64,000 nt of DNA. It comes from Parabacteroides acidifaciens (GTDB lineage Bacteria > Bacteroidota > Bacteroidia > Bacteroidales > Tannerellaceae). Made by a program: the position numbers and the translations under genes. The DNA lies in contig NZ_QREV01000004.1 of assembly GCF_003363715.1 (NCBI RefSeq), positions 62,001 to 126,000 on the forward strand. Direction: 5' to 3'. Under the pieces are notes generated by a model. It had not been told where the DNA came from. It saw only the letters and a list, made by a program, of their open reading frames with translations, and ran no database searches. Within the stretch, counting starts at the first letter, position 1. The number at the start of each line of letters is the position of its first letter. This document shows, piece by piece, positions 1 to 64,000 of the stretch.

Positions 1-1
1 A

Positions 2-739
2 GAGATATTGGAAAGCCCACGTCAGCCGGATTCCTATAATTACATCGTGAAGGGCGTGATCGGAGATACGAAGCGTTTCGATTACGAACGTCCCCAGCTG
101 ACTTTCTACCGGGCCGAGCGGATCAATGCCGATAACATAAAAGACAGAATGGAGATCGCCGTCCGCGCCCGCGAATCCGTGCCGGATGCCCGTTTCCTGC
201 AAGATTTCAAGAATGCGATGAGCCGGGAACTGCGTATCGGCAATTTCTACCTGAAAGGGGTGAAATCTTATAACCGGATCAATAAAGATACGGAGTTCAG
301 TTTCGGAATGACGAGCAGTGTCCGCATCCGAACCGCCATGACGCTCTTTTTCCTGATAAATATCATGCTTTGCGTGATGGGGACGTTCTGGTATCGTATC
401 CGGGTGAGGCGCGAAGAGATCGGCCTGCGTATGGCGATGGGGTCGACGCGTGCCGATATACGCAAGATGCTGTTGTGGGAAGGTATCTGCCTTTTGACGG
501 TGATGATGATCCCGGCTGTGCTGGTCGAGATGCAGTTCGTGTATCTCGGGCTGATCGATACGTTAGGAGGCGGCAATAGTTCGTCGGTGACCTATCTTCC
601 GGACCGGACAGTCCTGCGTTTCATCCTGACCAACTGTTTAACCTGGGTTGTGCTGGCTGTGGCCATTGTGGCTGCAATCTGGCTTCCGGCCGATAAGGCT
701 GCGAAGATGGCGCCGGCAGAAGCCCTGCACTATGAATAG
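2..739 (+). CDS. ABC transporter permease, MacB/FtsX type (5' end outside window)
   Basis: This is the C-terminal part of an inner-membrane permease of the MacB/FtsX class. The frame is open to the window edge, so the true start lies upstream. About 240 residues are visible: a periplasmic portion, then three hydrophobic segments near residues 107-127, 155-178 and 208-230 of the visible part. After the first segment comes the family's cytoplasmic motif RREEIGLRMAMGSTRADI, which contacts the ATPase, and the protein ends PADKAAKMAPAEALHYE, typical of FtsX-domain permeases. Such permeases often sit near TolC, response-regulator and kinase genes, as here (2.2-6.6 kb), so they may act together, although a convergent block intervenes. 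The substrate cannot be told. A hairpin terminator follows the stop. Confidence 0.85.
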   Translation, partial: EILESPRQPDSYNYIVKGVIGDTKRFDYERPQLTFYRAERINADNIKDRMEIAVRARESVPDARFLQDFKNAMSRELRIGNFYLKGVKSYNRINKDTEFSFGMTSSVRIRTAMTLFFLINIMLCVMGTFWYRIRVRREEIGLRMAMGSTRADIRKMLLWEGICLLTVMMIPAVLVEMQFVYLGLIDTLGGGNSSSVTYLPDRTVLRFILTNCLTWVVLAVAIVAAIWLPADKAAKMAPAEALHYE

Positions 740-770
740 CTTTTTAATAAACACTATTTGTTTTTGTTTA

Positions 771-815
771 AAAGCCCGGCGCTGCAGTGATTGCAGGACC
801 GGGCTTGTTTCTTTT
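771..815 (+). terminator. Intrinsic terminator after the ABC permease
   Basis: An 8 bp perfect stem (AAGCCCGG at 772-779 with CCGGGCTT at 799-806) encloses a smaller CTGCA/TGCAG stem and is followed by GTTTCTTTT. It lies 30 bases after the permease stop and just before the convergent PAP2 gene end, so it ends the permease transcript. Confidence 0.75.
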
Positions 816-1371
816 AGAAAGTCATGGAAGCATATATTCCGAAATGTTTATCGCTTGCTACCGGGCTGATAGATAAATTGTGCTTTTCAGCAAACGGGCG
901 GGTGAAGATATAGGCGCTTCCTGCTCCGAGAGCGGCTCCCGCCACCACATCCCACCAATCATGCTTTTTAGCATACGTCCTGCTCCAGCCTACATACGAA
1001 GCGACCGCATAAGCGGGAATACCCCATTTCCAGCCATAACGCCGCTGGATAAACGCTGCCCCCGTAAACGATACCGAAGTGTGCATCGAAGGAAACGAAT
1101 GGTTGTCGCTGCCGTCCGGGCGCTCTTTCTTGATCAGATATTTCAGGGTATACGTCATACCTATAGTAGAAACTCCTGCCAAAGCGCCTTGCTTCAATCC
1201 TTGCCAATCCTGCAACACCAATACGGTGGCCAAGCTTGCCGCCGGCGTTACGAATGCCAGCACATCACCGGATGTACGGACAGCCTTGCGACTTCCGCTT
1301 ATTTCAACCTCTTGCGCTCTCCCCGATAAACAAACGAATAACACGAAAACCAGGGTGATAATTCGTCTCAT
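814..1371 (-). CDS. PAP2-family phosphatase, exported
   Basis: A 185-residue acid phosphatase of the PAP2 superfamily, probably acting on lipid or undecaprenyl (pyro)phosphates at the periplasmic face. All three motifs are present: K77-x6-R84-P85; P94-S95-M96-H97 (usually PSGH, so Met replaces Gly); and S130-R131-x5-H137-x3-D141, containing the nucleophile His and its Asp partner. An N-terminal signal peptide ends near GRAQ at residues 17-20. The protein is shorter than multi-pass PAP2 enzymes and has only a few weak hydrophobic stretches. It is transcribed leftward, in the same direction as a small unknown gene and a diacylglycerol/undecaprenol kinase; the pair suggests lipid-phosphate recycling. 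The exact substrate is inferred only. Confidence 0.85.
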   Translation of the reverse strand: MRRIITLVFVLFVCLSGRAQEVEISGSRKAVRTSGDVLAFVTPAASLATVLVLQDWQGLKQGALAGVSTIGMTYTLKYLIKKERPDGSDNHSFPSMHTSVSFTGAAFIQRRYGWKWGIPAYAVASYVGWSRTYAKKHDWWDVVAGAALGAGSAYIFTRPFAEKHNLSISPVASDKHFGIYASMTF

Positions 1372-1395
1372 TTATAGATATGTTCTTGTTCTTTT

Positions 1396-1608
1396 TTATT
1401 TGCTTTTTTCAAGAATGATGCGGCTGATACGAGCCTGTACCTGCATCAATGTTACGACGTCAACATTATCAAAGTCGATATCGATGAGTTTGATTTTGTC
1501 TTTTCTCATCATTCTCGAGCGTGAAGAATGTCCCATTTCATTTACTAAATCATCGATCATTTCTTTGATTTTTTCTGCCCTTTTCGGATAATTTACTGTG
1601 CGTGCCAT
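1396..1608 (-). CDS. Small conserved-looking protein of unknown function
   Basis: A 70-residue basic, probably cytoplasmic protein with no signal peptide or membrane segment. It is rich in charged residues, with a predicted helical N-terminal half and the segment IKLIDIDFDNVDVVTLMQVQ near residues 39-58. I do not recognise the family. It is supported as a real gene by a -7 promoter box 35-42 bases upstream, an unoccupied intergenic position, and compact spacing ahead of the PAP2 gene (24 bases), with which it may be co-transcribed. Confidence 0.6.
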   Translation of the reverse strand: MARTVNYPKRAEKIKEMIDDLVNEMGHSSRSRMMRKDKIKLIDIDFDNVDVVTLMQVQARISRIILEKSK

Positions 1609-1642
1609 AATCTCCTGTTTTAATATTTTGTTAATAATGGCA

Positions 1643-1650
1643 CAAATATA
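1643..1650 (-). promoter_or_regulatory. Bacteroidetes -7 box for the 70-residue gene
   Basis: Read on the minus strand this is TATATTTG, a match to TAnnTTTG. It lies about 35 bases upstream of the start at 1608. No clear -33 TTTG box is seen. Confidence 0.5.
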
Positions 1651-1692
1651 AACAAAGAGAATTGTAAAACAATGAAATAACGGATTATTATT

Positions 1693-2076
1693 TTAAATAG
1701 CCGGTAAAACACCGAGTTTAGGGAGAAAAATAATAAATCCGACTATTGCGGCAGCTATCGCTATAATTAAAACAGCTCCGGCTGCGAGGTCTTTGGTGTT
1801 TTTTATGGCCTCGTTGTATTCGGGCGAGACCAAATCAGCAAGCGATTCTATGGCGGAATTGACTGCTTCTGCCGACAATACGGCTCCAATAACGATGATA
1901 ACAGCTATCCATTCAGCTTCGGATAAACCGAAGAAAAAGCCTGCTATAACTACACAAATAGCAGCAAAACAGTGTATCCATGCGTTCTGTTCTTTTTGTA
2001 TCAATAAACGGATACCATTAAAAGCGTACCGGAAACTGGCCAGTCGTTTACGAAAAGTGAAGCCGCTGTTTTTCAT
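1693..2076 (-). CDS. dgkA: Diacylglycerol kinase / undecaprenol kinase family protein
   Basis: An inner-membrane lipid kinase of 127 residues. The active-site signature is present: E70-A-V-N73-S-A-I-E77-S-L-A-D81, matching the E-x2-N-[ST]-A-I-E-x3-D pattern of prokaryotic DgkA and undecaprenol kinases. Three hydrophobic helices are visible (about 34-51, 56-76 and 96-118), the usual DgkA topology. The frame is open for 17 codons further upstream, but a TATCTTTG promoter box lies inside that extension, so the Met at 2076 is the likely start. The family phosphorylates diacylglycerol or undecaprenol; which one cannot be decided here, though pairing with a PAP2 phosphatase fits lipid-carrier recycling. 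Confidence 0.88.
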   Translation of the reverse strand: MKNSGFTFRKRLASFRYAFNGIRLLIQKEQNAWIHCFAAICVVIAGFFFGLSEAEWIAVIIVIGAVLSAEAVNSAIESLADLVSPEYNEAIKNTKDLAAGAVLIIAIAAAIVGFIIFLPKLGVLPAI

Positions 2077-2104
2077 CTTATTTATTGTTTTTGAGAGATT
2101 GTCG

Positions 2105-2112
2105 CAAAGATA
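2105..2112 (-). promoter_or_regulatory. -7 box for the dgkA-type gene
   Basis: The minus-strand sequence TATCTTTG fits TAnnTTTG. It lies about 29 bases upstream of the chosen start at 2076 and excludes the longer reading of that frame. Confidence 0.6.
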
Positions 2113-2131
2113 TGAATAATACTTCAAAAAC

Positions 2132-2158
2132 GGACACAGTGTTCATTTTCGGACACTG
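2132..2158 (+). promoter_or_regulatory. Candidate upstream activator sites for an NtrC-type regulator
   Basis: The dyad GGACACAGTGTTC lies at 2132-2144, with half-sites GGACAC and the complement of GTGTTC. A further copy of the half-site, CGGACACTG, lies at 2150-2158. The pair is centred about 80 bases upstream of the predicted sigma-54 start site, where enhancer-binding proteins usually bind. The likely ligand is the NtrC-type regulator encoded at 3891. This is inferred from position and symmetry. Confidence 0.5.
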
Positions 2159-2198
2159 ATATTTATTATACAATGCAGATAATCAGTTGTATATCATT

Positions 2199-2215
2199 TT
2201 GGCATAGCTTTTGCC
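2199..2215 (+). promoter_or_regulatory. Sigma-54 (RpoN) -24/-12 promoter of the tolC gene
   Basis: TTGGCATAGCTTTTGCC matches the sigma-54 consensus TTGGCACG-N4-TTGC with the required GG-N10-GC spacing (GG 2201-2202, GC 2213-2214). The predicted start point is near 2225, 17 bases before the chosen tolC ATG. There is no TAnnTTTG box here. The NtrC-type activator encoded two genes downstream makes the assignment stronger. Confidence 0.75.
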
Positions 2216-2241
2216 AGAAGAATGGCAAAACATTTATTACG

Positions 2242-3723
2242 ATGAAAAAGATCTATATAGCCATTCTTTATTTCCTGTTGCCGGGCATCGGGCTGCAGGC
2301 GCAGGAACAAGATACGATAAGGCTGACCCTGAAAGAGGCGATCAACCTGGCGCAGCTGCAGTCAGTCGATGCGGCGGTTGCCCTCAACGAACTGAAGACG
2401 GCCTATTGGGAATACCGTACGCACGTCGCCGACCAGTTGCCGGAAATTAACTTCAAGGGGACATTGCCTTCTTACAGCAAGCAATATTCTAAATACCAGC
2501 AGTCCGACGGTTCGTACACCTTTGTCCAGAACAACGCGCTCGGGCTGAACGGCGAGATTTCGATCGACCAGAATATCGCGTTGACCGGTGGTAAGATATC
2601 GCTCAACTCTTCTCTCGATTTCAACCGCCAGTTAGGCCATGGCGCCTTCAATGAATATATGAGCGTACCCGTCGGGCTGACCCTGACGCAGCCGATATTC
2701 GGTGTGAACGACCAGAAATGGAAACGCCGCATCGAGCCTGTCCGCTACCAGGAGGCGAAAGCCGCCTATATCGAGAGCGTGGAGATTGTCACGCTCAATG
2801 CGATCGGCTACTTCTTCAATTTGTTGCTGGCCGATGAGAACCTGCAGATCGCCCGCCAGAACCTCGAGAACGCCGACAAGCTCTACGAGATAGCCATCGC
2901 CAAGCGCAAGATCGGGCACATCTCCGAAAGCGAGCTGATGCAGTTGAAGCTGTCGGCCCTGCAAATGAAAGGGAAGCTGACGGAAGCCCAGTCCAATCTC
3001 AACGCCAATATGTTTCAGCTCCGTGCCTTCTTGGGCTTGAGCGAGCAGGAAGTGATCGAGCCGATCCTTCCCGAATCGGCTCCCTCGCTCCGGATGGTCT
3101 ATCAGGCAGTGTTACAGAAAGCGCAGGAAAATAATTCGTTTGCCAAAAATATACGCCGCCGCCAGTTGGAAGCCGACTATGCCGTTGCCACCGCAAAAGG
3201 AAACCGCCGCAGCATCAACCTGTTCGCCTCCATCGGATATACCGGGAAAGACCATACGTTCGATGCCGCCTACAACCGCCTGAAAGGAAACCAGGTGGTC
3301 GAAGTCGGCATGACGATCCCGATCCTCGACTGGGGCAAACGCCGGGGGAAAGTGAAGGTCGCCGAGTCCAACCGCGATGTGACTCTTTCCAAAATACGTC
3401 AGGAAGAGATTAGCTTCAACCAGGACATCTTCCTGCTGGTCGAGAACTTCAACAACCAGGCAGCCCAGTTGGAGATTGCCCAGGAAGCCGATGCGATCGC
3501 CGAGAAACGGTATAAGACCTCCATCGAAACATTCATGATCGGCAAGATCAACATTCTGGACCTGAACGATGCGCAGCAGTCCAAGGATGAAGCTAAGCAA
3601 AAGCATATCCAGGAACTCTACGACTATTGGAATTATTACTATAATATCCGTAGCGTCACCCTCTACGATTTCATCAATGACCGCAACCTCGATGCCGATT
3701 TCGAAGAGATCGTACGGCGGTAA
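2242..3723 (+). CDS. TolC-family outer membrane efflux protein
   Basis: A 493-residue TolC-type outer-membrane channel component. It starts with a clear signal peptide (MKKIYIAILYFLLPGIGLQAQ) and then shows the two repeated long coiled-coil domains of the family, seen in stretches such as DENLQIARQNLENADKLYEI and the region of residues 400-450. The frame is open upstream to 2173, but the ATG at 2242 lies 17 bases after the predicted sigma-54 start and begins the signal peptide. The gene precedes an NtrC-type regulator and its kinase, and the upstream promoter is sigma-54 dependent, so export through this channel is probably autoregulated. Partner ABC or adaptor proteins are likely upstream of the window. 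Confidence 0.9.
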   Translation: MKKIYIAILYFLLPGIGLQAQEQDTIRLTLKEAINLAQLQSVDAAVALNELKTAYWEYRTHVADQLPEINFKGTLPSYSKQYSKYQQSDGSYTFVQNNALGLNGEISIDQNIALTGGKISLNSSLDFNRQLGHGAFNEYMSVPVGLTLTQPIFGVNDQKWKRRIEPVRYQEAKAAYIESVEIVTLNAIGYFFNLLLADENLQIARQNLENADKLYEIAIAKRKIGHISESELMQLKLSALQMKGKLTEAQSNLNANMFQLRAFLGLSEQEVIEPILPESAPSLRMVYQAVLQKAQENNSFAKNIRRRQLEADYAVATAKGNRRSINLFASIGYTGKDHTFDAAYNRLKGNQVVEVGMTIPILDWGKRRGKVKVAESNRDVTLSKIRQEEISFNQDIFLLVENFNNQAAQLEIAQEADAIAEKRYKTSIETFMIGKINILDLNDAQQSKDEAKQKHIQELYDYWNYYYNIRSVTLYDFINDRNLDADFEEIVRR

Positions 3724-3752
3724 TCGATTTAATTCCGTAAATTTGCAAATAT

Positions 3753-3871
3753 TTACCGGACGCAGACGGGCGCAGATTACGCAGAGGAACGCAGATTTAT
3801 TTATTCCCTTTTAAAACAATAAATGATCTGCGTTCTTCTGCGTCGTCTGCGAAATCTGCGTCTGGTAATAC
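3753..3871. repeat. Imperfect inverted repeat made of ACGCAGA units
   Basis: The left arm (3753-3802) and right arm (3819-3871) are imperfect reverse complements, each holding four copies of a CGCAGA word spaced about 9-12 bases apart. The RNA would form a long interrupted hairpin with a loop of about 16 bases. It lies between the tolC stop (3723) and the NtrC regulator start (3891). It could attenuate or process the tolC-regulator transcript, or be a dispersed intergenic repeat. No long T-tract follows, so it is not a typical terminator. Confidence 0.75.
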
Positions 3872-3890
3872 AAACATAATATAAACAACA

Positions 3891-5264
3891 ATGATCCTAA
3901 TAGTAGACGATGATTCTGCCGTTCGTTCTTCGCTGACCTTCCTGTTGAAACGGGCCGGATTCGAGCCGGAAGCCGTTCCGGGTCCGGAGGAAGCCTTGGC
4001 TGTCGTGCGTCAGACAGCTCCGCAGCTTATCCTGATGGATATGAACTTTACGCTGACTACCACCGGTGAGGAAGGCATACAACTATTGAAGCAGGTGAAA
4101 ATCTTCCGACCCGATGTCCCTGTGATCCTGATGACGGCATGGGGCTCCATCTCGCTTGCCGTGCAAGGGATGCAGGCCGGCGCCTTCGATTTTGTGACCA
4201 AACCTTGGAACAATCTCGTTTTACTGAAATCCATCCGGACGGCGCTCGAGCTGAGCGAACAGAAGAAGGAGCAGGAAACGCCCCTGAACCGTCTGGATGC
4301 CGATAATAAATTCCATTTCGACAAGATAATTGGCCAGAGCGCCCCGCTGATGGAAGTCTTAGGGACTGTTTCGCGCATCGCCCCGACAACTGCCTCCGTC
4401 CTGATCACGGGAGAGAGCGGTACCGGAAAGGAGCTGATTGCCGAAGCGATCCATGCCAACAGCCCACGTGCGAAAGAACCCTTCGTGAAAGTCAACCTCG
4501 GCGGCCTGTCGCAGAGCCTTTTCGAGAGCGAGATGTTCGGCCACAAGAAAGGTGCCTTTACGGATGCCTATATTGACCGCACCGGACGTTTCGAGATGGC
4601 CAATAAAGGAACGATTTTCCTCGACGAGATCGGTGACCTCGAATTATCTTGCCAGGTGAAGCTCCTGCGTGTCCTGCAAGACCAGACGTTTGAAGTATTG
4701 GGCGACAGTCGCCCCCGCAAAGTCGATATCCGGGTAGTTAGCGCCACGAACTGCAACCTGCGCGAGATGGTTGCCCAGCGTGCCTTCCGCGAAGACCTGT
4801 TCTACCGCATCAACCTGATCACCATTCACCTGCCTGCCTTGCGCGAGCGTAAAGACGATATTCCGCTGCTGGCTCGTTATTTTGCCGACAAGCAGTCCGA
4901 GATGAATGGCCTGCCCGCCGTCCGCTTCTCGTCCGAAGCATTGACGTTCCTGCAGAAACAACCCTATCCGGGAAATATCCGCGAGCTGAAAAACCTGGTC
5001 GAGCGCACGATATTAGTGTCCGGCAAAGCCGTTCTCGAAGCCTCCGATTTCGAGAGCCAATGCCTGCATGCGCCCTCGCTGCAGGCGACACCCTCCGCGC
5101 CGTCGCTCGAAGGGCTGACGCTCGATGAGCTGGAAAAGCAGACCATTCTTCAAGCTCTCCGGACGCATGCCGGCAACCTCTCGCACGTCGCGACCGCCCT
5201 CGGCATCAGTCGTGCCGCCCTCTACCGGCGTCTCGAAAAGTATGATATACCCATTGACAAATAA
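3891..5264 (+). CDS. Sigma-54-dependent response regulator, NtrC family
   Basis: A 457-residue enhancer-binding response regulator. The receiver domain covers residues 1-120, with acidic residues D6-D8, phospho-acceptor D50, T82 and K104. The AAA+ domain covers about 143-375, with Walker A GESGTGKE (174-181), the sigma-54 contact loop GAFTDA (221-226) and Walker B IFLDEIGDL (242-250). A Fis-type helix-turn-helix sits at 430-450 (NLSHVATALGISRAALYRRL). It is 12 bases from the next gene, a histidine kinase, its probable partner. It likely activates the sigma-54 promoter at 2199. The signal sensed is unknown; homologous sets in Bacteroidetes sit beside ABC exporters, which fits cell-envelope or export stress. 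Confidence 0.95.
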   Translation: MILIVDDDSAVRSSLTFLLKRAGFEPEAVPGPEEALAVVRQTAPQLILMDMNFTLTTTGEEGIQLLKQVKIFRPDVPVILMTAWGSISLAVQGMQAGAFDFVTKPWNNLVLLKSIRTALELSEQKKEQETPLNRLDADNKFHFDKIIGQSAPLMEVLGTVSRIAPTTASVLITGESGTGKELIAEAIHANSPRAKEPFVKVNLGGLSQSLFESEMFGHKKGAFTDAYIDRTGRFEMANKGTIFLDEIGDLELSCQVKLLRVLQDQTFEVLGDSRPRKVDIRVVSATNCNLREMVAQRAFREDLFYRINLITIHLPALRERKDDIPLLARYFADKQSEMNGLPAVRFSSEALTFLQKQPYPGNIRELKNLVERTILVSGKAVLEASDFESQCLHAPSLQATPSAPSLEGLTLDELEKQTILQALRTHAGNLSHVATALGISRAALYRRLEKYDIPIDK

Positions 5265-5276
5265 TCCCGAAAGCGC

Positions 5277-6578
5277 ATGAGGATAAAAGGACTGTTCTGG
5301 ATCTTGACCGTGTTGCTGCTCTCAGTGCTGGCGATACTCACCTGGCATGCCTTCTATTCCGATTCGTCCAAGATGTTTTTCATTGTGGAAGGCGTTGTCG
5401 TGCTGACGATTATCTATTTGGCTGTTTTCTACAGCCGCATCATCAAACCTCTCCATATCATCGGTAACGGTATGGAGCTGCTGAAAGAGCAGGACTTCAG
5501 TTCCCGTCTGAGCCGTGTCGGGCAGACAGAGGCGGACCGCATCGTCGACATCTTCAATAAGATGATGGAACAGCTGAAAAACGAGCGCCTGCATCTCCGC
5601 GAGCAGAACCACTTCCTCGACCTGCTGATCAACGCCTCTCCGATGGGCGTGATCATGCTCAACCTGGACAAGGAGCTTCTCTCTGCTAACCCGGCAGCCC
5701 GCAAGATGTTCGGTGTTTCCGCGTTGTCCGATCTCGCCGGGTGCCGGTTGTCGGAAATCGACTCTCCGCTCGCGTCGGAGTTGGAGCGGATTCCGCTGTA
5801 CGATTCGCAGACCGTCCGCCTGAACGATGCTAACATATATAAATGTACGCATTCATCGTTTGTAGACCGTGGCTTCCATCATTCCTTCTACCTGGTCGAG
5901 ATCTTGACGCAGGAAGTCTTCAAGGCCGAGAAGAAAGCCTACGAGAAGGTGATCCGGATGATCGCGCACGAGGTGAACAACACGACGGCGGGCATCACTT
6001 CGACTCTCGACACGCTCGAGTCCACCTTTAGCGAGATGCAAGACACGGAAGACATCTGCGAGGTGCTGCGTGTTTCGATCGAACGTTGCTACAGCATGAG
6101 CCATTTCATCACCAACTTTGCCGACGTTGTGCGCATCCCCGAGCCACAGACCAAGAGGCAGCCGTTGAACGCGGTTGTTTTCTCCTGCAAGCGCTTTATG
6201 GAGACGATCTGTCAGAACCGTGATATCCGTATTGTCATGGATTTATCGCCTGTTTCGCCGATTGTCGACCTGGACAATTCGCTTTTCGAGCAAGTGCTTG
6301 TCAACATCATCAAGAACGCCGCCGAATCGATCGACCACGACGGCCATATCTACATCCGTACGTCGCATAATCCCGTCTGCTTAGAAATCGCCGACACCGG
6401 TAAAGGCATCGACAAAGCGACGGAAGCGAAGCTGTTCAGCCCCTTCTTTTCGACCAAGCGCGGCGGTCAAGGCATCGGTCTTATCTTCATTCGCGAAGTC
6501 CTCCAAAAACACAACTGCACCTTCTCCCTCCGAACGTATGCGGACGGACTGACGAGGTTTAGGATTGTGTTTGAGTGA
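5277..6578 (+). CDS. Membrane sensor histidine kinase (HAMP-PAS)
   Basis: A 433-residue sensor kinase. Two membrane helices (about 5-22 and 34-52) enclose a very short periplasmic loop, so sensing is probably within the membrane or cytoplasm. Next come a HAMP-like linker (53-105) and a PAS domain (about 110-215). The dimerisation box holds H231 in MIAHEVNNT, and the ATPase domain has N347 (NIIKNAAES), DTGKG at 373-377 and GGQGIGL at 396-402. It follows the NtrC-type regulator by 12 bases, so the two form a two-component system in one operon with tolC. The NtrB/ZraS-like architecture fits control of a sigma-54 activator. Confidence 0.93.
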   Translation: MRIKGLFWILTVLLLSVLAILTWHAFYSDSSKMFFIVEGVVVLTIIYLAVFYSRIIKPLHIIGNGMELLKEQDFSSRLSRVGQTEADRIVDIFNKMMEQLKNERLHLREQNHFLDLLINASPMGVIMLNLDKELLSANPAARKMFGVSALSDLAGCRLSEIDSPLASELERIPLYDSQTVRLNDANIYKCTHSSFVDRGFHHSFYLVEILTQEVFKAEKKAYEKVIRMIAHEVNNTTAGITSTLDTLESTFSEMQDTEDICEVLRVSIERCYSMSHFITNFADVVRIPEPQTKRQPLNAVVFSCKRFMETICQNRDIRIVMDLSPVSPIVDLDNSLFEQVLVNIIKNAAESIDHDGHIYIRTSHNPVCLEIADTGKGIDKATEAKLFSPFFSTKRGGQGIGLIFIREVLQKHNCTFSLRTYADGLTRFRIVFE

Positions 6579-6616
6579 TGTTTTTCTGTTTGTTGTGTGG
6601 TTTGCTTTCAATCTAT

Positions 6617-6624
6617 TATCTTTG
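6617..6624 (+). promoter_or_regulatory. -7 box reading into the 6659-7327 element
   Basis: TATCTTTG fits TAnnTTTG. It lies 20 bases before an ATG (6644) whose frame, MEKWRLTR, stops inside the left inverted repeat of the element. It may be the promoter of a gene that the element interrupted, or drive a non-coding transcript through the element. Confidence 0.4.
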
Positions 6625-6658
6625 ACATACTGAAAACAACTTTATGGAGAAATGGAGA

Positions 6659-7327
6659 CTCACCCGATAATCATTGGGGATAAACACAAGGATGAGGTAG
6701 GTGATACAGATCAGTTTAAACCTGGCAAGTTTCGAATCTTCCGCAAACCCGAAGATTACAATAACCCCCTTTTTAGCCGTTTTTCTATTTCGTCCGAAAT
6801 TCTGATCGATTTTGGATTGACTTTTTTCATGGTTTTAACCTGATCGGATGACAATAGATAAAATGAGGTGCCGAGCCCATTCCAAAAAACGTGCAATTTG
6901 ATAGCCGAGAACTGGATACGGCAGCAAAGTGATAAACCTTAACTCCCGGAGAATCGAATATTTGAAAATAAAACGGACGGCGTTCCAAATATCCAAAGGA
7001 AATTCAGGGGGCTTTTTGCCCTTATGACGATCCTCTTTTCAATTACGACCGTCCAAATCTCCATTACGACCGTGCTAATCTTCGCGAGGTGCCGAGTGCA
7101 CTACACATTAGCACGGTCGTAATGGCAAAGAGGACGGTCGTAATGGCGGAAAACGCTCAAAAAAGAGGAAAAAGCCCCTTTTTGAGGCCCAAAAAGTGGA
7201 TTAACATTTGTTTTGTTTTGGATGTCTTTTAGACTTGAAAAATGCGTTTTATACAATAAGCCCCCCTGCGGCAGGCTCTCTTTTGCCAAATAATGAATTT
7301 ATTTATCCCCAATGATTAGCGGGTGAG
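6659..7327. mobile_element. Gene-free 669 bp element with 26 bp terminal inverted repeats
   Basis: The ends are inverted repeats at 6659-6684 and 7302-7327 that match at 25 of 26 positions (CTCACCCG, one variable base, then TAATCATTGGGGATAAA). The interior has no convincing gene: the longest frames are about 60 codons and lack family features. It holds an 11 bp direct repeat (GAGGTGCCGAG at 6865-6875 and 7086-7096) and the two-step hairpin at 7042-7144. The structure suggests a non-autonomous transposable element (MITE-like) or an invertible segment. I see no clear target-site duplication. It occupies most of the 860 bp gap between the histidine kinase and the EFR1 gene. Confidence 0.55.
7042..7144. 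repeat. Two-step perfect hairpin built from ATTACGACCGT units
   Basis: Two units in one orientation (7042-7054 and 7063-7079) are matched by two exact reverse complements (7107-7123 and 7132-7144). The spacers are 8 bases on each side and the apical loop is 27 bases, so the arms are perfectly symmetrical. The unit period is 21 bases. The architecture resembles the 22 and 24 bp arrays elsewhere in the window. It lies inside the inverted-repeat element. Confidence 0.85.
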
Positions 7328-7412
7328 CCTAAATTTAATTCCATTGTAGTCATAACACTGTTATTTAGGTTTCTTAATAAGAAAAGGGTAAGATATATTC
7401 TTGAATTATACC

Positions 7413-7420
7413 TACTTTTG
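7413..7420 (+). promoter_or_regulatory. -7 box of the EFR1 ferredoxin gene
   Basis: TACTTTTG fits TAnnTTTG and lies 22 bases upstream of the ATG at 7442. It overlaps the longer in-frame extension, so the start at 7442 is preferred. Confidence 0.65.
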
Positions 7421-7441
7421 CATTTGAAACAAAATAGGAAT

Positions 7442-8215
7442 ATGATATTTTACTTTACAGGAACAGGTAATTCGCTTTGGGTGGCAAAAGCTTTGGGAGA
7501 GGCATTAGGAGAACCGTTGATTCCGATTGCAGATGAATTGCGTAAGGAGGACAAAGACTTGGTTTATCCGCTCCGCCGGGATGAAAAGATACTGTTTGTC
7601 TATCCTGTGCATTCCTGGGGTCCGGCGGTGCCGATGGTCCGTTTTATCTCCCGGTTGGTGTTAGAAGGATATGCCGGACAGCCCGTATATTCCGTTTCTA
7701 CTTGTGGAGATGAATGCGGATATACGGATCAGCTTTTGGAGAAAGCCTTGCGCAAACGACGTTTACCGCTTACTGCCGCCTATTCCGTGATTATGCCGAA
7801 CAACTATATCCTGCTGCCCGGTTTCGATGTGGACAGTAAAGAGGTGGAAGAGCGGAAGTTGCAGGAAGCGCCTGCACGGGTCGGGGAAATCGTTGAAGCG
7901 ATCTGTAGTCGGCAAGATTCCGGTTTATATACGCAAGGAAGCATGCCTTTCCTGAAAAGCCGGCTTGTCTATCCTCTTTTTGCCCATTTGGCAATCGGGA
8001 GAAACTCATTCCGGGCGACAGATGCCTGTATTTCCTGCGGATTGTGCGAACGCATTTGTCCTACCGGAACGATTACCTTACAGGAAGGGAAGCCGGTCTG
8101 GTCGAATACCTGTGTGCAGTGTGTCGCCTGCATCCACCGTTGTCCCGTCCGGGCAATCGAGTATGGCAAGGAGACGCTGAAGAAAGGAAGATATCATCAT
8201 CCTCAAGTTAAATAA
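7442..8215 (+). CDS. EFR1-type ferredoxin: flavodoxin-like domain plus two 4Fe-4S motifs
   Basis: A 257-residue cytoplasmic electron carrier. The N-terminal half is flavodoxin-like, beginning MIFYFTGTGNSLWVAK, whose TGTGNS loop would hold the FMN phosphate. The C-terminal part carries two 4Fe-4S motifs, CISCGLCERICPTG (about residues 197-210) and CVQCVACIHRCPVRA (about 223-237), each of the C-x2-C-x2-C-x3-C-P type. This is the EFR1 architecture common in anaerobes. Its redox partner is unknown. A promoter box 22 bases upstream fixes the start. A thioredoxin-like lipoprotein gene follows 16 bases downstream and may be co-transcribed. Confidence 0.9.
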   Translation: MIFYFTGTGNSLWVAKALGEALGEPLIPIADELRKEDKDLVYPLRRDEKILFVYPVHSWGPAVPMVRFISRLVLEGYAGQPVYSVSTCGDECGYTDQLLEKALRKRRLPLTAAYSVIMPNNYILLPGFDVDSKEVEERKLQEAPARVGEIVEAICSRQDSGLYTQGSMPFLKSRLVYPLFAHLAIGRNSFRATDACISCGLCERICPTGTITLQEGKPVWSNTCVQCVACIHRCPVRAIEYGKETLKKGRYHHPQVK

Positions 8216-8231
8216 TAAATAAACAGATAAA

Positions 8232-9215
8232 ATGAAACGATTAGCAGTAACAGCCCTGGTGGCCCTAACGTTGGCAAGTTGCCAGGAAACGCCGAAAGGT
8301 TATGTGATAAACGGTGAGGTAGCCGGTATGCCGGAAGGTAAAATCTACCTCAAGTCATTCCGGAATAAAATGTTTTTTGATGTCGACACTGCCGAGGTGA
8401 AAGATGGGAAGTTCACGTTTAAAGGAGAAGTAGACCAGCCATTATTGTTTGGTCTGGCAACCGAAAATATGGATTACCCGGTTCAGCTCTTTGTCGAGAA
8501 TACGACTATGGATGTAAAGATCGGTGATGACGGAGAAACGATTACGGTACAGAACTCGCCGGTAAACACCGTCTTTCAGGAGAATGCCGACAAGGTTTTT
8601 GAGGATGGCTACGACATCGATAGCCTGATTGCCAAATATCCGGATTCGCCTGCCGCCGCCTTTTACCTCTATCGCTATTTTACCTATCAGTTGCCGCTGG
8701 ACGACTTGAAGACGACCCGCGCCCGGATTTCGCCGGCATTGGCCGATTGCCCGTATGTGAAAGATTTGGATGGCATCATCAAGCAGCTTGAAAACGTGCA
8801 GATTGGTAAGACTGCGCCGGAGTTTTCTTTACCTGATACGGCAGGCGTTTCGGTATCGCTTTCTGATTTCCGGGGCAAATATGTCTTGTTGGATTTCTGG
8901 GCATCCTGGTGTCCGCCCTGCCGTCGCGAGAATCCGAATGTCGTCAAGGCTTTCAACGAATATAAGGATAAGAACTTCACCATCATTGGGATTTCCTTAG
9001 ATAAGGATAAAAGCAAATGGCTGAAAGCGATTGCTGATGATAACCTGACCTGGACACATCTTTCCGACCTGAAATACTGGGATTCCGAAATACCGGCGCT
9101 CTACGGTGTGCGTGGCATTCCGGCCAATGTTTTGTTGGACCCGGACGGTGTGATTATCGCCAAGAATATAACCGGTGAGGATTTGCATCAGAAACTGAAG
9201 GAAGTAATCAAGTAG
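8232..9215 (+). CDS. TlpA-like thiol-disulfide lipoprotein with DUF4369-type N-domain
   Basis: A 327-residue periplasm-facing lipoprotein. The lipobox is LASC with Cys17. Residues about 22-110 resemble DUF4369, the beta-rich domain that often precedes thioredoxin folds in Bacteroidetes. Residues about 190-327 form an AhpC/TSA-TlpA thioredoxin domain with the redox motif W226-C227-P-P-C230. Family members reduce or oxidise thiols outside the cytoplasm. It lies 16 bases after the EFR1 gene and 4 bases before an unknown exported protein, so a three-gene operon is likely. Confidence 0.92.
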   Translation: MKRLAVTALVALTLASCQETPKGYVINGEVAGMPEGKIYLKSFRNKMFFDVDTAEVKDGKFTFKGEVDQPLLFGLATENMDYPVQLFVENTTMDVKIGDDGETITVQNSPVNTVFQENADKVFEDGYDIDSLIAKYPDSPAAAFYLYRYFTYQLPLDDLKTTRARISPALADCPYVKDLDGIIKQLENVQIGKTAPEFSLPDTAGVSVSLSDFRGKYVLLDFWASWCPPCRRENPNVVKAFNEYKDKNFTIIGISLDKDKSKWLKAIADDNLTWTHLSDLKYWDSEIPALYGVRGIPANVLLDPDGVIIAKNITGEDLHQKLKEVIK

Positions 9216-9219
9216 AACG

Positions 9220-9831
9220 ATGCGTACGTATAGCGTTATGACTTTATTCCTGCTTCTCTGCCTCTCTCTTTCGGCGGCGGAGAAGCCGGATTTTGATACG
9301 GCGGTGCGTGCCGCCGTCTCCCGTCAGATGCAGACTTATCCGAAATCGACATTGAAAGACCTGTATAAGAATTTCTTTCAGGATAAGTTCGGCCCCGGGC
9401 ATATCATCGGTGATACGGCGGCTGCCGGTAATTATCTGCGCCGTGAACTTGCTTCCTACACGGAATGTTCCGGCGATATTGCTGAGCCGACCGGCTGGGA
9501 AGGTAATTTCTTTCGGGTGAACCTCTCGGTTATCAAAACCGGACAGATTCCGTATGCGACCTTTTTCGATGCCTTTGTCCGTAGTGTAAACGGGATTCAG
9601 CCTGTAACGGTTGCCGAATGGAAAAAGGAGTGGCTTCAGATCGAGGCGATTATCCGTTCCATGGAACTGGCTTTACCTGGTTATGAAGCCGACCGGAAAG
9701 AGATTGAAGAACGGTTGGACAGGGGAGAGTATGTCGGACATCACAGCAAAGTCTTTGAAGAAACTTACTCGCCTCATTACCGTATTGTCAGCAAGGATAT
9801 ATTTGAGAAGGAATTGAAACCATTGCTGTAA
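9220..9831 (+). CDS. Exported protein of unknown function, 203 residues
   Basis: The protein has a signal peptide (MRTYSVMTLFLLLCLSLSAAEK) with no lipobox Cys, so it is probably periplasmic. The mature part is soluble, with conserved-looking segments LKDLYKNFFQDKFGPGHII (residues 46-64) and GYEADRKEIEERLDRGEYVGHHS; the latter, with its paired His, could bind metal. I do not recognise the family. It lies 4 bases after the TlpA-like gene and ends 1 base before the convergent S4-domain gene, so it closes its operon. Confidence 0.8.
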   Translation: MRTYSVMTLFLLLCLSLSAAEKPDFDTAVRAAVSRQMQTYPKSTLKDLYKNFFQDKFGPGHIIGDTAAAGNYLRRELASYTECSGDIAEPTGWEGNFFRVNLSVIKTGQIPYATFFDAFVRSVNGIQPVTVAEWKKEWLQIEAIIRSMELALPGYEADRKEIEERLDRGEYVGHHSKVFEETYSPHYRIVSKDIFEKELKPLL

Positions 9832-9832
9832 T

Positions 9833-10267
9833 TTATTCATCCTCGTCCGGATCTCCGAAATCAAAGTCGAAGTCGAAACCGTCGCCGGCCATTCCCGGAT
9901 CAGTGAACTGTTCCAGTTCGCGGCGGTCCTTTTTGGTCGGACGGCCTAAGCCGCGTGCGCGGTCGACAAAACCGGAGATGCGGTTCATTTCCAGGATTTC
10001 ATACTGGTCGGGTGTCGTTACGTTTTCCAAAAAGCCCGGCACCAGTTTGGCTCCCATGCGGTGTTCCGTTAAGTCGAGCACTTTGAATGAATAGGTGATA
10101 GGCGGTTTGCGCACCTGTATCACTTCGCCGACTTTGATCATGCGGGAAGGTTTTATTGTGACGCCGTTTATCATGATCCGGCCTTTCTTGCAGGCCTCGG
10201 CGGCTATCGTACGTGTTTTGAATATGCGGGTAGCCCACATCCATTTATCTATACGGACTTCGTTCAT
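9833..10267 (-). CDS. S4-domain RNA-binding protein, HslR (Hsp15) family
   Basis: A 144-residue cytoplasmic protein. The S4 fold is clear in residues 4-65: RIDKWMWATRIFKTRTIAAE followed by CKKGRIMINGVTIKPSRMIKVGEVI. Hsp15 proteins bind stalled 50S subunits carrying nascent chains. The C-terminal tail is very acidic (DFDFDFGDPDEDE), unlike the basic tail of E. coli Hsp15, but acidic tails are not unusual in this phylum. It lies 13 bases after pth and in the same direction as the L25 gene, so a translation-related cluster is evident. Confidence 0.88.
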   Translation of the reverse strand: MNEVRIDKWMWATRIFKTRTIAAEACKKGRIMINGVTIKPSRMIKVGEVIQVRKPPITYSFKVLDLTEHRMGAKLVPGFLENVTTPDQYEILEMNRISGFVDRARGLGRPTKKDRRELEQFTDPGMAGDGFDFDFDFGDPDEDE

Positions 10268-10280
10268 AATAAATTCTCAA

Positions 10281-10844
10281 CTATTTATTGTTGTATAGGT
10301 TCATCGTATTCTGTACTCCGGCCAGGCAGAAACTTTTGATGATTTCTACGGCCCGTTTCATTTTCTCCGGCATAAGCTGGAGTTCTTCCGGCGGAAATTT
10401 GCCCAGCACATAGTTGATCTGTCCGCCACGCGGGAAGTCGCTGCCGATACCGAAGCGGAGGCGGCTGTATTCTTGTGTGCCTAACAATTGCTGGATGTTC
10501 TTCAAGCCGTTATGCCCGGCATCGCTGCCTTTGGGTTTGAGGCGGAGCGTCCCGAACGGAAGCGCGAGGTCGTCTACCACAACCAGCAGGTTTTCTACCG
10601 GGATATTTTCTTTCTGCAACCAGTAGCGGACGGCATTGCCGCTCAGGTTCATGAATGTGTTCGGTTTCAGTAGAATCAGCTCACAGTTCTTGACACGCAT
10701 CCGGGCAATTGCGCCATAACGTTCTTCTGTAAAAGGAACGCCGGCATCTTCCGCCAGTGCGTTTACCACACGGAATCCGACATTGTGGCGGGTTCCTAAG
10801 TATTCGGAGCCGATATTACCAAGTCCTGTTATCAAATATTTCAT
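10281..10844 (-). CDS. pth: Peptidyl-tRNA hydrolase
   Basis: A 187-residue Pth that cleaves the ester bond of peptidyl-tRNAs dropped by ribosomes. It has the usual length and motifs: GLGNIG at residues 7-12, N-x-G-like catalytic region with H20 (TRHNVGF), [10 protein letters not shown] (60-69), [10 protein letters not shown] (88-97) and [12 protein letters not shown] (105-116). It lies between the L25 gene (102 bases upstream) and the S4-domain gene (13 bases downstream); ctc-pth-hslR order is common in Bacteroidales. Confidence 0.96.
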
Positions 10845-10889
10845 TGTCTGTTTATTTTGGGATGTACATCAGGTATCTTATATATAGCA

Positions 10890-10924
10890 AAGGGAAGAAT
10901 ACTCCGTTAGAATATCCTCCCCTT
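10890..10924 (-). terminator. Possible terminator or attenuator between rplY and pth
   Basis: Segments 10890-10903 and 10911-10924 are largely complementary (with G-U wobbles) around a 7-base loop. The hairpin lies 23 bases after the rplY stop. Only a short T run follows on the minus strand, so termination would be partial and pth might still be read through. Confidence 0.45.
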
Positions 10925-10946
10925 CGATTATTTGATACAATACTGA

Positions 10947-11534
10947 TTATTGTGCTTTTGCCTGAGCACCACGAGCGGCACGAGTCAACTGAACGGCGCA
11001 GACAACTGCGTTCTTAGCGTTTATCAGTTCAAGACCTTCGAAGTGCAATGAACCAACCTGCATAGTCTTTCCTAAGCCCAGGTGGTCAACATTGATAAAT
11101 AATTTTTCGGGGATAGCAGTGTAGATCGCTTTTACTTTCAGCTTTCTCATCTGCAGGCTCAACTTACCACCGGCTTTAACACCTTCAGCGTGACCTTCCA
11201 GAACAACCGGAACTTCCATTACAACCGGTTTCTTATCAGATACTTCCATGAAGTCCATGTGCATGATAGCATCTGTTACAGGCTGGAACTGGATGTCTTT
11301 TACGATAGCCATCGTCTTTTTGCCGTCGATAGTCAATTCTACGACAAAGATTTCAGGAGTGTAAACCAAGTTACGAACGCTGTCTTTTGTAATGATGAAG
11401 TGAGTTACTTTTTCACCGCCGTACAGTACAGCAGGGATTTCGTTGTTTTTACGCATAGCTTTCAAAGCTCTCTTCTGGTCTGCAGAAGTAGCTGCTACTT
11501 CTCTTGACTTTCCTTCTAATTGAAATGTCTTCAT
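10947..11534 (-). CDS. rplY: 50S ribosomal protein L25 / general stress protein Ctc
   Basis: A 195-residue L25 of the long Ctc type, which binds 5S rRNA. The N-terminal L25 domain (residues 1-90) begins MKTFQLEGKSREVAATSADQ and contains RKNNEIPAVLYGGEKVTHF. The C-terminal beta domain (95-185) includes VPVVLEGHAEGVKAGGKLS, the typical TL5/Ctc element. The tail is Ala-rich (RAARGAQAKAQ). A TAnnTTTG box lies about 85 bases upstream. It leads a cluster with pth and the S4-domain gene. Confidence 0.95.
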   Translation of the reverse strand: MKTFQLEGKSREVAATSADQKRALKAMRKNNEIPAVLYGGEKVTHFIITKDSVRNLVYTPEIFVVELTIDGKKTMAIVKDIQFQPVTDAIMHMDFMEVSDKKPVVMEVPVVLEGHAEGVKAGGKLSLQMRKLKVKAIYTAIPEKLFINVDHLGLGKTMQVGSLHFEGLELINAKNAVVCAVQLTRAARGAQAKAQ

Positions 11535-11617
11535 TCTTTTTTAATTTTTGTGTTACTCAAAATTAGATGTTTATGCTTTCTAATTTCCCATCACACGTAC
11601 GGGGGTTAAAAGCGGTG

Positions 11618-11625
11618 CAAAGGTA
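11618..11625 (-). promoter_or_regulatory. -7 box of the L25 gene
   Basis: The minus-strand sequence TACCTTTG fits TAnnTTTG. It gives an untranslated leader of about 75 bases before the L25 start at 11534. Such a leader could hold an autoregulatory structure, but I see no clear one. Confidence 0.6.
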
Positions 11626-11649
11626 CGATTTATATTTATATCTGCAAAA

Positions 11650-11746
11650 TCTTGTCTGCATGAAATTTTAGTTCCATAGGCATGAAACTAAAATTCCATG
11701 GGCATGGAACAAAAGTTTCGTCGGCATGGAACTAAAAAGGCATGCC
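11650..11746. repeat. 22 bp-period array, TTCCATGGGCATGGAA family, four units plus a remnant
   Basis: Units begin at 11650 (degenerate), 11672, 11694 and 11716, exactly 22 bases apart; a partial AGGCATGCC follows at 11738-11746. Each unit is a 16-base dyad-like core (best copy TTCCATGGGCATGGAA at 11694-11709) plus a 6-base A-rich spacer (CTAAAA, CAAAAG). The array ends 3 bases from the stop codon of the SDR gene and lies between it and the L25 promoter. Related arrays are at 26308 and 51595. Confidence 0.9.
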
Positions 11747-11749
11747 GGT

Positions 11750-12601
11750 TCAAAAATGGAATCCCTTTTGTCTGAGCAAAATTTCCGTGTCGTCCCAGAG
11801 TTGTTTTTGCTGAATATGATGCAGGATGCGTACCGGAACTTTTGTCTCTTTGCAATTGGCATAACAACGACCGCTTTTCTCTTTCGGTTCATCCGATAGG
11901 GCGAGATGGATGGCTGTAGCGGCTCCTTGTGCCGGCGTTTTGATAAACGGGCGGAAGAAGATGTCGGTCAGCGGGTCGAACCAGGCTTTCATCGTGATCA
12001 TATTGGTGCTGACGATTCCCGGATCCGAAGCGTTTACCGTAATTTCTTTTTCCCGGATACGTCCGGCAAGTTCCTGTGTGAACAGCAATAAAGCCAACTT
12101 GGTATTTCCGTAGACCGGGATGCGGGAGAAACGTCCGCTCTTTCCTTTCTCAAAGAAGTCGGGACCAATCTTGCCGATGGCATACGTGCAAGATACCGTG
12201 TTGACGATACGGCAACCGGGTTGCATCAGCGGCAATATTTGCCGGGTGAGCATGTAAGGCGCCACGTAGTTGACGCTTACGATTGTTTCCAGCCCATCCT
12301 CGGTTCCGCGTACCGGAGTGGTCAGGATTCCGGCATTGTTTATCAAACGGCTGACAGGCCGGCCTTCTTTCAACAATTGGCTGGTGAAGTTGTTAACGGC
12401 CGACAGGGATGCGAGGTTGACAGGGCGTACTTCTATCTGCGTGTTTCCGGTCTCGTTTTTGATCCGTTCGCAGACAAGGGTTGCTTTCTGTGGGTTGAGG
12501 CAGGCCATGATCACCGGATAACCCTCTTTTGCGAGCGCTGTCGTGATGACTTGTCCCATGCCTCCGTCGGCACCGGTTATGATGGCTAATCCTTTTTCCA
12601 T
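11750..12601 (-). CDS. SDR oxidoreductase, candidate 3-hydroxysteroid dehydrogenase
   Basis: A 283-residue short-chain dehydrogenase. The cofactor loop is T9-G-A-D-G-G-M-G16, with NNAG at 88-91 and the catalytic set S137, Y164 and K168 (VYGNTKLA). The family interconverts alcohols and ketones with NAD(P)H. The start overlaps the stop of the flavin reductase gene by 1 base (TAATG), so translation is coupled. With an SRD5A-like reductase and an Old-Yellow-Enzyme reductase in the same operon, a steroid or bile-acid 3-keto/3-hydroxy step is the best guess. SDR sequence alone does not establish the substrate or 3-alpha versus 3-beta outcome. Confidence 0.9.
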   Translation of the reverse strand: MEKGLAIITGADGGMGQVITTALAKEGYPVIMACLNPQKATLVCERIKNETGNTQIEVRPVNLASLSAVNNFTSQLLKEGRPVSRLINNAGILTTPVRGTEDGLETIVSVNYVAPYMLTRQILPLMQPGCRIVNTVSCTYAIGKIGPDFFEKGKSGRFSRIPVYGNTKLALLLFTQELAGRIREKEITVNASDPGIVSTNMITMKAWFDPLTDIFFRPFIKTPAQGAATAIHLALSDEPKEKSGRCYANCKETKVPVRILHHIQQKQLWDDTEILLRQKGFHF

Positions 12602-13827
12602 TACTTATATTCCAGTTTTTCTATTTCTTTGATGATACTTTTGGGTAAGTTCTGAATATGTTTGTGGCAAGCCATTTCGATGGAATACATGCGGGCGATG
12701 CAATAGTTGCTGTGTCCGCAGTCGCAACGGGCATGCTCGTCTTCCTTCATCTTATTGACGAATGAAGGATCGTTCAGCAAGGCGCGTGCCATGCTGACAA
12801 ACTCGAAACCGTCGCCCAGGACTTCGTCTATCTTCTCGCGTGAGATCAGTCCGCCTACATACACAAGCGGCATTTTCAATGCAGCCCTGAACTTCAGCGC
12901 GTCTTCGAGGAAATAAGCCTCTTTGAACGGCTCGGACGGGATCATGAGGCGTCCGGCCATTTTAACGCCGATCGGCAGCCAACCGAAAGGCATATAATGC
13001 GTCATCGTATGGATCGGCATTGCGCCGCGCATCACATACATCGGGGCGCGGCTGACGAAACCGCCGCTCAGCACCAACGCCTGCGCTCCGCATTCGTCCT
13101 GCAGGGTGCGGGCTACTTCGATCGTTTCGTCGAGTTCCATTCCGCCTTTGAATCCGTCGCGCATATTCACCTTGACCAGCACGGCCATATCCGAACCGGC
13201 AGCTTTCATCACCTCGTCCATGCACATTTTCATGAAACGCATCCGGTTTTGCAGGCTGCCGCCATATTCGTCTTTCCGGTGGTTGGTGTAAGGAGAGAGG
13301 AACTGGCTGATCAGGTAGCCGTGTCCGGCATGTATCTCGACTGCATCCATGCCGGCTTCGCGTGCCAGATGCACGGCCTGCCCGAATGCTTTGGAGATTG
13401 CTACGATCTCGGAGGGTTTCATGCCCCGGACAAGCGTAGGGGAGTAGATATTGAAACCGCTGGATGCCGATATAGGCGTACATCCGCAGATATTTTTATG
13501 AGACATGTTCCCGCAATGTCCGAGTTGTACGGAAGCGGCTGCACCTTCTTTATGGATCGCATCGGTGATACGTCTTAATCCCGGAATGATCTCCGGCCGC
13601 ATCCACAATTGCCTTTCAAAGGAAAGTCCGCTCTGGGTGACGGCCGCATAAGCTAATGTCGTCATTCCGATTCCGCCGGCTGCTACTGATGTGTGGTAGT
13701 CGTACAACATATCGGAAGGCGCATTTCCCGGACACATGCTTTCGAATGCTGCCGCCCGTATCGTCCGGTTCCGCAAGGTCAACGGACCGATCTTTGCAGG
13801 AGTGAATAGAACAGATTCTTTTTCCAT
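12601..13827 (-). CDS. NADH:flavin oxidoreductase (Old Yellow Enzyme), candidate steroid 5-beta-reductase
   Basis: A 408-residue FMN-dependent TIM-barrel reductase. The core is clear: SVQLGHCGNM (about 98-107), HAGHGYLISQFLSPYTNHRKDEYGG (about 166-190, OYE signature) and a C-terminal phosphate-binding part YVGGLISREKIDE...GFEFVSMARALL. A Cys-rich segment near the end has spacing C-x-C-x5-C-x10-C; it could bind an iron-sulfur cluster but differs from the C-x2-C-x3-C-x11-C of BaiCD and 2,4-dienoyl-CoA reductases. The FAD/NAD domain that follows in BaiCD is absent. Such enzymes reduce the C4-C5 double bond of 3-oxo-delta-4 steroids to 5-beta products. Neighbours support this role. Confidence 0.88.
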   Translation of the reverse strand: MEKESVLFTPAKIGPLTLRNRTIRAAAFESMCPGNAPSDMLYDYHTSVAAGGIGMTTLAYAAVTQSGLSFERQLWMRPEIIPGLRRITDAIHKEGAAASVQLGHCGNMSHKNICGCTPISASSGFNIYSPTLVRGMKPSEIVAISKAFGQAVHLAREAGMDAVEIHAGHGYLISQFLSPYTNHRKDEYGGSLQNRMRFMKMCMDEVMKAAGSDMAVLVKVNMRDGFKGGMELDETIEVARTLQDECGAQALVLSGGFVSRAPMYVMRGAMPIHTMTHYMPFGWLPIGVKMAGRLMIPSEPFKEAYFLEDALKFRAALKMPLVYVGGLISREKIDEVLGDGFEFVSMARALLNDPSFVNKMKEDEHARCDCGHSNYCIARMYSIEMACHKHIQNLPKSIIKEIEKLEYK

Positions 13828-13846
13828 AACTGTATGTGTTTATCTT

Positions 13847-14614
13847 TCAATATATAAAAGGGATCACCCGTTTCCGGTTTCCCAGTTCGTTTCCAAACAT
13901 AGCTTTATATTTATGATAGATGGTGTTGGCGCGAGGCACCAGATTGGCAAAGGTCCACCAGGCGAACACGGCTCCGCTTGCGCTCCAGGTCAGGATGGCA
14001 AAACCGCACCATTCCACTATTTCGCCGAAATAATTAGCCGAAGTTACATAGTTGAACATTCCTCCTTTGGGCAGGTAATGCTTTGTGTCGCCCGGTTTGC
14101 GCAGATGGCGGACGATATGGTCCGAATGAATATTGATCCCCATGCCGGTGAAGAAAAGGATTGTCCCGATGATGAATAGCGGACTGTACAGCCAGCTTTC
14201 GGTGTACATATCTTGCGGGGCCAGGTGGAAAATCCATTCTCCTTGCATATATCCGTTCAATATGTTGAAAGTAATCCCCATCAGCATAATTCCCGCCGGC
14301 ATCTTGCTATTGCCTTTTATCAGCAGAGGGAAGATAAAAGCCCGCTGGAAATAATGCAGTTCGAAGAATAGGAATATCAGCAACGGCACCGTTTCAAACT
14401 GCCTTTCTGAGCCGTTCCATAGTAGGAACATCACGATGAAAACAGGTGCTTCCATACAAATCCAGGCAATTCGGTTCGGTATCGGAAAGCCCCATTTCTT
14501 GTCGAACAGCATTCCGTAGCCGGCTTCCACAAAGTAAAGCGTGATGAAAACAATGGCGGCAATGGCTGCCATTACAATTAGAAATAAGGTGAAATGTTCA
14601 GTCGTCATCATCAT
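13847..14614 (-). CDS. SRD5A-like 3-oxo-5-alpha-steroid 4-dehydrogenase (5-alpha-reductase)
   Basis: A 255-residue multi-pass membrane enzyme that strongly resembles human SRD5A1/2 along its whole length. Shared blocks include INIHSDHIVRHLRKPGDT (160-177), LPKGGMFNYVTSANYFGEIV (181-200) and EWCG (201-204). E55 (WICMEAPVF) and Y88 (FELHYFQR) sit where the catalytic Glu57 and Tyr91 of SRD5A2 lie. The family uses NADPH to reduce the C4-C5 double bond of 3-oxo-delta-4 steroids to 5-alpha products. The start overlaps the response-regulator stop: ATGATGATGACGACTGA serves both, so any of three Met codons could start it. This is the key gene for naming the operon. Confidence 0.93.
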   Translation of the reverse strand: MMMTTEHFTLFLIVMAAIAAIVFITLYFVEAGYGMLFDKKWGFPIPNRIAWICMEAPVFIVMFLLWNGSERQFETVPLLIFLFFELHYFQRAFIFPLLIKGNSKMPAGIMLMGITFNILNGYMQGEWIFHLAPQDMYTESWLYSPLFIIGTILFFTGMGINIHSDHIVRHLRKPGDTKHYLPKGGMFNYVTSANYFGEIVEWCGFAILTWSASGAVFAWWTFANLVPRANTIYHKYKAMFGNELGNRKRVIPFIY

Positions 14615-15302
14615 CGTATGTTGATAATTTGTATCCTTTCCCGTGAATGTTCACGATCCGGATTGTCGGATCGTCTTGCAACAGTTTGCGCAACTTGGTG
14701 ATATAGACATCCATACTGCGGGCATTGAAATAGTTGTCGCTTTTCCAAATGACTTGTAGGGCCTGCATCCTGTCTATCGTCTGGTTGGCATGCTGGCACA
14801 AAAATGTGAGCAAGTCTGCTTCTTTGGTTGTCAGCTTGGTCGTTTTGTCTTCGATAGACAAGAGCTGCTTTTGTATGTTGAATCTGAACTTGCCGAAGAT
14901 GTAGATTTTTGTCTCTTTCCTCTCTTCCGGATGATAGCGCTTTTGTATCGCTTTCATACGTGCCAGCAGGATTTCAAAGTCCAGCGGCTTACGTATCACG
15001 TCATCGGCATGGAAAGAAAATAATAAACTGATATCTTCTCTGGTTGGGTGATCACATAAGAAAATAACAGGGATTATTTTCTCCGAACTCTTCATCATAG
15101 CGACAAATGTTCGCGTTTCTTTTACGGCCAGATTATTATCTATAATACAAAAATTGAAATGACCGGAGAGGAAACTCTCGTACGCGGTTGTTTCCTGGTC
15201 AAATACCTGTGAGTCGTATCCGGCGGCTTTCAAATTGTCTTGAATAATAGCTCCCTGGGCATTGTCTTTACTAAAAATAAGAATGTTTGAGTGATCGTCC
15301 AT
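14598..15302 (-). CDS. Orphan OmpR-type response regulator, coupled to the steroid genes
   Basis: A 234-residue DNA-binding response regulator. The receiver domain (6-120) has D14, phospho-acceptor D55 (FCIIDNN) and a Lys in RKPLDFE. The winged-helix domain (about 130-225) contains TTKEADLLTFL and NYFNARSMDVYITKLRKLL, the OmpR recognition helix. The acidic-pocket pair is reduced (SKDN rather than DDD), so phosphorylation may be unusual. No histidine kinase gene lies nearby. It starts 9 bases before the PG0541-type gene end and its last codons (D-D-D-D-D) overlap the start of the 5-alpha-reductase gene by 17 bases. It may control this operon in response to steroid or bile stress. Confidence 0.9.
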   Translation of the reverse strand: MDDHSNILIFSKDNAQGAIIQDNLKAAGYDSQVFDQETTAYESFLSGHFNFCIIDNNLAVKETRTFVAMMKSSEKIIPVIFLCDHPTREDISLLFSFHADDVIRKPLDFEILLARMKAIQKRYHPEERKETKIYIFGKFRFNIQKQLLSIEDKTTKLTTKEADLLTFLCQHANQTIDRMQALQVIWKSDNYFNARSMDVYITKLRKLLQDDPTIRIVNIHGKGYKLSTYDDDDD

Positions 15303-15311
15303 TATCTCCTT

Positions 15312-15605
15312 TTATATTGTTTTTTCGATGTTCCAGACGAAAGCCCGTAACCCTTGGGCTTCTGTCTTTTGATCCATCTGGCGAAGTATTTCCAGGAAAT
15401 TGTCGACCTTTTCATCGTCCACCATTGCCAGGATTGCCGAGTTTAATGTCGGCCAGGCATGGCTTCCGTAATGAGGTTCACCTGTTTTACTGCCACGTCC
15501 CTGCACTTCGTCCCAGTATGTGAAGCCCCGGATATTATTTCGGTCCATCACACTAAGGATCATTTCGTAATATGCTTGATTAAATGATACAAATATAGCT
15601 TTCAT
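15312..15605 (-). CDS. PG0541-family transporter-associated protein (PII-like)
   Basis: A 97-residue soluble protein. It resembles the small conserved protein that follows RND pumps in Bacteroidetes (PG0541 of Porphyromonas gingivalis follows the PG0538-0540 pump genes); I name it by recalled similarity and this context. Features include RGFTYWDEVQGRGSKTGEPH (about 26-45) and a predicted ferredoxin-like fold of the PII type. Its biochemical role is not known. It lies 165 bases after the pump gene, separated by a 24 bp repeat array, and 9 bases before the response regulator, so it may be read from the pump promoter or from a new one. Confidence 0.75.
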   Translation of the reverse strand: MKAIFVSFNQAYYEMILSVMDRNNIRGFTYWDEVQGRGSKTGEPHYGSHAWPTLNSAILAMVDDEKVDNFLEILRQMDQKTEAQGLRAFVWNIEKTI

Positions 15606-15640
15606 ATATGTTATTTCTATTATAATTTACTCTTTTTTTT

Positions 15641-15760
15641 AAATGTATATTCATCTATATGCTTAGATAGCATACTGCTTATCTCTGTAGATGACATATT
15701 ATTCATCCTCTTAGATAGGGTATTATCTATGTTGTAAGATAATACCTTATCTAAAAGAAT
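15641..15760. repeat. 24 bp-period array with AGATAnnnTATTATCT dyad cores
   Basis: Four units start at 15665, 15689, 15713 and 15737, each exactly 24 bases long; a degenerate unit at 15641 may be a fifth. The best cores are 16-base dyads (AGATAGGGTATTATCT at 15713-15728 and AGATAATACCTTATCT at 15737-15752). Units 3 and 4 can pair in RNA to form a long hairpin. The array starts 10 bases after the RND pump stop codon and fills the gap to the PG0541-type gene, so it could punctuate pump versus steroid-gene expression. Confidence 0.85.
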
Positions 15761-15770
15761 AGAGCTTTAT

Positions 15771-18700
15771 TTATCTGTTTTTTGCCAGCTTCCGCCGTCT
15801 GCGGCGAACTCCGTTTCCGGCAAATACACTGTACACGACCGGTACGATCACCAACGTGATCAAAGTGGATACCGAAAGTCCCCATGCCACCGTCATACCC
15901 ATCGAGCGCCACATTTCCGAACCTTCGCCTGTCCCGATGGCCATCGGAATCATACCTAATACGGTTGTCAGTGTTGTCATCAATACCGGGCGGAGACGGG
16001 ATTTACCGGCTGCCACGACTGCCGTCAGGATTCCCATGCCGCGTTCACGGCAAAGGATCGTGTAGTCGATCAACACAATACCATTCTTTACTACGATACC
16101 CATCAACATAATCAGACCGATCAGCGCCATAACGCCCAATGGAGTCTGTGTTATTGACAGTCCCAAGATGATACCCGTAAAGGCAAACGGTATGGAGAAC
16201 ATGATCACAAACGGGTCTGTCAACGATTCGAACTGGGCGGCCATTACGATAAATACCAGGATAATGATCAGGATCATCAGGATGGTCAGGTCGAAGAACG
16301 TATCCATCTGGTCTTCATACGTACCGCCTAACTGCCAGCTTACATCCGAAGGAATATCCATTTGCTTCAGCTGGGCGCGGGCGGCAGTTACGATATCACT
16401 CATCGCCGCACCTTTTCCGACTACGGCCGAAACGGTGATGATACGCTCGCGGTCTTTACGTTCGATAGTCGGCGGAGTCATGCGTTCGACGACTTTTCCC
16501 AAGTCGCGGATGCGGATTCCCTGGCCGGAAGCATTGTAGACCATGATGTTCTCGATGTCTTCGACCGACTGGCGGAATTCGGGCGCATAGCGGACTTTGA
16601 TGTCATACTCGTCGCCGTCTTCACGATATTTAGAAGCGGTAGAACCGTTGATGCGGTTACGAAGCGCCAGCGCGGCTGTCGTAATGTTCAGGCCGTTTAT
16701 CGCCAACTTCTCACGATCGAAGTCTACCTGATATTCGGGAATATAGTCCTCACGGCTGATATTGACCTGCGAGCAGCCTTTTACTTTACGCATCCGTTCG
16801 GCCAGTTCAGCTGCCACTGCATCGGTGCGGCCGAAGTCGAAACCGTAGATCTCGATGCTGACGGCATTCTGTCCGCCCATACCTTCTTCCTGTCCGCCTT
16901 CGATCACTTTGAATGTCTTGATCTCCGGATATTTGGCCAGGTCTTTACGCATCTCCTCGCATATCTCGACCATACCGCGTTCACGATCGCCGACGCTCAG
17001 CATATTGATATAGAAGTCGACGATATGTGTTCCGTTATTGCTTAACTGCGCCCAGGTGTTGTCTGAATCGGCCTGTCCTTCGGTGAAGTTACTGGTCTTT
17101 ATTTCCGGATATTTCTGGCGGAACAGTTCGTCTATCTCCAAAGCTAACTTACGGGTGATATCCTGGCGCGTGCCGACAGGCAGTTCGATATGGACGCTGA
17201 TCTGGGCATTATCCTGAGTCGGGAAGAACTCTGTCTTGATCGTCGGGACCAACATCATACTGCCGGCAAAGATCAAAGTTGCCCCTGCTATCACGGTTTT
17301 TCTGTGACGTACTGCCCAATAAAGGAATCGGGAATAACCATGATCGAGTGCATCCAGCGCCTTTTCGATCGGAGTGAAGAACAGGACATACAGACGCCCT
17401 TTGTTCGGATTCAGCCTGAGCAGTTGCGAACTCAACATCGGTGTCAGCGTCAAGGCTCCGACCGTAGATACAATCATGATGATACTGACGATCCAACCCA
17501 ACTGCTTGAACAAGATACCCGCCATACCCGTCACCATTGTCAACGGAAGGAACACCGCCAACATCGTCAGGGTGGAAGCGACAACAGAGATTGCCACCTC
17601 ATTGGTCGCATGGACGGCCGCCTGTTTCGGTGCGCTACCCCTCTCGATATGGGTCGTAATGTTTTCCAATACCACGATCGCATCGTCCACAACCATACCG
17701 ATCGCAATGGAAAGGGAACTCAGTGAGATAATATTCAGTGTGTTGCCCGATGCCAGCAAGTAGGCGAACGAAGCAATCAACGAGATCGGAATGGTCAGGA
17801 TAATGATAAACGTCGCCCTCCAACGTCCGAGGAAGATAAATACCACTAACATCACGATGATGAAGGTGATGAAGATCGTCTCTTTCAAACTGTCGATCGT
17901 GTTCAGAATGTTAGTCGAAGTATCCATGATAACTCCCAACTTAACATCCGACGGAAGGCTTTCCTGGATTTCCGGTAACCGCTGGTGTACCTTTTTGGCA
18001 ATGTTCACCGAGTTGGCTCCCGATTGCTTCTGGATCACGATCATACCGCCCTTCTTTCCGTTGTTGAAAGTTTCCTGTGCGCGTTCTTCGATACTGTCCT
18101 CGATACGCGCAACGTCGCGGAGGTAAATCGTTTTATTGTCCTTGTGCCCGATGACCAGGTTGTCCATCTGGTGGGCGTCCGTAAACTCACCTTGCACGCG
18201 GAGTGCATAAGCATTGGAACCTATATCCACGCTTCCGCCCGGCGTATTCCGGTTTTCCTGTGCGATGATGGAGGAGATGCCTTCGATCGAAATGCCGTAG
18301 GCTTCCAGCTTGTAGGGATCGCAATAGACTTGTATCTCGCGTGTCGGCGTACCGGAAATAGACACGGCGCCTACGCCGCTGATACGGGCCAACGGGTTTG
18401 AAACCTTATCATCCAGTATCTTGTACAGGGCATTTGTGCTTTCTTCCGCCGTAACTGACAGGATAATAATGGGAATGTCGTTCGTCCCGAATTTGAAGAT
18501 GATAGGATTGTCCACATCATCCGGCAGCATCGGTTCGGCCACGTCCAGTTTATCGCGCACATCATTTGTCGCCACGTCGATATCCGTACCGTAGTCGAAC
18601 TCGAGTGTGATGATCGATATGTTTTCACGTGACTGTGACGTGATGTGTTTCAGGTCGCTGACACTGTTCAGCACATTCTCCAACGGTTTGGAGACGTTCA

Positions 18701-18881
18701 TCTCGATATCCGCAGCACTGGCACCGGCGTATGAGGTCATGACCATGATGGTGTTTGTCTCGATCTCCGGCAGCAAGTCCACTGATAATCGGGTTAATGA
18801 AAAAAGACCGAAGATAACGATTGCCACAAAGACAAGGGCGGTCGTAACCGGCTTTTTTACCGCTGTTGCATATAAGCTCAT
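15771..18881 (-). CDS. RND multidrug efflux pump, AcrB/MdtB-like permease
   Basis: A 1036-residue inner-membrane proton-driven exporter of the HAE1 family, full length. It begins MSLYATAVKKPVTTALVFVA with the first helix at about 12-30, has two large periplasmic loops and two six-helix bundles (about 335-540 and 860-1020). The conserved proton-relay stretch GMVVDDAIVVLENI (near residue 400) supplies the paired Asp. It needs the adaptor and TolC genes upstream in the same operon. It resembles pumps that export bile salts, detergents and antibiotics; because steroid-active enzymes follow, bile acids or steroids are plausible cargo, but this is inference. Confidence 0.96.
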   Translation of the reverse strand: MSLYATAVKKPVTTALVFVAIVIFGLFSLTRLSVDLLPEIETNTIMVMTSYAGASAADIEMNVSKPLENVLNSVSDLKHITSQSRENISIITLEFDYGTDIDVATNDVRDKLDVAEPMLPDDVDNPIIFKFGTNDIPIIILSVTAEESTNALYKILDDKVSNPLARISGVGAVSISGTPTREIQVYCDPYKLEAYGISIEGISSIIAQENRNTPGGSVDIGSNAYALRVQGEFTDAHQMDNLVIGHKDNKTIYLRDVARIEDSIEERAQETFNNGKKGGMIVIQKQSGANSVNIAKKVHQRLPEIQESLPSDVKLGVIMDTSTNILNTIDSLKETIFITFIIVMLVVFIFLGRWRATFIIILTIPISLIASFAYLLASGNTLNIISLSSLSIAIGMVVDDAIVVLENITTHIERGSAPKQAAVHATNEVAISVVASTLTMLAVFLPLTMVTGMAGILFKQLGWIVSIIMIVSTVGALTLTPMLSSQLLRLNPNKGRLYVLFFTPIEKALDALDHGYSRFLYWAVRHRKTVIAGATLIFAGSMMLVPTIKTEFFPTQDNAQISVHIELPVGTRQDITRKLALEIDELFRQKYPEIKTSNFTEGQADSDNTWAQLSNNGTHIVDFYINMLSVGDRERGMVEICEEMRKDLAKYPEIKTFKVIEGGQEEGMGGQNAVSIEIYGFDFGRTDAVAAELAERMRKVKGCSQVNISREDYIPEYQVDFDREKLAINGLNITTAALALRNRINGSTASKYREDGDEYDIKVRYAPEFRQSVEDIENIMVYNASGQGIRIRDLGKVVERMTPPTIERKDRERIITVSAVVGKGAAMSDIVTAARAQLKQMDIPSDVSWQLGGTYEDQMDTFFDLTILMILIIILVFIVMAAQFESLTDPFVIMFSIPFAFTGIILGLSITQTPLGVMALIGLIMLMGIVVKNGIVLIDYTILCRERGMGILTAVVAAGKSRLRPVLMTTLTTVLGMIPMAIGTGEGSEMWRSMGMTVAWGLSVSTLITLVIVPVVYSVFAGNGVRRRRRKLAKNR

Positions 18882-18893
18882 AGTATTTGTCTC

Positions 18894-19919
18894 TTACTTT
18901 TCGATTTCTACTTCCATTCCGTTGTTCAAGCGGCTCTGACCGGATACGACTACCTGGTCGCCGCTGTTGACACCTGAAATGACTTCATATTTGTTACCCA
19001 TACGACGTCCGAGTTGTACCTTTTCATAGGAAACTTTGCCGTCTTTATATACATATATATAACGGTCGCCTGCACCTGACTGTTTTACGATAGACAAATC
19101 CGGAGCGACTACATGGTTTTGCGTACCGAAGCCCATCGTGACACGGGCGAACATACCCGGACGGACACGTTCATCGCTGTTGTCTATCTTGATTTCGACC
19201 GGGAACGTACGCGTGTTTGGGTCGATGGTCGGGTAGACCAGGCTGACTTTCCCTTTGAAGACCTCGTCGCCGTACACATCCAGCCGGATATCGACCTCTT
19301 TTCCCTTCTTTACTTTTGTGAAGAGACTTTCGGAAACGTTGACCATCAGTTTGACCGGACGGATCTGTTCTACGGTGAAAATAGGCGAACCTCCGCTGTA
19401 CATGTCGCCGCTGTCATAATTGCGGGCGGTCACAATACCTGTCACCGGGCTTAGCAACTGCGTGTTCTCTTCCAGGTTCTTATAGGCTGCACGGCTAACG
19501 TCCAACTGCGTCTTCTGGGCATCCCAGGCCGATTTGGAGGCGCCGCCCACTTTGTACAGTTCGTCGATACGCTTAAATTCCAGTTCCTGGTTGTCTAATT
19601 GTATTTTAGTTTGTTTGAGGTTTGTCTCATCCATTTTGACCAGCAACTGGCCTGCTTTTACATGGTCGCCCACTTCGGCAAACAGTTTAGCGATGCGCAC
19701 CGGTGTCTGCGGGGCGATATTGTTAGAGATGTTGGCTTCGACAGTTGCCGTAAACTCACTGATCTGCTCCACGTCCTGTGCCGAAACGGTTTCCACTCTT
19801 ACGAGAACCTTGTCATTGGTTGTCTCTGCCTGCGTCGCCTCTTTCTTTTCTCCTGAGCAAGACAGCAGTAAAGGCAAAATGAGAAGGGATATGAAGTGTT
19901 GTTTTCTATTTGTTTTCAT
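18894..19919 (-). CDS. RND efflux periplasmic adaptor (membrane fusion protein), lipoprotein
   Basis: A 341-residue adaptor that joins the RND pump to TolC. The lipobox LLSC has Cys21. A lipoyl/barrel-sandwich domain with VGDHVKAGQLLVKMDETNL near residues 86-104 is followed by a short coiled coil (about 105-150), the second lipoyl half (ENTQLLSPVTGIVTARN), a beta-barrel and a membrane-proximal domain ending VVVSGQSRLNNGMEVEIEK. It lies 12 bases before the pump gene and 35 bases after the tolC gene, so the three form one operon behind the TetR gene. Confidence 0.95.
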   Translation of the reverse strand: MKTNRKQHFISLLILPLLLSCSGEKKEATQAETTNDKVLVRVETVSAQDVEQISEFTATVEANISNNIAPQTPVRIAKLFAEVGDHVKAGQLLVKMDETNLKQTKIQLDNQELEFKRIDELYKVGGASKSAWDAQKTQLDVSRAAYKNLEENTQLLSPVTGIVTARNYDSGDMYSGGSPIFTVEQIRPVKLMVNVSESLFTKVKKGKEVDIRLDVYGDEVFKGKVSLVYPTIDPNTRTFPVEIKIDNSDERVRPGMFARVTMGFGTQNHVVAPDLSIVKQSGAGDRYIYVYKDGKVSYEKVQLGRRMGNKYEVISGVNSGDQVVVSGQSRLNNGMEVEIEK

Positions 19920-19954
19920 ATTGTGATGTATTATTCTGTATGTATTTCTGTTTC

Positions 19955-21337
19955 TTAAAACTCTTGTTGGCCCAATACTTTTTCCAGGTCTGCTTTTGCG
20001 ACCATATAATCGTAAATAGCTTGGTTGAAATTTAGTTTGGCCTGCGTCAGCGCCAGCTCCGAATCATTCATTTCAAGCAGCGTCCCGGCTCCCGTATCGT
20101 ATCGCTTTTGTGAAATCATATAACCCCGTTCGGCTTGTTCCACTCCCTTTTGCGAAGCGTCGAACCGTTTGACACAAGTGTTCATGTTGTCCACATATTG
20201 CTTGATGGCCAGTTGCAGGTTCCGCTGCGTATCTTCCCGCTGGAGGTTGAGCTGTTCGATAGAGTTTCTCGTCTGTTTGATTTTGTAGAACTTGCTCCCG
20301 CCGGAAAAGATCGGAATCGAAAGGGAAACGCCGATCATCGAATAAGGATTCCACAGATAGTTTTTAAACTTGAAATCATTGTTCATCGCTGTCCACTGGT
20401 ACATCCCCGTGAGCGAAAGCGTAGGCAGATAATCGAATTTTTGCATCGTCAACGTCTTATCCAACTGTTTGGCCTGCAAGTCCATTTGCCTTAAATCCGT
20501 GTTGTCGGCCAATGTTGTATCTGTCGACAGGAAATCGCCGAACAGGTCCGATTTGAAATCGGTCAGTTGTCCTTCGCACTTGATGTTTATGTCCAAGTCC
20601 ATGCCTAACAATGCTTTCAGTTGCCATTTGGCAAGCACCAATGCATTTTCAGCCTGCAGCATATTCGGTTCGCTGTTCTTCACGGTAACGTTTGCACGTA
20701 TCAGGTCGTATTCGGCAACTGTTCCCTGGTCGAATTTCTGTTTGATGTCCAGATAATTCTCCATTGCATTGTCGTAACTTTCCTTGAATACGCGGTATGA
20801 GTCATTAGCAAGAAGCACGCCGTAATAGCTTTTCTTTACCTGGTTGACCATCGCTATCTTGGAAGAACGCGCCTGTTCGATAGCCATTTCCACGTCGACA
20901 GCCGAAATACTCAGGCTTTTCCACAGGGCTGCGTTTACAAGCGGCACAGAAGCGTTGAAGCCGAGACTCCAGTTGTTGTCACGCCCCACTTCGATCCCTT
21001 CGTCCATGTTCGGCATGTCTTCCATCCCCGGTATTTCCGTGCTTCCCATATCGAAACCGTCCATATACATCACCTGCTTTTTCAGGGTGCGGTTGTAGTC
21101 GGCTGCGAAACTGATTTGGGGAAATAAAGAGGCATAAGAACCTTTTTGCGCATATTTTTTCTTTTGGATTTCCTTATCTGCCACTTTTACGGTGGGGTTC
21201 TCGCTCAGCGCAATCTCCAGGGCTTTCCCTATGTCAAGGACAAGCGTGTCCTGGGCTTTGACAGGGATGAAGACCAGTGCGGACAGTGATACCAGTACGA
21301 TCCGCATCATCTTTTTAGTAATTAAGATTTGTTCCAT
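19955..21337 (-). CDS. TolC-family outer membrane channel of the RND pump
   Basis: A 460-residue outer-membrane factor with the duplicated TolC coiled-coil architecture; signature stretches are KKSYYGVLLANDSYRVFKES and LTQAKLNFNQAIYDYMVAKADLEKVLG at the C-terminus. A signal peptide is seen in MMRIVLVSLSALVFIPVKAQ; it starts at codon 10 or 11, so the real start may be 21310 or 21307 rather than 21337. An unusual Met/Asp-rich insertion, MDGFDMGSTEIPGMEDMPNM, lies at about residues 92-111 and could bind metal. It lies 35 bases downstream of the TetR gene. Confidence 0.93.
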   Translation of the reverse strand: MEQILITKKMMRIVLVSLSALVFIPVKAQDTLVLDIGKALEIALSENPTVKVADKEIQKKKYAQKGSYASLFPQISFAADYNRTLKKQVMYMDGFDMGSTEIPGMEDMPNMDEGIEVGRDNNWSLGFNASVPLVNAALWKSLSISAVDVEMAIEQARSSKIAMVNQVKKSYYGVLLANDSYRVFKESYDNAMENYLDIKQKFDQGTVAEYDLIRANVTVKNSEPNMLQAENALVLAKWQLKALLGMDLDINIKCEGQLTDFKSDLFGDFLSTDTTLADNTDLRQMDLQAKQLDKTLTMQKFDYLPTLSLTGMYQWTAMNNDFKFKNYLWNPYSMIGVSLSIPIFSGGSKFYKIKQTRNSIEQLNLQREDTQRNLQLAIKQYVDNMNTCVKRFDASQKGVEQAERGYMISQKRYDTGAGTLLEMNDSELALTQAKLNFNQAIYDYMVAKADLEKVLGQQEF

Positions 21338-21372
21338 TTAAAGTAAATTTGATTTTAAATAAAATCACCTGT

Positions 21373-21984
21373 TCAGTCTAATTGTTTGTGAATATGTTTT
21401 TGTAAATAACGGTCTAAAATAGCAATTCCTTTTTCCGTGGATATTCCTCGCAGAAAGGCAAACAGAATCGTGTTGTACACTTCAGCAACGGAATGATTCG
21501 AGAGGGCGTCGGACGGGCGGATCATTTTAGCCTGCTCTTTAGCCAATAACGCTACAATCTCGAAATTGACATTTGGCTCGAAAACCCCTTCTTTGGCACC
21601 TCTTGACAGTAATTTGATGCACTTTTTCAAAAACCGGGACTTTTCTTCTTCCGTCTTTTGCATCGCTTTAGGATAACGTTTCAAGTCGTCATAAAACTTC
21701 TTGTTAAACCAGCGGGGACGCTTCATCAGTTCTTCATAAAAGAGCATAACGACATCCAATGCTGTTATCGGTTCGGATTCAAGTTGCTTCATGTAGACTC
21801 TCATCTTATTGTAGCTCATGCTGAGACATTGCATCAGTAGTGTTTCCTTATCTTCAAAGAGTTCATAAAGAGTCCGCTTGGACATACTTGTGCTACGCGC
21901 AATGTCGTCCATGCTGACATTCTTTATCCCGTGCTCGGAAAATAAGTCGAATGCCGTTAACATTATTTGTTCTTTCAGAATCAT
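21373..21984 (-). CDS. TetR-family regulator of the RND pump operon
   Basis: A 203-residue repressor. The N-terminal HTH (residues 9-55) reads MLTAFDLFSEHGIKNVSMDDIARSTSMSKRTLYELFEDKE, typical of TetR. The rest is a helical ligand domain without further recognisable motifs. It is the first gene of the leftward tolC-adaptor-pump operon. A 20-base dyad (AATCATT, 6 bases, AATGATT at 21979-21998) overlaps its start codon and may be its operator. TetR repressors of this type are usually released by a pump substrate, so bile acids or antibiotics are candidate inducers. Confidence 0.92.
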   Translation of the reverse strand: MILKEQIMLTAFDLFSEHGIKNVSMDDIARSTSMSKRTLYELFEDKETLLMQCLSMSYNKMRVYMKQLESEPITALDVVMLFYEELMKRPRWFNKKFYDDLKRYPKAMQKTEEEKSRFLKKCIKLLSRGAKEGVFEPNVNFEIVALLAKEQAKMIRPSDALSNHSVAEVYNTILFAFLRGISTEKGIAILDRYLQKHIHKQLD

Positions 21985-21998
21985 TGATTTGAATGATT
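21979..21998. promoter_or_regulatory. Dyad over the TetR start, candidate operator
   Basis: AATCATT (21979-21985) and AATGATT (21992-21998) are exact reverse complements 6 bases apart. They overlap the start codon (21982-21984). A second palindrome, TCTAATTTAGA, lies at 22032-22042, near a weak -7-like box (GACCTTTG). Either could bind the TetR protein. Confidence 0.4.
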
Positions 21999-22168
21999 AT
22001 TTTGAATGCGATCAGATGCTGCAAAGGTCTGTCTAATTTAGAAAACTAAAAAGGTTTATTCTGTTACGGAATTAGTCGAAAACGAAAAGATATGGGGAAA
22101 TGTATTCTTAAAAAACCGTTATTCATTGGTAAAAAATGAAACTTTACTGTGCTTAATGAAAAAATGTT

Positions 22169-22176
22169 TATCTTTG
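22169..22176 (+). promoter_or_regulatory. -7 box of the AraC-family gene
   Basis: TATCTTTG fits TAnnTTTG. Transcription would start near 22183, so the first in-frame ATG (22184) would be leaderless and the one at 22205 would have a leader of about 20 bases. Confidence 0.6.
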
Positions 22177-22204
22177 CAAATGTATGATTAGTAAATATGT
22201 AGAG

Positions 22205-23113
22205 ATGGAAAAGCTTCCTTTGATAGAGTTGGCGGAACTAAATAAGAGCATCATATTCCGTGATAGTTTTCAGGATATATTTTCGGTAGCGGATCTGGAC
22301 GGCAGCATTGAATTTGGGGATGTCGACGCCCCGGAACGTTATGCCCCGATGAGGCTGGATGCACTTTTGATGGTCCTGACCTTTGAGGGTACGCTCGAGA
22401 TCAGTCTGGATTATGTGCCTTATACGATTAATCCGAATACTTTTATCACGATCATGCCGACGCATGCACTTCAACTTAATAAAATCAGTCCGGATTTTAA
22501 AGGCCGCCTGCTGATTGCTTCCAAAGAATTTCTGGATGACTGCAATACCAGCTATGGCAACCGGAACCATTCGATTGCGAACTATATGGAAGTCCGCAAA
22601 AATCCTTGTACCGAGCTTGAACCCGAAGAAACTCAAAAATTGGAGGAAAGCATAGGTGTTATACAGGAGAAGATGAAGGAACGGACGCATTTTTATCAGA
22701 AAGAACTGGTACAGAACGCCTTTATCGGCTTCCTGCTGGAGCTGGCGAATATCCTGTTAGGCAAAAAGGATCGTCTGATCCGGCCGACCCTTTCCCGCAA
22801 GGAGGAATTGTTCGAACAGTTCCTGCAATTGTTGTTCGAGCATTGCAAAGAACAGCATGTGGTCACTTTTTATGCGGAGAAGCTGTTTATCACGCCGCAA
22901 TATCTTTCGCTTATCCTAAAGGAACTGACGGGCAAGTCTGCCAATAAATGGATAGACGACGCCCTGATCGTCGAGGCTAAAATTCTGTTGAAAGCCCCGC
23001 AGGCCACTGTCCAGCAGGTTGCGGATGTCCTTCATTTCTCCGACCAGTCCACTTTTGGAAAGTTCTTTAAGAAACATATGGGGATTTCCCCGATGGAATA
23101 CCGTAAGTCCTGA
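22205..23113 (+). CDS. AraC-family transcriptional regulator
   Basis: A 302-residue regulator. The N-terminal cupin-like sensor domain (about 1-170) includes ALLMVLTFEGTLEISLDYVPYTINPNTFITIMP, the AraC-binding type. The C-terminal double HTH (about 200-300) includes ITPQYLSLILKELTGKSANKWIDD and the family signature VADVLHFSDQSTFGKFFKKHMGISPMEYRKS. An earlier in-frame ATG at 22184 adds seven residues, but it sits at the predicted transcription start. The gene is divergent from the TetR-pump operon, so it might control that operon too. The effector is not known. Confidence 0.9.
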   Translation: MEKLPLIELAELNKSIIFRDSFQDIFSVADLDGSIEFGDVDAPERYAPMRLDALLMVLTFEGTLEISLDYVPYTINPNTFITIMPTHALQLNKISPDFKGRLLIASKEFLDDCNTSYGNRNHSIANYMEVRKNPCTELEPEETQKLEESIGVIQEKMKERTHFYQKELVQNAFIGFLLELANILLGKKDRLIRPTLSRKEELFEQFLQLLFEHCKEQHVVTFYAEKLFITPQYLSLILKELTGKSANKWIDDALIVEAKILLKAPQATVQQVADVLHFSDQSTFGKFFKKHMGISPMEYRKS

Positions 23114-23135
23114 GACATACGGTATTCTTTTTATT
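23096..23135. terminator. Bidirectional terminator between the AraC and HdeD-like genes
   Basis: GAATACCGTA (23096-23105) pairs with TACGGTATTC (23118-23127), then TTTTTATTT follows. The stem overlaps the last codons of the AraC gene and serves the two convergent genes. Confidence 0.75.
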
Positions 23136-23137
23136 TG

Positions 23138-23656
23138 TTATCTTTTTCTGAATTTATACCAGTTGATCAACTCGGATATTCCGTAAATCAGGCAGGCAAC
23201 GCCGAAGATCACGAATGTGTTGGCTGCCGCCCCGAACGGATAGGCGAGAATCATAATACCGGTTATCAGGATCAATGCCGGTATGATATAAAAGCCGTAA
23301 GGCACGATACTCCATTTGCGGGCCGATACAAGCGAATATATCTGCTGTGCCCCTGCAATAACCAGTAAAGCTCCCAGGATATACATTAAAATACTGACAA
23401 AAAACTGCGGCATGATCACTAACCATGCTCCGAACAGGATGCTGCCGGCGCCGTCGATCGGAAACATCGGACTGGGTTCGCCCTCCACCTTTTCACGGGT
23501 GAAATAGTTTAAGAGCGAGAATATCCCGGGGATGATAAAACAGATTCCGATTGTAATAACCAGATAAGTGACAGCCGCTTCCGGCCAAAGAACCAAAACA
23601 AGCCCCATTACGATCGCAAATATGCAGCGCAGGACCGAACCATTTAAACCTTTCAT
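23138..23656 (-). CDS. HdeD / DUF308-family membrane protein
   Basis: A 172-residue inner-membrane protein with about six hydrophobic helices, three pairs of the DUF308/HdeD repeat. Typical stretches are LVLWPEAAVTYLVITIGICFIIPGIFSLL and ILMYILGALLVIAGAQQIYSLV. In E. coli HdeD is linked to acid resistance at high cell density, but the molecular role of the family is not known. It is a single gene convergent with the AraC regulator. The 290 bases before the ApbE gene hold its promoter region. Confidence 0.85.
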   Translation of the reverse strand: MKGLNGSVLRCIFAIVMGLVLVLWPEAAVTYLVITIGICFIIPGIFSLLNYFTREKVEGEPSPMFPIDGAGSILFGAWLVIMPQFFVSILMYILGALLVIAGAQQIYSLVSARKWSIVPYGFYIIPALILITGIMILAYPFGAAANTFVIFGVACLIYGISELINWYKFRKR

Positions 23657-23875
23657 ATAAATTGTATTTAGAATCTATCTTTTTTATATAACAACGAAGG
23701 TACGTTATTTTCTTCTGAAAGTAAAGAGAAAATTGATTTTCCCGGTAACCCGTCCGGGTGGAATAGGCAGTTCCGGTAAGTTTCAGAAAGCAGACTTGCC
23801 GGACACATAAACAAAAATAAACGCTAATTTGAAAACCTTTTGAGAAAAAGACTGTTTCATTGCCTTTGTAAAACG

Positions 23876-23948
23876 AACAAATGGCTTATATTTGCAACGT
23901 GTGTACGCACACCTCATGAACCTGTGTAAAAAATAACAAATGGCTTAT
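23876..23948. repeat. 14 bp direct repeat around the ApbE promoter
   Basis: AACAAATGGCTTAT occurs at 23876-23889 and again at 23935-23948, 59 bases apart. The first copy overlaps the -7 box and the second overlaps the ApbE start codon. A dyad (GTGTG-TACG-CACAC) lies between them at 23899-23912 near the expected transcription start and could be an operator. Confidence 0.6.
23887..23894 (+). promoter_or_regulatory. -7 box of the ApbE operon
   Basis: TATATTTG fits TAnnTTTG. Transcription would begin near 23900, inside the GTGTG/CACAC dyad, giving a leader of about 47 bases before the ATG at 23947. Confidence 0.55.
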
Positions 23949-24753
23949 GTCTTATTCTAATTACTATGCCGCTTCCGGGCTTTTTCATGGATCTATGTCG
24001 TCGGTAATGGGAACACAGTTTGACATTCTGATGGTTGGCAGTGATTCCGCGCTGCTTGGCACGGTTTGGGAAAAAGTCGAGTCGGAGGTCCGGCGGTTGG
24101 ATAAGATGTTGAACCGCTTTGATCCGGAAAGCGAGGTGTCGTTTGTCAATCGGGAAGCCGGGCATTATCCGGTATCGGTAGGTGAAGAACTTTGGGATAT
24201 ATTGCAGAACTGCAAGCGTTATTATGAATTGACGGAGGGATATTTTGATATTACTTTGCAAGGATTTGATCAGTTATTGCTTACGGAAGAAGACAAGAGC
24301 ATCTTTTTCTTCTCCGAATCTTTACATATCGATCTTGGCGGGTACGGGAAAGGATATGCGCTTGCAAAAATACGGGAATTACTGGAAGAAAATAGGGTCG
24401 CTAAAGCGCTTGTGAATTTCGGAAACAGCTCGGTGCTGGCTGTCGGCACGCATCCATGCGGGGCGTATTGGCCTGTCGGGCTCGATAATCCGTTCACGAA
24501 AGAAAGGGTGGCGGATCTGAAACTGTGCGACAGTTCGCTTTCGACATCGGGCAACATGCCTTCACATCCGCGCCACATCGTAAACCCGCATACCGGAGCG
24601 TTTGTGGAAGACAAGAAAATGGTGTCGGTTGTCGCGAAAGATCCGGTGGTGGCGGAAATATTGACTACCGCTTTTATGATTGCCGATGAGGAGCGTATTC
24701 CGGAAATTGCCTCGCAATTTGATATTTATGAAAAACATGTATATAAGTTATGA
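23947..24753 (+). CDS. ApbE-family FAD:protein FMN transferase, short form
   Basis: A 268-residue ApbE protein that would attach FMN to a Thr or Ser of target flavoproteins. Family motifs are present: LNRFDPESEVSFVN (about 55-68), LGGYGKGYALAKIRELL (about 131-147, the FAD-binding signature) and LSTSGN...HIVNPHTG near 200-220. It is shorter than most ApbE enzymes (about 300-350) and shows no signal peptide or lipobox, so it may act in the cytoplasm, which is less common. It overlaps the next gene by 4 bases (ATGA). The flavoprotein it modifies is not evident here. Confidence 0.85.
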   Translation: MSYSNYYAASGLFHGSMSSVMGTQFDILMVGSDSALLGTVWEKVESEVRRLDKMLNRFDPESEVSFVNREAGHYPVSVGEELWDILQNCKRYYELTEGYFDITLQGFDQLLLTEEDKSIFFFSESLHIDLGGYGKGYALAKIRELLEENRVAKALVNFGNSSVLAVGTHPCGAYWPVGLDNPFTKERVADLKLCDSSLSTSGNMPSHPRHIVNPHTGAFVEDKKMVSVVAKDPVVAEILTTAFMIADEERIPEIASQFDIYEKHVYKL

Positions 24754-26072
24754 AAAATGATGAGAATTCAGTCAATTTAAGCCGACGGGACTTCTTCAAG
24801 GAGTTGGGAATGATCGGTGGAGGCGGTGCGCTGCTTTCCGCATTTCCCTGGTTGCAGTCCTGCAGTGCTGACGACAAAGCGCTGATCGCCAAGGAGAAAG
24901 TGCGGATCGGTTTTATCGGTACAGGTTCACGTGGGCAATACCACCTGAATAACTTGAAGACAATCCCTTATGCCGATGTGGTTGCCTTATGTGATAATTA
25001 TCCTCCCCATCTGAAAGAGGCTTCCGCGCTTTATCCGAAAGCAAAGACGTATGATGATTACCGGAAGTTGCTGGAAGACAAAGATGTCCAGGCTGTCATG
25101 ATTGCTACCCCGTTATACGAACATGCGCATATCACAATCGATTCCCTGCATGCAGGCAAGCATACGTTCTGTGAAAAGTCGATGGCGATGACCTGTGCGG
25201 ATTGCCTGGATATGTATAATGTATTCAAGGAATCGGGAAAAGTGATGTTTATCGGCCAGCAACGTTTGTACGATCCTAAATATGTGAAGGCGATGGAGAT
25301 GATTCATGCCGGTCTGTTGGGCGAAATCGGCTCGATACGGGCTTATTGGTTCCGTAATAACGACTGGCGCCGTCCGGTTCCTTCACCCGATTTGGAGCGT
25401 AAGATTAACTGGCGTTTATATAAAGAATACTCATGTGGTCTGGTGACCGAGTTGGCGACTCATCAGTTGCAAGTCGGTAACTGGGCGTTGAAAATGCTGC
25501 CTGAGAAAGTGGCCGGTATGGGTGATATCGTCTATTGGAAAGACGGCCGCGATGTCTACGACAGCATCAACCTGATCTATCATTACCCGAACGGTGTGAA
25601 GATGACTTACGAGTCGATGATCGCCAATAAGTTCTATGGCCTCGAAGAAGAAATCTTAGGGAGCAAGGGAACGATGGAACCGGAAAAAGGCAAATATTAT
25701 TTTGAAGATGCCGAACCGGCTCCCGGTATTCTGCAACTGATCAACCAGATTGAACATAAGATGTTCGACAATGTTTCGTTTGCCGGTCCGAGTTGGGTGC
25801 CTGAAACGGCGTCGGTCAACAAGGGGCATCTGATTATGGACAAGGTGACTTCAATCAGCGGACAGTCGTCTGTCGGCGCTGCTGGTGACGGTTCCGTCGA
25901 GTTGGTTACCGCTTTCTGTGAGTCCGCCATTACCGGGAAACCGGTTCCGAACTTGGTGGAAGAAGCCTATTATTCTTCTGTGCTCGGCTTGTTAGGCCTG
26001 CAGGCGATAGATGAAGGACGGGTGATTACTTTCCCGGATGAATATAAAATACCGTATCTAAATTTTGCATGA
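24750..26072 (+). CDS. Tat-exported Gfo/Idh/MocA-family oxidoreductase
   Basis: A 440-residue NAD(P)-dependent sugar-type dehydrogenase. A twin-arginine signal (S11-R-R-D-F-F-K17, then a hydrophobic stretch and Cys near residue 38) suggests a periplasmic or lipid-anchored enzyme carrying its cofactor when exported. The Rossmann motif is GFIGTGSRGQYHL (about 54-66) and the active-site EK is in HTFCEKSMAMTC (about 138-149). Substrates in this family vary widely, so the reaction is not given. It overlaps the ApbE gene at the start and the next small gene at its stop, so the three genes are translationally coupled. Confidence 0.9.
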   Translation: MKNDENSVNLSRRDFFKELGMIGGGGALLSAFPWLQSCSADDKALIAKEKVRIGFIGTGSRGQYHLNNLKTIPYADVVALCDNYPPHLKEASALYPKAKTYDDYRKLLEDKDVQAVMIATPLYEHAHITIDSLHAGKHTFCEKSMAMTCADCLDMYNVFKESGKVMFIGQQRLYDPKYVKAMEMIHAGLLGEIGSIRAYWFRNNDWRRPVPSPDLERKINWRLYKEYSCGLVTELATHQLQVGNWALKMLPEKVAGMGDIVYWKDGRDVYDSINLIYHYPNGVKMTYESMIANKFYGLEEEILGSKGTMEPEKGKYYFEDAEPAPGILQLINQIEHKMFDNVSFAGPSWVPETASVNKGHLIMDKVTSISGQSSVGAAGDGSVELVTAFCESAITGKPVPNLVEEAYYSSVLGLLGLQAIDEGRVITFPDEYKIPYLNFA

Positions 26073-26305
26073 TTATGAAAGACATCTTATTAACTGTAAA
26101 GAGACAAAAAACGGAAATTAAGGTTTTCTGTGTTTGTATCGTGCTTGCTTATCTGATGAACATCATTGCGATCATTGCATACGGTACAAGTTGGTCCGAA
26201 CTTTGGACACAATCCTTATGGATGCTGCTCATCACTTGCGGCTTTTATGGATTGTCAATTGTGCTTCGTCTGCTGTATTATGGAATACGGCAGTTAAGGA
26301 AATAA
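26069..26305 (+). CDS. Small membrane protein of unknown function
   Basis: A 78-residue protein with two hydrophobic helices (about 17-38 and 49-69) and basic ends (TVKRQKTE and RQLRK). Its start overlaps the oxidoreductase stop by 4 bases (ATGA) and a 22 bp repeat array begins 2 bases after its own stop. I do not recognise the family. Its coupling suggests it helps anchor or assemble the products of the two genes before it. Confidence 0.7.
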   Translation: MIMKDILLTVKRQKTEIKVFCVCIVLAYLMNIIAIIAYGTSWSELWTQSLWMLLITCGFYGLSIVLRLLYYGIRQLRK

Positions 26306-26307
26306 TC

Positions 26308-26367
26308 TTCCATGCCCATCCATCTAAAATTTCATGCCCATGTAATTCAATTTTCATGGGCATGAAA
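26308..26367. repeat. 22 bp-period array, TTTCATGCCCATGAAA family, three units
   Basis: Units start at 26308, 26330 and 26352, exactly 22 bases apart. Cores are TTCCATGCCCATCCAT, TTTCATGCCCATGTAA and TTTCATGGGCATGAAA; the last two can pair in RNA as a hairpin with a short A/T loop, then a T-rich run follows. The array begins 2 bases after the stop of the 78-residue gene, so it may end or protect that transcript. Same family as 11650 and 51595. Confidence 0.9.
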
Positions 26368-26477
26368 TTTATTTCTTCATTCTCCCCCTTTTGCATGATT
26401 CGTGAATGTTTTTGATTGATTTCTTATCATGCTTTTCTGTCGGATTACTTTCCTTTGCTTTATAATTCTGATTAGAC

Positions 26478-28493
26478 ATGAAAAAGACAATTTTACTATT
26501 CTCAATTCTATTGGCGTCGTGTGCCGGAAAGCAGACGCAGGAGATACAGACGGTGGAACGTCTGTCCACAACATCTCGAAATGACTATTATGTAAGTAAC
26601 CGGTCACCTTTGCAACCACAGCAATTTATCAAGTTGCCTGCCGGAAGCATCGAACCTGAAGGCTGGATACGGGAGCAGATCGAATTACAGAAAAACGGCC
26701 TTTGCGGCCATCTGGGAGAGATCAGCGCCTGGTTGCAAAAAGGCGACAATGCCTGGCTGAAGAACGGAGGCGAATGGGGCTGGGAAGAAGTGCCTTACTG
26801 GCTGCGCGGTTATGGAAATATGGCTTATGCGCTGAAAGACGAGGCGCTGCTCAAGGAAACAAAGTTCTGGATAGAAGCCATCCTGGCAAGTCAGCGTGAA
26901 GACGGCAACTTTGGCCCTGTCCATCTGAATAACGGCAAGCAGGATTTCTGGCCGAACATGATTGTCCTCTGGATCATGCAATCTTATTTTGAATACACGA
27001 ATGATAACCGGGTGATCGATTTCATGGCGAATTATTGCCATTATCTGCAAACTGTTCCGGATGATGCTTTCCTTTCCAGTTATTGGGAAAACAGTCGCGG
27101 CGGCGATAATCTTTGGAGCGTGGTCTGGCTGTACAACCGTACGGGCGACGAATCCCTTCTTTCGCTGGCCGATAAAATCCACCGGAATACGGCTGACTGG
27201 ACGAAGTCGACACAACTTCCGAACTGGCATAATGTGAATATCGCCCAGTGTTTCCGCGAACCGGCCACTTATTTCCTGTTTACAAAAGACTCGGCCATGC
27301 TGGATGCCACCTATAACGCGCAAAGCCTGATACGCCGCGCTTTCGGACAGGTCCCGGGTGGAATGTTCGGAGCGGACGAGAATGCCCGCATCGGTTTCTT
27401 CGATCCCCGGCAGGGAACGGAGACTTGCGGTTTTGTGGAGCAGATGGCGTCCGACGAGATTATGCTCCTGATCAGCGGCGATCCTTATTGGGCTGACAAT
27501 TGCGAAGATGTGGCTTTTAACAGTTATCCTGCCGCTTTGATGCCGGATTACCGGGCGTTGCGCTATCTGACTTGTCCGAATATGGTCGTCAGCGACTCAC
27601 GCAACCACCATCCGGGTTTGGACAATCGGGGACCGTTCCTGGCAATGAACCCGTTCAGCAGCCGTTGTTGCCAGCATAATCATGGCTTCGGTTGGCCTTA
27701 TTATATGGAACATTTGGTATTGGCAACGCCGGATAACGGAGTGGCAGCCGTTCTTTATAACGCTTGTAAAGCGAATGTGAAGGTGGGCGACGGAACGGAA
27801 ATCACGTTGCATGAACAGACAAATTATCCCTTTGAAGAAATGACACGTTTTACGGTCGGGACACCCAAAGCAATTTCTTTCCCGTTCTATCTCCGCATAC
27901 CTTCCTGGTGTAAGAATGCTTCTATCCTGATTAACGGCAAGCCGCAACAGGTAACGTTGGAAGCCGGGACTTACGCTCGTATCGAACGGGAGTGGAATAA
28001 TGGTGATGAAATTGTGTTGAACCTTCCGATGGATTATTCCGTCCGTCAATGGCAGGTGAACAAGAACAGTGTCAGCGTCAATTACGGCCCGCTTACGCTC
28101 TCGTTAAAGATAGATGAAGAATACAGGCAAGTTCCGAGTACCGAAACGGCTGTCTGGGATTCCAAATGGCAGGAAGGCGCCGATGCTTCCGCTTGGCCGA
28201 CTTTTGAGATTCATCCGGCAAGCGCGTGGAATTATGCTTTGAAAGTAAAGTCTCCCATAACATTGCAGCGCAAGAACTGGCCGGCTGATAATAATCCGTT
28301 CACCTTGGCATCCGTCCCGATGGAGTTCAAAACCCAGGGCCGTTTAGTGCCGGGATGGAAAGTTGATGAATACGGACTGTGCGGCGTTTTGCCTTACGAA
28401 AACGCTCCTAAATCCGACCGCCTGGACGAAATAACATTGGTCCCGATGGGAGCTGCCCGTTTGCGTATATCTTCGTTCCCGGTGGCGGAGTGA
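26478..28493 (+). CDS. GH127-like beta-L-arabinofuranosidase (DUF1680), lipoprotein
   Basis: A 671-residue secreted glycosidase. The lipobox LLASC gives Cys15. The (alpha/alpha)6 catalytic domain includes the metal-and-nucleophile set of GH127: E315-T-C317 and C397-C398, matching the Zn-binding Glu-x-Cys and Cys-Cys of HypBA1, in which the first of the paired Cys is the nucleophile. The C-terminal part (about 430-665) is beta-rich. The DUF1680 group includes GH127, GH137-like and GH146 enzymes, so the exact linkage is open, but L-arabinofuranose cleavage is the best call. It stands alone on the plus strand, facing away from the neighbouring regulator's end. Confidence 0.88.
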   Translation: MKKTILLFSILLASCAGKQTQEIQTVERLSTTSRNDYYVSNRSPLQPQQFIKLPAGSIEPEGWIREQIELQKNGLCGHLGEISAWLQKGDNAWLKNGGEWGWEEVPYWLRGYGNMAYALKDEALLKETKFWIEAILASQREDGNFGPVHLNNGKQDFWPNMIVLWIMQSYFEYTNDNRVIDFMANYCHYLQTVPDDAFLSSYWENSRGGDNLWSVVWLYNRTGDESLLSLADKIHRNTADWTKSTQLPNWHNVNIAQCFREPATYFLFTKDSAMLDATYNAQSLIRRAFGQVPGGMFGADENARIGFFDPRQGTETCGFVEQMASDEIMLLISGDPYWADNCEDVAFNSYPAALMPDYRALRYLTCPNMVVSDSRNHHPGLDNRGPFLAMNPFSSRCCQHNHGFGWPYYMEHLVLATPDNGVAAVLYNACKANVKVGDGTEITLHEQTNYPFEEMTRFTVGTPKAISFPFYLRIPSWCKNASILINGKPQQVTLEAGTYARIEREWNNGDEIVLNLPMDYSVRQWQVNKNSVSVNYGPLTLSLKIDEEYRQVPSTETAVWDSKWQEGADASAWPTFEIHPASAWNYALKVKSPITLQRKNWPADNNPFTLASVPMEFKTQGRLVPGWKVDEYGLCGVLPYENAPKSDRLDEITLVPMGAARLRISSFPVAE

Positions 28494-28540
28494 GGTCTTA
28501 AATTTGTCAAATAATGAATCAATAACGGATAAAGACCGGT

Positions 28541-28728
28541 CCTCTATTGCATGTTACGGTTGTCTTCTTTGCATGTCACAACTGTCTTCCTTCTATGTTA
28601 CAGTTGGATTTCTTTTGTTTCACGGCTGTAACATGAATAGCGGGTAGGTATGGAGGGGGCACACATTCCGCATCGTTCATTCTATCTGCCGGGTTATTCA
28701 TTCCTTTACGGCACTATAGCCCCATGAA
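28541..28728. repeat. Dispersed intergenic repeat, copy A (TGTTACAGTTG array)
   Basis: About 185 bp that recurs, inverted and about 90 per cent similar in its better part, at 57704-57894. It starts with units TGTTACGGTTGTC (28553), TGTCACAACTGTC and TGTTACAGTTGGA spaced 22 bases apart, closes with the reverse-oriented CACGGCTGTAACATG, and continues with a conserved tail (about 28636-28728) lacking coding potential. It fills most of the 341-base gap between the GH127 stop and the hybrid-regulator end; nothing else is seen there. Confidence 0.85.
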
Positions 28729-28834
28729 GGACTGCAATACCATTTCACAGGCGATCTTGGCAAATCAGGACTTTCCCGTTTACTTATACAGATACAGTTA
28801 TAAGAATATTTGAACCTGTAAATGATAAACCATT

Positions 28835-31800
28835 CTATTTGTCACCGACTAACAGTTTAATATACTCCGTCGGACTTTTTCCATACTGCTTCTGGAAGCA
28901 GGTGGAGAAGTAGGCCGGGGAAGAGAAGCCAACCTGGAAAGCGATCTCGTTGATGCGGTTCTCACCGTTTTGCATCAGCAGGATCGCTTTCTTTAACCGG
29001 GCGATCCGGATGAAATCGTTGGGGGAGAGGCCCGACAGTCCTTTTACCTTGCGATAGAGGCTGGAGGTGCTCATGCCCATTGTGTCGGCAAGCATTTCGA
29101 CGGACAGGGCCTCATTGTTGAGGTGCTCTTCCAGATAATCGTTCAGTTTGCGCAGGAAAATATCGTCTACCTGTGAGACCGCTAACGTAGCAACCGGGGC
29201 AAGCGGTTTTTCGAGATATGTCTTGTTTAGCAATTCCCGACTTTTCAGCAGATTGCCGACTTGGGCCGTCAGCAGCTCGATGGAGAACGGTTTCTCCATA
29301 TAAGCGTCCGCCCCCGTGTTCAGTCCTTTCAGACGCGATTGCAGGTTATGTTGGGCAGTCAACAGGATAAAAGGAATATGGCTGATGTTGACATCGTTTT
29401 TCACCTCATTGCAGAGTTCGAAACCATCCATCAACGGCATCATGACATCACTTATAATCAGATTGACCGTTTTCTTGCGAATCAGGTCGAGGGCAACTTT
29501 TCCGTTTTCAGCTTCCAACACCTGGTAAGTCTCTGCCAGCTCGCGGGCGATGAAACGGCGCATATCGTCCTGGTCTTCGACGATCAGGATAACCGGTTGT
29601 CCTGTTTCGGGCAAGGTGATCATTTCCGGCTTTTCTTTTTCATTATCGGTTTTTATCAGGAAGCTGTCTTCCTGCTGTTCCGGTAACATAAGGACAAACT
29701 GGTTCAGTCCGTCCGGTGTTTGCCGGTAGAAGAGCCTGCCCCGGTGAAACTCCGTCAGGGAGTGGGCCAGCGACAAGCCGATGCCGCTTCCCTGCTGGTT
29801 TTCAGTCTCTTTCAAACGATAGAATGGGCTGAATATGTTTTCCGCTTCACTTTCGGGAATCAGATGGCCGTCATTGGTGACAAGGATCGTGAACATCCGT
29901 TCTTCGCCTGCCGGCGGTAATAGTTCGAGCGATATGCGGCTGTCCGAATACTTCAGTGCATTGCTGAGCATATTGCTGACAATCTTGGCAAACGCTTCCC
30001 GGTCCAGACAAGCCTCGAAAGGAATCTCCGGTAGCTTGACGGTGAATCTCTTGTTCTCTTTTTCGAAAGCCGGCCGGAACGGATGCAGGATGGTTTCGAG
30101 CCAAAGTACAACATCGGTCGAGACATAGTTCAGTTTGAATCCCCGGCTTTCCGTCTTACGGAAATCTAACAGTTGGTTGCTGAGGTCCAGTAGCCGTCCG
30201 GTGTTTTTCTCGATAATCTCGAGATTTTCCCGGGTGGCGGGAGTGCCGTCTCCGGAGCGGAGGATTTTCTCTAACGGCGCTTTGATCAGCGTCAGCGGTG
30301 TCCGTATCTCATGCGTGATAAAGGTGAAGAACTGTATTTTGGCATTATAGAGCTCTTTCTCCTTTTTGCTTTCGAATATTTCGCGGTTGATCCGGTGTTT
30401 CTCTTCTAATTTTGCTTTTTTGTAATTATACCAAAGCACGATCAGCAGGCACAGGATCAGGAAATAGATGAGCAGTGCCCATCCCGTAGCCCAGAATGGC
30501 GGCGTAACCGTGATCCTGAGCATAGTCTCGTTGTCCTGCCAGACACCGCTGCTGTTGGTCGATTTGACACGGAAAATATATTTCCCGGGCGATAGATTGG
30601 CAAAGGTCACATCTTTGTTCTGGTTCATATAAATCCAGTCTTTGTCACTGCCTTCCAGTTGATAGGCATACTGGATGGCGTCCGGTGAAGTATAGCTTAG
30701 GGCTATGTACGAAAGGGTGAAGGTCGAGCGGTTGTAAGGCAGTTTCAATTCGCCGTTTTCCATGATCCGGTTGACATTATACTTGGGGGCGCCGATGCGG
30801 TCGTCCCGCACGAATATACGGGTGATGCAAAGGGGAGGCGAGGAGGGATCTTCCTTGAAATCGCACGGATTGAAAGCGATCATGCCGTTGATAGTTCCCA
30901 TGAACATGGTCCCGTCGGGCATTTGGTAGGAGGAGCAATAGTTGAACTGTGTTTCGGGCAAGCCTTCCGTATAGGAGAATGTCTTCATTACATAAGTTTC
31001 CGGATTGAAACGGACCAATCCGTTGGCTGTCGCGATCCAGAAGAAGTGTTCCTCGTCTTCCATAATGCGGTGTACGATATTGCTGGGAAGCCCGTTCTCT
31101 ACCGTGATGCGGTTGAATGAATCCGACTGGTCGTTATAGAGGGAAAAACCGTAGACGGTCGATACCCAGATACGTCCTTTCGAATCTTCGAAGATGGAAG
31201 TGACATTATTATCGCCGATAGTCTGGGAACGTTGCCGGCTTGCCTCGTAGCGCGTGATCTTTTTGTCTGTGCCCGAATAACGATAGGCCCCGGTTGTCGT
31301 AGCGATCCAGATGTCACCTTTTGTGTCTTTATAGATCTGGCGGACCATTGACCGTATTTCTGCTCCCCACGGGATAAAACGTCCTTCTTTCTTTTGGAAG
31401 AGGACGAGCCCGTCTGAAGTCCCGATCAGGATTTCATTGTCCGACAATTTGCAGAAGCAGAGCACGAAATCCGATGGCAGCCGGTTTTGAGTGCCGGCAC
31501 GCGTATATCGTTTGACGATTTTTCCTGTCGGGATGTCCATCAGGTCGATTCCCGTATTGAACGTGCCGATCCACAGTTGGTTTCCGTCGGCAAGCAGGCC
31601 GTGGATGTTGGTGGCTGACAGCGGATGGGTAGGATTGCTGCGTGAGAAGTTCGTGATCTCGCCGGTTGCCGGGTTATAGCGATTGATCCCATTGTCTTCG
31701 GTTCCTAACCAGAGGTTGCCGTATTGGTCGGGACAGATTTCCCGCACGGCATTGCCCAGCATCTTGGGATGTGTTTTTCCCCCGATAAAATAGGTAAAGG

Positions 31801-32791
31801 GGAAATATTCTTTAGGCAGATAGTTGATCCCCCCGAAGAATGTCGTAGCCCATATGCCGCCCTCGCGGTCCCTTGTCACCGAGTAGACGGCATTGTCGGA
31901 AATGGTGTATTCGTTGGTCAGCGATTTCTGCAGATGCGTAATGCTGCGATTTGCCATATTAAAGATGTGGATACCGGATTCGGAAGCGATCCAGTAGGTG
32001 TTTTTCCCGTATTGCGTAATGTCCCGCACTTGTATGTCCGGGATAATCGTTTCCACTTTCCGGCTGCGTTCGTCGTAAAACTTGAGTCCGGCCCGGTCTG
32101 TTCCCACCAATACGCCCCAGTCAGGCACATGGCAGAGCGCGGAGAGGCTGATCGGGTTTTCTTTTTCTTTTTCTGTCAGGATCGGGATGCGGACGAATTT
32201 ATCGGTCTCCGGTTTGTAGAAGTACAGGTCGTAGTGTCCGGCCAGCAATGGCTCGCCCTCTTCGGTCATCGTGATGTCCACCGGATTGATATCTTCCCCT
32301 TCGGGGTAAAAATGCGGACTTTTTTCGCCCGATACTTCATAGCGGGCGATCCGGTTGTAGCTTATCAGCCAAAGATTCCCTTTCTTGTCTTCCCGGATTT
32401 GCTGGAAATATTCCGGTGCGTTGTCGCTGTCTGAAAATGTCAGCGGATGGAAAGAATCCGTTTTATAGTCGTAATAGCAGGTATAAGAGTTCGTACATAC
32501 CCACAGCCTGTTTCTTGAATCTTCGAAAAGGCTGATGATGCGGTCGTTCGGCAAGCTCTCCGGGTCGTATGAGTTATAACGGTAGATACGGAAATTATGG
32601 CCGTCGAAACGGTTCAGCCCGTCATCTGTCCCGAACCACATGAATCCCTTTTTATCCTGGAGGGTGCAATAGACAGTGTTGTGCGACAGCCCTTGCTTAT
32701 TGGTATAATGCCGGAAATATAAGTCGTGAGCCTTGCCCAGTACGGGAAAGAGCGATAGAAGCGCGAGGATCGTAATAAGAAGAAATCTCAT
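28835..32791 (-). CDS. Hybrid two-component system regulator (HTCS)
   Basis: A 1318-residue one-protein sensor-regulator that controls polysaccharide genes in Bacteroidetes. It has a signal peptide (MRFLLITILALLSLFPVLGKAHD); a periplasmic two-bladed-propeller sensor (about 25-680) with repeats such as DKKGFMWFGTDDGLNRFDG; a Y_Y_Y domain (about 690-760); and a membrane helix near 770. Next come a histidine kinase (H in FITHEIRTPLTLIK near 825; SGIGLSLAHS), a receiver domain (ISDVMMPLMDGFE near 1117) and a C-terminal AraC HTH (about 1214-1317). The upstream in-frame ATG at 32824 precedes the signal peptide and is not preferred. It is divergent from the fusion glycosidase, with direct repeats in between that are its likely operator. 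Confidence 0.96.
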   Translation of the reverse strand: MRFLLITILALLSLFPVLGKAHDLYFRHYTNKQGLSHNTVYCTLQDKKGFMWFGTDDGLNRFDGHNFRIYRYNSYDPESLPNDRIISLFEDSRNRLWVCTNSYTCYYDYKTDSFHPLTFSDSDNAPEYFQQIREDKKGNLWLISYNRIARYEVSGEKSPHFYPEGEDINPVDITMTEEGEPLLAGHYDLYFYKPETDKFVRIPILTEKEKENPISLSALCHVPDWGVLVGTDRAGLKFYDERSRKVETIIPDIQVRDITQYGKNTYWIASESGIHIFNMANRSITHLQKSLTNEYTISDNAVYSVTRDREGGIWATTFFGGINYLPKEYFPFTYFIGGKTHPKMLGNAVREICPDQYGNLWLGTEDNGINRYNPATGEITNFSRSNPTHPLSATNIHGLLADGNQLWIGTFNTGIDLMDIPTGKIVKRYTRAGTQNRLPSDFVLCFCKLSDNEILIGTSDGLVLFQKKEGRFIPWGAEIRSMVRQIYKDTKGDIWIATTTGAYRYSGTDKKITRYEASRQRSQTIGDNNVTSIFEDSKGRIWVSTVYGFSLYNDQSDSFNRITVENGLPSNIVHRIMEDEEHFFWIATANGLVRFNPETYVMKTFSYTEGLPETQFNYCSSYQMPDGTMFMGTINGMIAFNPCDFKEDPSSPPLCITRIFVRDDRIGAPKYNVNRIMENGELKLPYNRSTFTLSYIALSYTSPDAIQYAYQLEGSDKDWIYMNQNKDVTFANLSPGKYIFRVKSTNSSGVWQDNETMLRITVTPPFWATGWALLIYFLILCLLIVLWYNYKKAKLEEKHRINREIFESKKEKELYNAKIQFFTFITHEIRTPLTLIKAPLEKILRSGDGTPATRENLEIIEKNTGRLLDLSNQLLDFRKTESRGFKLNYVSTDVVLWLETILHPFRPAFEKENKRFTVKLPEIPFEACLDREAFAKIVSNMLSNALKYSDSRISLELLPPAGEERMFTILVTNDGHLIPESEAENIFSPFYRLKETENQQGSGIGLSLAHSLTEFHRGRLFYRQTPDGLNQFVLMLPEQQEDSFLIKTDNEKEKPEMITLPETGQPVILIVEDQDDMRRFIARELAETYQVLEAENGKVALDLIRKKTVNLIISDVMMPLMDGFELCNEVKNDVNISHIPFILLTAQHNLQSRLKGLNTGADAYMEKPFSIELLTAQVGNLLKSRELLNKTYLEKPLAPVATLAVSQVDDIFLRKLNDYLEEHLNNEALSVEMLADTMGMSTSSLYRKVKGLSGLSPNDFIRIARLKKAILLMQNGENRINEIAFQVGFSSPAYFSTCFQKQYGKSPTEYIKLLVGDK

Positions 32792-32821
32792 AAGATGTTG
32801 TGTTTCTCTATTAGTATAGGG

Positions 32822-32829
32822 CAAAAGTA
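32822..32829 (-). promoter_or_regulatory. -7 box of the hybrid two-component gene
   Basis: The minus-strand sequence TACTTTTG fits TAnnTTTG and lies about 30 bases upstream of the start at 32791. Confidence 0.6.
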
Positions 32830-32858
32830 AGCAAAAAATCAGTATGGAAACGGGTTTT

Positions 32859-32896
32859 GATTGATATTTGAAAGGTTATGATTGATGCTTGAAAGG
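32859..32896. promoter_or_regulatory. 21 bp-spaced direct repeat, candidate HTCS operator
   Basis: GATTGATATTTGAAAGG (32859-32875) and GATTGATGCTTGAAAGG (32880-32896) match at 15 of 17 positions and are 21 bases apart, two helical turns. They lie between the divergent promoters; the downstream copy covers the -33 position of the promoter at 32916, where an activator would contact RNA polymerase. AraC-type domains of HTCS proteins bind such tandem sites. This is inference from position. Confidence 0.65.
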
Positions 32897-32915
32897 GGTT
32901 TTGAGGGGTGAAAAC

Positions 32916-32923
32916 TACCTTTG
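32916..32923 (+). promoter_or_regulatory. -7 box of the fusion glycosidase operon
   Basis: TACCTTTG fits TAnnTTTG. The -33 position lacks a good TTTG box and is instead covered by the direct repeat, as expected for an activator-dependent promoter. The leader to 32973 is about 42 bases. Confidence 0.65.
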
Positions 32924-32972
32924 CGCTGTCAGTGAATATTAAATGTTGTGTTTTAATAAATATAAAGAAAGA

Positions 32973-35933
32973 ATGAAGAGAACCGCTCTGATACTAATGA
33001 TTTGCTGCCTGTGGGTACTGAATGTGTCCTGCGGTTCAGGAGATTTATTTCAGCCGGATAAGAAGAACGCTTTACGCGCTCCTTCTTATCCGCTCATTAC
33101 AATTGATCCTTACACCAGTGTGTGGTCGTTTGCGGACAAATTGAATGAAGATGCCACCCGCCATTGGACCGGAAAGGAACAATCCCTGTTAGGTGTTCTC
33201 GAAGTCGACGGAACCGCTTATCGTTTTATGGGAAAAGAAATTCCGGCGGAAAACGCTCCGGAACGTTTTGCGACAGCGGCTGTCCAGCAGTCGGTGAATG
33301 TCCTTCCTACACAAACCTATTATACTTTTGAATGCGGTCCCGTATTGTTGGATCTTGTTTTTACCGCCCCTTTATTGTTGGATGATCCGGACCGGATGTC
33401 CACACCCGTTAATTATATATCCTGGCAAGTGCGTTCGGCTGACGGAAAAGAACATAAAGTCCGGGTGGTCGTGGAAGCATCGCCCGCCTTGGCTGTTCAT
33501 TCGGCAGAACAGGCAGTTGTGGTTACCGGCGAAGAAGAAAATGGCATTTCTTATCTGAAAACAGGAACAGTGGAACAAGCTGTCTTGGCGCGTAAGGGAG
33601 ACGATGTCCGTATCGATTGGGGCTATTTCTATTTGGCGGCTCCGACAGAGGTGCAGACCGAAATGAAAATAAGCGACCGGAACCAGCTTGTGTACAGCCA
33701 TGATCCGGGTTCCGTAGCGGCATCACCCGCTACCGGTTTCCTGATGGTTGGCTATGACGACCTCTATGCTATCCAGTATTTCAAGGATAACCGCATGGCT
33801 TATTGGAAACATAACGGAGAAAAAAATATCCGGCAGGCTTTTGAAGAGGCCTCCGCGCAGTATCGTTCGCTCATGAACCGTTGCCGCCGTTTTGACAACC
33901 GCCTGATGGAAGATGCGGAAAAGGCGGGAGGAAAAGAATATGCCGAACTTTGTGCCGTGGCTTACCGGCAGGCGATCGCCGCGCATAAACTGGTGGAAGA
34001 TGCCGAGGGCAACCTGCTTTTTCTTTCCAAAGAAAATTTCAGCAACGGTTCGATCGGCACGGTGGATGTGACTTATCCGTCCGCCCCTCTGTTTCTGCTC
34101 TATAATCCGGAACTGCTGAAAGGCATGTTGAACCCGATTTTCTATTACAGCGAAAGCGGACAGTGGAACAAGCCTTTTGCCGCACACGATGTCGGGACTT
34201 ATCCGCAGGCGAACGGACAAACCTACGGAGGCGATATGCCGGTGGAGGAAAGCGGCAATATGCTGATCCTGACTACGGCCATCGCCCTGCGCGAAGGAAA
34301 TGCCGAGTATGCCCGCCGGCATTGGGATGTGCTGACCGTTTGGGCGAACTATCTGCTGAAAGAAGGCCTGGATCCCGATAACCAGTTGTGCACCGACGAC
34401 TTTGCCGGTCACTTCGCCCATAATGCGAATCTGTCCATCAAAGCGATTATGGGAATCGCCGGATATGGAAAACTGGCCGGTATGCTGGGGGATCAGGAGA
34501 CTGCTGAAAAATATATTTCCGCCGCCCGCAAGATGGCGAAGAAATGGACGATGATGGCGGATAATGGTGATCACTACCGCCTGACATTCGACCAGCCCGA
34601 CACCTGGAGCCAGAAGTACAACCTGATCTGGGACAAACTCTTCGGAATGAATATATTCCCTGCCGGAATTGCGGAAAAGGAAATGGCCTATTACCAGACT
34701 GTCCAGCAGCCGTACGGGCTTCCGCTCGACAGCCGCAAGACTTACACCAAATCGGATTGGATCGTTTGGACAGCTTGCCTGACAGACAATCCGGATGATT
34801 TCCGCCGATTGGTTTCCCCCGTTTACAAATATGCAAACGAGACGGAGACGCGTATGCCTTTGAGCGACTGGCACGAGACGACTAACGGCCGTTCCGTCGG
34901 ATTCCGCGCCCGTTCCGTTGTAGGCGGCTATTTTATGAAGATGCTGGAACAACAGATGTATAAGCCTTCTGCCCGTCCGCAACAGACGGAACAGCCGGTT
35001 GCCGAAGCAAAGCGGACATATCGCAATCCGATCATCGATTACAGCCTGCCCGATCCGACGATCATCAAGGCTGCCGACGGCTATTTCTATGTCTATGCCA
35101 CCGAGAATATCCGCAACACGCCGATCCACCGTTCCCGTAACCTCGTGGACTGGGAAGAAGTCGGGACCGCTTTTACGGAAGAGACACGTCCGACCTTTGA
35201 ACCGAAAGGCGGCCTTTGGGCGCCGGATATCAATTATATCAACGGACAATATGTGTTATATTATTCAATGTCCGTATGGGGAGGCGAATGGACTTGCGGC
35301 ATCGGTGTCGCCACATCCGACAAACCGGAAGGGCCGTTCACGGATCATGGACCGCTGTTCCGTAGCAAGACAATTCAAGTTCAAAATTCAATAGACCAAT
35401 TTTACATGGAAGATAACGGGAAAAAGTATCTCTTCTGGGGTAGTTTTCGCGGTATCTATGGGATAGAGCTGTCGGACGACGGCCTGTCTATCCGGGACGG
35501 AGCCATCAAACAGCAGGTTGCCGGAACCGCCTACGAAGGTACTTACATCCACAAAAGAGGCAATTATTATTATCTGTTCGCCTCGATAGGGAGTTGTTGT
35601 GAGGGATTGAAAAGTACCTATACCACAGTCGTAGGCCGCTCTAACAACCTGTTTGGCCCGTACACCGACAAGCAGGGGCAGCCGATGATGGAAAATCATC
35701 ACGAAATATTGATTCATGGCAATGAGGCGTTTGTCGGAACCGGTCATAACTCCGAAATCGTTGCAGACGATCGGGGCAATGATTGGATCCTCTACCACGC
35801 CGTGAGTCGTGCAAACCCGACAGGCCGTGTCTTGATGATGGACCAGGTCCGTTGGAAAGACGGCTGGCCGGAAGTCGAAGGGGCGACACCTTCATTAGTG
35901 GCGGAAGCACCCACTTTTTTAGTTGAAAATTGA
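32973..35933 (+). CDS. Fusion of glutaminase-like (DUF4964/5127/4965/1793) and GH43 domains, lipoprotein
   Basis: A 986-residue two-part secreted protein. The lipobox NVSC gives Cys20; the frame is open upstream to 32943 but the signal starts at 32973. Residues about 26-665 match the DUF4964-DUF5127-DUF4965-DUF1793 set of fungal glutaminase A-like proteins, seen in LITIDPYTSVWSFADKLN and in GSIGTVDVTYPSAPLFLLYN. Residues about 684-985 are a GH43-type five-bladed propeller, with candidate catalytic D694 (LPDPTII), D808 (NSIDQ) and E855 (AYEGTYI). This joins an uncommon pair; GH43 enzymes mainly cut arabinose or xylose linkages. It leads an operon with two GH2 enzymes and is likely activated by the divergent hybrid regulator. 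Confidence 0.88.
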   Translation: MKRTALILMICCLWVLNVSCGSGDLFQPDKKNALRAPSYPLITIDPYTSVWSFADKLNEDATRHWTGKEQSLLGVLEVDGTAYRFMGKEIPAENAPERFATAAVQQSVNVLPTQTYYTFECGPVLLDLVFTAPLLLDDPDRMSTPVNYISWQVRSADGKEHKVRVVVEASPALAVHSAEQAVVVTGEEENGISYLKTGTVEQAVLARKGDDVRIDWGYFYLAAPTEVQTEMKISDRNQLVYSHDPGSVAASPATGFLMVGYDDLYAIQYFKDNRMAYWKHNGEKNIRQAFEEASAQYRSLMNRCRRFDNRLMEDAEKAGGKEYAELCAVAYRQAIAAHKLVEDAEGNLLFLSKENFSNGSIGTVDVTYPSAPLFLLYNPELLKGMLNPIFYYSESGQWNKPFAAHDVGTYPQANGQTYGGDMPVEESGNMLILTTAIALREGNAEYARRHWDVLTVWANYLLKEGLDPDNQLCTDDFAGHFAHNANLSIKAIMGIAGYGKLAGMLGDQETAEKYISAARKMAKKWTMMADNGDHYRLTFDQPDTWSQKYNLIWDKLFGMNIFPAGIAEKEMAYYQTVQQPYGLPLDSRKTYTKSDWIVWTACLTDNPDDFRRLVSPVYKYANETETRMPLSDWHETTNGRSVGFRARSVVGGYFMKMLEQQMYKPSARPQQTEQPVAEAKRTYRNPIIDYSLPDPTIIKAADGYFYVYATENIRNTPIHRSRNLVDWEEVGTAFTEETRPTFEPKGGLWAPDINYINGQYVLYYSMSVWGGEWTCGIGVATSDKPEGPFTDHGPLFRSKTIQVQNSIDQFYMEDNGKKYLFWGSFRGIYGIELSDDGLSIRDGAIKQQVAGTAYEGTYIHKRGNYYYLFASIGSCCEGLKSTYTTVVGRSNNLFGPYTDKQGQPMMENHHEILIHGNEAFVGTGHNSEIVADDRGNDWILYHAVSRANPTGRVLMMDQVRWKDGWPEVEGATPSLVAEAPTFLVEN

Positions 35934-35972
35934 AAGTTGAAAGATAATTCATAAATCATAAATTCGTAAATC
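35921..35972. repeat. AGTTGAAA-type repeat filling the gap to the next gene, copy 1
   Basis: AGTTGAAAATTGAAAGTTGA starts at 35921 and holds the fusion-gene stop (TGA 35931-35933). AT-rich words of the ATTCATAA/ATTCGTAA kind follow up to the ATG at 35973. The same arrangement, inverted, lies at 45246-45306, and a shorter copy at 61276. It therefore spans exactly from stop codon to start codon. Confidence 0.7.
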
Positions 35973-37781
35973 ATGAAAAAGACGTTGTTAATATGTTGTG
36001 CTTTGGCACTGGCTTTGGGCGCACAGGCCCAATGGAAACCGGTCGGAGATAAGATCAAGACGCAGTGGGCGGAACAGGTGAACCCGGCGAATGTCCTTCC
36101 CGAATATCCCCGTCCCCAGTTGGAACGTGGCGATTGGCAGAACCTGAACGGTGAGTGGGAATATGCCATCAAACCGGTTGGTAATGCCGAACCGGCTGCT
36201 TTCGATGGCAAAATATTAGTCCCTTTTGCTGTCGAATCTTCCCTTTCCGGTGTTCAGAAAGAAGTTGGCGAGAACAATGAACTGTGGTATAAACGCACTT
36301 TCACGGTTCCTTCTGCCTGGAAAAATAAAGATATTGTTTTGAATTTCGGTGCAGTAGACTGGAAAGCCGATGTTTTTGTGAACGACATCCTGGTCGGCAC
36401 TCATCAGGGAGGCTTCACTCCGTTCTCTTTCAATATCACCCCGTATCTGACCGGCAAGAGCGGCCAGAAATTAGTTGTCCGTGTATGGGACCCGAGCGAT
36501 AAAGGATTTCAGCCGCGCGGAAAGCAAACATCCCGTCCGGAAAGTATCTGGTACACGCCTGTGACAGGTATCTGGCAGACTGTCTGGTTGGAACCGGTTG
36601 CTTCTGCACATGTGACTTCAGTGAAAGCAATTCCTAATATCGACACGAATACATTGAATGTAACAGTCGGTACTTCCTGCAACTGCCCTTCCGGCATCGT
36701 GACTGTAAAACTGTTGGATAAAGGCCAGGTTGTCGCTTCAGCTAAGGGTGTTCAGGGCAAGGAACTTCGCCTGAATGTCCAGGACCCGACACTTTGGAGC
36801 CCGTCCAATCCGTATCTGTACGATATGACGGTTTCACTGGCAAAAGACGGCAAAGTGTTGGACGAAGTAAAGTCCTATACAGCTTTCCGTAAGATATCTT
36901 CCAAACGCGATGCAAACGGCATCATGCGTATGCAGCTGAACAATCAGGACCTCTTCCAATACGGCCCGCTGGATCAAGGCTGGTGGCCTGACGGACTTTA
37001 TACGGCTCCGACGGACGAAGCTCTATTGTACGATGTCAAGAAGACAAAAGACTGGGGTTTCAATATGATCCGTAAACACGTGAAAGTGGAACCTGCCCGT
37101 TGGTATTATCATTGCGATAAGGAAGGTATGCTCGTTTGGCAGGATATGCCGAGCGGTGACATGGGTAACAGCTGGGCGCCTCACACTTACAATGGTGGAA
37201 CAGACAAAGACCGTACGGCCGAATCCGTTGCCAATTATTATCAGGAATGGAAAGAGATCATGGACTTGTGTGTCTCCAATCCTTCTGTTGTTGTCTGGGT
37301 TCCTTTCAATGAAGCATGGGGGCAGTTCGATACGGAAAAGGTGGTTGAATGGACTAAGTCTTACGATCCTTCCCGTCTGGTGAATCCGGCAAGCGGCGGT
37401 AACCATCGTTCTTGCGGCGATATCCTGGATTTGCATAACTATCCGGCTCCCGATATGTATCTGTTCGATCCGCAGCGTGTAAACGTGCTCGGTGAATATG
37501 GCGGTATCGGTCTTCCGGTGGAAAACCATTTGTGGTGGAACAAACGCAACTGGGGGTATGTACAGTTCAAGAACAGCGCAGAAGTGACAGCCGAATATGT
37601 GAAGTATGCCAATATCCTGAAAGATTATGTGAAACGTGGTTTCTCTGCAGCCGTTTATACGCAGACAACCGATGTGGAAGGCGAAGTCAACGGCTTGATG
37701 ACATACGACCGTAAAGTGATCAAGATCGACGAAGCGGCCGTACGGAAAGCAAACCAGGCAGTTATTAACGAGTTGAAATAA
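35973..37781 (+). CDS. GH2-family beta-glycosidase, copy 1
   Basis: A 602-residue secreted GH2 enzyme. A signal peptide (MKKTLLICCALALALGAQAQ) is followed by a jelly-roll sugar-binding domain (about 40-220), an Ig-like domain (about 225-320) and a TIM barrel (about 325-600). The acid/base is E447 in VPFNEAWGQ and the nucleophile E508 in VLGEYGGIG. The conserved opening YPRPQLERGDWQNLNGEW is shared with the next gene. GH2 covers beta-galactosidase, -glucuronidase, -mannosidase and others; the exact sugar is not clear. It lies 39 bases after the fusion gene and 4 bases before its paralogue, and all three should be one operon. Confidence 0.9.
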   Translation: MKKTLLICCALALALGAQAQWKPVGDKIKTQWAEQVNPANVLPEYPRPQLERGDWQNLNGEWEYAIKPVGNAEPAAFDGKILVPFAVESSLSGVQKEVGENNELWYKRTFTVPSAWKNKDIVLNFGAVDWKADVFVNDILVGTHQGGFTPFSFNITPYLTGKSGQKLVVRVWDPSDKGFQPRGKQTSRPESIWYTPVTGIWQTVWLEPVASAHVTSVKAIPNIDTNTLNVTVGTSCNCPSGIVTVKLLDKGQVVASAKGVQGKELRLNVQDPTLWSPSNPYLYDMTVSLAKDGKVLDEVKSYTAFRKISSKRDANGIMRMQLNNQDLFQYGPLDQGWWPDGLYTAPTDEALLYDVKKTKDWGFNMIRKHVKVEPARWYYHCDKEGMLVWQDMPSGDMGNSWAPHTYNGGTDKDRTAESVANYYQEWKEIMDLCVSNPSVVVWVPFNEAWGQFDTEKVVEWTKSYDPSRLVNPASGGNHRSCGDILDLHNYPAPDMYLFDPQRVNVLGEYGGIGLPVENHLWWNKRNWGYVQFKNSAEVTAEYVKYANILKDYVKRGFSAAVYTQTTDVEGEVNGLMTYDRKVIKIDEAAVRKANQAVINELK

Positions 37782-37785
37782 AAGT

Positions 37786-39639
37786 ATGAAACGGATCAGT
37801 CTTGCTTTTTTATCACTCTTTCTATGCGTGGCCTCTGTCTGGGCCATGCCCCGTCCCGAATATCCGCGCCCGCAGTTCGAGCGGGCGGATTGGGTAAATC
37901 TGAATGGCGAATGGACTTATTCATTTGACTTCGGCGGTTCCGGGATGGAACGTGAGTTCTATAAATCAAACGGATTTAATGATAAGATAACTGTCCCTTT
38001 CTGTCCGGAGAGTAAATTGTCCGGTGTAGGATATACGGATTTTATCAATCATTTCTGGTATCAGCGCCCGATCACGATTCCGCAGGAATGGAACGGGAAG
38101 AATATCCTGCTCAATTTCGGAGCGGTGTATTATAAATCGGAAGTGTATGTCGACGGAGTTTTGGCTAACCGGCATTTTGGCGGAACCTCTTCATTTGCCG
38201 TCGATATAACCTCTTTGGTTAAACCGGGCCAGACGCATAGCTTGGTTGTTTACGTCGAAAGCGACCTGCGCGGAGCTAAACAGGCTGGCGGTAAACAAAA
38301 TTTGCAATATGCCTCTTATGGTTGTAACTATACCCGTACGACCGGTATCTGGCAGACCGTTTGGATGGAAGCCGTTCATCCGGAAGGTTTGCAGTCTGTA
38401 CAGGTTCTGACGGATATCGGCCAGCAGCAGTTGGTGGTTCGCCCCCGTTTCTATAAAGAACAGGGAGGGAAGTTGCAGGTGACATTGAAAGACAACGGCA
38501 AGGTGGTGGCCAATCAGACGGTTTCGGCAAGCTCTTTGTCCTCTGTTGTCCTTCCGGTCAAGAAGATGAAAACCTGGAGTCCGGAAAGTCCTTTCCTGTA
38601 CGATTTGGAATACAAAGTACTGGATAAGAACGGTAATATTGTTGATGAAGTAAAAGGATATGCCGGTATGCGCAAAGTCCATATCGAAGGCAATAAGATT
38701 TATTTGAACAACAAGCCTTATTACCAGCGTCTGGTGCTCGACCAGGGATTTTATCCCGACGGTATCTGGACGGCTCCGAGTGACGAGGCATTGAAACGGG
38801 ATATCGAACTGTCGATGGAGGCCGGATTCAATGGCGCACGCCTGCATCAGAAGGTTTTTGAAGAACGTTTCTACTATTGGGCGGATAAGATGGGGTATCT
38901 GACTTGGGGGGAAGCTTCCAGTTGGGGAATGGATTGTAACGATACGGAAACGGCTCGTAATTTCATTACCGAATGGAGTGAGATTGTGCAGCGTGACCGT
39001 AATCATCCTTCGCTCCTGATCTGGACACCGACGAACGAGGAGTTTTGGCCGGACCGTGTACAATATCCGCGCCTGATGCATGATCTCTACAACTTGACGA
39101 AACTGATCGATCCGACTCGTCCTTTCCACGGTGCAAGTGGTGGTACGCATATAGCAACGGATATCTGGACTGTCCACAACTACGAACAGGACCCGGCCAA
39201 GTTGAAGGATAAGCTGTACAACGGCGGCAAATTGATGGAAGCTCCGAAATGGGAAATCCATCTGATGCCGATGAATATCGGTTATAACGGCCTGAAATAT
39301 ACGGATCAGTATGCTTTCCCGGAATACAGGAAGGATATGCCTTATCTGGTGGATGAGTTCGGCGGTATCAAATGGAATCCCGCACAACAGACGGAAAGCG
39401 CCCAGAATACATCCTGGGGATATGGCGAACCTCCCCGTTCGCTGGAAGAGTTCTACACACGCCTGGAAGGCCAGGTCGATGCTGTCCTTTCTCTTTCAAA
39501 TGACATTTGGGGATATTGCTATACGCAGCTGACAGACGTAGAACAGGAGCAAAACGGTATCTATTATTACGACCGTACTCCCAAATTCGACATGAAGCGC
39601 ATCCACGCTATTTTCAGCAAAACACCAGAATCAAAATAA
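37786..39639 (+). CDS. GH2-family beta-glycosidase, copy 2
   Basis: A 617-residue secreted GH2 enzyme, paralogous to the preceding one but clearly diverged. It has a signal peptide (MKRISLAFLSLFLCVASVWA), the shared opening YPRPQFERADWVNLNGEW, and the same three-domain plan. The acid/base is E418 in TPTNEEFWP and the nucleophile E524 in LVDEFGGIKW. The loops around the active site differ from copy 1, so the two probably act on different linkages of the same glycan. It lies 4 bases after copy 1 and is followed by a strong terminator that ends the operon. Confidence 0.9.
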   Translation: MKRISLAFLSLFLCVASVWAMPRPEYPRPQFERADWVNLNGEWTYSFDFGGSGMEREFYKSNGFNDKITVPFCPESKLSGVGYTDFINHFWYQRPITIPQEWNGKNILLNFGAVYYKSEVYVDGVLANRHFGGTSSFAVDITSLVKPGQTHSLVVYVESDLRGAKQAGGKQNLQYASYGCNYTRTTGIWQTVWMEAVHPEGLQSVQVLTDIGQQQLVVRPRFYKEQGGKLQVTLKDNGKVVANQTVSASSLSSVVLPVKKMKTWSPESPFLYDLEYKVLDKNGNIVDEVKGYAGMRKVHIEGNKIYLNNKPYYQRLVLDQGFYPDGIWTAPSDEALKRDIELSMEAGFNGARLHQKVFEERFYYWADKMGYLTWGEASSWGMDCNDTETARNFITEWSEIVQRDRNHPSLLIWTPTNEEFWPDRVQYPRLMHDLYNLTKLIDPTRPFHGASGGTHIATDIWTVHNYEQDPAKLKDKLYNGGKLMEAPKWEIHLMPMNIGYNGLKYTDQYAFPEYRKDMPYLVDEFGGIKWNPAQQTESAQNTSWGYGEPPRSLEEFYTRLEGQVDAVLSLSNDIWGYCYTQLTDVEQEQNGIYYYDRTPKFDMKRIHAIFSKTPESK

Positions 39640-39660
39640 TTACGGACTAAATTATTTATG

Positions 39661-39715
39661 GATCCGAATGGAAAGGGACTGTCAAAAGTCCCATTTCCTT
39701 CGGATCTTCTATTTC
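39661..39715 (+). terminator. Intrinsic terminator of the CAZyme operon
   Basis: A strong stem pairs GATCCGAA (39661-39668) with TTCGGATC (39699-39706), continuing inward through GGGACT/AGTCCC, and is followed by TTCTATTTCC. It lies 21 bases after the second GH2 gene stop. Confidence 0.8.
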
Positions 39716-39805
39716 CTTTCTGCCTGCAGGCGTGTTTCTTTATAAAAGGTTACGTTCCGAATAATACTTCTATATCTTTCCCCTTGCCATGTGGATGAAA
39801 ATATG

Positions 39806-39813
39806 TAACTTTG
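39806..39813 (+). promoter_or_regulatory. -7 box of pyrG
   Basis: TAACTTTG fits TAnnTTTG; the leader to the GTG start at 39865 is about 45 bases. Confidence 0.6.
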
Positions 39814-39852
39814 CAGTTTTGAAATGCGAGTGTGCAATTAAAAGATAATTAA

Positions 39853-41472
<1,620 letters not shown>

Positions 41473-41480
41473 ATTTGTAG

Positions 41481-43385
41481 ATGGATAAAAACACGATAAT
41501 AGGTTTTCTGCTTATTGGAGTTGTCTTAATTGTATTTACCTGGTTGAACAAACCTACACCGGAGCAGATGGAAGCACAGCGCCGGATGCAGGATTCGATA
41601 GCACAGGTAGAGTATGCAAAGCAGTTGGAGCAGCAGAAAGAATTGAATAAGGAAACAAAGGCGGACGACGAACTGGCGGATGTGCCCGATTCTGTACGGG
41701 TGGCACGTCTGCAGGGTAGTTTCGGAGTTTTTGCCGATGCGATGGTAGGAGAGGACGGTTCCACTGTTTTGGAAAACGAGCTGATTGAAGTCCGTTTGGA
41801 GAATAAGGGAGGACGTGTCGGTTACGTTCGCCTGAAAGAGTATGATAATTATAAGGATGAACCTTTGGTGTTATTCGATGCGAAAGACTCGAAGTTCGAT
41901 TTCACCTTGGTGACAGCCACTAACCGTGTCGTAAATACTGGTGACCTCTATTTTACTCCGGTGAAGGGATCTGATCCCAACAGTGTGACCATGCGCCTGA
42001 ACACAGGCGAAGGAAGCCATCTGGACTTCATCTATACATTGAAGCCGGACGACTATATGTTGCAGTTCTCTATCAAGGGAACCGGCCTGAACGGTGTTTT
42101 GGCACCAAGTACGACTGCTTTGGACCTGCTGTGGCAGCAGAAGATAACCCAGCAGGAGAAAGGGCGTAAGTTTGAAGATCGTTATGCAACGGTGTATTAT
42201 AAATTTGTGGCGGATGATGTCGAGTACCTGAGTGAAACGAAGAATGACAGCAAACAACTGTCCAACCGCTTGAAATGGGTCGCTTATAAGGATATGTATT
42301 TTTCTTCTATCCTGATTGCCGGGAATGAAGGTTTCGAGTCGACGACGATCGATTCGAAGATGCTTCCTGCCGATGGCCCCTTCCTGAAAGAGTATAAGAC
42401 GACGACCTCCGTACCTTTCGACTTGAAAGGGAATGAAGCGACAGAACTGCGTTTCTACTTCGGTCCTAACCAGTTCTCATTGCTGAAATCGTTTGACAAA
42501 GGTGTCGAAAAGGCAGACCAGTTGGATTTGGAAAAGATCGTCCCGTTAGGATGGGGTATTTTCCGTTGGGTGAACCAGTATTTTGTTATTCCGTTGTTTA
42601 ACTTCCTCGGACAGTTTATCCATAGTTACGGTTTGCTGATCTTCCTGTTGACGGTTATCGTGAAATTGATTTTGTTCCCGTTGACGTATAAGTCTTATAT
42701 GTCGTCTGCCAAGATGCGTGTGTTGCGTCCGCAGGTGGAAGAGCTCAATGCGAAGTATCCGGGGCAGGATAAGGCTGTGGAACGGCAGCGGGCAACGATG
42801 GAACTGTATAGCCGTGCCGGTGCAAGCCCGATGGCGGGATGTATTCCGATGCTGTTACAGATGCCGATTCTGGTCGCCTTGTTCATGTTCTTCCCGTCGG
42901 CAATCGAATTGCGCCACCAGAGTTTCCTTTGGGCGCACGACTTGTCAACCTATGATGCGATTGTGAGCTGGAACACCTATATTCCTATTATTACGCCGTA
43001 TTTCGGTAATCATATCAGTTTGTTCTGTATGCTGATGACCATTACGAACATCATTTATACGAAGTTCAATATGGATCAGACCAATACGGGCCAGCAGCAG
43101 ATGCCGGGCATGAAGGCCATGATGTATATGATGCCGGTGATGATGTTGGTGTTCTTCAACCAGTATGCATCCGGTCTGACTTACTACTACTTCATTTCGA
43201 CTTTGATCACGATCCTGCAAACGGTTATCTTCCGTTATACGATCAATGAAGATAAATTGCTGGCTAAGCTGGAGGCGAACAAGAAGAAGCCGATGAAGAA
43301 GTCCGGTTTCATGAAGCGTCTGGAAGAAGCACAGAAGGCACAACAGGCCCAGTTGGATAGGCAGAAACAACAGAGAAAGAGATAA
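41481..43385 (+). CDS. yidC: Membrane protein insertase YidC
   Basis: A 634-residue inner-membrane insertase. It has the long Gram-negative form: N-terminal anchor MDKNTIIGFLLIGVVLIVFTWL, a periplasmic beta-sandwich domain (about 85-340), and five conserved helices, with FNFLGQFIHSYGLLIFLLTVIVKLILFPLTYKSYMSSAKM and MAGCIPMLLQMPILVALFMFFP. The C-terminus is basic (KKKPMKKSGF...RQKQQRKR), helping ribosome contact. It follows pyrG by 8 bases and ends in a strong terminator. Confidence 0.97.
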   Translation: MDKNTIIGFLLIGVVLIVFTWLNKPTPEQMEAQRRMQDSIAQVEYAKQLEQQKELNKETKADDELADVPDSVRVARLQGSFGVFADAMVGEDGSTVLENELIEVRLENKGGRVGYVRLKEYDNYKDEPLVLFDAKDSKFDFTLVTATNRVVNTGDLYFTPVKGSDPNSVTMRLNTGEGSHLDFIYTLKPDDYMLQFSIKGTGLNGVLAPSTTALDLLWQQKITQQEKGRKFEDRYATVYYKFVADDVEYLSETKNDSKQLSNRLKWVAYKDMYFSSILIAGNEGFESTTIDSKMLPADGPFLKEYKTTTSVPFDLKGNEATELRFYFGPNQFSLLKSFDKGVEKADQLDLEKIVPLGWGIFRWVNQYFVIPLFNFLGQFIHSYGLLIFLLTVIVKLILFPLTYKSYMSSAKMRVLRPQVEELNAKYPGQDKAVERQRATMELYSRAGASPMAGCIPMLLQMPILVALFMFFPSAIELRHQSFLWAHDLSTYDAIVSWNTYIPIITPYFGNHISLFCMLMTITNIIYTKFNMDQTNTGQQQMPGMKAMMYMMPVMMLVFFNQYASGLTYYYFISTLITILQTVIFRYTINEDKLLAKLEANKKKPMKKSGFMKRLEEAQKAQQAQLDRQKQQRKR

Positions 43386-43419
43386 TAAAACAGCATTTTA
43401 ATTTGTTGCTGTAGACATT

Positions 43420-43479
43420 AAAAGGATGTTTCAAAAGTCTGTATTTTAGAATACTGCTTTTGAAATATCCTTTTTTTCT
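43420..43479 (+). terminator. Strong intrinsic terminator after yidC
   Basis: A long stem, AAAGGAT and TTTCAAAAG with CTTTTGAAA and ATCC, with an inner TGTATT/AATACTG-like pairing, is followed by TTTTTTTC at about 43471-43479. It ends the pyrG-yidC operon. Confidence 0.8.
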
Positions 43480-43559
43480 TGTGTGCGGAAAGGATGAATT
43501 TTTCTGTTATGCTTTGAAAATAAATAGGAGTCGGGATTTGCACCGTTATGAAATGTTTG

Positions 43560-43567
43560 TATATTTG
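43560..43567 (+). promoter_or_regulatory. -7 box of the gene at 43679
   Basis: TATATTTG fits TAnnTTTG and gives a leader of about 105 bases to 43679. No other structure stands out in the 290-base gap beyond the terminator above. Confidence 0.45.
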
Positions 43568-43678
43568 TGATGTCTATCAATAAGTCAGTGAGTTGAGCTG
43601 TCTATGGATGATTAGGGCTTATATAGATCTTAGTTTTGTGGTGTATTGGGTTGTTTATAGGGTATAAATTTATCACTG

Positions 43679-44506
43679 ATGGCTAAAAGAGAAGTCCTTT
43701 TGCAAAGTATTGCAGTTGTTATATTTGCTGTGATATGTTTCGTCTTTTTCCGGTTTGCATGTTCTGCTGATCTTTTCCGGAAAGAACAAGTCGATGATTT
43801 GTTTACAATGAGTACCTTCCTTTCTTATCTGAACAAGCCGGCATGGTTCGTTTGTTATGCCGGAAACGCCTTGATTTCGATTGTGGGATTGTCCGGTGCT
43901 CCTGTCTTGGTCACATTTGTTTTGCTTCTTGAATGGTGGATATTGATTTCTGTCCTGAAACGTTTTCGTGTAGGAGAGATGGCGCCTTTATATGCTTTCC
44001 TGCCGATTGTGCTGGAATGGGGAACCTATTGCCATCCCGGCTATTTGTTGCATTCCATTTTGTCTACGATAGTGGCACTTTTCATTTTTTGGAGATATAC
44101 TTATATAAAGAATAAGTGGTTGAGTATGTTGGCCGGTTTATTGGCATTGCCTGTCATCTATTTTCTGGCCGGTAACAGACTTAATATTTTTGTGTTGTTG
44201 GTCCTTTTTTATGAGACATGCAAAGAACCCAAGCGTTGGCTATACTGGTGCCTGCTCTTGGTGGCTGGAAGCATCGTGCCCGTTTGGATGGGGCATTTTT
44301 ATTCGTTGACACAAGAACAGGCTTATTTGTATCCGCATAACGGGTTACCGGCTTTCTTCCCTCCCATATTGTTTTGCTTCAGCTTACTGCTTTTGCAGAT
44401 GAAACGGTTCCGGGAGATGCCGTGTCGTGTTGTGCCGGTAACGGTTATGACTTGTGTTTTGCTGGCTCTGCTGGGCTCCGTTATTTATACGTATGCTGAT
44501 TTTTGA
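43679..44506 (+). CDS. Polytopic membrane protein, possibly the N-terminal half of a DUF6057-type protein
   Basis: A 275-residue protein with about eight hydrophobic helices and few soluble loops. It begins [26 protein letters not shown] and contains [20 protein letters not shown] and [21 protein letters not shown]. It resembles the membrane half of Bacteroidales DUF6057 proteins, which I recall as having longer C-terminal parts, so this copy may be truncated; I cannot verify that here. Its last 26 bases overlap the end of the convergent kdsB gene. Function unknown. Confidence 0.7.
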
Positions 44507-45245
44507 GGAATACTAACGCCTTTTCCATATCTTCCGGCGTGTCGATACCGATTGTTTCCTGCTGGGTGATGCCGACTTTTATCTTATACCCGTTTTCCAG
44601 CCAGCGTAGTTGTTCGAGGCTTTCGGCCAGTTCCAGCGGGGATTGGGGCAGATGGGTGATCTCGTTTAATGTCGTCGCCCGGTAAGCATACAATCCGATA
44701 TGTTTGTAATAGGTATGATTCGGCAGCCATTCGGTATATTGTTTTCCTCTCATATAAGGAATGATCGAGCGGCTGAAGTACATGGCTTCGCTATTCTTAT
44801 TCAGAACTACTTTCGGCGAGTTGGCGTTGAATAATGTAGTCTCGAAGTCATCGTCCGGGCGAAAAGGCTTTACCAAAGTGGCGATCTGAATGCTGTCGTC
44901 CGTGAAACAAGCCTTTAAAGTCTCGATTTGTTCCGGTTGGATGAAAGGTTCGTCGCCCTGTATGTTGACAACCACGTCATAACCGTTGCCTATTTTGCAA
45001 TAGGCTTCATAACAGCGGTCTGTGCCGCTTTTGTGGTGCTCTGATGTCATAACGACGTTTCCTCCGAACGATTGGACGGCTGCTTCTATACGGCTGTCGT
45101 CTGTTGCGACGCAAACGGTGTCAAGAACTCCCTGGACCTGTTCATATACCCGCTGGATCATCGGCTTTCCTGCCATGTCAGCGAGCGGCTTTCCCGGAAA
45201 GCGGGTGGAAGCGTAGCGTGCCGGTATTATTCCTATAAATTTCAT
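44481..45245 (-). CDS. kdsB: 3-deoxy-manno-octulosonate cytidylyltransferase
   Basis: A 254-residue enzyme that activates KDO as CMP-KDO for lipopolysaccharide core synthesis. Characteristic motifs: [26 protein letters not shown] (residues 4-29), [10 protein letters not shown] (45-54), [19 protein letters not shown] (64-82), [11 protein letters not shown] (91-101) and KHIGLYAYR (about 184-192). The length is normal. The gap to the upstream antiporter gene is 55 bases and is filled by the AGTTGAAA-type repeat. Its 3' end overlaps the convergent membrane-protein gene by 26 bases. Confidence 0.97.
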
Positions 45246-45306
45246 GTTTACGAATTATGAATTATGTATCTATTAATTTTCAATTTTCAACTTTCCACTT
45301 TCAACT
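45246..45306. repeat. AGTTGAAA-type repeat, copy 2 (minus-strand orientation)
   Basis: On the minus strand the antiporter stop TGA (45301-45303) sits in AGTTGAAAG, followed by TTGAAAATTGAAAATTAA and ATAATTCATAATTCGTAAAC up to the kdsB ATG. This mirrors copy 1 at 35921-35972, spanning exactly from stop to start codon of two co-directional genes. Confidence 0.7.
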
Positions 45307-47568
45307 ATTCCCAACCGTTTTCCCTTCACTCAGCCTAAGCACCTTGTCATGTTCCCCGACAATCCATACAATGTCCCCCTCTTCGAATACTGTTGTAGGA
45401 GACGGGTTTTTGATGGATGTTTCTCCCCGTTCGATACCGATGACGAGGCAGGCTGCTTTATCCCGTATGCCGGATTCCAGGATGGTACGGCCGATCAGGC
45501 GTGATCCTTCGGCAATGGTGAATTGTTCCATATTGACTTCCTTCGTCTCTTTCTTGCTGGTTTGGGCTGTTTTATACCGTTCCACCAGATATTGGCGGAA
45601 GTGCTCCAGGTCATCGTCCGCACCGACTACAACCAGTTTGTCGAAAGGATAGAGGCGTTCTTCCCCGCCGGGGATATTGATTCTTTTTTCTCCCCGTATG
45701 ATTGTAACGATGTTGACATTACATTTCTGGCGGAAATTGAGCTCTTTCAGTGTTTTTCCCATACTGGGTGAGTTCTGTCTGACTTCGAAATCGGCCAGGT
45801 GAAGATCGCGTTCCAACAGGTGGTTGGCGAATCGTTGGTTGATCGGCGCTTTCCGTTCGTATTCCAGTTCCCGGGCTGTCAGGTTACTGAAGAAATGCCG
45901 CTCCATCAGGATCGATTGCCTTTTCAGCCGTTTGGACAAAATGACAATAACAATGACCGTCGCAGCGATTGCAAGTAAAATGCCGACTGCTGCATTCAAC
46001 AACCGGGTAACGGGTAACATAACCAGGCCAATACATAATATGATACGCAGTATGATCAGTGAAACCAGCGGCCCCCGGTTATATTTGCTATCCAGCCATA
46101 GCTGTTGGAACTCGGCCGAATGGTTCTTTTTCATCATGATGGCGCGTAGCATCGGTGCGATTAACAGTAAGATCAGGACAAGAGAAATAATAGCTCCCCG
46201 CAGGCCGGATATTTCTTTCATGATGAAAGGTGCAACGAATTGCAGCCAGATAAAGATCAGGACAAGGGTGACGGCCGTATAGGTGCCGACTATCCGGGTC
46301 AACGCTTTCAACAACTTATTCCAGGCACTTTTCTGGTGTATGGTGTTGGAACCGGATGAATACCGTTCGAGGAATTTCATCCATGATTTAGGGATGATCC
46401 GGTCGGCAACCCGGCAAGCCGGTTCCGCCATGCGGATCATATAAGGAGTAAAGAAAGTAGTTATGACCGAAACTGCTACAACAATGGGATAGAGAAAGTT
46501 ATCGGTCACACCTAACGTTAACCCCAATGAGGCGATGATAAAGGCAAATTCGCCTATTTGCGCGAGCGAGAAACCGGAATGTATCGCTATTTTGACCGGT
46601 TGCCCGGACAGCAATACGCCAAAACTGGCAAACAATATCTGTCCGACCATGACAACTAAAGTCAGGATCAGGATCGGTATTTTGTACTCCCACAGTAATG
46701 CCGGGTCTATCAGCATTCCGACAGATACGAAAAAGATGGCGCCGAAAAGGTCCTTTACAGGTTTGATAAGATGTTCGATATGTTCCGCTTCAATCGTTTC
46801 AGCCAGTATGGATCCCATGACGAATGCGCCCAATGCGGAAGAGAATCCCGCTTTTGTCGCAATGATAACCATTCCGAGACATAATCCTAAGCTGACGATT
46901 AGCAAAGTCTCGTCATTCAGGAATGTCCGGGCTTTCTTCAGGAAAGACGGGATCAGGTAAATGCCGATAACGAAACAGAATAGCAGGAAAACGCCTAACT
47001 TGATGACACTGTTCAGTAGTTCCATACCTTCTACATGCTTGCTGACTGCTAACGTGGAAAGTAAAACCATCAGCAATACGGCAAACAGGTCTTCAACAAC
47101 CAGGATGCCGAAAACGACTCCGGCAAACCGTTGGTTACGCAGCCCCATATCGTCGAATGCCTTGAAAATAATTGTAGTGGACGACATCGAGAGCATCCCG
47201 CCGAGGAAAAGACTGTTCATATGCCCCCAGCCTAAGGATAATCCTGTAGTATAGCCGAGTGTCATCATGCCGATTACGATGGTAATAGCCCCGATCACAG
47301 CTGTCCCGCCGACTTTCATCAGTTTTTTGAAACTGAAGTCGAGTCCTAAAGCGAACAGAAGGAATATAACGCCTATATCCGCCCAGATACGGATGCTTTC
47401 GACGTTTGTGACGGTTGGTATTTGTGTAATGGCCGGACCGGCAAGAATGCCGGCTACAATATATCCGAGTACGACCGGTTGCTTCAATCTTTTGAAAAGC
47501 AAGGTCACTAATCCTGCTGAAATTAGTATGACGGCAAGATCTGATATGAGAGATGGTATTTGCGACAT
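45301..47568 (-). CDS. CPA2-type cation:proton antiporter with two TrkA-C domains
   Basis: A 755-residue KefB-like inner-membrane antiporter. Residues about 5-390 form the Na/H-exchanger core with twelve or so helices, including the GLDFSFKKLMKVGGTA and FSSALGAFVMGSILAET segments. A second group of helices (about 420-540) precedes two TrkA-C (RCK C-terminal) domains, about 585-655 and 680-750, e.g. FEEGDIVWIVGEHDKVLRLS, which suggest regulation by a small ligand. There is no RCK-N (nucleotide-binding) domain as in KefB. It probably moves K+ or Na+ against protons. A divergent promoter pair lies upstream. Confidence 0.92.
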   Translation of the reverse strand: MSQIPSLISDLAVILISAGLVTLLFKRLKQPVVLGYIVAGILAGPAITQIPTVTNVESIRIWADIGVIFLLFALGLDFSFKKLMKVGGTAVIGAITIVIGMMTLGYTTGLSLGWGHMNSLFLGGMLSMSSTTIIFKAFDDMGLRNQRFAGVVFGILVVEDLFAVLLMVLLSTLAVSKHVEGMELLNSVIKLGVFLLFCFVIGIYLIPSFLKKARTFLNDETLLIVSLGLCLGMVIIATKAGFSSALGAFVMGSILAETIEAEHIEHLIKPVKDLFGAIFFVSVGMLIDPALLWEYKIPILILTLVVMVGQILFASFGVLLSGQPVKIAIHSGFSLAQIGEFAFIIASLGLTLGVTDNFLYPIVVAVSVITTFFTPYMIRMAEPACRVADRIIPKSWMKFLERYSSGSNTIHQKSAWNKLLKALTRIVGTYTAVTLVLIFIWLQFVAPFIMKEISGLRGAIISLVLILLLIAPMLRAIMMKKNHSAEFQQLWLDSKYNRGPLVSLIILRIILCIGLVMLPVTRLLNAAVGILLAIAATVIVIVILSKRLKRQSILMERHFFSNLTARELEYERKAPINQRFANHLLERDLHLADFEVRQNSPSMGKTLKELNFRQKCNVNIVTIIRGEKRINIPGGEERLYPFDKLVVVGADDDLEHFRQYLVERYKTAQTSKKETKEVNMEQFTIAEGSRLIGRTILESGIRDKAACLVIGIERGETSIKNPSPTTVFEEGDIVWIVGEHDKVLRLSEGKTVGNS

Positions 47569-47590
47569 GCTTTCATTCTTTTTCCGTTGG

Positions 47591-47617
47591 CAAAGTTATG
47601 TATTTATTTTAATTTTG
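47591..47617. promoter_or_regulatory. Divergent -7 boxes for the antiporter and the AlbA-type gene
   Basis: TAACTTTG lies on the minus strand (47591-47598) and TAATTTTG on the plus strand (47610-47617). Both fit TAnnTTTG. They lie 23 bases and 22 bases from the respective starts at 47568 and 47639, so the two core promoters overlap. Confidence 0.6.
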
Positions 47618-47638
47618 CCGGTCAAATGAATTGCCAAA

Positions 47639-48277
47639 ATGAAGAAGATACATCCGATAGAAGCGTTGATTGAACAGGGGGAGCATCAGCAACTCGATTT
47701 CAAGTTCGAGGTAAGCGACAGTAAGAAGATTGCGCGTACGTTAAGTGCTTTTGCCAATACTGACGGCGGACGGCTGCTGATCGGTGTGAAGGATAACGGG
47801 AATATATCGGGTGTCAGGAGCGAAGAAGAATATTATATGATAGAAGCCGCCTCCAAGATGTACACCCGTCCGGAAGTCCCTTTCGAGGCAACCCGCTGGG
47901 AGGTGAACGGCAAGACTGTCCTGGAAGTCTATATTGCGCCCAGTCCCGATAAACCGCATACAGCCCCGGATAAAGACGATAAATTCAAGGCATATATACG
48001 GGTGGCGGACGAAAATATATTGGCAAACGAAGTCCTGGTGCTTGCCTGGCAGAAAAAGCATAAGCCTGACGGCACTTTACTGAAGATAAGCAAACCGGTG
48101 GAACGCCTGTTTGCCTATCTGGATGAGCATTCCCATATCAATATCAGCCAATTTTGCCGGATCGGGCGGATAAACTATTACACGGCAAAGAATATAATAA
48201 GCGACCTTTTGGCCATCAATGCCCTGCAATATATCGTAATAGACAAGCACATCCTGTATCAGCGTGTTCCCGCATAA
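47639..48277 (+). CDS. AlbA_2 (Schlafen-type) DNA-binding domain protein
   Basis: A 212-residue cytoplasmic protein. Residues about 12-135 form an AlbA_2 domain, with QLDFKFEVSDSKKIARTLSAFANTDGGRLLIGVKDNG, the family's N-terminal signature. Residues about 150-212 look like a winged helix (ISQFCRIGRINYYTAKNIISDLLAINAL). The bacterial family is usually a putative transcriptional regulator; no helicase or nuclease domain is attached. It has its own promoter divergent from the antiporter, which may be its target. Confidence 0.88.
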   Translation: MKKIHPIEALIEQGEHQQLDFKFEVSDSKKIARTLSAFANTDGGRLLIGVKDNGNISGVRSEEEYYMIEAASKMYTRPEVPFEATRWEVNGKTVLEVYIAPSPDKPHTAPDKDDKFKAYIRVADENILANEVLVLAWQKKHKPDGTLLKISKPVERLFAYLDEHSHINISQFCRIGRINYYTAKNIISDLLAINALQYIVIDKHILYQRVPA

Positions 48278-48301
48278 GATGCGTCCTTTGAGATAGCCGG
48301 T

Positions 48302-49690
48302 TTACGGGATGATATTTTCCACATAAACCTGCGCATTCTCAAAGCGGACCACTTTTACCCTGCGTCCTTTCTCGATAAAGCCGGAATCGGACACGCCATC
48401 GTAGAACTCTCCATCGATCAACACTTTTCCGGAAGGGCGCAATACGGTTGCCGCTATTCCTTCCTTTCCGATCAACGGAGATAGATCGGGTGAGGAAATT
48501 GCATCTTTCAAATCCGCATTCAATGCCACTTTCCGAAACATGCCCCGATGGCCGATCTTATTGGATAGCCAGATCATCAGGATAAATCCGGCTACAAGTC
48601 CGACCAGAACAGTCAATGTCGCTTCACCGAACTCTTTTCCGCTGACTTCTTCAAAATTAAAGTTCGTATTGTTCAGTAGTGCCATGATGAGTCCTCCGAC
48701 TACCAAAACAATCCCGCTTATTCCGGCCACTCCGAATCCGGGAATGATAAATATCTCCGCCGCAATCAGTAGTACACCTATAATAAAGATCAGAATCTCC
48801 CAGTTGGCCGCTAATCCGTCAAGATATAAAGGAGCGAAATACAAGATCGCAGCCAAAAGGGCTGCCGCGGAAGGGAAGCCCAGGCCGGGTGTCTGCATCT
48901 CGAAATAGATGCCGCCTATTATAATAATGATAAGAATAGACTGGAAGATAGGATTCATAAGGAAGCCTTTCAGGTCGTCATACCAGCTTGGCGTATAGCT
49001 TTTTATTTGATAGTCTTTATAACCTAAGTATTGCGTGATCACTTCGTCCGGTGTTTCGGCTATGCCGTCGCAGTATCCCCATTTCTGGGCTTCCTGTGCG
49101 GTAAAGGTCAGGACTTTCCCCGTATCGATCAGATTGGGGATGGCAACCCGCTCGTCTACCATTGCTTCAGCAATCAACGGGTCCCGTTTCCATTTGTAGA
49201 TGGTATCATTTTTTTGGATGATCGTGTCCTGTCCATGCGCTTCGGCTGTGGACCGTATCATAGACCGCATGTAAGACTGATATTTGTCCGGCATGGCGGC
49301 TCCGGTCTGATTTACCACAGTGGCGGCTCCGATATTGGCCCCTTTCCGCATGTATATTTTTTTACAGGCAATGGAGATCAGCGCTCCGGCAGAGGCTGCA
49401 TTGTTGTCGATAAAGACGTAAACGGGAATCGGGCTGTATAAGATTGCCGTACGCATGGAGTCGGCAGCATCCACTTGCCCTCCGTAGGTGTTCATATGGA
49501 TCAGGACGGCATCCGCCCCCAATGCGTTGGCTTCAGCCAAACCGTTGCTAAGATACAGGCGGGTGGTATTGCTGATTTCCTTTTTTATATCGATTTTGTA
49601 CACCAACGGATGCGAGACATCGTCAGCCGATATAAATTGTGCAATCATTGCAAAAACGAATCCACAAAAAAGTCCTAATTTTTTCTTCAT
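48302..49690 (-). CDS. NfeD-family membrane-bound serine protease
   Basis: A 462-residue protein. A signal peptide or anchor (MKKKLGLFCGFVFAMIAQFISA) is followed by a ClpP-like S49-type protease domain (about 28-210) with S100 in NNAASAGAL, the nucleophile of the Ser-Lys dyad; the Lys lies near residue 140-150. Four hydrophobic helices (about 240-390) and a C-terminal OB-fold NfeD domain (about 405-460) follow. NfeD proteases typically work with stomatin-like proteins, but no stomatin gene is next to it in this window. It runs convergent to the AlbA-type gene. Confidence 0.93.
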   Translation of the reverse strand: MKKKLGLFCGFVFAMIAQFISADDVSHPLVYKIDIKKEISNTTRLYLSNGLAEANALGADAVLIHMNTYGGQVDAADSMRTAILYSPIPVYVFIDNNAASAGALISIACKKIYMRKGANIGAATVVNQTGAAMPDKYQSYMRSMIRSTAEAHGQDTIIQKNDTIYKWKRDPLIAEAMVDERVAIPNLIDTGKVLTFTAQEAQKWGYCDGIAETPDEVITQYLGYKDYQIKSYTPSWYDDLKGFLMNPIFQSILIIIIIGGIYFEMQTPGLGFPSAAALLAAILYFAPLYLDGLAANWEILIFIIGVLLIAAEIFIIPGFGVAGISGIVLVVGGLIMALLNNTNFNFEEVSGKEFGEATLTVLVGLVAGFILMIWLSNKIGHRGMFRKVALNADLKDAISSPDLSPLIGKEGIAATVLRPSGKVLIDGEFYDGVSDSGFIEKGRRVKVVRFENAQVYVENIIP

Positions 49691-49879
49691 TTTATATTAT
49701 TCTCCATCTCTTTTACATGTAGTTTGAAATTGTAACATACATGTTGTGAATTTTACATTTTAATCGTTAGAAAACTTGTAAATACTGCTCATATTCAAGG
49801 CCGTTTGCTATAAATATATTAAGTTACGGTTTTTAATATTAATAATTCTCAAACCGCATTGTTTTTAAAATATTATTCA

Positions 49880-49887
49880 TACATTTG
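49880..49887 (+). promoter_or_regulatory. -7 box of the ECF sigma-factor gene
   Basis: TACATTTG fits TAnnTTTG. The leader has a small hairpin, TCCTTCA-ATGC-TGAAGGA (49893-49910), so translation could be modulated. The start at 49952 is about 60 bases downstream. Confidence 0.55.
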
Positions 49888-49951
49888 TGATGTCCTTCAA
49901 TGCTGAAGGATAATACTAAACCGGTATTAAACCTTATAAAAAAGTAATAAT

Positions 49952-50461
49952 ATGAATGCGTTGCAATTTCAGAAAAAATTATTGAGCATGCAAGAAAACA
50001 TGATGAATTTTGCATTAATGCTCACTGCAAATAGGGATGACGCCCAAGATTTGATGCAAGACACAACGCTGAAGGTTTTAGACAATCAGGAAAAGTTTGT
50101 AGACAATATTAATTTCAAAGGATGGGTCTTGACCGTAATGCGTAATATCTTCATAAATAACTACCATAAAATCGTACGTACACAGACCGTTGTTGACCAG
50201 GGGGTTGACTTGTATAATTTAGATGTAGTGAACGACTCGGGTTTTGATTCTCCTGATGGCGCTTATCAAATAAAAGAAATAACAAAAGCAATCAATGGCT
50301 TGAATGACGAGCTGAAAGTTCCGTTCTCCATGTTTTTGAGTGGCTATAAATATAATGAGATCGCTGAAAAGCTTTGTGTTCCTCTGGGAACGGTTAAGAG
50401 CCGCATTTTCTTTGCCCGCCAGGAATTACAGAAAATCCTGAAGGATTTCCATCAAAGTTGA
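49952..50461 (+). CDS. ECF-type RNA polymerase sigma factor
   Basis: A 169-residue extracytoplasmic-function sigma factor. Region 2 (about 12-80) contains MMNFALMLTANRDDAQDLMQDTTLKVLDNQEKF and GWVLTVMRNIFINNYHK (-10 recognition); region 4 (about 115-165) contains LKVPFSMFLSGYKYNEIAEKLCVPLGTVKSRIFFARQEL. The usual anti-sigma gene is not next to it; the 96-base gap to the next gene holds a terminator. This resembles the monocistronic, anti-sigma-less ECF proteins seen in Bacteroides, whose regulation is not clear. Confidence 0.93.
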   Translation: MNALQFQKKLLSMQENMMNFALMLTANRDDAQDLMQDTTLKVLDNQEKFVDNINFKGWVLTVMRNIFINNYHKIVRTQTVVDQGVDLYNLDVVNDSGFDSPDGAYQIKEITKAINGLNDELKVPFSMFLSGYKYNEIAEKLCVPLGTVKSRIFFARQELQKILKDFHQS

Positions 50462-50492
50462 GGTGAAGTTTAAAATAAATATGTGAAAAAAT

Positions 50493-50530
50493 AAACGGGA
50501 GTATCCGATGGGTGCTCCCGTTTATTTTTA
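50493..50530 (+). terminator. Intrinsic terminator of the ECF gene
   Basis: AAACGGGAG (50493-50501) pairs with CTCCCGTTT (50515-50523), followed by ATTTTTATT. It is 31 bases after the ECF stop and just before the next promoter. Confidence 0.8.
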
Positions 50531-50531
50531 T

Positions 50532-50539
50532 TACTTTTG
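50532..50539 (+). promoter_or_regulatory. -7 box of the threonine aldolase gene
   Basis: TACTTTTG fits TAnnTTTG. Because transcription would start near 50546, the alternative TTG start at 50537 is not usable and the ATG at 50558 is chosen. Confidence 0.65.
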
Positions 50540-50557
50540 GCGCAAAATGTAAAAGAA

Positions 50558-51580
50558 ATGAGAAGTTTTGCAAGTGACAACAATTCGGGAGTGCATCCTT
50601 TGGTTATGGATGCAATTATAAAAGCGAACGATAATCATGCGGTAGGATATGGCGACGATCCCTGGACGGCTGCGGCTACTGCTAAGATAAAGGAAGTGTT
50701 TGGTGAGGCTGCATCGCCTTTTTTTGTTTTTAACGGAACCGGTGCAAATTCGGTGGCTTTGCAAGCTGTCACTCGTCCGTTCAATAGTATTTTGTGTGCA
50801 GAGACAGCCCATATCAATGTGGATGAATGTGGCGCTCCTGCCCGTATGACCGGTTGTGCAGTCGTTACGATTCCGACTCCGGACGGTAAACTTACACCGG
50901 AACTGATCAAGCCCCGCTTGCATAATTTCGGCGTTTGCCATCATTCGCAGCCGAAAGCGGTTTATATTTCGCAAGTCTCCGAATTAGGTACGATCTATAC
51001 GGTTGAAGAGGTGAAAGCGATTGCCGATTTGCTGCATTCTTATAATATGTATCTGCATATGGACGGGGCGCGTTTAGCAAATGCCTGTGCTTACCTGAAC
51101 TGCTCGATGAAAGAGGTGACTGTCGATGCCGGAGTGGATATTCTGAGTTTCGGCGGGACTAAAAACGGTATGATGATGGGCGAGGCTGTTGTCTCTTTCC
51201 GTCCGGAAATAACTGAGAACTTGCAGTATTTCAGAAAACAGTCCGCCCAGTTGGCCTCTAAGTTGCGTTATCTTTCCTGCCAGTTTATCCCTTATCTGGA
51301 AAACAACCTGTGGCTGGAAAATGCACGGAAAGCGAATAATAGCGCGTATCGTCTGGCGGAAGCCTTGAAAAAATACCCGCAGATCCGGTTTACCCAGAAG
51401 ATAGAATCCAACCAGCTTTTCTTTACGATTCCGGCGGAACCGCTGAAGAAGTTGCAAGAAAAATATTTCTTCTATATGTGGAATGAAGAAACGAATGAAG
51501 CCCGCCTGGTCACTTCCTGGGATACGACAGAGGCAGATATTGATGACATAATACAGACGTTGGATATTGTATTCGCATAA
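50558..51580 (+). CDS. Low-specificity threonine aldolase (beta-eliminating lyase family)
   Basis: A 340-residue PLP enzyme that splits L-threonine or allo-threonine to glycine and acetaldehyde. Family features: SFASDNNSGVHPLVMDAI at the start; GDDPWTAAA (about 30-38), the catalytic region; AETAHINVDECGA with the PLP-stacking His (about 80-92); HMDGARLAN (about 168-176), the PLP Asp; and SFGGTKNGMMMGE (about 196-208), with the Schiff-base Lys in GGTKNG. Length is normal. It is monocistronic, with its own promoter and a repeat array after the stop. Confidence 0.93.
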   Translation: MRSFASDNNSGVHPLVMDAIIKANDNHAVGYGDDPWTAAATAKIKEVFGEAASPFFVFNGTGANSVALQAVTRPFNSILCAETAHINVDECGAPARMTGCAVVTIPTPDGKLTPELIKPRLHNFGVCHHSQPKAVYISQVSELGTIYTVEEVKAIADLLHSYNMYLHMDGARLANACAYLNCSMKEVTVDAGVDILSFGGTKNGMMMGEAVVSFRPEITENLQYFRKQSAQLASKLRYLSCQFIPYLENNLWLENARKANNSAYRLAEALKKYPQIRFTQKIESNQLFFTIPAEPLKKLQEKYFFYMWNEETNEARLVTSWDTTEADIDDIIQTLDIVFA

Positions 51581-51594
51581 TCTGTCAGTCGCAG

Positions 51595-51662
51595 TTCCCT
51601 GCCCATGAAATAGAAATTCCCTGCCCATGGAACGAAAATTTCATGGGCAGGGAATTTTTTTT
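51595..51662. repeat. 22 bp-period array with terminal T-tract, TTCCCTGCCCATG family
   Basis: Units start at 51595, 51617 and 51639, exactly 22 bases apart. Cores TTCCCTGCCCATGAAA and TTCCCTGCCCATGGAA are followed by the reverse-type TTTCATGGGCAGGGAA. Unit 2 pairs with unit 3 in RNA to give a stem of about 13 pairs followed by eight T (51655-51662), so it acts as a strong intrinsic terminator for the threonine aldolase gene, whose stop is 14 bases before it. Same family as 11650 and 26308. Confidence 0.9.
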
Positions 51663-51729
51663 AGCCCGGAGCTGTTGGAAAGCTTGCCTGCTTTTTAGTA
51701 ACTGCCATTGTGAACCGACCGAAAGTTTG

Positions 51730-51737
51730 TACATTTG
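51730..51737 (+). promoter_or_regulatory. -7 box of the exonuclease-phosphatase fusion gene
   Basis: TACATTTG fits TAnnTTTG and lies 30 bases upstream of the start at 51767. Confidence 0.6.
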
Positions 51738-51766
51738 TCCGCAACTAATCACAAAATGCAGATAAA

Positions 51767-53635
51767 ATGAGACAGGCCGTTTGGTTGGCAATGGCAATTA
51801 TGTTGCTGTTGCCTGCGGGAAAAGTTTACTCGGGAAATAAAAGCGAGCGCGAGAACAATACCTTGCGCATCATGAGTTATAACATTCGTAATGGCCGGGG
51901 AATGGATGATGCCGCCAATTTCCAGCGTACGGCGGATGCAATCAATAAGGCCTGTCCGGATCTGGTTGCCGTACAGGAAATCGATAGCGTGACAGGACGA
52001 AGCGGAGGAAAAGACGTCTTGCGCGAATTGGCCGGGCTGACGTTAATGCATTATGTCTATGCGCCGGCTATTGATTATGACGGCGGAAAATATGGCATCG
52101 GTATGTTGAGCAAAGAGAAACCGCTGGGTTACCGTTACCTGCCGCTTCCCGGAAGAGAGGAAGCCCGCGCACTGCTTGTCGTGGAATTTGAAAGATATAT
52201 TTATTGCTGTACGCATTTGTCGCTGACGGAGGAAGACCGGATGCTTTCACTTCCGATTATAAAGCAGGTGGCCGCTTCCACAAACAAACCTTTCTTCATA
52301 GCCGGTGACATGAATGCACATCCCGATTCGGAATTTATCCGGCAACTGCAAAAGGATTTTGTGATCCTGACCGACCCGAAGAAGCTGACTTTCCCTGCTG
52401 ATAAACCGGATGAAACGCTTGATTATATCGCAACTTATGCAAAAGATACAACCGCTTTTACCCGTATTTCAACCCGCGTACTGGATGAACCGGCAGCCTC
52501 TGATCATCGTCCTGTCGTAACCGATATCATTTTTGTGCAGCCCGCTGCCAAGATATTCCGTACGGAACCTTATTTGCAGAATCCGGTTGGAAACGGCATT
52601 ACTGTGATGTGGCAAACAACCGTCCCGACTTATAGCTGGGTGGAATATGGAACAGACAAGGAACATTTGCAGAAGGCCCGTACTATTGTCGATGGACAGG
52701 CCATTTGTAATGACCTGCAAAACAAGATCCGGTTGGATAACCTCGAGCCGGGCAAGACCTATTATTACCGTATTTGCTCCCGGGAAATCATGGTGTATCA
52801 GGCTTATAAAAAAGTATTCGGCGAGACGGCCGTATCCGATTTCTACAGCTTTACATTGCCTGCCTCCACCGATACTGATTTTACAGCTATTATCTTCAAC
52901 GACCTGCATAAACATTCGGAAACTTTGCAGGCCCTTTATAAGCAGGTGAAAGGCTTGGACTACGATTTCGTTATTTTCAACGGCGACTGCATCGACGACC
53001 CTGCCGATCACGACGAAGCGACCCGTTTCCTGAGTGAATTGAACGAAACCGTCGGCGCCAGTAAAGTGCCTGTCTTCTATATCCGTGGAAACCATGAGAT
53101 CAGAAATGCCTATTCAATCGGATTGCGCAGCCTTTTCGATTATGTAGGCGATAAAACATACGGCGCGTTCAATTGGGGAGATACCCGTATCGTGATGCTG
53201 GACTGTGGCGAAGATAAGCCGGATACGCATTGGGTTTATTACGGTTTGAACGATTTCTCGGAGCTGCGCAAAGCACAGGCCGGGTTCTTGAAGGAAGAAC
53301 TGGCTTCCGGCGCATTTAAGAAAGCGTCCAAACGTGTATTGATCCATCATATTCCTGTTTATGGGAAGGGAGAAGCGTATGACAGTTATAATCCTTGCCG
53401 GGACGAATGGGGAGCTATTTTGGAAAAGGCTCCGTTTGCTGTGAGCATCAATGCGCATACACACCGTTTTGCCTATCATCCCAAGGGAACTGTCGGCAAT
53501 AATTATCCGGTTGTAGTCGGTGGCGGCTACCGAATGGACGGGGCGACGGTTATGGTTTTACAGAAAAAAGGGAAAGAGATGACGCTCAGTGTGCTGAATG
53601 CGAAAGGTGAAACACTCCAGAAACTGAATTTATAA
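51767..53635 (+). CDS. Fusion of endonuclease/exonuclease/phosphatase and purple-acid-phosphatase-type domains
   Basis: A 622-residue secreted two-enzyme protein. A signal peptide covers residues 1-23. The EEP domain (about 33-262) has LRIMSYNIRNGRGMDD, VAVQEID with the metal Glu, GDMNAHPDS and SDHRPVV, the usual four motifs. A fibronectin-like purple-acid-phosphatase N domain (about 268-362) follows. The metallophosphatase domain (about 370-600) has IIFNDLHKH, VIFNGDCIDD, YIRGNHEIR and INAHTHRFAYH, the binuclear metal site. This could degrade phosphoesters, such as nucleic acids or sphingolipid-like headgroups, in two steps outside the cell. It lies 20 bases upstream of a purine permease, so nucleoside scavenging is possible. 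Confidence 0.9.
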   Translation: MRQAVWLAMAIMLLLPAGKVYSGNKSERENNTLRIMSYNIRNGRGMDDAANFQRTADAINKACPDLVAVQEIDSVTGRSGGKDVLRELAGLTLMHYVYAPAIDYDGGKYGIGMLSKEKPLGYRYLPLPGREEARALLVVEFERYIYCCTHLSLTEEDRMLSLPIIKQVAASTNKPFFIAGDMNAHPDSEFIRQLQKDFVILTDPKKLTFPADKPDETLDYIATYAKDTTAFTRISTRVLDEPAASDHRPVVTDIIFVQPAAKIFRTEPYLQNPVGNGITVMWQTTVPTYSWVEYGTDKEHLQKARTIVDGQAICNDLQNKIRLDNLEPGKTYYYRICSREIMVYQAYKKVFGETAVSDFYSFTLPASTDTDFTAIIFNDLHKHSETLQALYKQVKGLDYDFVIFNGDCIDDPADHDEATRFLSELNETVGASKVPVFYIRGNHEIRNAYSIGLRSLFDYVGDKTYGAFNWGDTRIVMLDCGEDKPDTHWVYYGLNDFSELRKAQAGFLKEELASGAFKKASKRVLIHHIPVYGKGEAYDSYNPCRDEWGAILEKAPFAVSINAHTHRFAYHPKGTVGNNYPVVVGGGYRMDGATVMVLQKKGKEMTLSVLNAKGETLQKLNL

Positions 53636-53654
53636 AAGACAAACAAATACAAGT

Positions 53655-54986
53655 ATGAATCTTAACTCCGATCTTATCTACGGCATAGACGACCGTCCCC
53701 CTTTTAAAGAAGCTCTGTTTGCGGCGTTGCAGCATCTGCTGGCTATTTTTGTGGCGATTATCACTCCGCCGCTTATTATTGCCGGAGCTTTAAAGTTAGA
53801 TTTGGAAACGACCGGTTTCCTGGTCTCGATGGCCCTGTTTGCTTCCGGAATTTCCACCTTTGTCCAATGCCGCCGGATCGGACCGGTCGGAGCGAAGTTG
53901 CTTTGTATCCAGGGGACGAGTTTTTCTTTTATCGGACCGATTATCTCTGCCGGATTAGCAGGCGGGTTGCCTCTTATATTCGGCGCTTGCATTGCTGCCG
54001 CTCCGATCGAGATGGTGATCAGCCGTACATTTAAGTATATGCGTTCTATTATTACGCCGCTGGTGTCCGGCATTGTGGTATTGTTGATCGGTCTGAGTCT
54101 GATTAAGGTCGGTGTCGTTTCGTGCGGCGGCGGATATAGTGCGATGGATGACGGCACGTTCGGTAGTTTCCGGAATATAGGAGTGGCGGCGACTGTCCTG
54201 TTGAGCGTACTGTTCTTTAACCGTTGCAAGAACAAATATCTCCGGATGAGTTCTATCGTGCTTGGATTATGTATCGGGTATGCGTTAGCTTATTTCCTGG
54301 GTATGGTCGACATGGCGGCGGCTTCTTCGCAAAGCCTGATGGGATTCAATATCCCGATGCCGTTCAAGTATGGGCTGGACCTGAATATCTCGGCTTTCGT
54401 GGCAATCGGCCTGGTCTATCTGATTACAGCGATTGAGGCTACGGGTGATGTTACGGCAAACTCTATGATTTCGGGGAAATCGATAGAAGGAGACAGCTAT
54501 TTGAAAAGAGTGTCGGGCGGCGTATTGGCAGATGGGGTGAATTCCTTTATCGCCGGTATCTTTAATTCCTTCCCGAATTCGATATTTGCACAAAATAACG
54601 GCATTATCCAGTTGACGGGTGTTGCCAGCCGGTATGTCGGATATTATATTGCCGGTATGTTGGTGTTACTGGGGCTGTTCCCGATCGTAGGCGTTGTCTT
54701 TTCGCTGATGCCCGATCCTGTGTTGGGCGGGGCTACCTTGTTGATGTTCGGTACGGTTGCGGCTGCCGGTATCCGCATTATCGCTTCCCAGGAGATCAAC
54801 CGGAAAGCGACTTTGGTATTGGCTGTCAGCCTTTCCCTGGGGTTAGGCGTGGAGATGATGCCGGATATCCTGAATACGGCGCCTCAAGCCATTAAGGGCA
54901 TTTTCTCTTCCGGCATTACGACCGGAGGACTTGCAGCTATTGTTGCAAATGTATTGATACGAGTAAAAGAAGATAAAACAGAATAA
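53655..54986 (+). CDS. NCS2-family xanthine/uracil permease
   Basis: A 443-residue nucleobase:cation symporter with about fourteen helices. The family signature [17 protein letters not shown] (about 314-330) and the [17 protein letters not shown] segment (about 26-42) are present. The first 20 residues are polar. NCS2 members carry xanthine, uric acid, guanine or uracil with protons. The next gene is a xanthine phosphoribosyltransferase starting 1 base after the stop, so xanthine is the likely substrate. No purine riboswitch is seen in the 20-base gap upstream. Confidence 0.95.
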
Positions 54987-54987
54987 A

Positions 54988-55554
54988 ATGGAATTACTTA
55001 AACAACGTATTTTGCAGGACGGCAGATGCTATCCGGGAGGCATCCTGAAGGTTGACAGTTTTATTAACCACCAGATGGACCCTATGCTGCTTTATAAGGT
55101 GGCTGAAGAATTTATTTATCGTTTCCGGGATGCTGATATCAATAAGATCGTAACAATAGAAGCAAGCGGTATTGCCCCGGCTATCATGGTCGGATACATC
55201 ATGCATCTGCCTGTTGTCTTCATCAAGAAAAAGAAGCCGAAGACAATGGAAAATATGTTATCTACCGTTGTTCACTCGTTTACGAAGGACCGTGATTATA
55301 CAGTCTGTATCAGTAATAACTTCCTGACTCCCGACGACCGTATCCTCTTTATCGACGACTTCCTGGCGTATGGTAACGCTGCAATGGGAGTGCTCGACCT
55401 GGTGAAACAGTCCGGCGCCAAGTTGGAAGGAATGGGCTTTATTATAGAAAAGGCGTTTCAGCATGGACGCGATGTGCTGAACGAGGCGCAAGCGCGTGTC
55501 GAAAGCCTTGCTATCATCGACAGCCTGGAAGATTGTACGATTACGATCCGTTAA
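54988..55554 (+). CDS. xpt: Xanthine phosphoribosyltransferase
   Basis: A 188-residue purine-salvage enzyme that converts xanthine and PRPP to XMP. It has the type-I PRTase fold; the PRPP loop is [17 protein letters not shown] (about 113-129) and [17 protein letters not shown] (about 54-70) matches the Xpt family. Length is as in Bacillus subtilis Xpt. It follows the permease gene with a 1-base gap, so uptake and salvage are coupled. Confidence 0.95.
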
Positions 55555-55573
55555 TAAAATATCCGTCGGAAGA

Positions 55574-56098
55574 TTACGGCAGTGTGAAACGCATACATGC
55601 CGTATTCTTCATGATCGGCAATTCAAGCATCTGTTCGGGGGCGCATTTTTCCAGTCGTACTACGATGGCACGGTTGAAGCCGCCGTGCCCGATTGCCAGA
55701 ACCCGTTTTCCCGGGAACTCTTTTTTCAGGAAATCGATAAACTCTCCGGCCCTCTTATACATCGCTTCGATTGTCTCCACACTTTCAGGCAGCGTGGTGA
55801 AATCCATTTCGTCCGCCACTTTTCCGGTATAGACGCCCCAGTCCATTTCCCGGAGCAGGGGAGTGGCTACCGGTTGTAATCCTTTCTTGCGCGCGACAGC
55901 CATCGCCGTGTCGTAGCTGCGTGCCAGATCGCTGCATACGATCACATCTAACTTTTCTTTATCCAGCTTTTCGGCCAATGCCTCGGCTTGCTGTTTGCCC
56001 AGTTCCGACAGGTGGCCGGGTAGCTGGCCCTGCATGATGTGCTGTTTGTTTTCTTCCGTTTCGCCGTGACGGCTCAGGATTAATTCTATCTGTTTCAT
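55574..56098 (-). CDS. Histidine phosphatase (phosphoglycerate-mutase-like)
   Basis: A 174-residue member of the histidine phosphatase superfamily. The RHG motif is at residues 10-12 (LSRHGETEENK), with R58 region and the second His in GHGGFNRA (about 138-145). The family cleaves phosphomonoesters of sugars, alpha-ribazole or other small metabolites; the length fits CobC/phosphatase members rather than mutases. The substrate is not known. It converges with xpt. A -7 box lies 21-28 bases upstream. Confidence 0.9.
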   Translation of the reverse strand: MKQIELILSRHGETEENKQHIMQGQLPGHLSELGKQQAEALAEKLDKEKLDVIVCSDLARSYDTAMAVARKKGLQPVATPLLREMDWGVYTGKVADEMDFTTLPESVETIEAMYKRAGEFIDFLKKEFPGKRVLAIGHGGFNRAIVVRLEKCAPEQMLELPIMKNTACMRFTLP

Positions 56099-56118
56099 GA
56101 TTGTTCCTTATTTGGCGG

Positions 56119-56126
56119 CAAAGGTA
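56119..56126 (-). promoter_or_regulatory. -7 box of the histidine phosphatase gene
   Basis: The minus-strand sequence TACCTTTG fits TAnnTTTG and lies about 25 bases upstream of the start at 56098, between the gene and the tRNA terminator. Confidence 0.6.
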
Positions 56127-56129
56127 AAT

Positions 56130-56163
56130 AAAAAAAGAGAACCAATTGCTTGATTCTCTTTTA
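56130..56163 (-). terminator. Terminator after the first tRNA-fMet
   Basis: AAAAGAGAA (56133-56141) pairs with TTCTCTTTT (56154-56162). On the minus strand the stem is followed by a run of T. It ends the tRNA transcript 2 bases after the gene. Confidence 0.7.
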
Positions 56164-56164
56164 C

Positions 56165-56239
<75 letters not shown>

Positions 56240-56270
56240 ATATAGTTGCGATCATCCCTGATTGCGAGTG

Positions 56271-56278
56271 CAAAGGTA
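56271..56278 (-). promoter_or_regulatory. -7 box of tRNA-fMet copy 1
   Basis: The minus-strand sequence TACCTTTG fits TAnnTTTG. About 40 bases between it and the tRNA are nearly identical to the same region before copy 2. Confidence 0.65.
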
Positions 56279-56374
56279 CAAAAATATTCTTACAAACCAA
56301 ATTTATTTACAAATAGTTTGTAATATATTCTTGTACCCAGTCTACTGGAGCCTATGAAACAGCAATTTGACAGT

Positions 56375-56692
56375 TTATAAATCTGCTATCGATTCATGAT
56401 TACCCGTTTCGTATAACCTCAGTTTGCTCTTCAGATGATTAATTTCCTGCTGCATGGACTTGATCCGGTCCAACAGATGATGGATGGCGTCTATTCCTTC
56501 CACATTGATGGACAGGTCGTAGTACATACGGGTGTATCGTTCAACGTCGTACAGTTGGGATGCAGGCAGGTAGCTTTCTCCTTCTACGGTGTCAATCTCT
56601 ATCAGTCCGCCCTTTTCCAGCATGTAAAGGAATGACGGTTCGATATGGCATATCTGGCAGTATTCACTGACTATGATTAAATCTGTTTGCAT
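56375..56692 (-). CDS. cbpM: CbpM-type chaperone modulator (MerR-like)
   Basis: A 105-residue protein with a MerR-like winged-helix start (IIVSEYCQICHIEPSFLYMLEKGGLI, about 5-30) and a C-terminal helix or coiled coil (about 66-95, DAIHHLLDRIKSMQQEINHLKSKL). In E. coli CbpM binds the J-domain of CbpA and inhibits it. Here the gene lies 15 bases after the CbpA/DnaJ-like gene, the usual order. Confidence 0.88.
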   Translation of the reverse strand: MQTDLIIVSEYCQICHIEPSFLYMLEKGGLIEIDTVEGESYLPASQLYDVERYTRMYYDLSINVEGIDAIHHLLDRIKSMQQEINHLKSKLRLYETGNHESIADL

Positions 56693-56707
56693 AACAATCT
56701 TGTTTTT

Positions 56708-57619
56708 TTAATTAAGACTCTGTATCTCGCGGAATAGCTCTTTCTGCTTGTCCGTCAGGTTGGTCGGGATCTCGATAGAGTAGGTGACTATCAGGTCGCC
56801 AAATTTTCCGTCCTCTTTGTAAACAGGGAATCCTTTTCCTTTCAACCGCACCTTGCTGTTGTTTTGGGTTCCCGGGTTTACTTTGAGTTTTACTTTTCCG
56901 TCCATTGTCTCTACGATCTGTTCCCCGCCGAGGATCGCCGTGTAGAGGTTTAACGGAGCGGTGATGTAAAGGTCGTCGCCCACCCGCTTGAACCGGCTGT
57001 CTTCGGGAATGTGGAACGTGATGTAGAGGTCGCCTGCCGGTCCGCCGTTCACGCCCGGACCGCCCTGGCCTTTCAGTTTGATGGTCTGTCCGTTTGTAAT
57101 ACCGGCCGGGATTGTGATACGCAGGTTCTTGCCGTTTACCGTAATAATCTGCTTGTGTGTCTTGGCTGCCTCTGTCAGGGAAACCTGCAATTCTGTCGTA
57201 TAGTCCTGTCCGCGGAAGCCATGGCTGCCTCTGCTGCTGTAGCTGCTTCTGCCACCCATGCCTCCGAACATTTGCTCGAAGAAGTCGGAGAACTCGCTAC
57301 CGTCGCCTGATGTGCTCCAGTAAGTGCCGCCGCCCTGTCCGTTCTGGCTCTGATATTGGCGGTATTGTTGTTGCTGGGCTTCAAACTCGTCGGCATGTTT
57401 CCAGTTCTCTCCGTACTGGTCGTATTTCTTACGTTTCTCCGGGTCGCTCAACACCTCGTTGGCTTCATTTATTTCCTGAAACTTGCGGTGTGCATCCGGA
57501 TCATTCGGGTTCAGATCGGGATGGTATTTCCGCGCCAGCTTCTTGTATGCCTTTTTGACATCTTCCGGCGAAGCGCTCTTGTCCACTCCTAAAATCTTGT
57601 AATAATCTATATAGGCCAT
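56708..57619 (-). CDS. cbpA: CbpA/DnaJ-type co-chaperone
   Basis: A 303-residue J-protein. The J-domain (1-70) has H32-P-D in YHPDLN, the contact to DnaK. A Gly/Gln/Ser-rich linker (about 80-130, with [17 protein letters not shown]) precedes the DnaJ C-terminal substrate domain (about 135-300), e.g. [21 protein letters not shown]. No zinc-finger domain is present, so it is the type-II or CbpA class. It is transcribed just before cbpM. Upstream (57620-57955) lies the repeat copy B. Confidence 0.94.
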
Positions 57620-57703
57620 ATTTATATATGTTGTTAAGTCTGCTTTTTCTTTGTTTCAATACATATATAAAATAACAACAAACGTGCCAGAGAGTTCAAA
57701 CCG

Positions 57704-57894
57704 GACTTCATGTGTATGTTTGTGCCGTAGAGGAAGGAACAACCCGGCAGATAGAATGAATGATGCGGAATGTGTGGCCCCTCCATACCTGCCTGCTATT
57801 CATGTTACAGCTGTGAAACAAAAGAAATCCAGCTGTAACATAGAAGGAAGACAGTTGTGACATGGAAAGAATACAGTTGTGACATGCAATAGAG
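57704..57894. repeat. Dispersed intergenic repeat, copy B (inverted relative to copy A)
   Basis: Reverse complement of 28541-28728 with about 90 per cent identity by eye over the better part. The conserved tail comes first (about 57741-57795), then ATTCATGTTACAGCTGTG, and units ACAGTTGTGACATG spaced 22 bases apart (57851-57887). It fills most of the gap between the cbpA start and the tRNA-fMet terminator and has no coding potential. Confidence 0.85.
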
Positions 57895-57918
57895 GAGCAT
57901 AGTTAGGTGGTAATAAGA

Positions 57919-57950
57919 AAGCCTCCGGTTCAAAAGAACCGAAGGCTTTT
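57919..57950 (-). terminator. Terminator after the second tRNA-fMet
   Basis: AAGCCTCCGGTTC (57919-57931) pairs with GAACCGAAGGCTT (57936-57948) around a 4-base loop, one mismatch. On the minus strand it lies 5 bases after the tRNA and is followed by TTCTTATTA. Confidence 0.75.
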
Positions 57951-57954
57951 ATTG

Positions 57955-58026
<72 letters not shown>

Positions 58027-58058
58027 ATATAGTTGCGATCATTTCCTGATTGCGAGTG

Positions 58059-58066
58059 CAAAGGTA
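58059..58066 (-). promoter_or_regulatory. -7 box of tRNA-fMet copy 2
   Basis: The minus-strand sequence TACCTTTG fits TAnnTTTG; the region to the tRNA repeats that of copy 1. Confidence 0.65.
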
Positions 58067-58251
58067 CGGATTATTTTTAATAAAACAAACTTTCCGGGTA
58101 TTTTCTTTCGTTTTGGTCTGGAAGTAATCTCCGGGAAGGCTTTGTCTGCATAAGTTCTGTCTTATTATAAAAGGATTGGTCCATATCTCTATTATAAAGG
58201 TTTGTTTGGATAAAATGTAAACATGTTTTTGGTAGTTAATAATTTTTCCGG

Positions 58252-58259
58252 TACTTTTG
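58252..58259 (+). promoter_or_regulatory. -7 box of the TetR-fabH-fabG operon
   Basis: TACTTTTG fits TAnnTTTG. Just downstream, GCACA and TGTGC are arranged as a dyad with about a 15-base gap (58261-58284), a candidate TetR operator over the transcription start. Confidence 0.5.
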
Positions 58260-58290
58260 CGCACAGTTTTAATCAAAATGTGCAATACAA

Positions 58291-58884
58291 ATGCCGATGA
58301 CAGTTTCTAAAACACGTGAGATGTTGGTGGATGTGGCCAGACAATTGTTTGCCCGCATGGGGGTGGATAATACGACAATGAACGATATTGCACAGGCATC
58401 CAAAAAAGGAAGACGTACGCTTTACACGTACTTTAAGAGTAAGAACGAGATTTATCTGGCAGTGGTCGAATCCGAGTTGGACCAGTTGTACAAGATGCTG
58501 CAGGATGTGGCTGAGAAAGACCTTCCGGCAGATGAGAAGTTAATGACGTTTCTTTATGCCAGGCTGGATGCTGTTAAAGCGCTGGTGTTCCGTAACGGGA
58601 CGCTGAGAGCAACCTTTTTCCGTGATATATGGCGTGTAGAGAAAATCAGGAAGAACTTCGACATCCGTGAAACAGAGATGATACACGGTATTCTGGACGC
58701 CGGGGTGAAAGAAGGTATCTTTGATATGCCCGATACTGAAATTACGGCAATTGTTCTTCATCATGCCCTGAAAGGGTTGGAAGTACCGTATATACGTGGA
58801 ATCATGGGAGACAACATCAGCCAGCGGATTAAACGGAGAGATAATGTAATGAATTTAATATTCAATGGTATAAAGATAAAGTAA
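58291..58884 (+). CDS. TetR-family regulator of a fatty-acid synthesis operon
   Basis: A 197-residue repressor. The HTH (residues about 9-54) contains MLVDVARQLFARMGVDNTTMNDIAQASKKGRRTLYTYFKSKNE. The ligand domain has no recognised motif. It is the first gene of an operon with fabH, fabG and rluA, starting 14 bases before fabH, so it probably represses or senses acyl-chain supply, as FabR and FapR do in other bacteria. A second Met at 58297 could also be the start. Confidence 0.9.
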   Translation: MPMTVSKTREMLVDVARQLFARMGVDNTTMNDIAQASKKGRRTLYTYFKSKNEIYLAVVESELDQLYKMLQDVAEKDLPADEKLMTFLYARLDAVKALVFRNGTLRATFFRDIWRVEKIRKNFDIRETEMIHGILDAGVKEGIFDMPDTEITAIVLHHALKGLEVPYIRGIMGDNISQRIKRRDNVMNLIFNGIKIK

Positions 58885-58898
58885 CACAATACTGAGGA

Positions 58899-59843
58899 AT
58901 GTTTATTAATGCAACAGGGTTTTATGTGCCTGAAGAACGGGTAGATAACCAACATTTTTTAGAGTTAAACGGGCTGACAAGCGAGTGGATTGAACAACGT
59001 ACAGGAATTCGTTCCCGCTCCAAAGCAAAAGCGGAGGAAAATATTAATACGATGAGTATGGATGCTGTCCGCAATGCCCTTCCCAAATTACCGTATGACA
59101 TCACGGAAGTAGACTTGATTATATCAGCCTCTTATTCCCCTTATGATACGGTAGCGACTGCTGCCCATCTTGTCCAGCACGAATTTAATATCGAGAACGC
59201 AAAAGCACTCTATCTTTCTTCCGCCTGTTCTTCTTTCTTGAATGCGCTGGAAGTAGTGGAGGGATATTTCGCTATGGGAAAAGCAACAAAAGCATTGATT
59301 CTTTCTGCGGACAAGAACTCTGCTTATTATAATGAAACGGACCCGAAAGCCGGTCACCTCTGGGGCGATGCGGCAGCAGCTTTCTTTATTTCAAAGGAAC
59401 GTGTGTCGGATACAGACCCGGAAGTGGTGGAAGTCTTTACGCAAGGACTCGGCCATCTGGGCAAAGCTCCGGATGCCGTGCATCTCCGTCCGTGCGACGG
59501 CGGTATCATGATGCCGGAAGGACGTGATGTCTTTATCCAGGCTTGTACCTATATGCCGAAGAATGTGCTCTTCCTGTTAGAGAAGAATGGTTACACACTG
59601 GACAACCTGACTTACTTCATCGGTCATCAGGCTAATATGCGTATCATGTCCAATATAGCCAAGCAACTCGAACTGCCGGAAGAAAAGTTCCTGCATAATA
59701 TTGAAGAATTAGGCAATACCGGTTCTGTAAGTTCCGCATTGGTGTATGCTCAGAACGATCATAGTTTCAAGAAAGGCGACCTGGTGGCTATCACCGTGTT
59801 CGGCGGTGGTTATTCGGCAGGAGCCTGTCTGATTAAATGTTGA
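58899..59843 (+). CDS. fabH: Beta-ketoacyl-ACP synthase III
   Basis: A 314-residue condensing enzyme that starts fatty-acid synthesis by joining acetyl-CoA (or a branched acyl-CoA) to malonyl-ACP. The catalytic triad is C110 (LSSACSSFLNA), H243 (FIGHQANMR) and N273 (ELGNTGSVS). Length is normal. It lies 14 bases after the TetR gene and 13 bases before fabG. The substrate may be iso- or anteiso-acyl-CoA, as Bacteroidales make branched fatty acids; this is inference. Confidence 0.93.
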   Translation: MFINATGFYVPEERVDNQHFLELNGLTSEWIEQRTGIRSRSKAKAEENINTMSMDAVRNALPKLPYDITEVDLIISASYSPYDTVATAAHLVQHEFNIENAKALYLSSACSSFLNALEVVEGYFAMGKATKALILSADKNSAYYNETDPKAGHLWGDAAAAFFISKERVSDTDPEVVEVFTQGLGHLGKAPDAVHLRPCDGGIMMPEGRDVFIQACTYMPKNVLFLLEKNGYTLDNLTYFIGHQANMRIMSNIAKQLELPEEKFLHNIEELGNTGSVSSALVYAQNDHSFKKGDLVAITVFGGGYSAGACLIKC

Positions 59844-59856
59844 ATCTAAAAACGAA

Positions 59857-60609
59857 ATGAATATGAAATTATTAGAAGGAAAAGTGGCAATCATTACCGG
59901 TGCCGCACGCGGTATCGGCAAAGCTATCGCATTGAAGTTCGCAGCCGAAGGCGCAAACATTGCATTCACGGACCTGGTGATCGACGAAAACGGTCTGGCT
60001 ACCCAGAAAGAGATTGAAGCATTGGGCGTAAAAGCAAAAGGTTATGCTTCCAACGCTGCCAATTTCGAAGAAACACATAACGTGGTCGCTGAAGTGGTAA
60101 AAGACTTCGGTCGTGTTGATATTCTGGTGAATAACGCCGGTATCACGAAAGACGGCCTGATGATGCGTATGAGCGAAGGCCAGTGGGATGCTGTTATCGG
60201 TGTCAATCTGAAGTCTGCTTTCAACTTTATCCACGCTTGTACTCCGGTGATGATGAAACAGCGTTCAGGCAGTATTATCAATATGGCATCCGTTGTCGGT
60301 GTACACGGTAATGCCGGCCAGAGCAACTATTCCGCCTCCAAAGCAGGTATGATCGGTCTGGCTAAGTCTGTTGCACAGGAATTAGGTTCACGCGGCATCC
60401 GTGCCAACGCAATCGCTCCGGGCTTTATCATGACAGATATGACGGCTGCCTTGTCGGAAGAGATTAAGGCCGAGTGGGCAAAGAAGATCCCTCTGCGTCG
60501 CGGCGGTACGCCTGAAGATGTGGCTAACATCGCTACATTCCTGGCTTCCGATATGTCTTCTTACGTATCCGGCCAGGTGATCCAGGTTGACGGTGGCATG
60601 AACATGTAA
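59857..60609 (+). CDS. fabG: 3-oxoacyl-ACP reductase
   Basis: A 250-residue NADPH-dependent SDR that reduces the keto group in each fatty-acid elongation cycle. The cofactor motif is T14-G-A-A-R-G-I-G21, with NNAG at 92-95 and catalytic S145, Y158 and K162 (NYSASKAG). Length and sequence fit FabG very well. It follows fabH by 13 bases and precedes the pseudouridine synthase by 3 bases. The second Met at codon 3 is also possible. Confidence 0.96.
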   Translation: MNMKLLEGKVAIITGAARGIGKAIALKFAAEGANIAFTDLVIDENGLATQKEIEALGVKAKGYASNAANFEETHNVVAEVVKDFGRVDILVNNAGITKDGLMMRMSEGQWDAVIGVNLKSAFNFIHACTPVMMKQRSGSIINMASVVGVHGNAGQSNYSASKAGMIGLAKSVAQELGSRGIRANAIAPGFIMTDMTAALSEEIKAEWAKKIPLRRGGTPEDVANIATFLASDMSSYVSGQVIQVDGGMNM

Positions 60610-60612
60610 TAT

Positions 60613-61287
60613 ATGGAAGTTATCTACGAAGACAATCATATTATTGCGGTAAACAAGACTTGCCGCGAGATTGTACAAGGAGATAAAACCGGTGATACTC
60701 CTCTTTCAGACATGCTTAAGGCGTGGCTGAAAGAGAAGTATTGTAAACCCGGTAATGTCTTTGTAGGCGTTACGCACCGGCTGGACCGCCCGGTTAGCGG
60801 CGTCGTTTTGTTTGCCAAGACAAGCAAGGCGCTTTCCCGTCTGAATGAAATGTTTCGTGTGGGTGAGGTGAAGAAGACCTATTGGGCGATCGTCAAGAAC
60901 TGTCCGCCGGCGGAAGAAGGCGAACTGGTGAACTGGCTTGTCCGCAATGAGAAGCAAAACAAGAGTTATGCTTACAACACGAAACGGGCGGATGCCAAGA
61001 AAGCAATCCTGCACTATAAAGTAATTGCCCGCTCGGACAATTATTATCTATTGGCCATAGACCTGAAAACCGGCCGTCATCATCAGATCCGTTGCCAGCT
61101 TGCCAAAATGGGCTGTCCCATCAAAGGCGACTTGAAATATGGTTTCCCCCGTTCCAACCCTGACGGCGGTATCAGCCTGCATTCCCGCAGTGCCGAATTT
61201 ATCCATCCTGTCTCAAAAGAACCGGTCAGCATTGTTGCTCCTGTTCCGGAGGATGCGCTTTGGAAAGCGCTTACAGTTGAAAGTTGA
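60613..61287 (+). CDS. RluA-family pseudouridine synthase
   Basis: A 224-residue RNA-modifying enzyme. The catalytic Asp is in THRLDRPVSGVVLFAKT (about 53-69), the signature of the RluA/RluD class; LKTGRHHQIRCQLAKMG (about 155-171) is the second conserved block. There is no S4 domain, so it is the short form. Target uridine unknown. It is the fourth gene of the TetR-fabHG operon, an unusual neighbour for fatty-acid genes. Its stop (61285-61287) lies in the repeated word GTTGAAAGTTGA. Confidence 0.92.
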   Translation: MEVIYEDNHIIAVNKTCREIVQGDKTGDTPLSDMLKAWLKEKYCKPGNVFVGVTHRLDRPVSGVVLFAKTSKALSRLNEMFRVGEVKKTYWAIVKNCPPAEEGELVNWLVRNEKQNKSYAYNTKRADAKKAILHYKVIARSDNYYLLAIDLKTGRHHQIRCQLAKMGCPIKGDLKYGFPRSNPDGGISLHSRSAEFIHPVSKEPVSIVAPVPEDALWKALTVES

Positions 61288-61297
61288 AAACTGTAAA
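61276..61297. repeat. AGTTGAAA-type repeat carrying the rluA-type stop codon, copy 3
   Basis: CAGTTGAAAGTTGAAAACTG holds the stop TGA (61285-61287) and is itself nearly palindromic (CAGTT with AACTG). It is the third place in the window where this word carries a stop codon. Confidence 0.6.
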
Positions 61298-61365
61298 AAC
61301 TATAAAAACTTCTCCTGCCGTATTTCCTGTTACGGGACCGTCTTGCTTAAGTCAATTATAATCTG

Positions 61366-61373
61366 TAACTTTG
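61366..61373 (+). promoter_or_regulatory. -7 box of the DUF4290-murA-rimM operon
   Basis: TAACTTTG fits TAnnTTTG and lies 21 bases upstream of the ATG at 61394. Confidence 0.6.
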
Positions 61374-61393
61374 TCGGATAAACTGAATTTGTA

Positions 61394-62005
61394 ATGAAAT
61401 ATAATACAGAAGAAAAGAAATTAGTGATGCCTGAGTACGGACGTAATATACAGAATATGGTAGATTATTGTGTCGCTATTCAGGATAGGGAAGAACGTAA
61501 ACGCTGTGCCGATTCTATAATTAACATCATGGGAAACATGTTTCCCCATTTGCGCGATGTAAATGACTTCAAGCATATTTTGTGGGACCATCTGGCTATC
61601 ATGGCTGATTTTAAACTGGATATCGATTATCCGTATGAGATCATACGCAAGGAAGACCTTTACTCGCGTCCGCCGCGTTTGCCGTATAACAACCAGCGCA
61701 TCCGGTACCGTCATTATGGAAAGACGCTTGAAAAGATGATTCAGAAAGCAACGGAATTTGAGCCGGGAGCCGAGAAGGACCAACTTGTCAAATTGTTGGC
61801 TACCCAGATGAAGAAGTCGTTCCTGACCTGGAATAAGGAGTCAGTTGACGACCGGAAGATATTTAAAGATTTGGACGAACTGTCGGAAGGACAGATTGTG
61901 TTGGACGAAGAGGTGCACAAGCTGGCGGAAAGCCGTGACATCCTCGCACGCAACAATACAAACAGCGGCGGCAGCAAAAAGAACTATTCACGTAAAGGCC
62001 GATGA
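61394..62005 (+). CDS. DUF4290-family protein
   Basis: A 203-residue cytoplasmic protein of unknown function. It carries the family's conserved start (LVMPEYGRNIQNMVDYC, about 10-26) and HLRDVNDFKHILWDHLAIM (about 53-71), and ends in a basic tail (SGGSKKNYSRKGR). In Bacteroidetes it usually sits just before murA, as here, with a 4-base overlap, which suggests a link to cell-wall synthesis. Confidence 0.88.
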   Translation: MKYNTEEKKLVMPEYGRNIQNMVDYCVAIQDREERKRCADSIINIMGNMFPHLRDVNDFKHILWDHLAIMADFKLDIDYPYEIIRKEDLYSRPPRLPYNNQRIRYRHYGKTLEKMIQKATEFEPGAEKDQLVKLLATQMKKSFLTWNKESVDDRKIFKDLDELSEGQIVLDEEVHKLAESRDILARNNTNSGGSKKNYSRKGR

Positions 62006-63306
62006 GTTCATTTGTCATAGAAGGCGGTTACCGGCTGTCCGGTGAGATTGTACCCCAGGGCGCGAAGAACGAGGCCCTGCAGGTGATCTGCGCGACACTG
62101 CTTACGCCGGAGAAAGTGACGATTCATAATGTCCCCGATATCCTGGATGTGAACAACCTGATCCAGCTCTTGCGTGAGATGCAGGTGAAGGTGGAGCGTC
62201 CGGCAGCCGATACTTATACTTTTCAGGCGGATGCCGTCGACTTGAATTATCTCGAAACGGACGAGTTTCTGCGTAAGAGCAGTTCCCTTCGCGGTTCGGT
62301 GATGATTGTCGGGCCTTTGGTCGCCCGTTTCGGAAAGGCATTGCTCCCGAAACCGGGAGGAGATAAGATCGGACGTCGCCGTCTGGATACTCATTTTGTC
62401 GGCATACAGAAATTAGGTGCCAGCTTTGGTTATGATCCGGACCGTCAGTTATACGAAATTGAAGCCAAGAAGCTGAAAGGTGCGTATATGCTGCTCGACG
62501 AAGCTTCTGTGACCGGTACGGCTAATATCCTGATGGCTTCTGTGCTGGCGGAAGGAAAAACAACGATATATAATGCTGCCTGCGAACCATACCTGCAACA
62601 ACTTTCCTCCATGCTGAACCGCATGGGAGCCCGTATTTCGGGTGTCGGCTCTAATCTGCTGACGATTGAAGGGGTTGAGGCGTTGGGCGGTACGACACAT
62701 ACGATCCTGCCGGATATGATCGAGGTCGGCAGTTTCATCGGAATGGCCGCTATGACCGGTTCCGACATTACGATTAAGAATACAGGCTATGAAATGTTGG
62801 GAATTATTCCCGATTCATTCCGCCGCCTCGGGATCACCGTCGAACAGATGGGAGACGATATCCATATCCCGGCACACGATTCTTACGAGATCGAGACATT
62901 TATCGACGGTTCTATCATGACAATTGCCGATGCGACCTGGCCGGGACTGACGCCGGACTTGCTGAGTGTCTTCCTTGTTGTAGCGACACAGGCGGTCGGC
63001 AGCGTGCTGATCCATCAGAAGATGTTCGAGAGCCGTCTCTTTTTTGTCGACAAACTGATTGATATGGGAGCGCAGATTATCCTTTGTGATCCGCACCGGG
63101 CAACTGTGATCGGTCTGGGAAACCGCTTCAAACTGCGTGCTTCCAATATGGTGTCTCCGGATATCCGTGCCGGTATCGCCCTGCTGATTGCCGCCATGAG
63201 CGCCGAAGGGACCAGCCGTATCCATAACATCGACCAGATAGACCGCGGATATCAGAATATTGACAAACGGTTGAATAGCATCGGGGCACGTATTACCCGA
63301 CTTTAA
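62002..63306 (+). CDS. murA: UDP-N-acetylglucosamine 1-carboxyvinyltransferase with Cys-to-Asp active site
   Basis: A 434-residue enzyme that starts peptidoglycan synthesis by adding enolpyruvate to UDP-GlcNAc. The fold is the EPSP-synthase two-domain type; K22-N23 in QGAKNEA contacts substrate. In the mobile loop the usual PGG-C-AIG is PGG-D121-KIGRRRLD, so the Cys that fosfomycin alkylates is Asp. MurA enzymes with Asp here (as in Mycobacterium and Chlamydia) are active and intrinsically fosfomycin resistant. It overlaps the DUF4290 gene by 4 bases and precedes rimM by 11 bases. Confidence 0.97.
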   Translation: MSSFVIEGGYRLSGEIVPQGAKNEALQVICATLLTPEKVTIHNVPDILDVNNLIQLLREMQVKVERPAADTYTFQADAVDLNYLETDEFLRKSSSLRGSVMIVGPLVARFGKALLPKPGGDKIGRRRLDTHFVGIQKLGASFGYDPDRQLYEIEAKKLKGAYMLLDEASVTGTANILMASVLAEGKTTIYNAACEPYLQQLSSMLNRMGARISGVGSNLLTIEGVEALGGTTHTILPDMIEVGSFIGMAAMTGSDITIKNTGYEMLGIIPDSFRRLGITVEQMGDDIHIPAHDSYEIETFIDGSIMTIADATWPGLTPDLLSVFLVVATQAVGSVLIHQKMFESRLFFVDKLIDMGAQIILCDPHRATVIGLGNRFKLRASNMVSPDIRAGIALLIAAMSAEGTSRIHNIDQIDRGYQNIDKRLNSIGARITRL

Positions 63307-63317
63307 ACATTCTTGTC

Positions 63318-63839
63318 ATGATAAAGAAAGAAGACGTTTTCAAGATAGGACAGTTTGCCAAACCTCATGGCATAAAAGGGGAGATCGCATTAGTGACGAA
63401 CAGTGACGTATTCGATGATTCGGACGATCCGTATATCGTCTGCGAGATGGACGGAATCCTGGTTCCTTTTTTTATCGAAGAGTACCGTTATAAGACGGAC
63501 ACAGTCATTTTGCTGAAGTTGAAGAATGTGGACGATGAAAAGGCAGCCCGCGAATTTTCCAACCGCGAAGTGTTCTACCCGCTCGATGAGGTGGACGAAG
63601 ATGACCTGGTCGGAGATATGACATGGGACAGCTTTATAGGCTATACCGTCATAGACGAGGTACATGGCGAGATAGGAGAGGTGACCGATGTCGATGAATC
63701 GACGCTCAACGTACTTCTGCAGATCGACCATAATGGCGAGGAACTCCTGTTGCCGGCTGTCGAAGAGCTGATCCTGTCGGCTGATCACGAGAATAAAAAG
63801 CTGGTCGTGTCCATTCCGGACGGCTTGCTGGATTTATGA
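63318..63839 (+). CDS. rimM: 16S rRNA processing protein RimM
   Basis: A 173-residue 30S-subunit maturation factor. The RimM N-domain (about 7-90) begins FKIGQFAKPHGIKGEIALVTN, and the PRC-barrel domain (about 95-170) includes GYTVIDEVHGEIGEVTDVDES. Length is normal. It lies 11 bases after murA and 15 bases before a putative M23 peptidase, so cell-wall and ribosome functions share this transcript. Confidence 0.96.
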   Translation: MIKKEDVFKIGQFAKPHGIKGEIALVTNSDVFDDSDDPYIVCEMDGILVPFFIEEYRYKTDTVILLKLKNVDDEKAAREFSNREVFYPLDEVDEDDLVGDMTWDSFIGYTVIDEVHGEIGEVTDVDESTLNVLLQIDHNGEELLLPAVEELILSADHENKKLVVSIPDGLLDL

Positions 63840-63854
63840 AATTGATGAATACAC

Positions 63855-64000
63855 ATGGCACGTAAGCAAAAACGAACAAACACAAAATCATTCTGGCACC
63901 GGATCCGGTTTAAATATAAGCTGTCTTTCTTCAACGAAAGTACATTGGAGGAAGTATGGTCGTTCCGTTTGTCGCAGCTTTCCGCGTTTGCCATGTTGGG
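63855..64000 (+). CDS. Probable M23-family peptidase, N-terminal end only
   Basis: The last 146 bases encode MARKQKRTNTKSFWHRIRF followed by KYKLSFFNESTLEEVWSFRL and SQLSAFAMLG; the frame continues past the window edge. A basic cytoplasmic stretch followed by the start of a membrane anchor, with NESTLEEVWSFRLS, is typical of Bacteroidetes M23 (LytM) peptidases that often follow rimM. The catalytic domain lies outside the window, so the family name rests on this N-terminus and position. Confidence 0.65.
   Translation, partial: MARKQKRTNTKSFWHRIRFKYKLSFFNESTLEEVWSFRLSQLSAFAML

Follow-up and report, generated by a model that had tools for sequence, protein, structure and literature searches.

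A putative Bacteroidales steroid A-ring cassette at the 3' end of an RND efflux gene series in Parabacteroides acidifaciens

In the window analyzed here, i.e. a 64,000-nucleotide stretch of Parabacteroides acidifaciens contig NZ_QREV01000004.1, genes for three putative steroid-modifying enzymes follow genes for a transporter-associated protein and a response regulator, raising the question of whether steroid modification and efflux belong together in this organism. Five minus-strand genes occupy positions 11750 to 15605, in the reading direction PG0541, response regulator (RR), steroid 5-alpha-reductase (5AR), flavin reductase of the OYE family and SDR, with junctions of 9, −17, 19 and −1 bases. 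A preliminary description had given these five leftward genes, with this spacing and these families; coordinates, strand and gaps were all verified, and the five assignments hold by profile or domain scores. The −17 junction, i.e. the RR/5AR overlap, depends on the start codon: three Met codons open the window 5AR, and several relatives have a 253-aa 5AR that fits the third Met, in which case the overlap would be 11 bases. The five-gene extent, however, stopped short, because the same-strand series continues upstream to position 21984 with an RND permease (15771..18881, PF00873, 855 bits), a periplasmic adaptor (MFP; 18894..19919, TIGR01730, 221 bits, cut-off 94.9), a TolC-type outer-membrane channel (19955..21337, PF02321, 197 bits) and, at its head, a TetR-type repressor (21373..21984, PF00440, 44 bits). 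The nine-gene series in Parabacteroides is TetR-TolC-MFP-RND-PG0541-RR-5AR-OYE-SDR, with the enzymes as its 3' end.

By its sequence, the 5AR (13847..14614, minus strand) is a steroid 5-alpha-reductase homologue and not an enoyl-CoA reductase. It is the single match to PF02544 (Steroid_dh) in the genome (154.6 bits, cut-off 22.6) and scores 214 bits (7c83) and 150 bits against two SRD5A structures, compared to 31 bits against the very-long-chain enoyl-CoA reductase TECR; no grouping with fatty-acid enoyl reductases is seen, and the earlier SRD5A-like placement stands. Across an alignment of 97 5AR sequences, residues E55 and Y88, previously singled out as conserved, do not vary; the same holds for H87, R91, N161, D165, R172, E198, R228 and Y236, and N194 is found in 95 of the 97. 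By the roles of SRD5A2 residues, we take the Glu/Tyr pair to be catalytic and N161, D165, R172, N194, E198, R228 and Y236 to belong to the NADPH site. Identity of the 5AR in the four nearest genomes of the genus is 91-94%.

The putative delta-4/5-beta-reductase (5BR) is the OYE flavin enzyme (12601..13827, minus strand; PF00724 Oxidored_FMN, 186.6 bits; mean pLDDT of the predicted structure 90.4). H166xxH169 and C105 are present in 82 of 82 sequences and C370/C376/C387 in 81 of 82. With its FMN barrel and conserved C-terminal Cys cluster, the protein resembles BaiCD, 2,4-dienoyl-CoA reductase and 2-naphthoyl-CoA reductase (query TM 0.77-0.79 to the latter two, 0.79 to 2-naphthoyl-CoA reductase), but, unlike BaiCD-type flavoenzymes, it is 408 aa long and has no FAD/NAD(P)H domain; the Cys spacing, C370-x5-C376-x10-C387, presumably differs from the canonical one of these enzymes as well. 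In the SDR (11750..12601, minus strand; PF00106 adh_short, 100.7 bits), the positions kept by at least 97% of 58 relatives include N111, S137, Y164 and K168. The SDR is called a putative 3-beta-hydroxysteroid dehydrogenase (3beta-HSDH) solely by analogy with the published P. merdae cluster.

According to the available passages of PMC10382948, the 5AR gene of P. merdae is clustered with two others, one for an NADH:flavin oxidoreductase, for which the role of 5-beta-reductase is hypothesised, and one for a predicted 3beta-HSDH, disruption of the 5AR prevents the formation of alloLCA derivatives, and isoalloLCA inhibits Gram-positive pathogens, e.g. C. difficile, at low micromolar levels. The same three families are adjacent in the window, in one series as in the Bacteroidales cluster of Sato et al. 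2021 (as relayed by reviews); thus, the three-enzyme cassette itself, which the preliminary description had recognized as a Bacteroidales 5AR/5BR/3beta-HSDH-type cluster, is already described for P. merdae and recurs here. The further proposal that two C5 reductases let one cell choose between flat and bent products is probably a wrong reading because the published schemes, in the passages seen of PMC9645264 and PMC10672800, draw a relay, whereby the flavin enzyme converts 5-beta compounds into the delta-4 intermediate, and the 5AR and the 3beta-HSDH act after it. Those review accounts of the P. merdae cluster that were available mention no pump, PG0541 or regulator, whereas here 5AR-OYE-SDR lie behind the RND series, and the review passages on the isoalloLCA cluster contain nothing on steroid sensing, pathway control or product release in the producers.

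The linkage of the cassette to an efflux pump and regulator is the less described part, and it is real. What was earlier called a "fusion" to regulator and pump is a linkage of separate genes as in an operon; the proteins themselves are not fused. PG0541, a P-II-like transporter-associated protein (15312..15605, minus strand; NF045581, 125.7 bits, cut-off 45), is the single family match in the genome and adjoins the RND gene, whose next-best paralogue in the genome is only 30% identical. The flavin reductase follows the pump in 16 of the 17 Parabacteroides genomes with PG0541; seven of these 16 have no 5AR, and the flavin enzyme is, therefore, the constant partner of the pump. All 16 pump-linked flavin enzymes fall within one set of 19 rows in the tree (SH-aLRT 99), and the series occupies the same slot between DUF308/AraC and rplY wherever the stretch reaches. 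Between pump and rplY, RR, 5AR and SDR type vary by genome; the flavin enzyme is in the run, tightly spaced and co-directional, in 16 of 17. Seen from the 5AR, the flavin enzyme is adjacent in 74 of the 93 loci with enough downstream sequence, and the pump lies upstream in 10 of the 72 with enough upstream sequence (80 of 154 5AR loci being listed), all 10 in Parabacteroides and none outside it. In one genome (G008), a different MFP and two RND-like frames (159 and 324 aa) precede the 5AR; at 22-42% identity, they do not represent this pump and were excluded from the count. Several observations count against a strict coupling: the P. gordonii locus lacks flavin enzyme and SDR, although pump, RR and 5AR are there, P. 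faecis has no RR at this place, two genomes (G018 and G032) carry the enzymes without a nearby pump and without a PG0541 match anywhere in the genome, and, in the stretches read, no steroid gene lies alongside the pump in Bacteroides, Coprobacter or Odoribacter. A search by title and start of abstract, with most subscription journals outside its coverage, returned no paper linking the pump to these enzymes.

The pump has a candidate counterpart of reported regulation. Bacteroides carries a pump, present in single copy, that shares 64-65% RND identity with the one in the window. Of four Bacteroides loci, three have the order TetR-TolC-MFP-RND-PG0541 and three adjoin hut genes; two extend far enough to show rplQ beyond these. 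A position of the five genes TetR-PG0541 about ten genes from the end of the ribosomal operon, as for BT_2685-2689 of B. thetaiotaomicron, fits in L208/L209 and L212, the two that reach rplQ; L214 shows hut genes, and in L210 (B. finegoldii) there is an interruption upstream of the MFP. Given this hut/rplQ neighbourhood and a B. thetaiotaomicron ribosomal operon at BT_2700-2731 (PMC7366714, seen in part), the orthologue should, by synteny and gene count alone, be BT_2685-2689, which is listed among highly bile-salt-upregulated operons in the available part of PMC10994844. Bile induction is also reported for BT2686-2688 in PMC11078008, where the passages on the deletion report a biofilm test and no bile-tolerance phenotype. 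The four Bacteroides loci differ from the Parabacteroides series in having neither a steroid enzyme nor such an RR behind PG0541. Another bile-salt pump, BT_2792-2795, was rejected as the orthologue because no synteny with the ribose locus BT2803-2809 was seen; the 20 kb upstream of TetR in B. xylanisolvens hold hut, ribosomal and other genes, ribose genes having been sought by reading of the ORF list only.

Upstream of the series, an AraC-type gene (22184..23110, plus strand; PF12833, 64.6 bits) diverges from TetR; its location is the same whether or not the pump is present. The intervening region contains two operator-like repeat copies on the minus strand, TTTCATTTTTTACCAAT (copy 1, 22125..22141) and TTTCGTTTTCGACTAAT (copy 2, 22071..22087), both conserved across divergent regions: TTTCRTTTTTNACCAA occurs in 14 of 15 such regions (it is absent in L036), and a looser pattern has two copies in 12 of 15. 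The divergent gene and the conserved repeat probably mark the promoter. The motif alone predicts no regulon because a genome-wide search allowing at most one mismatch gave 10 matches, compared to 12 for the reversed control. Two of the three exact genomic matches are at this locus, but the pattern was drawn from the same alignment, so that conservation, not genome matches, is the independent evidence. Scans for sigma-70 promoters (16 found, 16.0 expected) and terminators (12 found, 10.9 expected) were at chance level. Within the series, the 165-base RND-PG0541 gap with its hairpin (15705..15760, minus strand; 24-base arms 88% complementary, fold z −6.9) could split the transcript, which counts against the reading favored below. 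The hairpin sequence is not conserved in relatives, which show different hairpins or short gaps there, and an RR operator was rejected on these grounds; with one match only in the genome, it is no repeat element either.

The regulator (14598..15302, minus strand; PF00486 Trans_reg_C and PF00072 Response_reg) shares with the cell's own RprY the identical stretch ARSMDVYITKLRKLL, which we take to be the recognition-helix region; by contrast, receiver identity is 30%, the acidic pocket is lost, and the score against the RprY equivalog model NF051850 is 233.4 bits, below the cut-off of 370. Phosphorylation by a distant kinase, as in an ordinary orphan response regulator, would draw on the retention of D55 and K105 in the window copy (10 and 11 of 13 aligned operon copies, respectively) and of the third acidic position in all 13. 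However, S-K replaces the acidic pair and C occupies the Thr/Ser position in the window, the second acid has become Lys (11) or Gln (2) in 13 of 13 copies, the first is gone in 12, the Thr/Ser switch in 12 and D55 in three, whereas six of six comparison regulators keep all of these residues; we consider such phosphorylation highly improbable. The loss of the second acidic Asp in every copy makes kinase-independent action likely. The earlier label of orphan response regulator is, thus, right in family but incomplete, the receiver no longer having all of the residues that phosphorylation chemistry uses (acidic pair, Asp, Thr/Ser, Lys).

On balance, we consider it fairly probable that, in Parabacteroides, the known Bacteroidales A-ring cassette forms the 3'-terminal part of an RND efflux operon of the bile-salt type, working as follows. 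Bile acids or other 3-oxo steroids would enter the cell, the flavin enzyme would interconvert 5-beta-3-oxo and delta-4-3-oxo forms, the 5AR would reduce the delta-4 form, giving the flat 5-alpha steroid, the SDR would turn the 3-oxo group into a 3-beta-OH, and the co-encoded pump, tuned by PG0541, would export the steroid. Transcription would begin ahead of TetR, at a promoter flanked by the AraC-type repeats, and the RprY-like RR would act as a phosphorylation-free DNA-binding protein, constitutive or controlled by a ligand or partner, with an RprY-like site preference. Gene order, homology, active-site conservation, linkage and receiver-residue loss are observed directly; the substrates, the direction in which the flavin enzyme works, transcription as one unit, the export cargo and the regulators' mode of action are what this scheme adds. 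A more specific version can be offered only tentatively, namely a dedicated steroid reduce-and-export operon with a fixed core of RND bile-salt pump, P-II-like partner and flavin delta-4/5-beta enzyme, to which 5AR and various hydroxysteroid SDRs are added or from which they are removed, under AraC, TetR and phosphorylation-free RprY-type control, the pocket Lys mimicking constitutively active CheY D13K.

A general multidrug or bile pump and a steroid cassette might instead share one inherited chromosomal slot without functional coupling. The restriction of the pump-linked cases to one tree set and one slot agrees with this, as do the enzymes without the pump in G018, G032 and other Bacteroidales and the pumps without these enzymes alongside in Bacteroides, Coprobacter and Odoribacter; the persistence of the flavin enzyme, while its neighbors vary between pump and rplY, argues against it, and we regard mere adjacency as somewhat unlikely. 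The company of the flavin enzyme with the pump where the 5AR is absent would suit a general ene-reductase that detoxifies electrophiles rather than a steroid 5-beta-reductase, as would its nearest solved sequences, which are generic OYEs, and its 186.9 bits against the BaiCD model (NF041087, 642 positions), far below the cut-off of 825. Such a role is nevertheless quite improbable given the 74 of 93 loci in which the enzyme adjoins the 5AR and its publication as a hypothesised bile-acid 5BR (PMC10382948, in the part available). Similarly doubtful is the view that the natural substrates are other delta-4-3-ketosteroids or plant sterol derivatives and not bile acids: the 5AR is clearly homologous to human SRD5A2 as well as to bacterial SRD5A, and a chicken-gut survey (PMC6069880, seen in part) says of the annotated gene only that it could modify bile or steroid hormones, but 5AR disruption in P. 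merdae prevented alloLCA derivatives (PMC10382948, available passages), and the presumed pump orthologue, mapped by synteny, is bile-salt-induced.

That a conserved efflux-pump series, which includes an unusual regulator, ends in this cassette suggests that steroid modification and export may form one cellular programme of modifying and pumping out. Products would be expected to differ between members of a single genus, given the seven genomes that have pump and flavin enzyme but lack the 5AR. Were the pump to export the products, Parabacteroides would make and release them through a single genetic unit, with the pump, the AraC repeat and the kinase-free regulator as direct handles on it.

The preliminary description noted five leftward genes between 11750 and 15605; the window's gene coordinates agree exactly with its positions and spacing, and the cluster as observed is confirmed. 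These five are the downstream part of a leftward series of nine, TetR-TolC-MFP-RND-PG0541-RR-5AR-OYE-SDR, with successive gaps of 35, 35, 12, 165, 9, −17, 19 and −1 bases. The series opens with TetR (family match; 21373-21984) and the pump (TolC, 19955-21337; MFP, 18894-19919; RND permease, 15771-18881), followed by the P-II-like PG0541 (15312-15605), an RprY-like response regulator (RR, 14598-15302), the SRD5A-like 5-alpha-reductase (5AR, 13847-14614), a flavin enzyme (12601-13827) and a classical SDR by family match (11750-12601). A DUF308 gene and an AraC gene oriented opposite to the series (22184-23110) lie on one side and rplY, pth and S4-like genes, named by inspecting translations, on the other. 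The RND-PG0541 gap holds a strong hairpin (15705-15760; fold z −6.9), possibly involved in RNA processing or attenuation; in relatives this gap contains unrelated hairpin-like sequences in several cases and is merely 3-44 bases long in others. Elsewhere in the window, translations indicate a gene for an NtrC-like regulator and, after it, one for a sensor-kinase-like protein (3891-6578), a pair of their own, close but unlinked to the cluster, and two tRNA-Met genes (56165-56239 and 57954-58026) lie 1.7 kb apart.

The SRD5A-like assignment of 5AR holds, with 214 and 150 bits to SRD5A structures that we take to be bacterial and human (SRD5A2), respectively, compared to just 31 bits to very-long-chain enoyl-CoA reductase. 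The reported conservation of E55 and Y88 extends to 97 of 97 relatives, as does that of the cofactor-site residues. This 5AR is the sole Steroid_dh match in the window genome (144 contigs, 5.1 Mb), and its nearest named relative among the matches listed is that of P. massiliensis SN4 (94% identity). The flavin enzyme is an OYE of 408 residues with an invariant HxxH (82/82), and no second match to it was found in the window genome. Its structure model (mean pLDDT 90.4) superposes on OYEs and also, across some 400 columns, on the equivalent region of 2-naphthoyl-CoA and 2,4-dienoyl-CoA reductases; unlike these, however, the flavin enzyme, at 408 residues, has no room for an FAD/NAD(P)H domain. 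Residue 105 and residues 370-388 form a conserved cysteine cluster (C105 in 82/82; C370, C376 and C387 in 81/82 each; H388 in 79/82), with a spacing that presumably differs from that of 2,4-dienoyl-CoA reductase. Together with H388, the cluster may bind a metal or an Fe-S centre, in an OYE that lacks the FAD domain.

The steroid-enzyme identities first proposed are essentially right, and this bile-acid/steroid enzyme set is already known. According to a review, 5AR disruption in P. merdae prevented formation of alloLCA derivatives, and the 5AR gene lies in a cluster with genes for a predicted 3beta-HSDH and for a flavin oxidoreductase that is the hypothesised 5-beta-reductase (PMC10382948). 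The suggestion that the pair of C5 reductases lets a cell choose between flat and bent products fares less well: because published schemes draw the flavin enzyme as the source of the delta-4 intermediate from 5-beta compounds (PMC9645264; PMC10672800), a relay that epimerises C5 is the better interpretation of the pair.

Among 98 5AR loci (the window, fetched genome stretches and the best 80 of 154 listed, with six duplicates dropped), the flavin enzyme adjoins 5AR in 74 of the 93 whose downstream sequence extends 1.5 kb or more, and a window-type SDR is within reach in 53 of the 82 where it extends 3.5 kb or more; thus, the enzyme core is common in Bacteroidales. For 72 of the 5AR loci, 5.5 kb or more of upstream sequence was available; the pump was present at 10 of these, all 10 in the window's genus, Parabacteroides, among the matches listed. 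In G008 (L043:13523-17220), an unrelated MFP and two short RND-like reading frames, apparently a broken RND, precede 5AR, so that efflux and 5AR genes are neighbours here in another, distinct arrangement.

The linkage is stronger from the pump side than from the 5AR side. A search of 35 genomes of the genus detected PG0541 in 17. In 16 of these 17 (including G030, where the contig starts inside PG0541), the run continues to the flavin enzyme; only P. gordonii G019 differs, having neither flavin enzyme nor SDR downstream of 5AR at this locus. RR is present in 12 of the 17 genomes. No 5AR occurs in seven of the 17 (G001, G012, G017, G026, G028, G031 and G033), in which the flavin enzyme is followed by an SDR of another kind. 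At these loci (L158, L159, L160, L161, L162, L163 and L164), the pump-PG0541-flavin reductase order is kept, and, in those cases where BLAST gave an alignment, the SDR is 22-25% identical to that of the window; in Odoribacter laneus (L060), a similar-looking SDR adjoins a window-type SDR. The slot before rplY is common to the pump loci, G019 excepted, as is the DUF308/AraC side wherever the fetched stretch extends that far; TetR and AraC were not found within the fetched stretches of G028 and G031. P. gordonii and P. faecis have one more gene between PG0541 and RR/5AR, for a protein of 185-187 amino acids that is probably membrane-bound (L053:8727-9287; in L055 just before 5AR), with a weak Pfam match to 8xMP, under the cut-off.

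In a quick tree of 82 flavin enzymes, built without bootstrap, a single set of 19 rows (SH-aLRT 99) holds the pump-linked ones, with 16 labelled as pump-linked and three not: L032 (G030), cut by the contig end; L031 (G032), where the pump is absent and RR kept; and L036 (G018), where AraC directly precedes 5AR. The same divergent AraC gene lies immediately upstream of the enzyme genes in the pump-less G032 and G018. In the divergent AraC region, the repeat TTTCRTTTTTNACCAA occurs in 14 of 15 relatives, L036 being the one without it, a looser form is present in two copies in 12 of 15, and GTAAYNNNATAAACC was found in 13 of 15, followed in 12 of 15 by a CTTTG box that we take to resemble the Bacteroidales −7 element. 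The stricter pattern of the repeat has three exact matches in the whole genome, two of them in this region.

Thirteen operon RR copies were aligned with RprY from two genomes and with four paralogues from the window genome; in these six ordinary regulators, the acidic pair, Asp, Thr/Ser and Lys are all intact. Among the operon copies, the first acid is lost in 12 of 13, Thr/Ser in 12, D55 in three and K105 in two; the second acidic residue is Lys in 11 and Gln in two, and none of the 13 has lost the third acidic position. Relative to the window RR, the receiver has changed more rapidly than the DNA-binding half (for example, 37% vs. 67-68% in the gordonii/goldsteinii group), while the stretch ARSMDVYITKLRKLL is identical to that of RprY. 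We match RprY D12 to CheY D13, an assignment of our own. On this basis, the operon RR copies with Lys as the second acidic residue would resemble the CheY D13K/Y106W mutant at this position; the mutant is constitutively active according to a title cited in PMC9659070.

Outside the genus, Bacteroides xylanisolvens, B. finegoldii, B. oleiciplenus and B. salyersiae each have a sole close RND homologue (64-65%; next 28-29%) that directly precedes the sole PG0541 gene. MFP, TolC, TetR and hut genes precede RND in three of the four loci; in the B. finegoldii stretch examined, TolC and TetR were not found, and, unlike in the other three, genes with integrase-like translations lie before MFP (L210:9658-13553). 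The B. xylanisolvens locus was confirmed to include hutH, hutI, rpoA and L17, and rplQ is about ten genes away in the two loci reaching that far. Given this distance, and because BT_2700-2731 is described as a ribosomal operon of B. thetaiotaomicron (PMC7366714), the pump orthologue there should, by synteny rather than by comparison to the B. thetaiotaomicron sequence, be BT_2685-2689. This system is listed among highly bile-salt-upregulated operons (PMC10994844) and BT2686-2688 among bile-induced pumps (PMC11078008). No description of pump-regulator coupling with these enzymes was found in the literature searched, and the preliminary description aptly singled it out as the less described part: the coupling is a genuine, conserved variant with a putative function.
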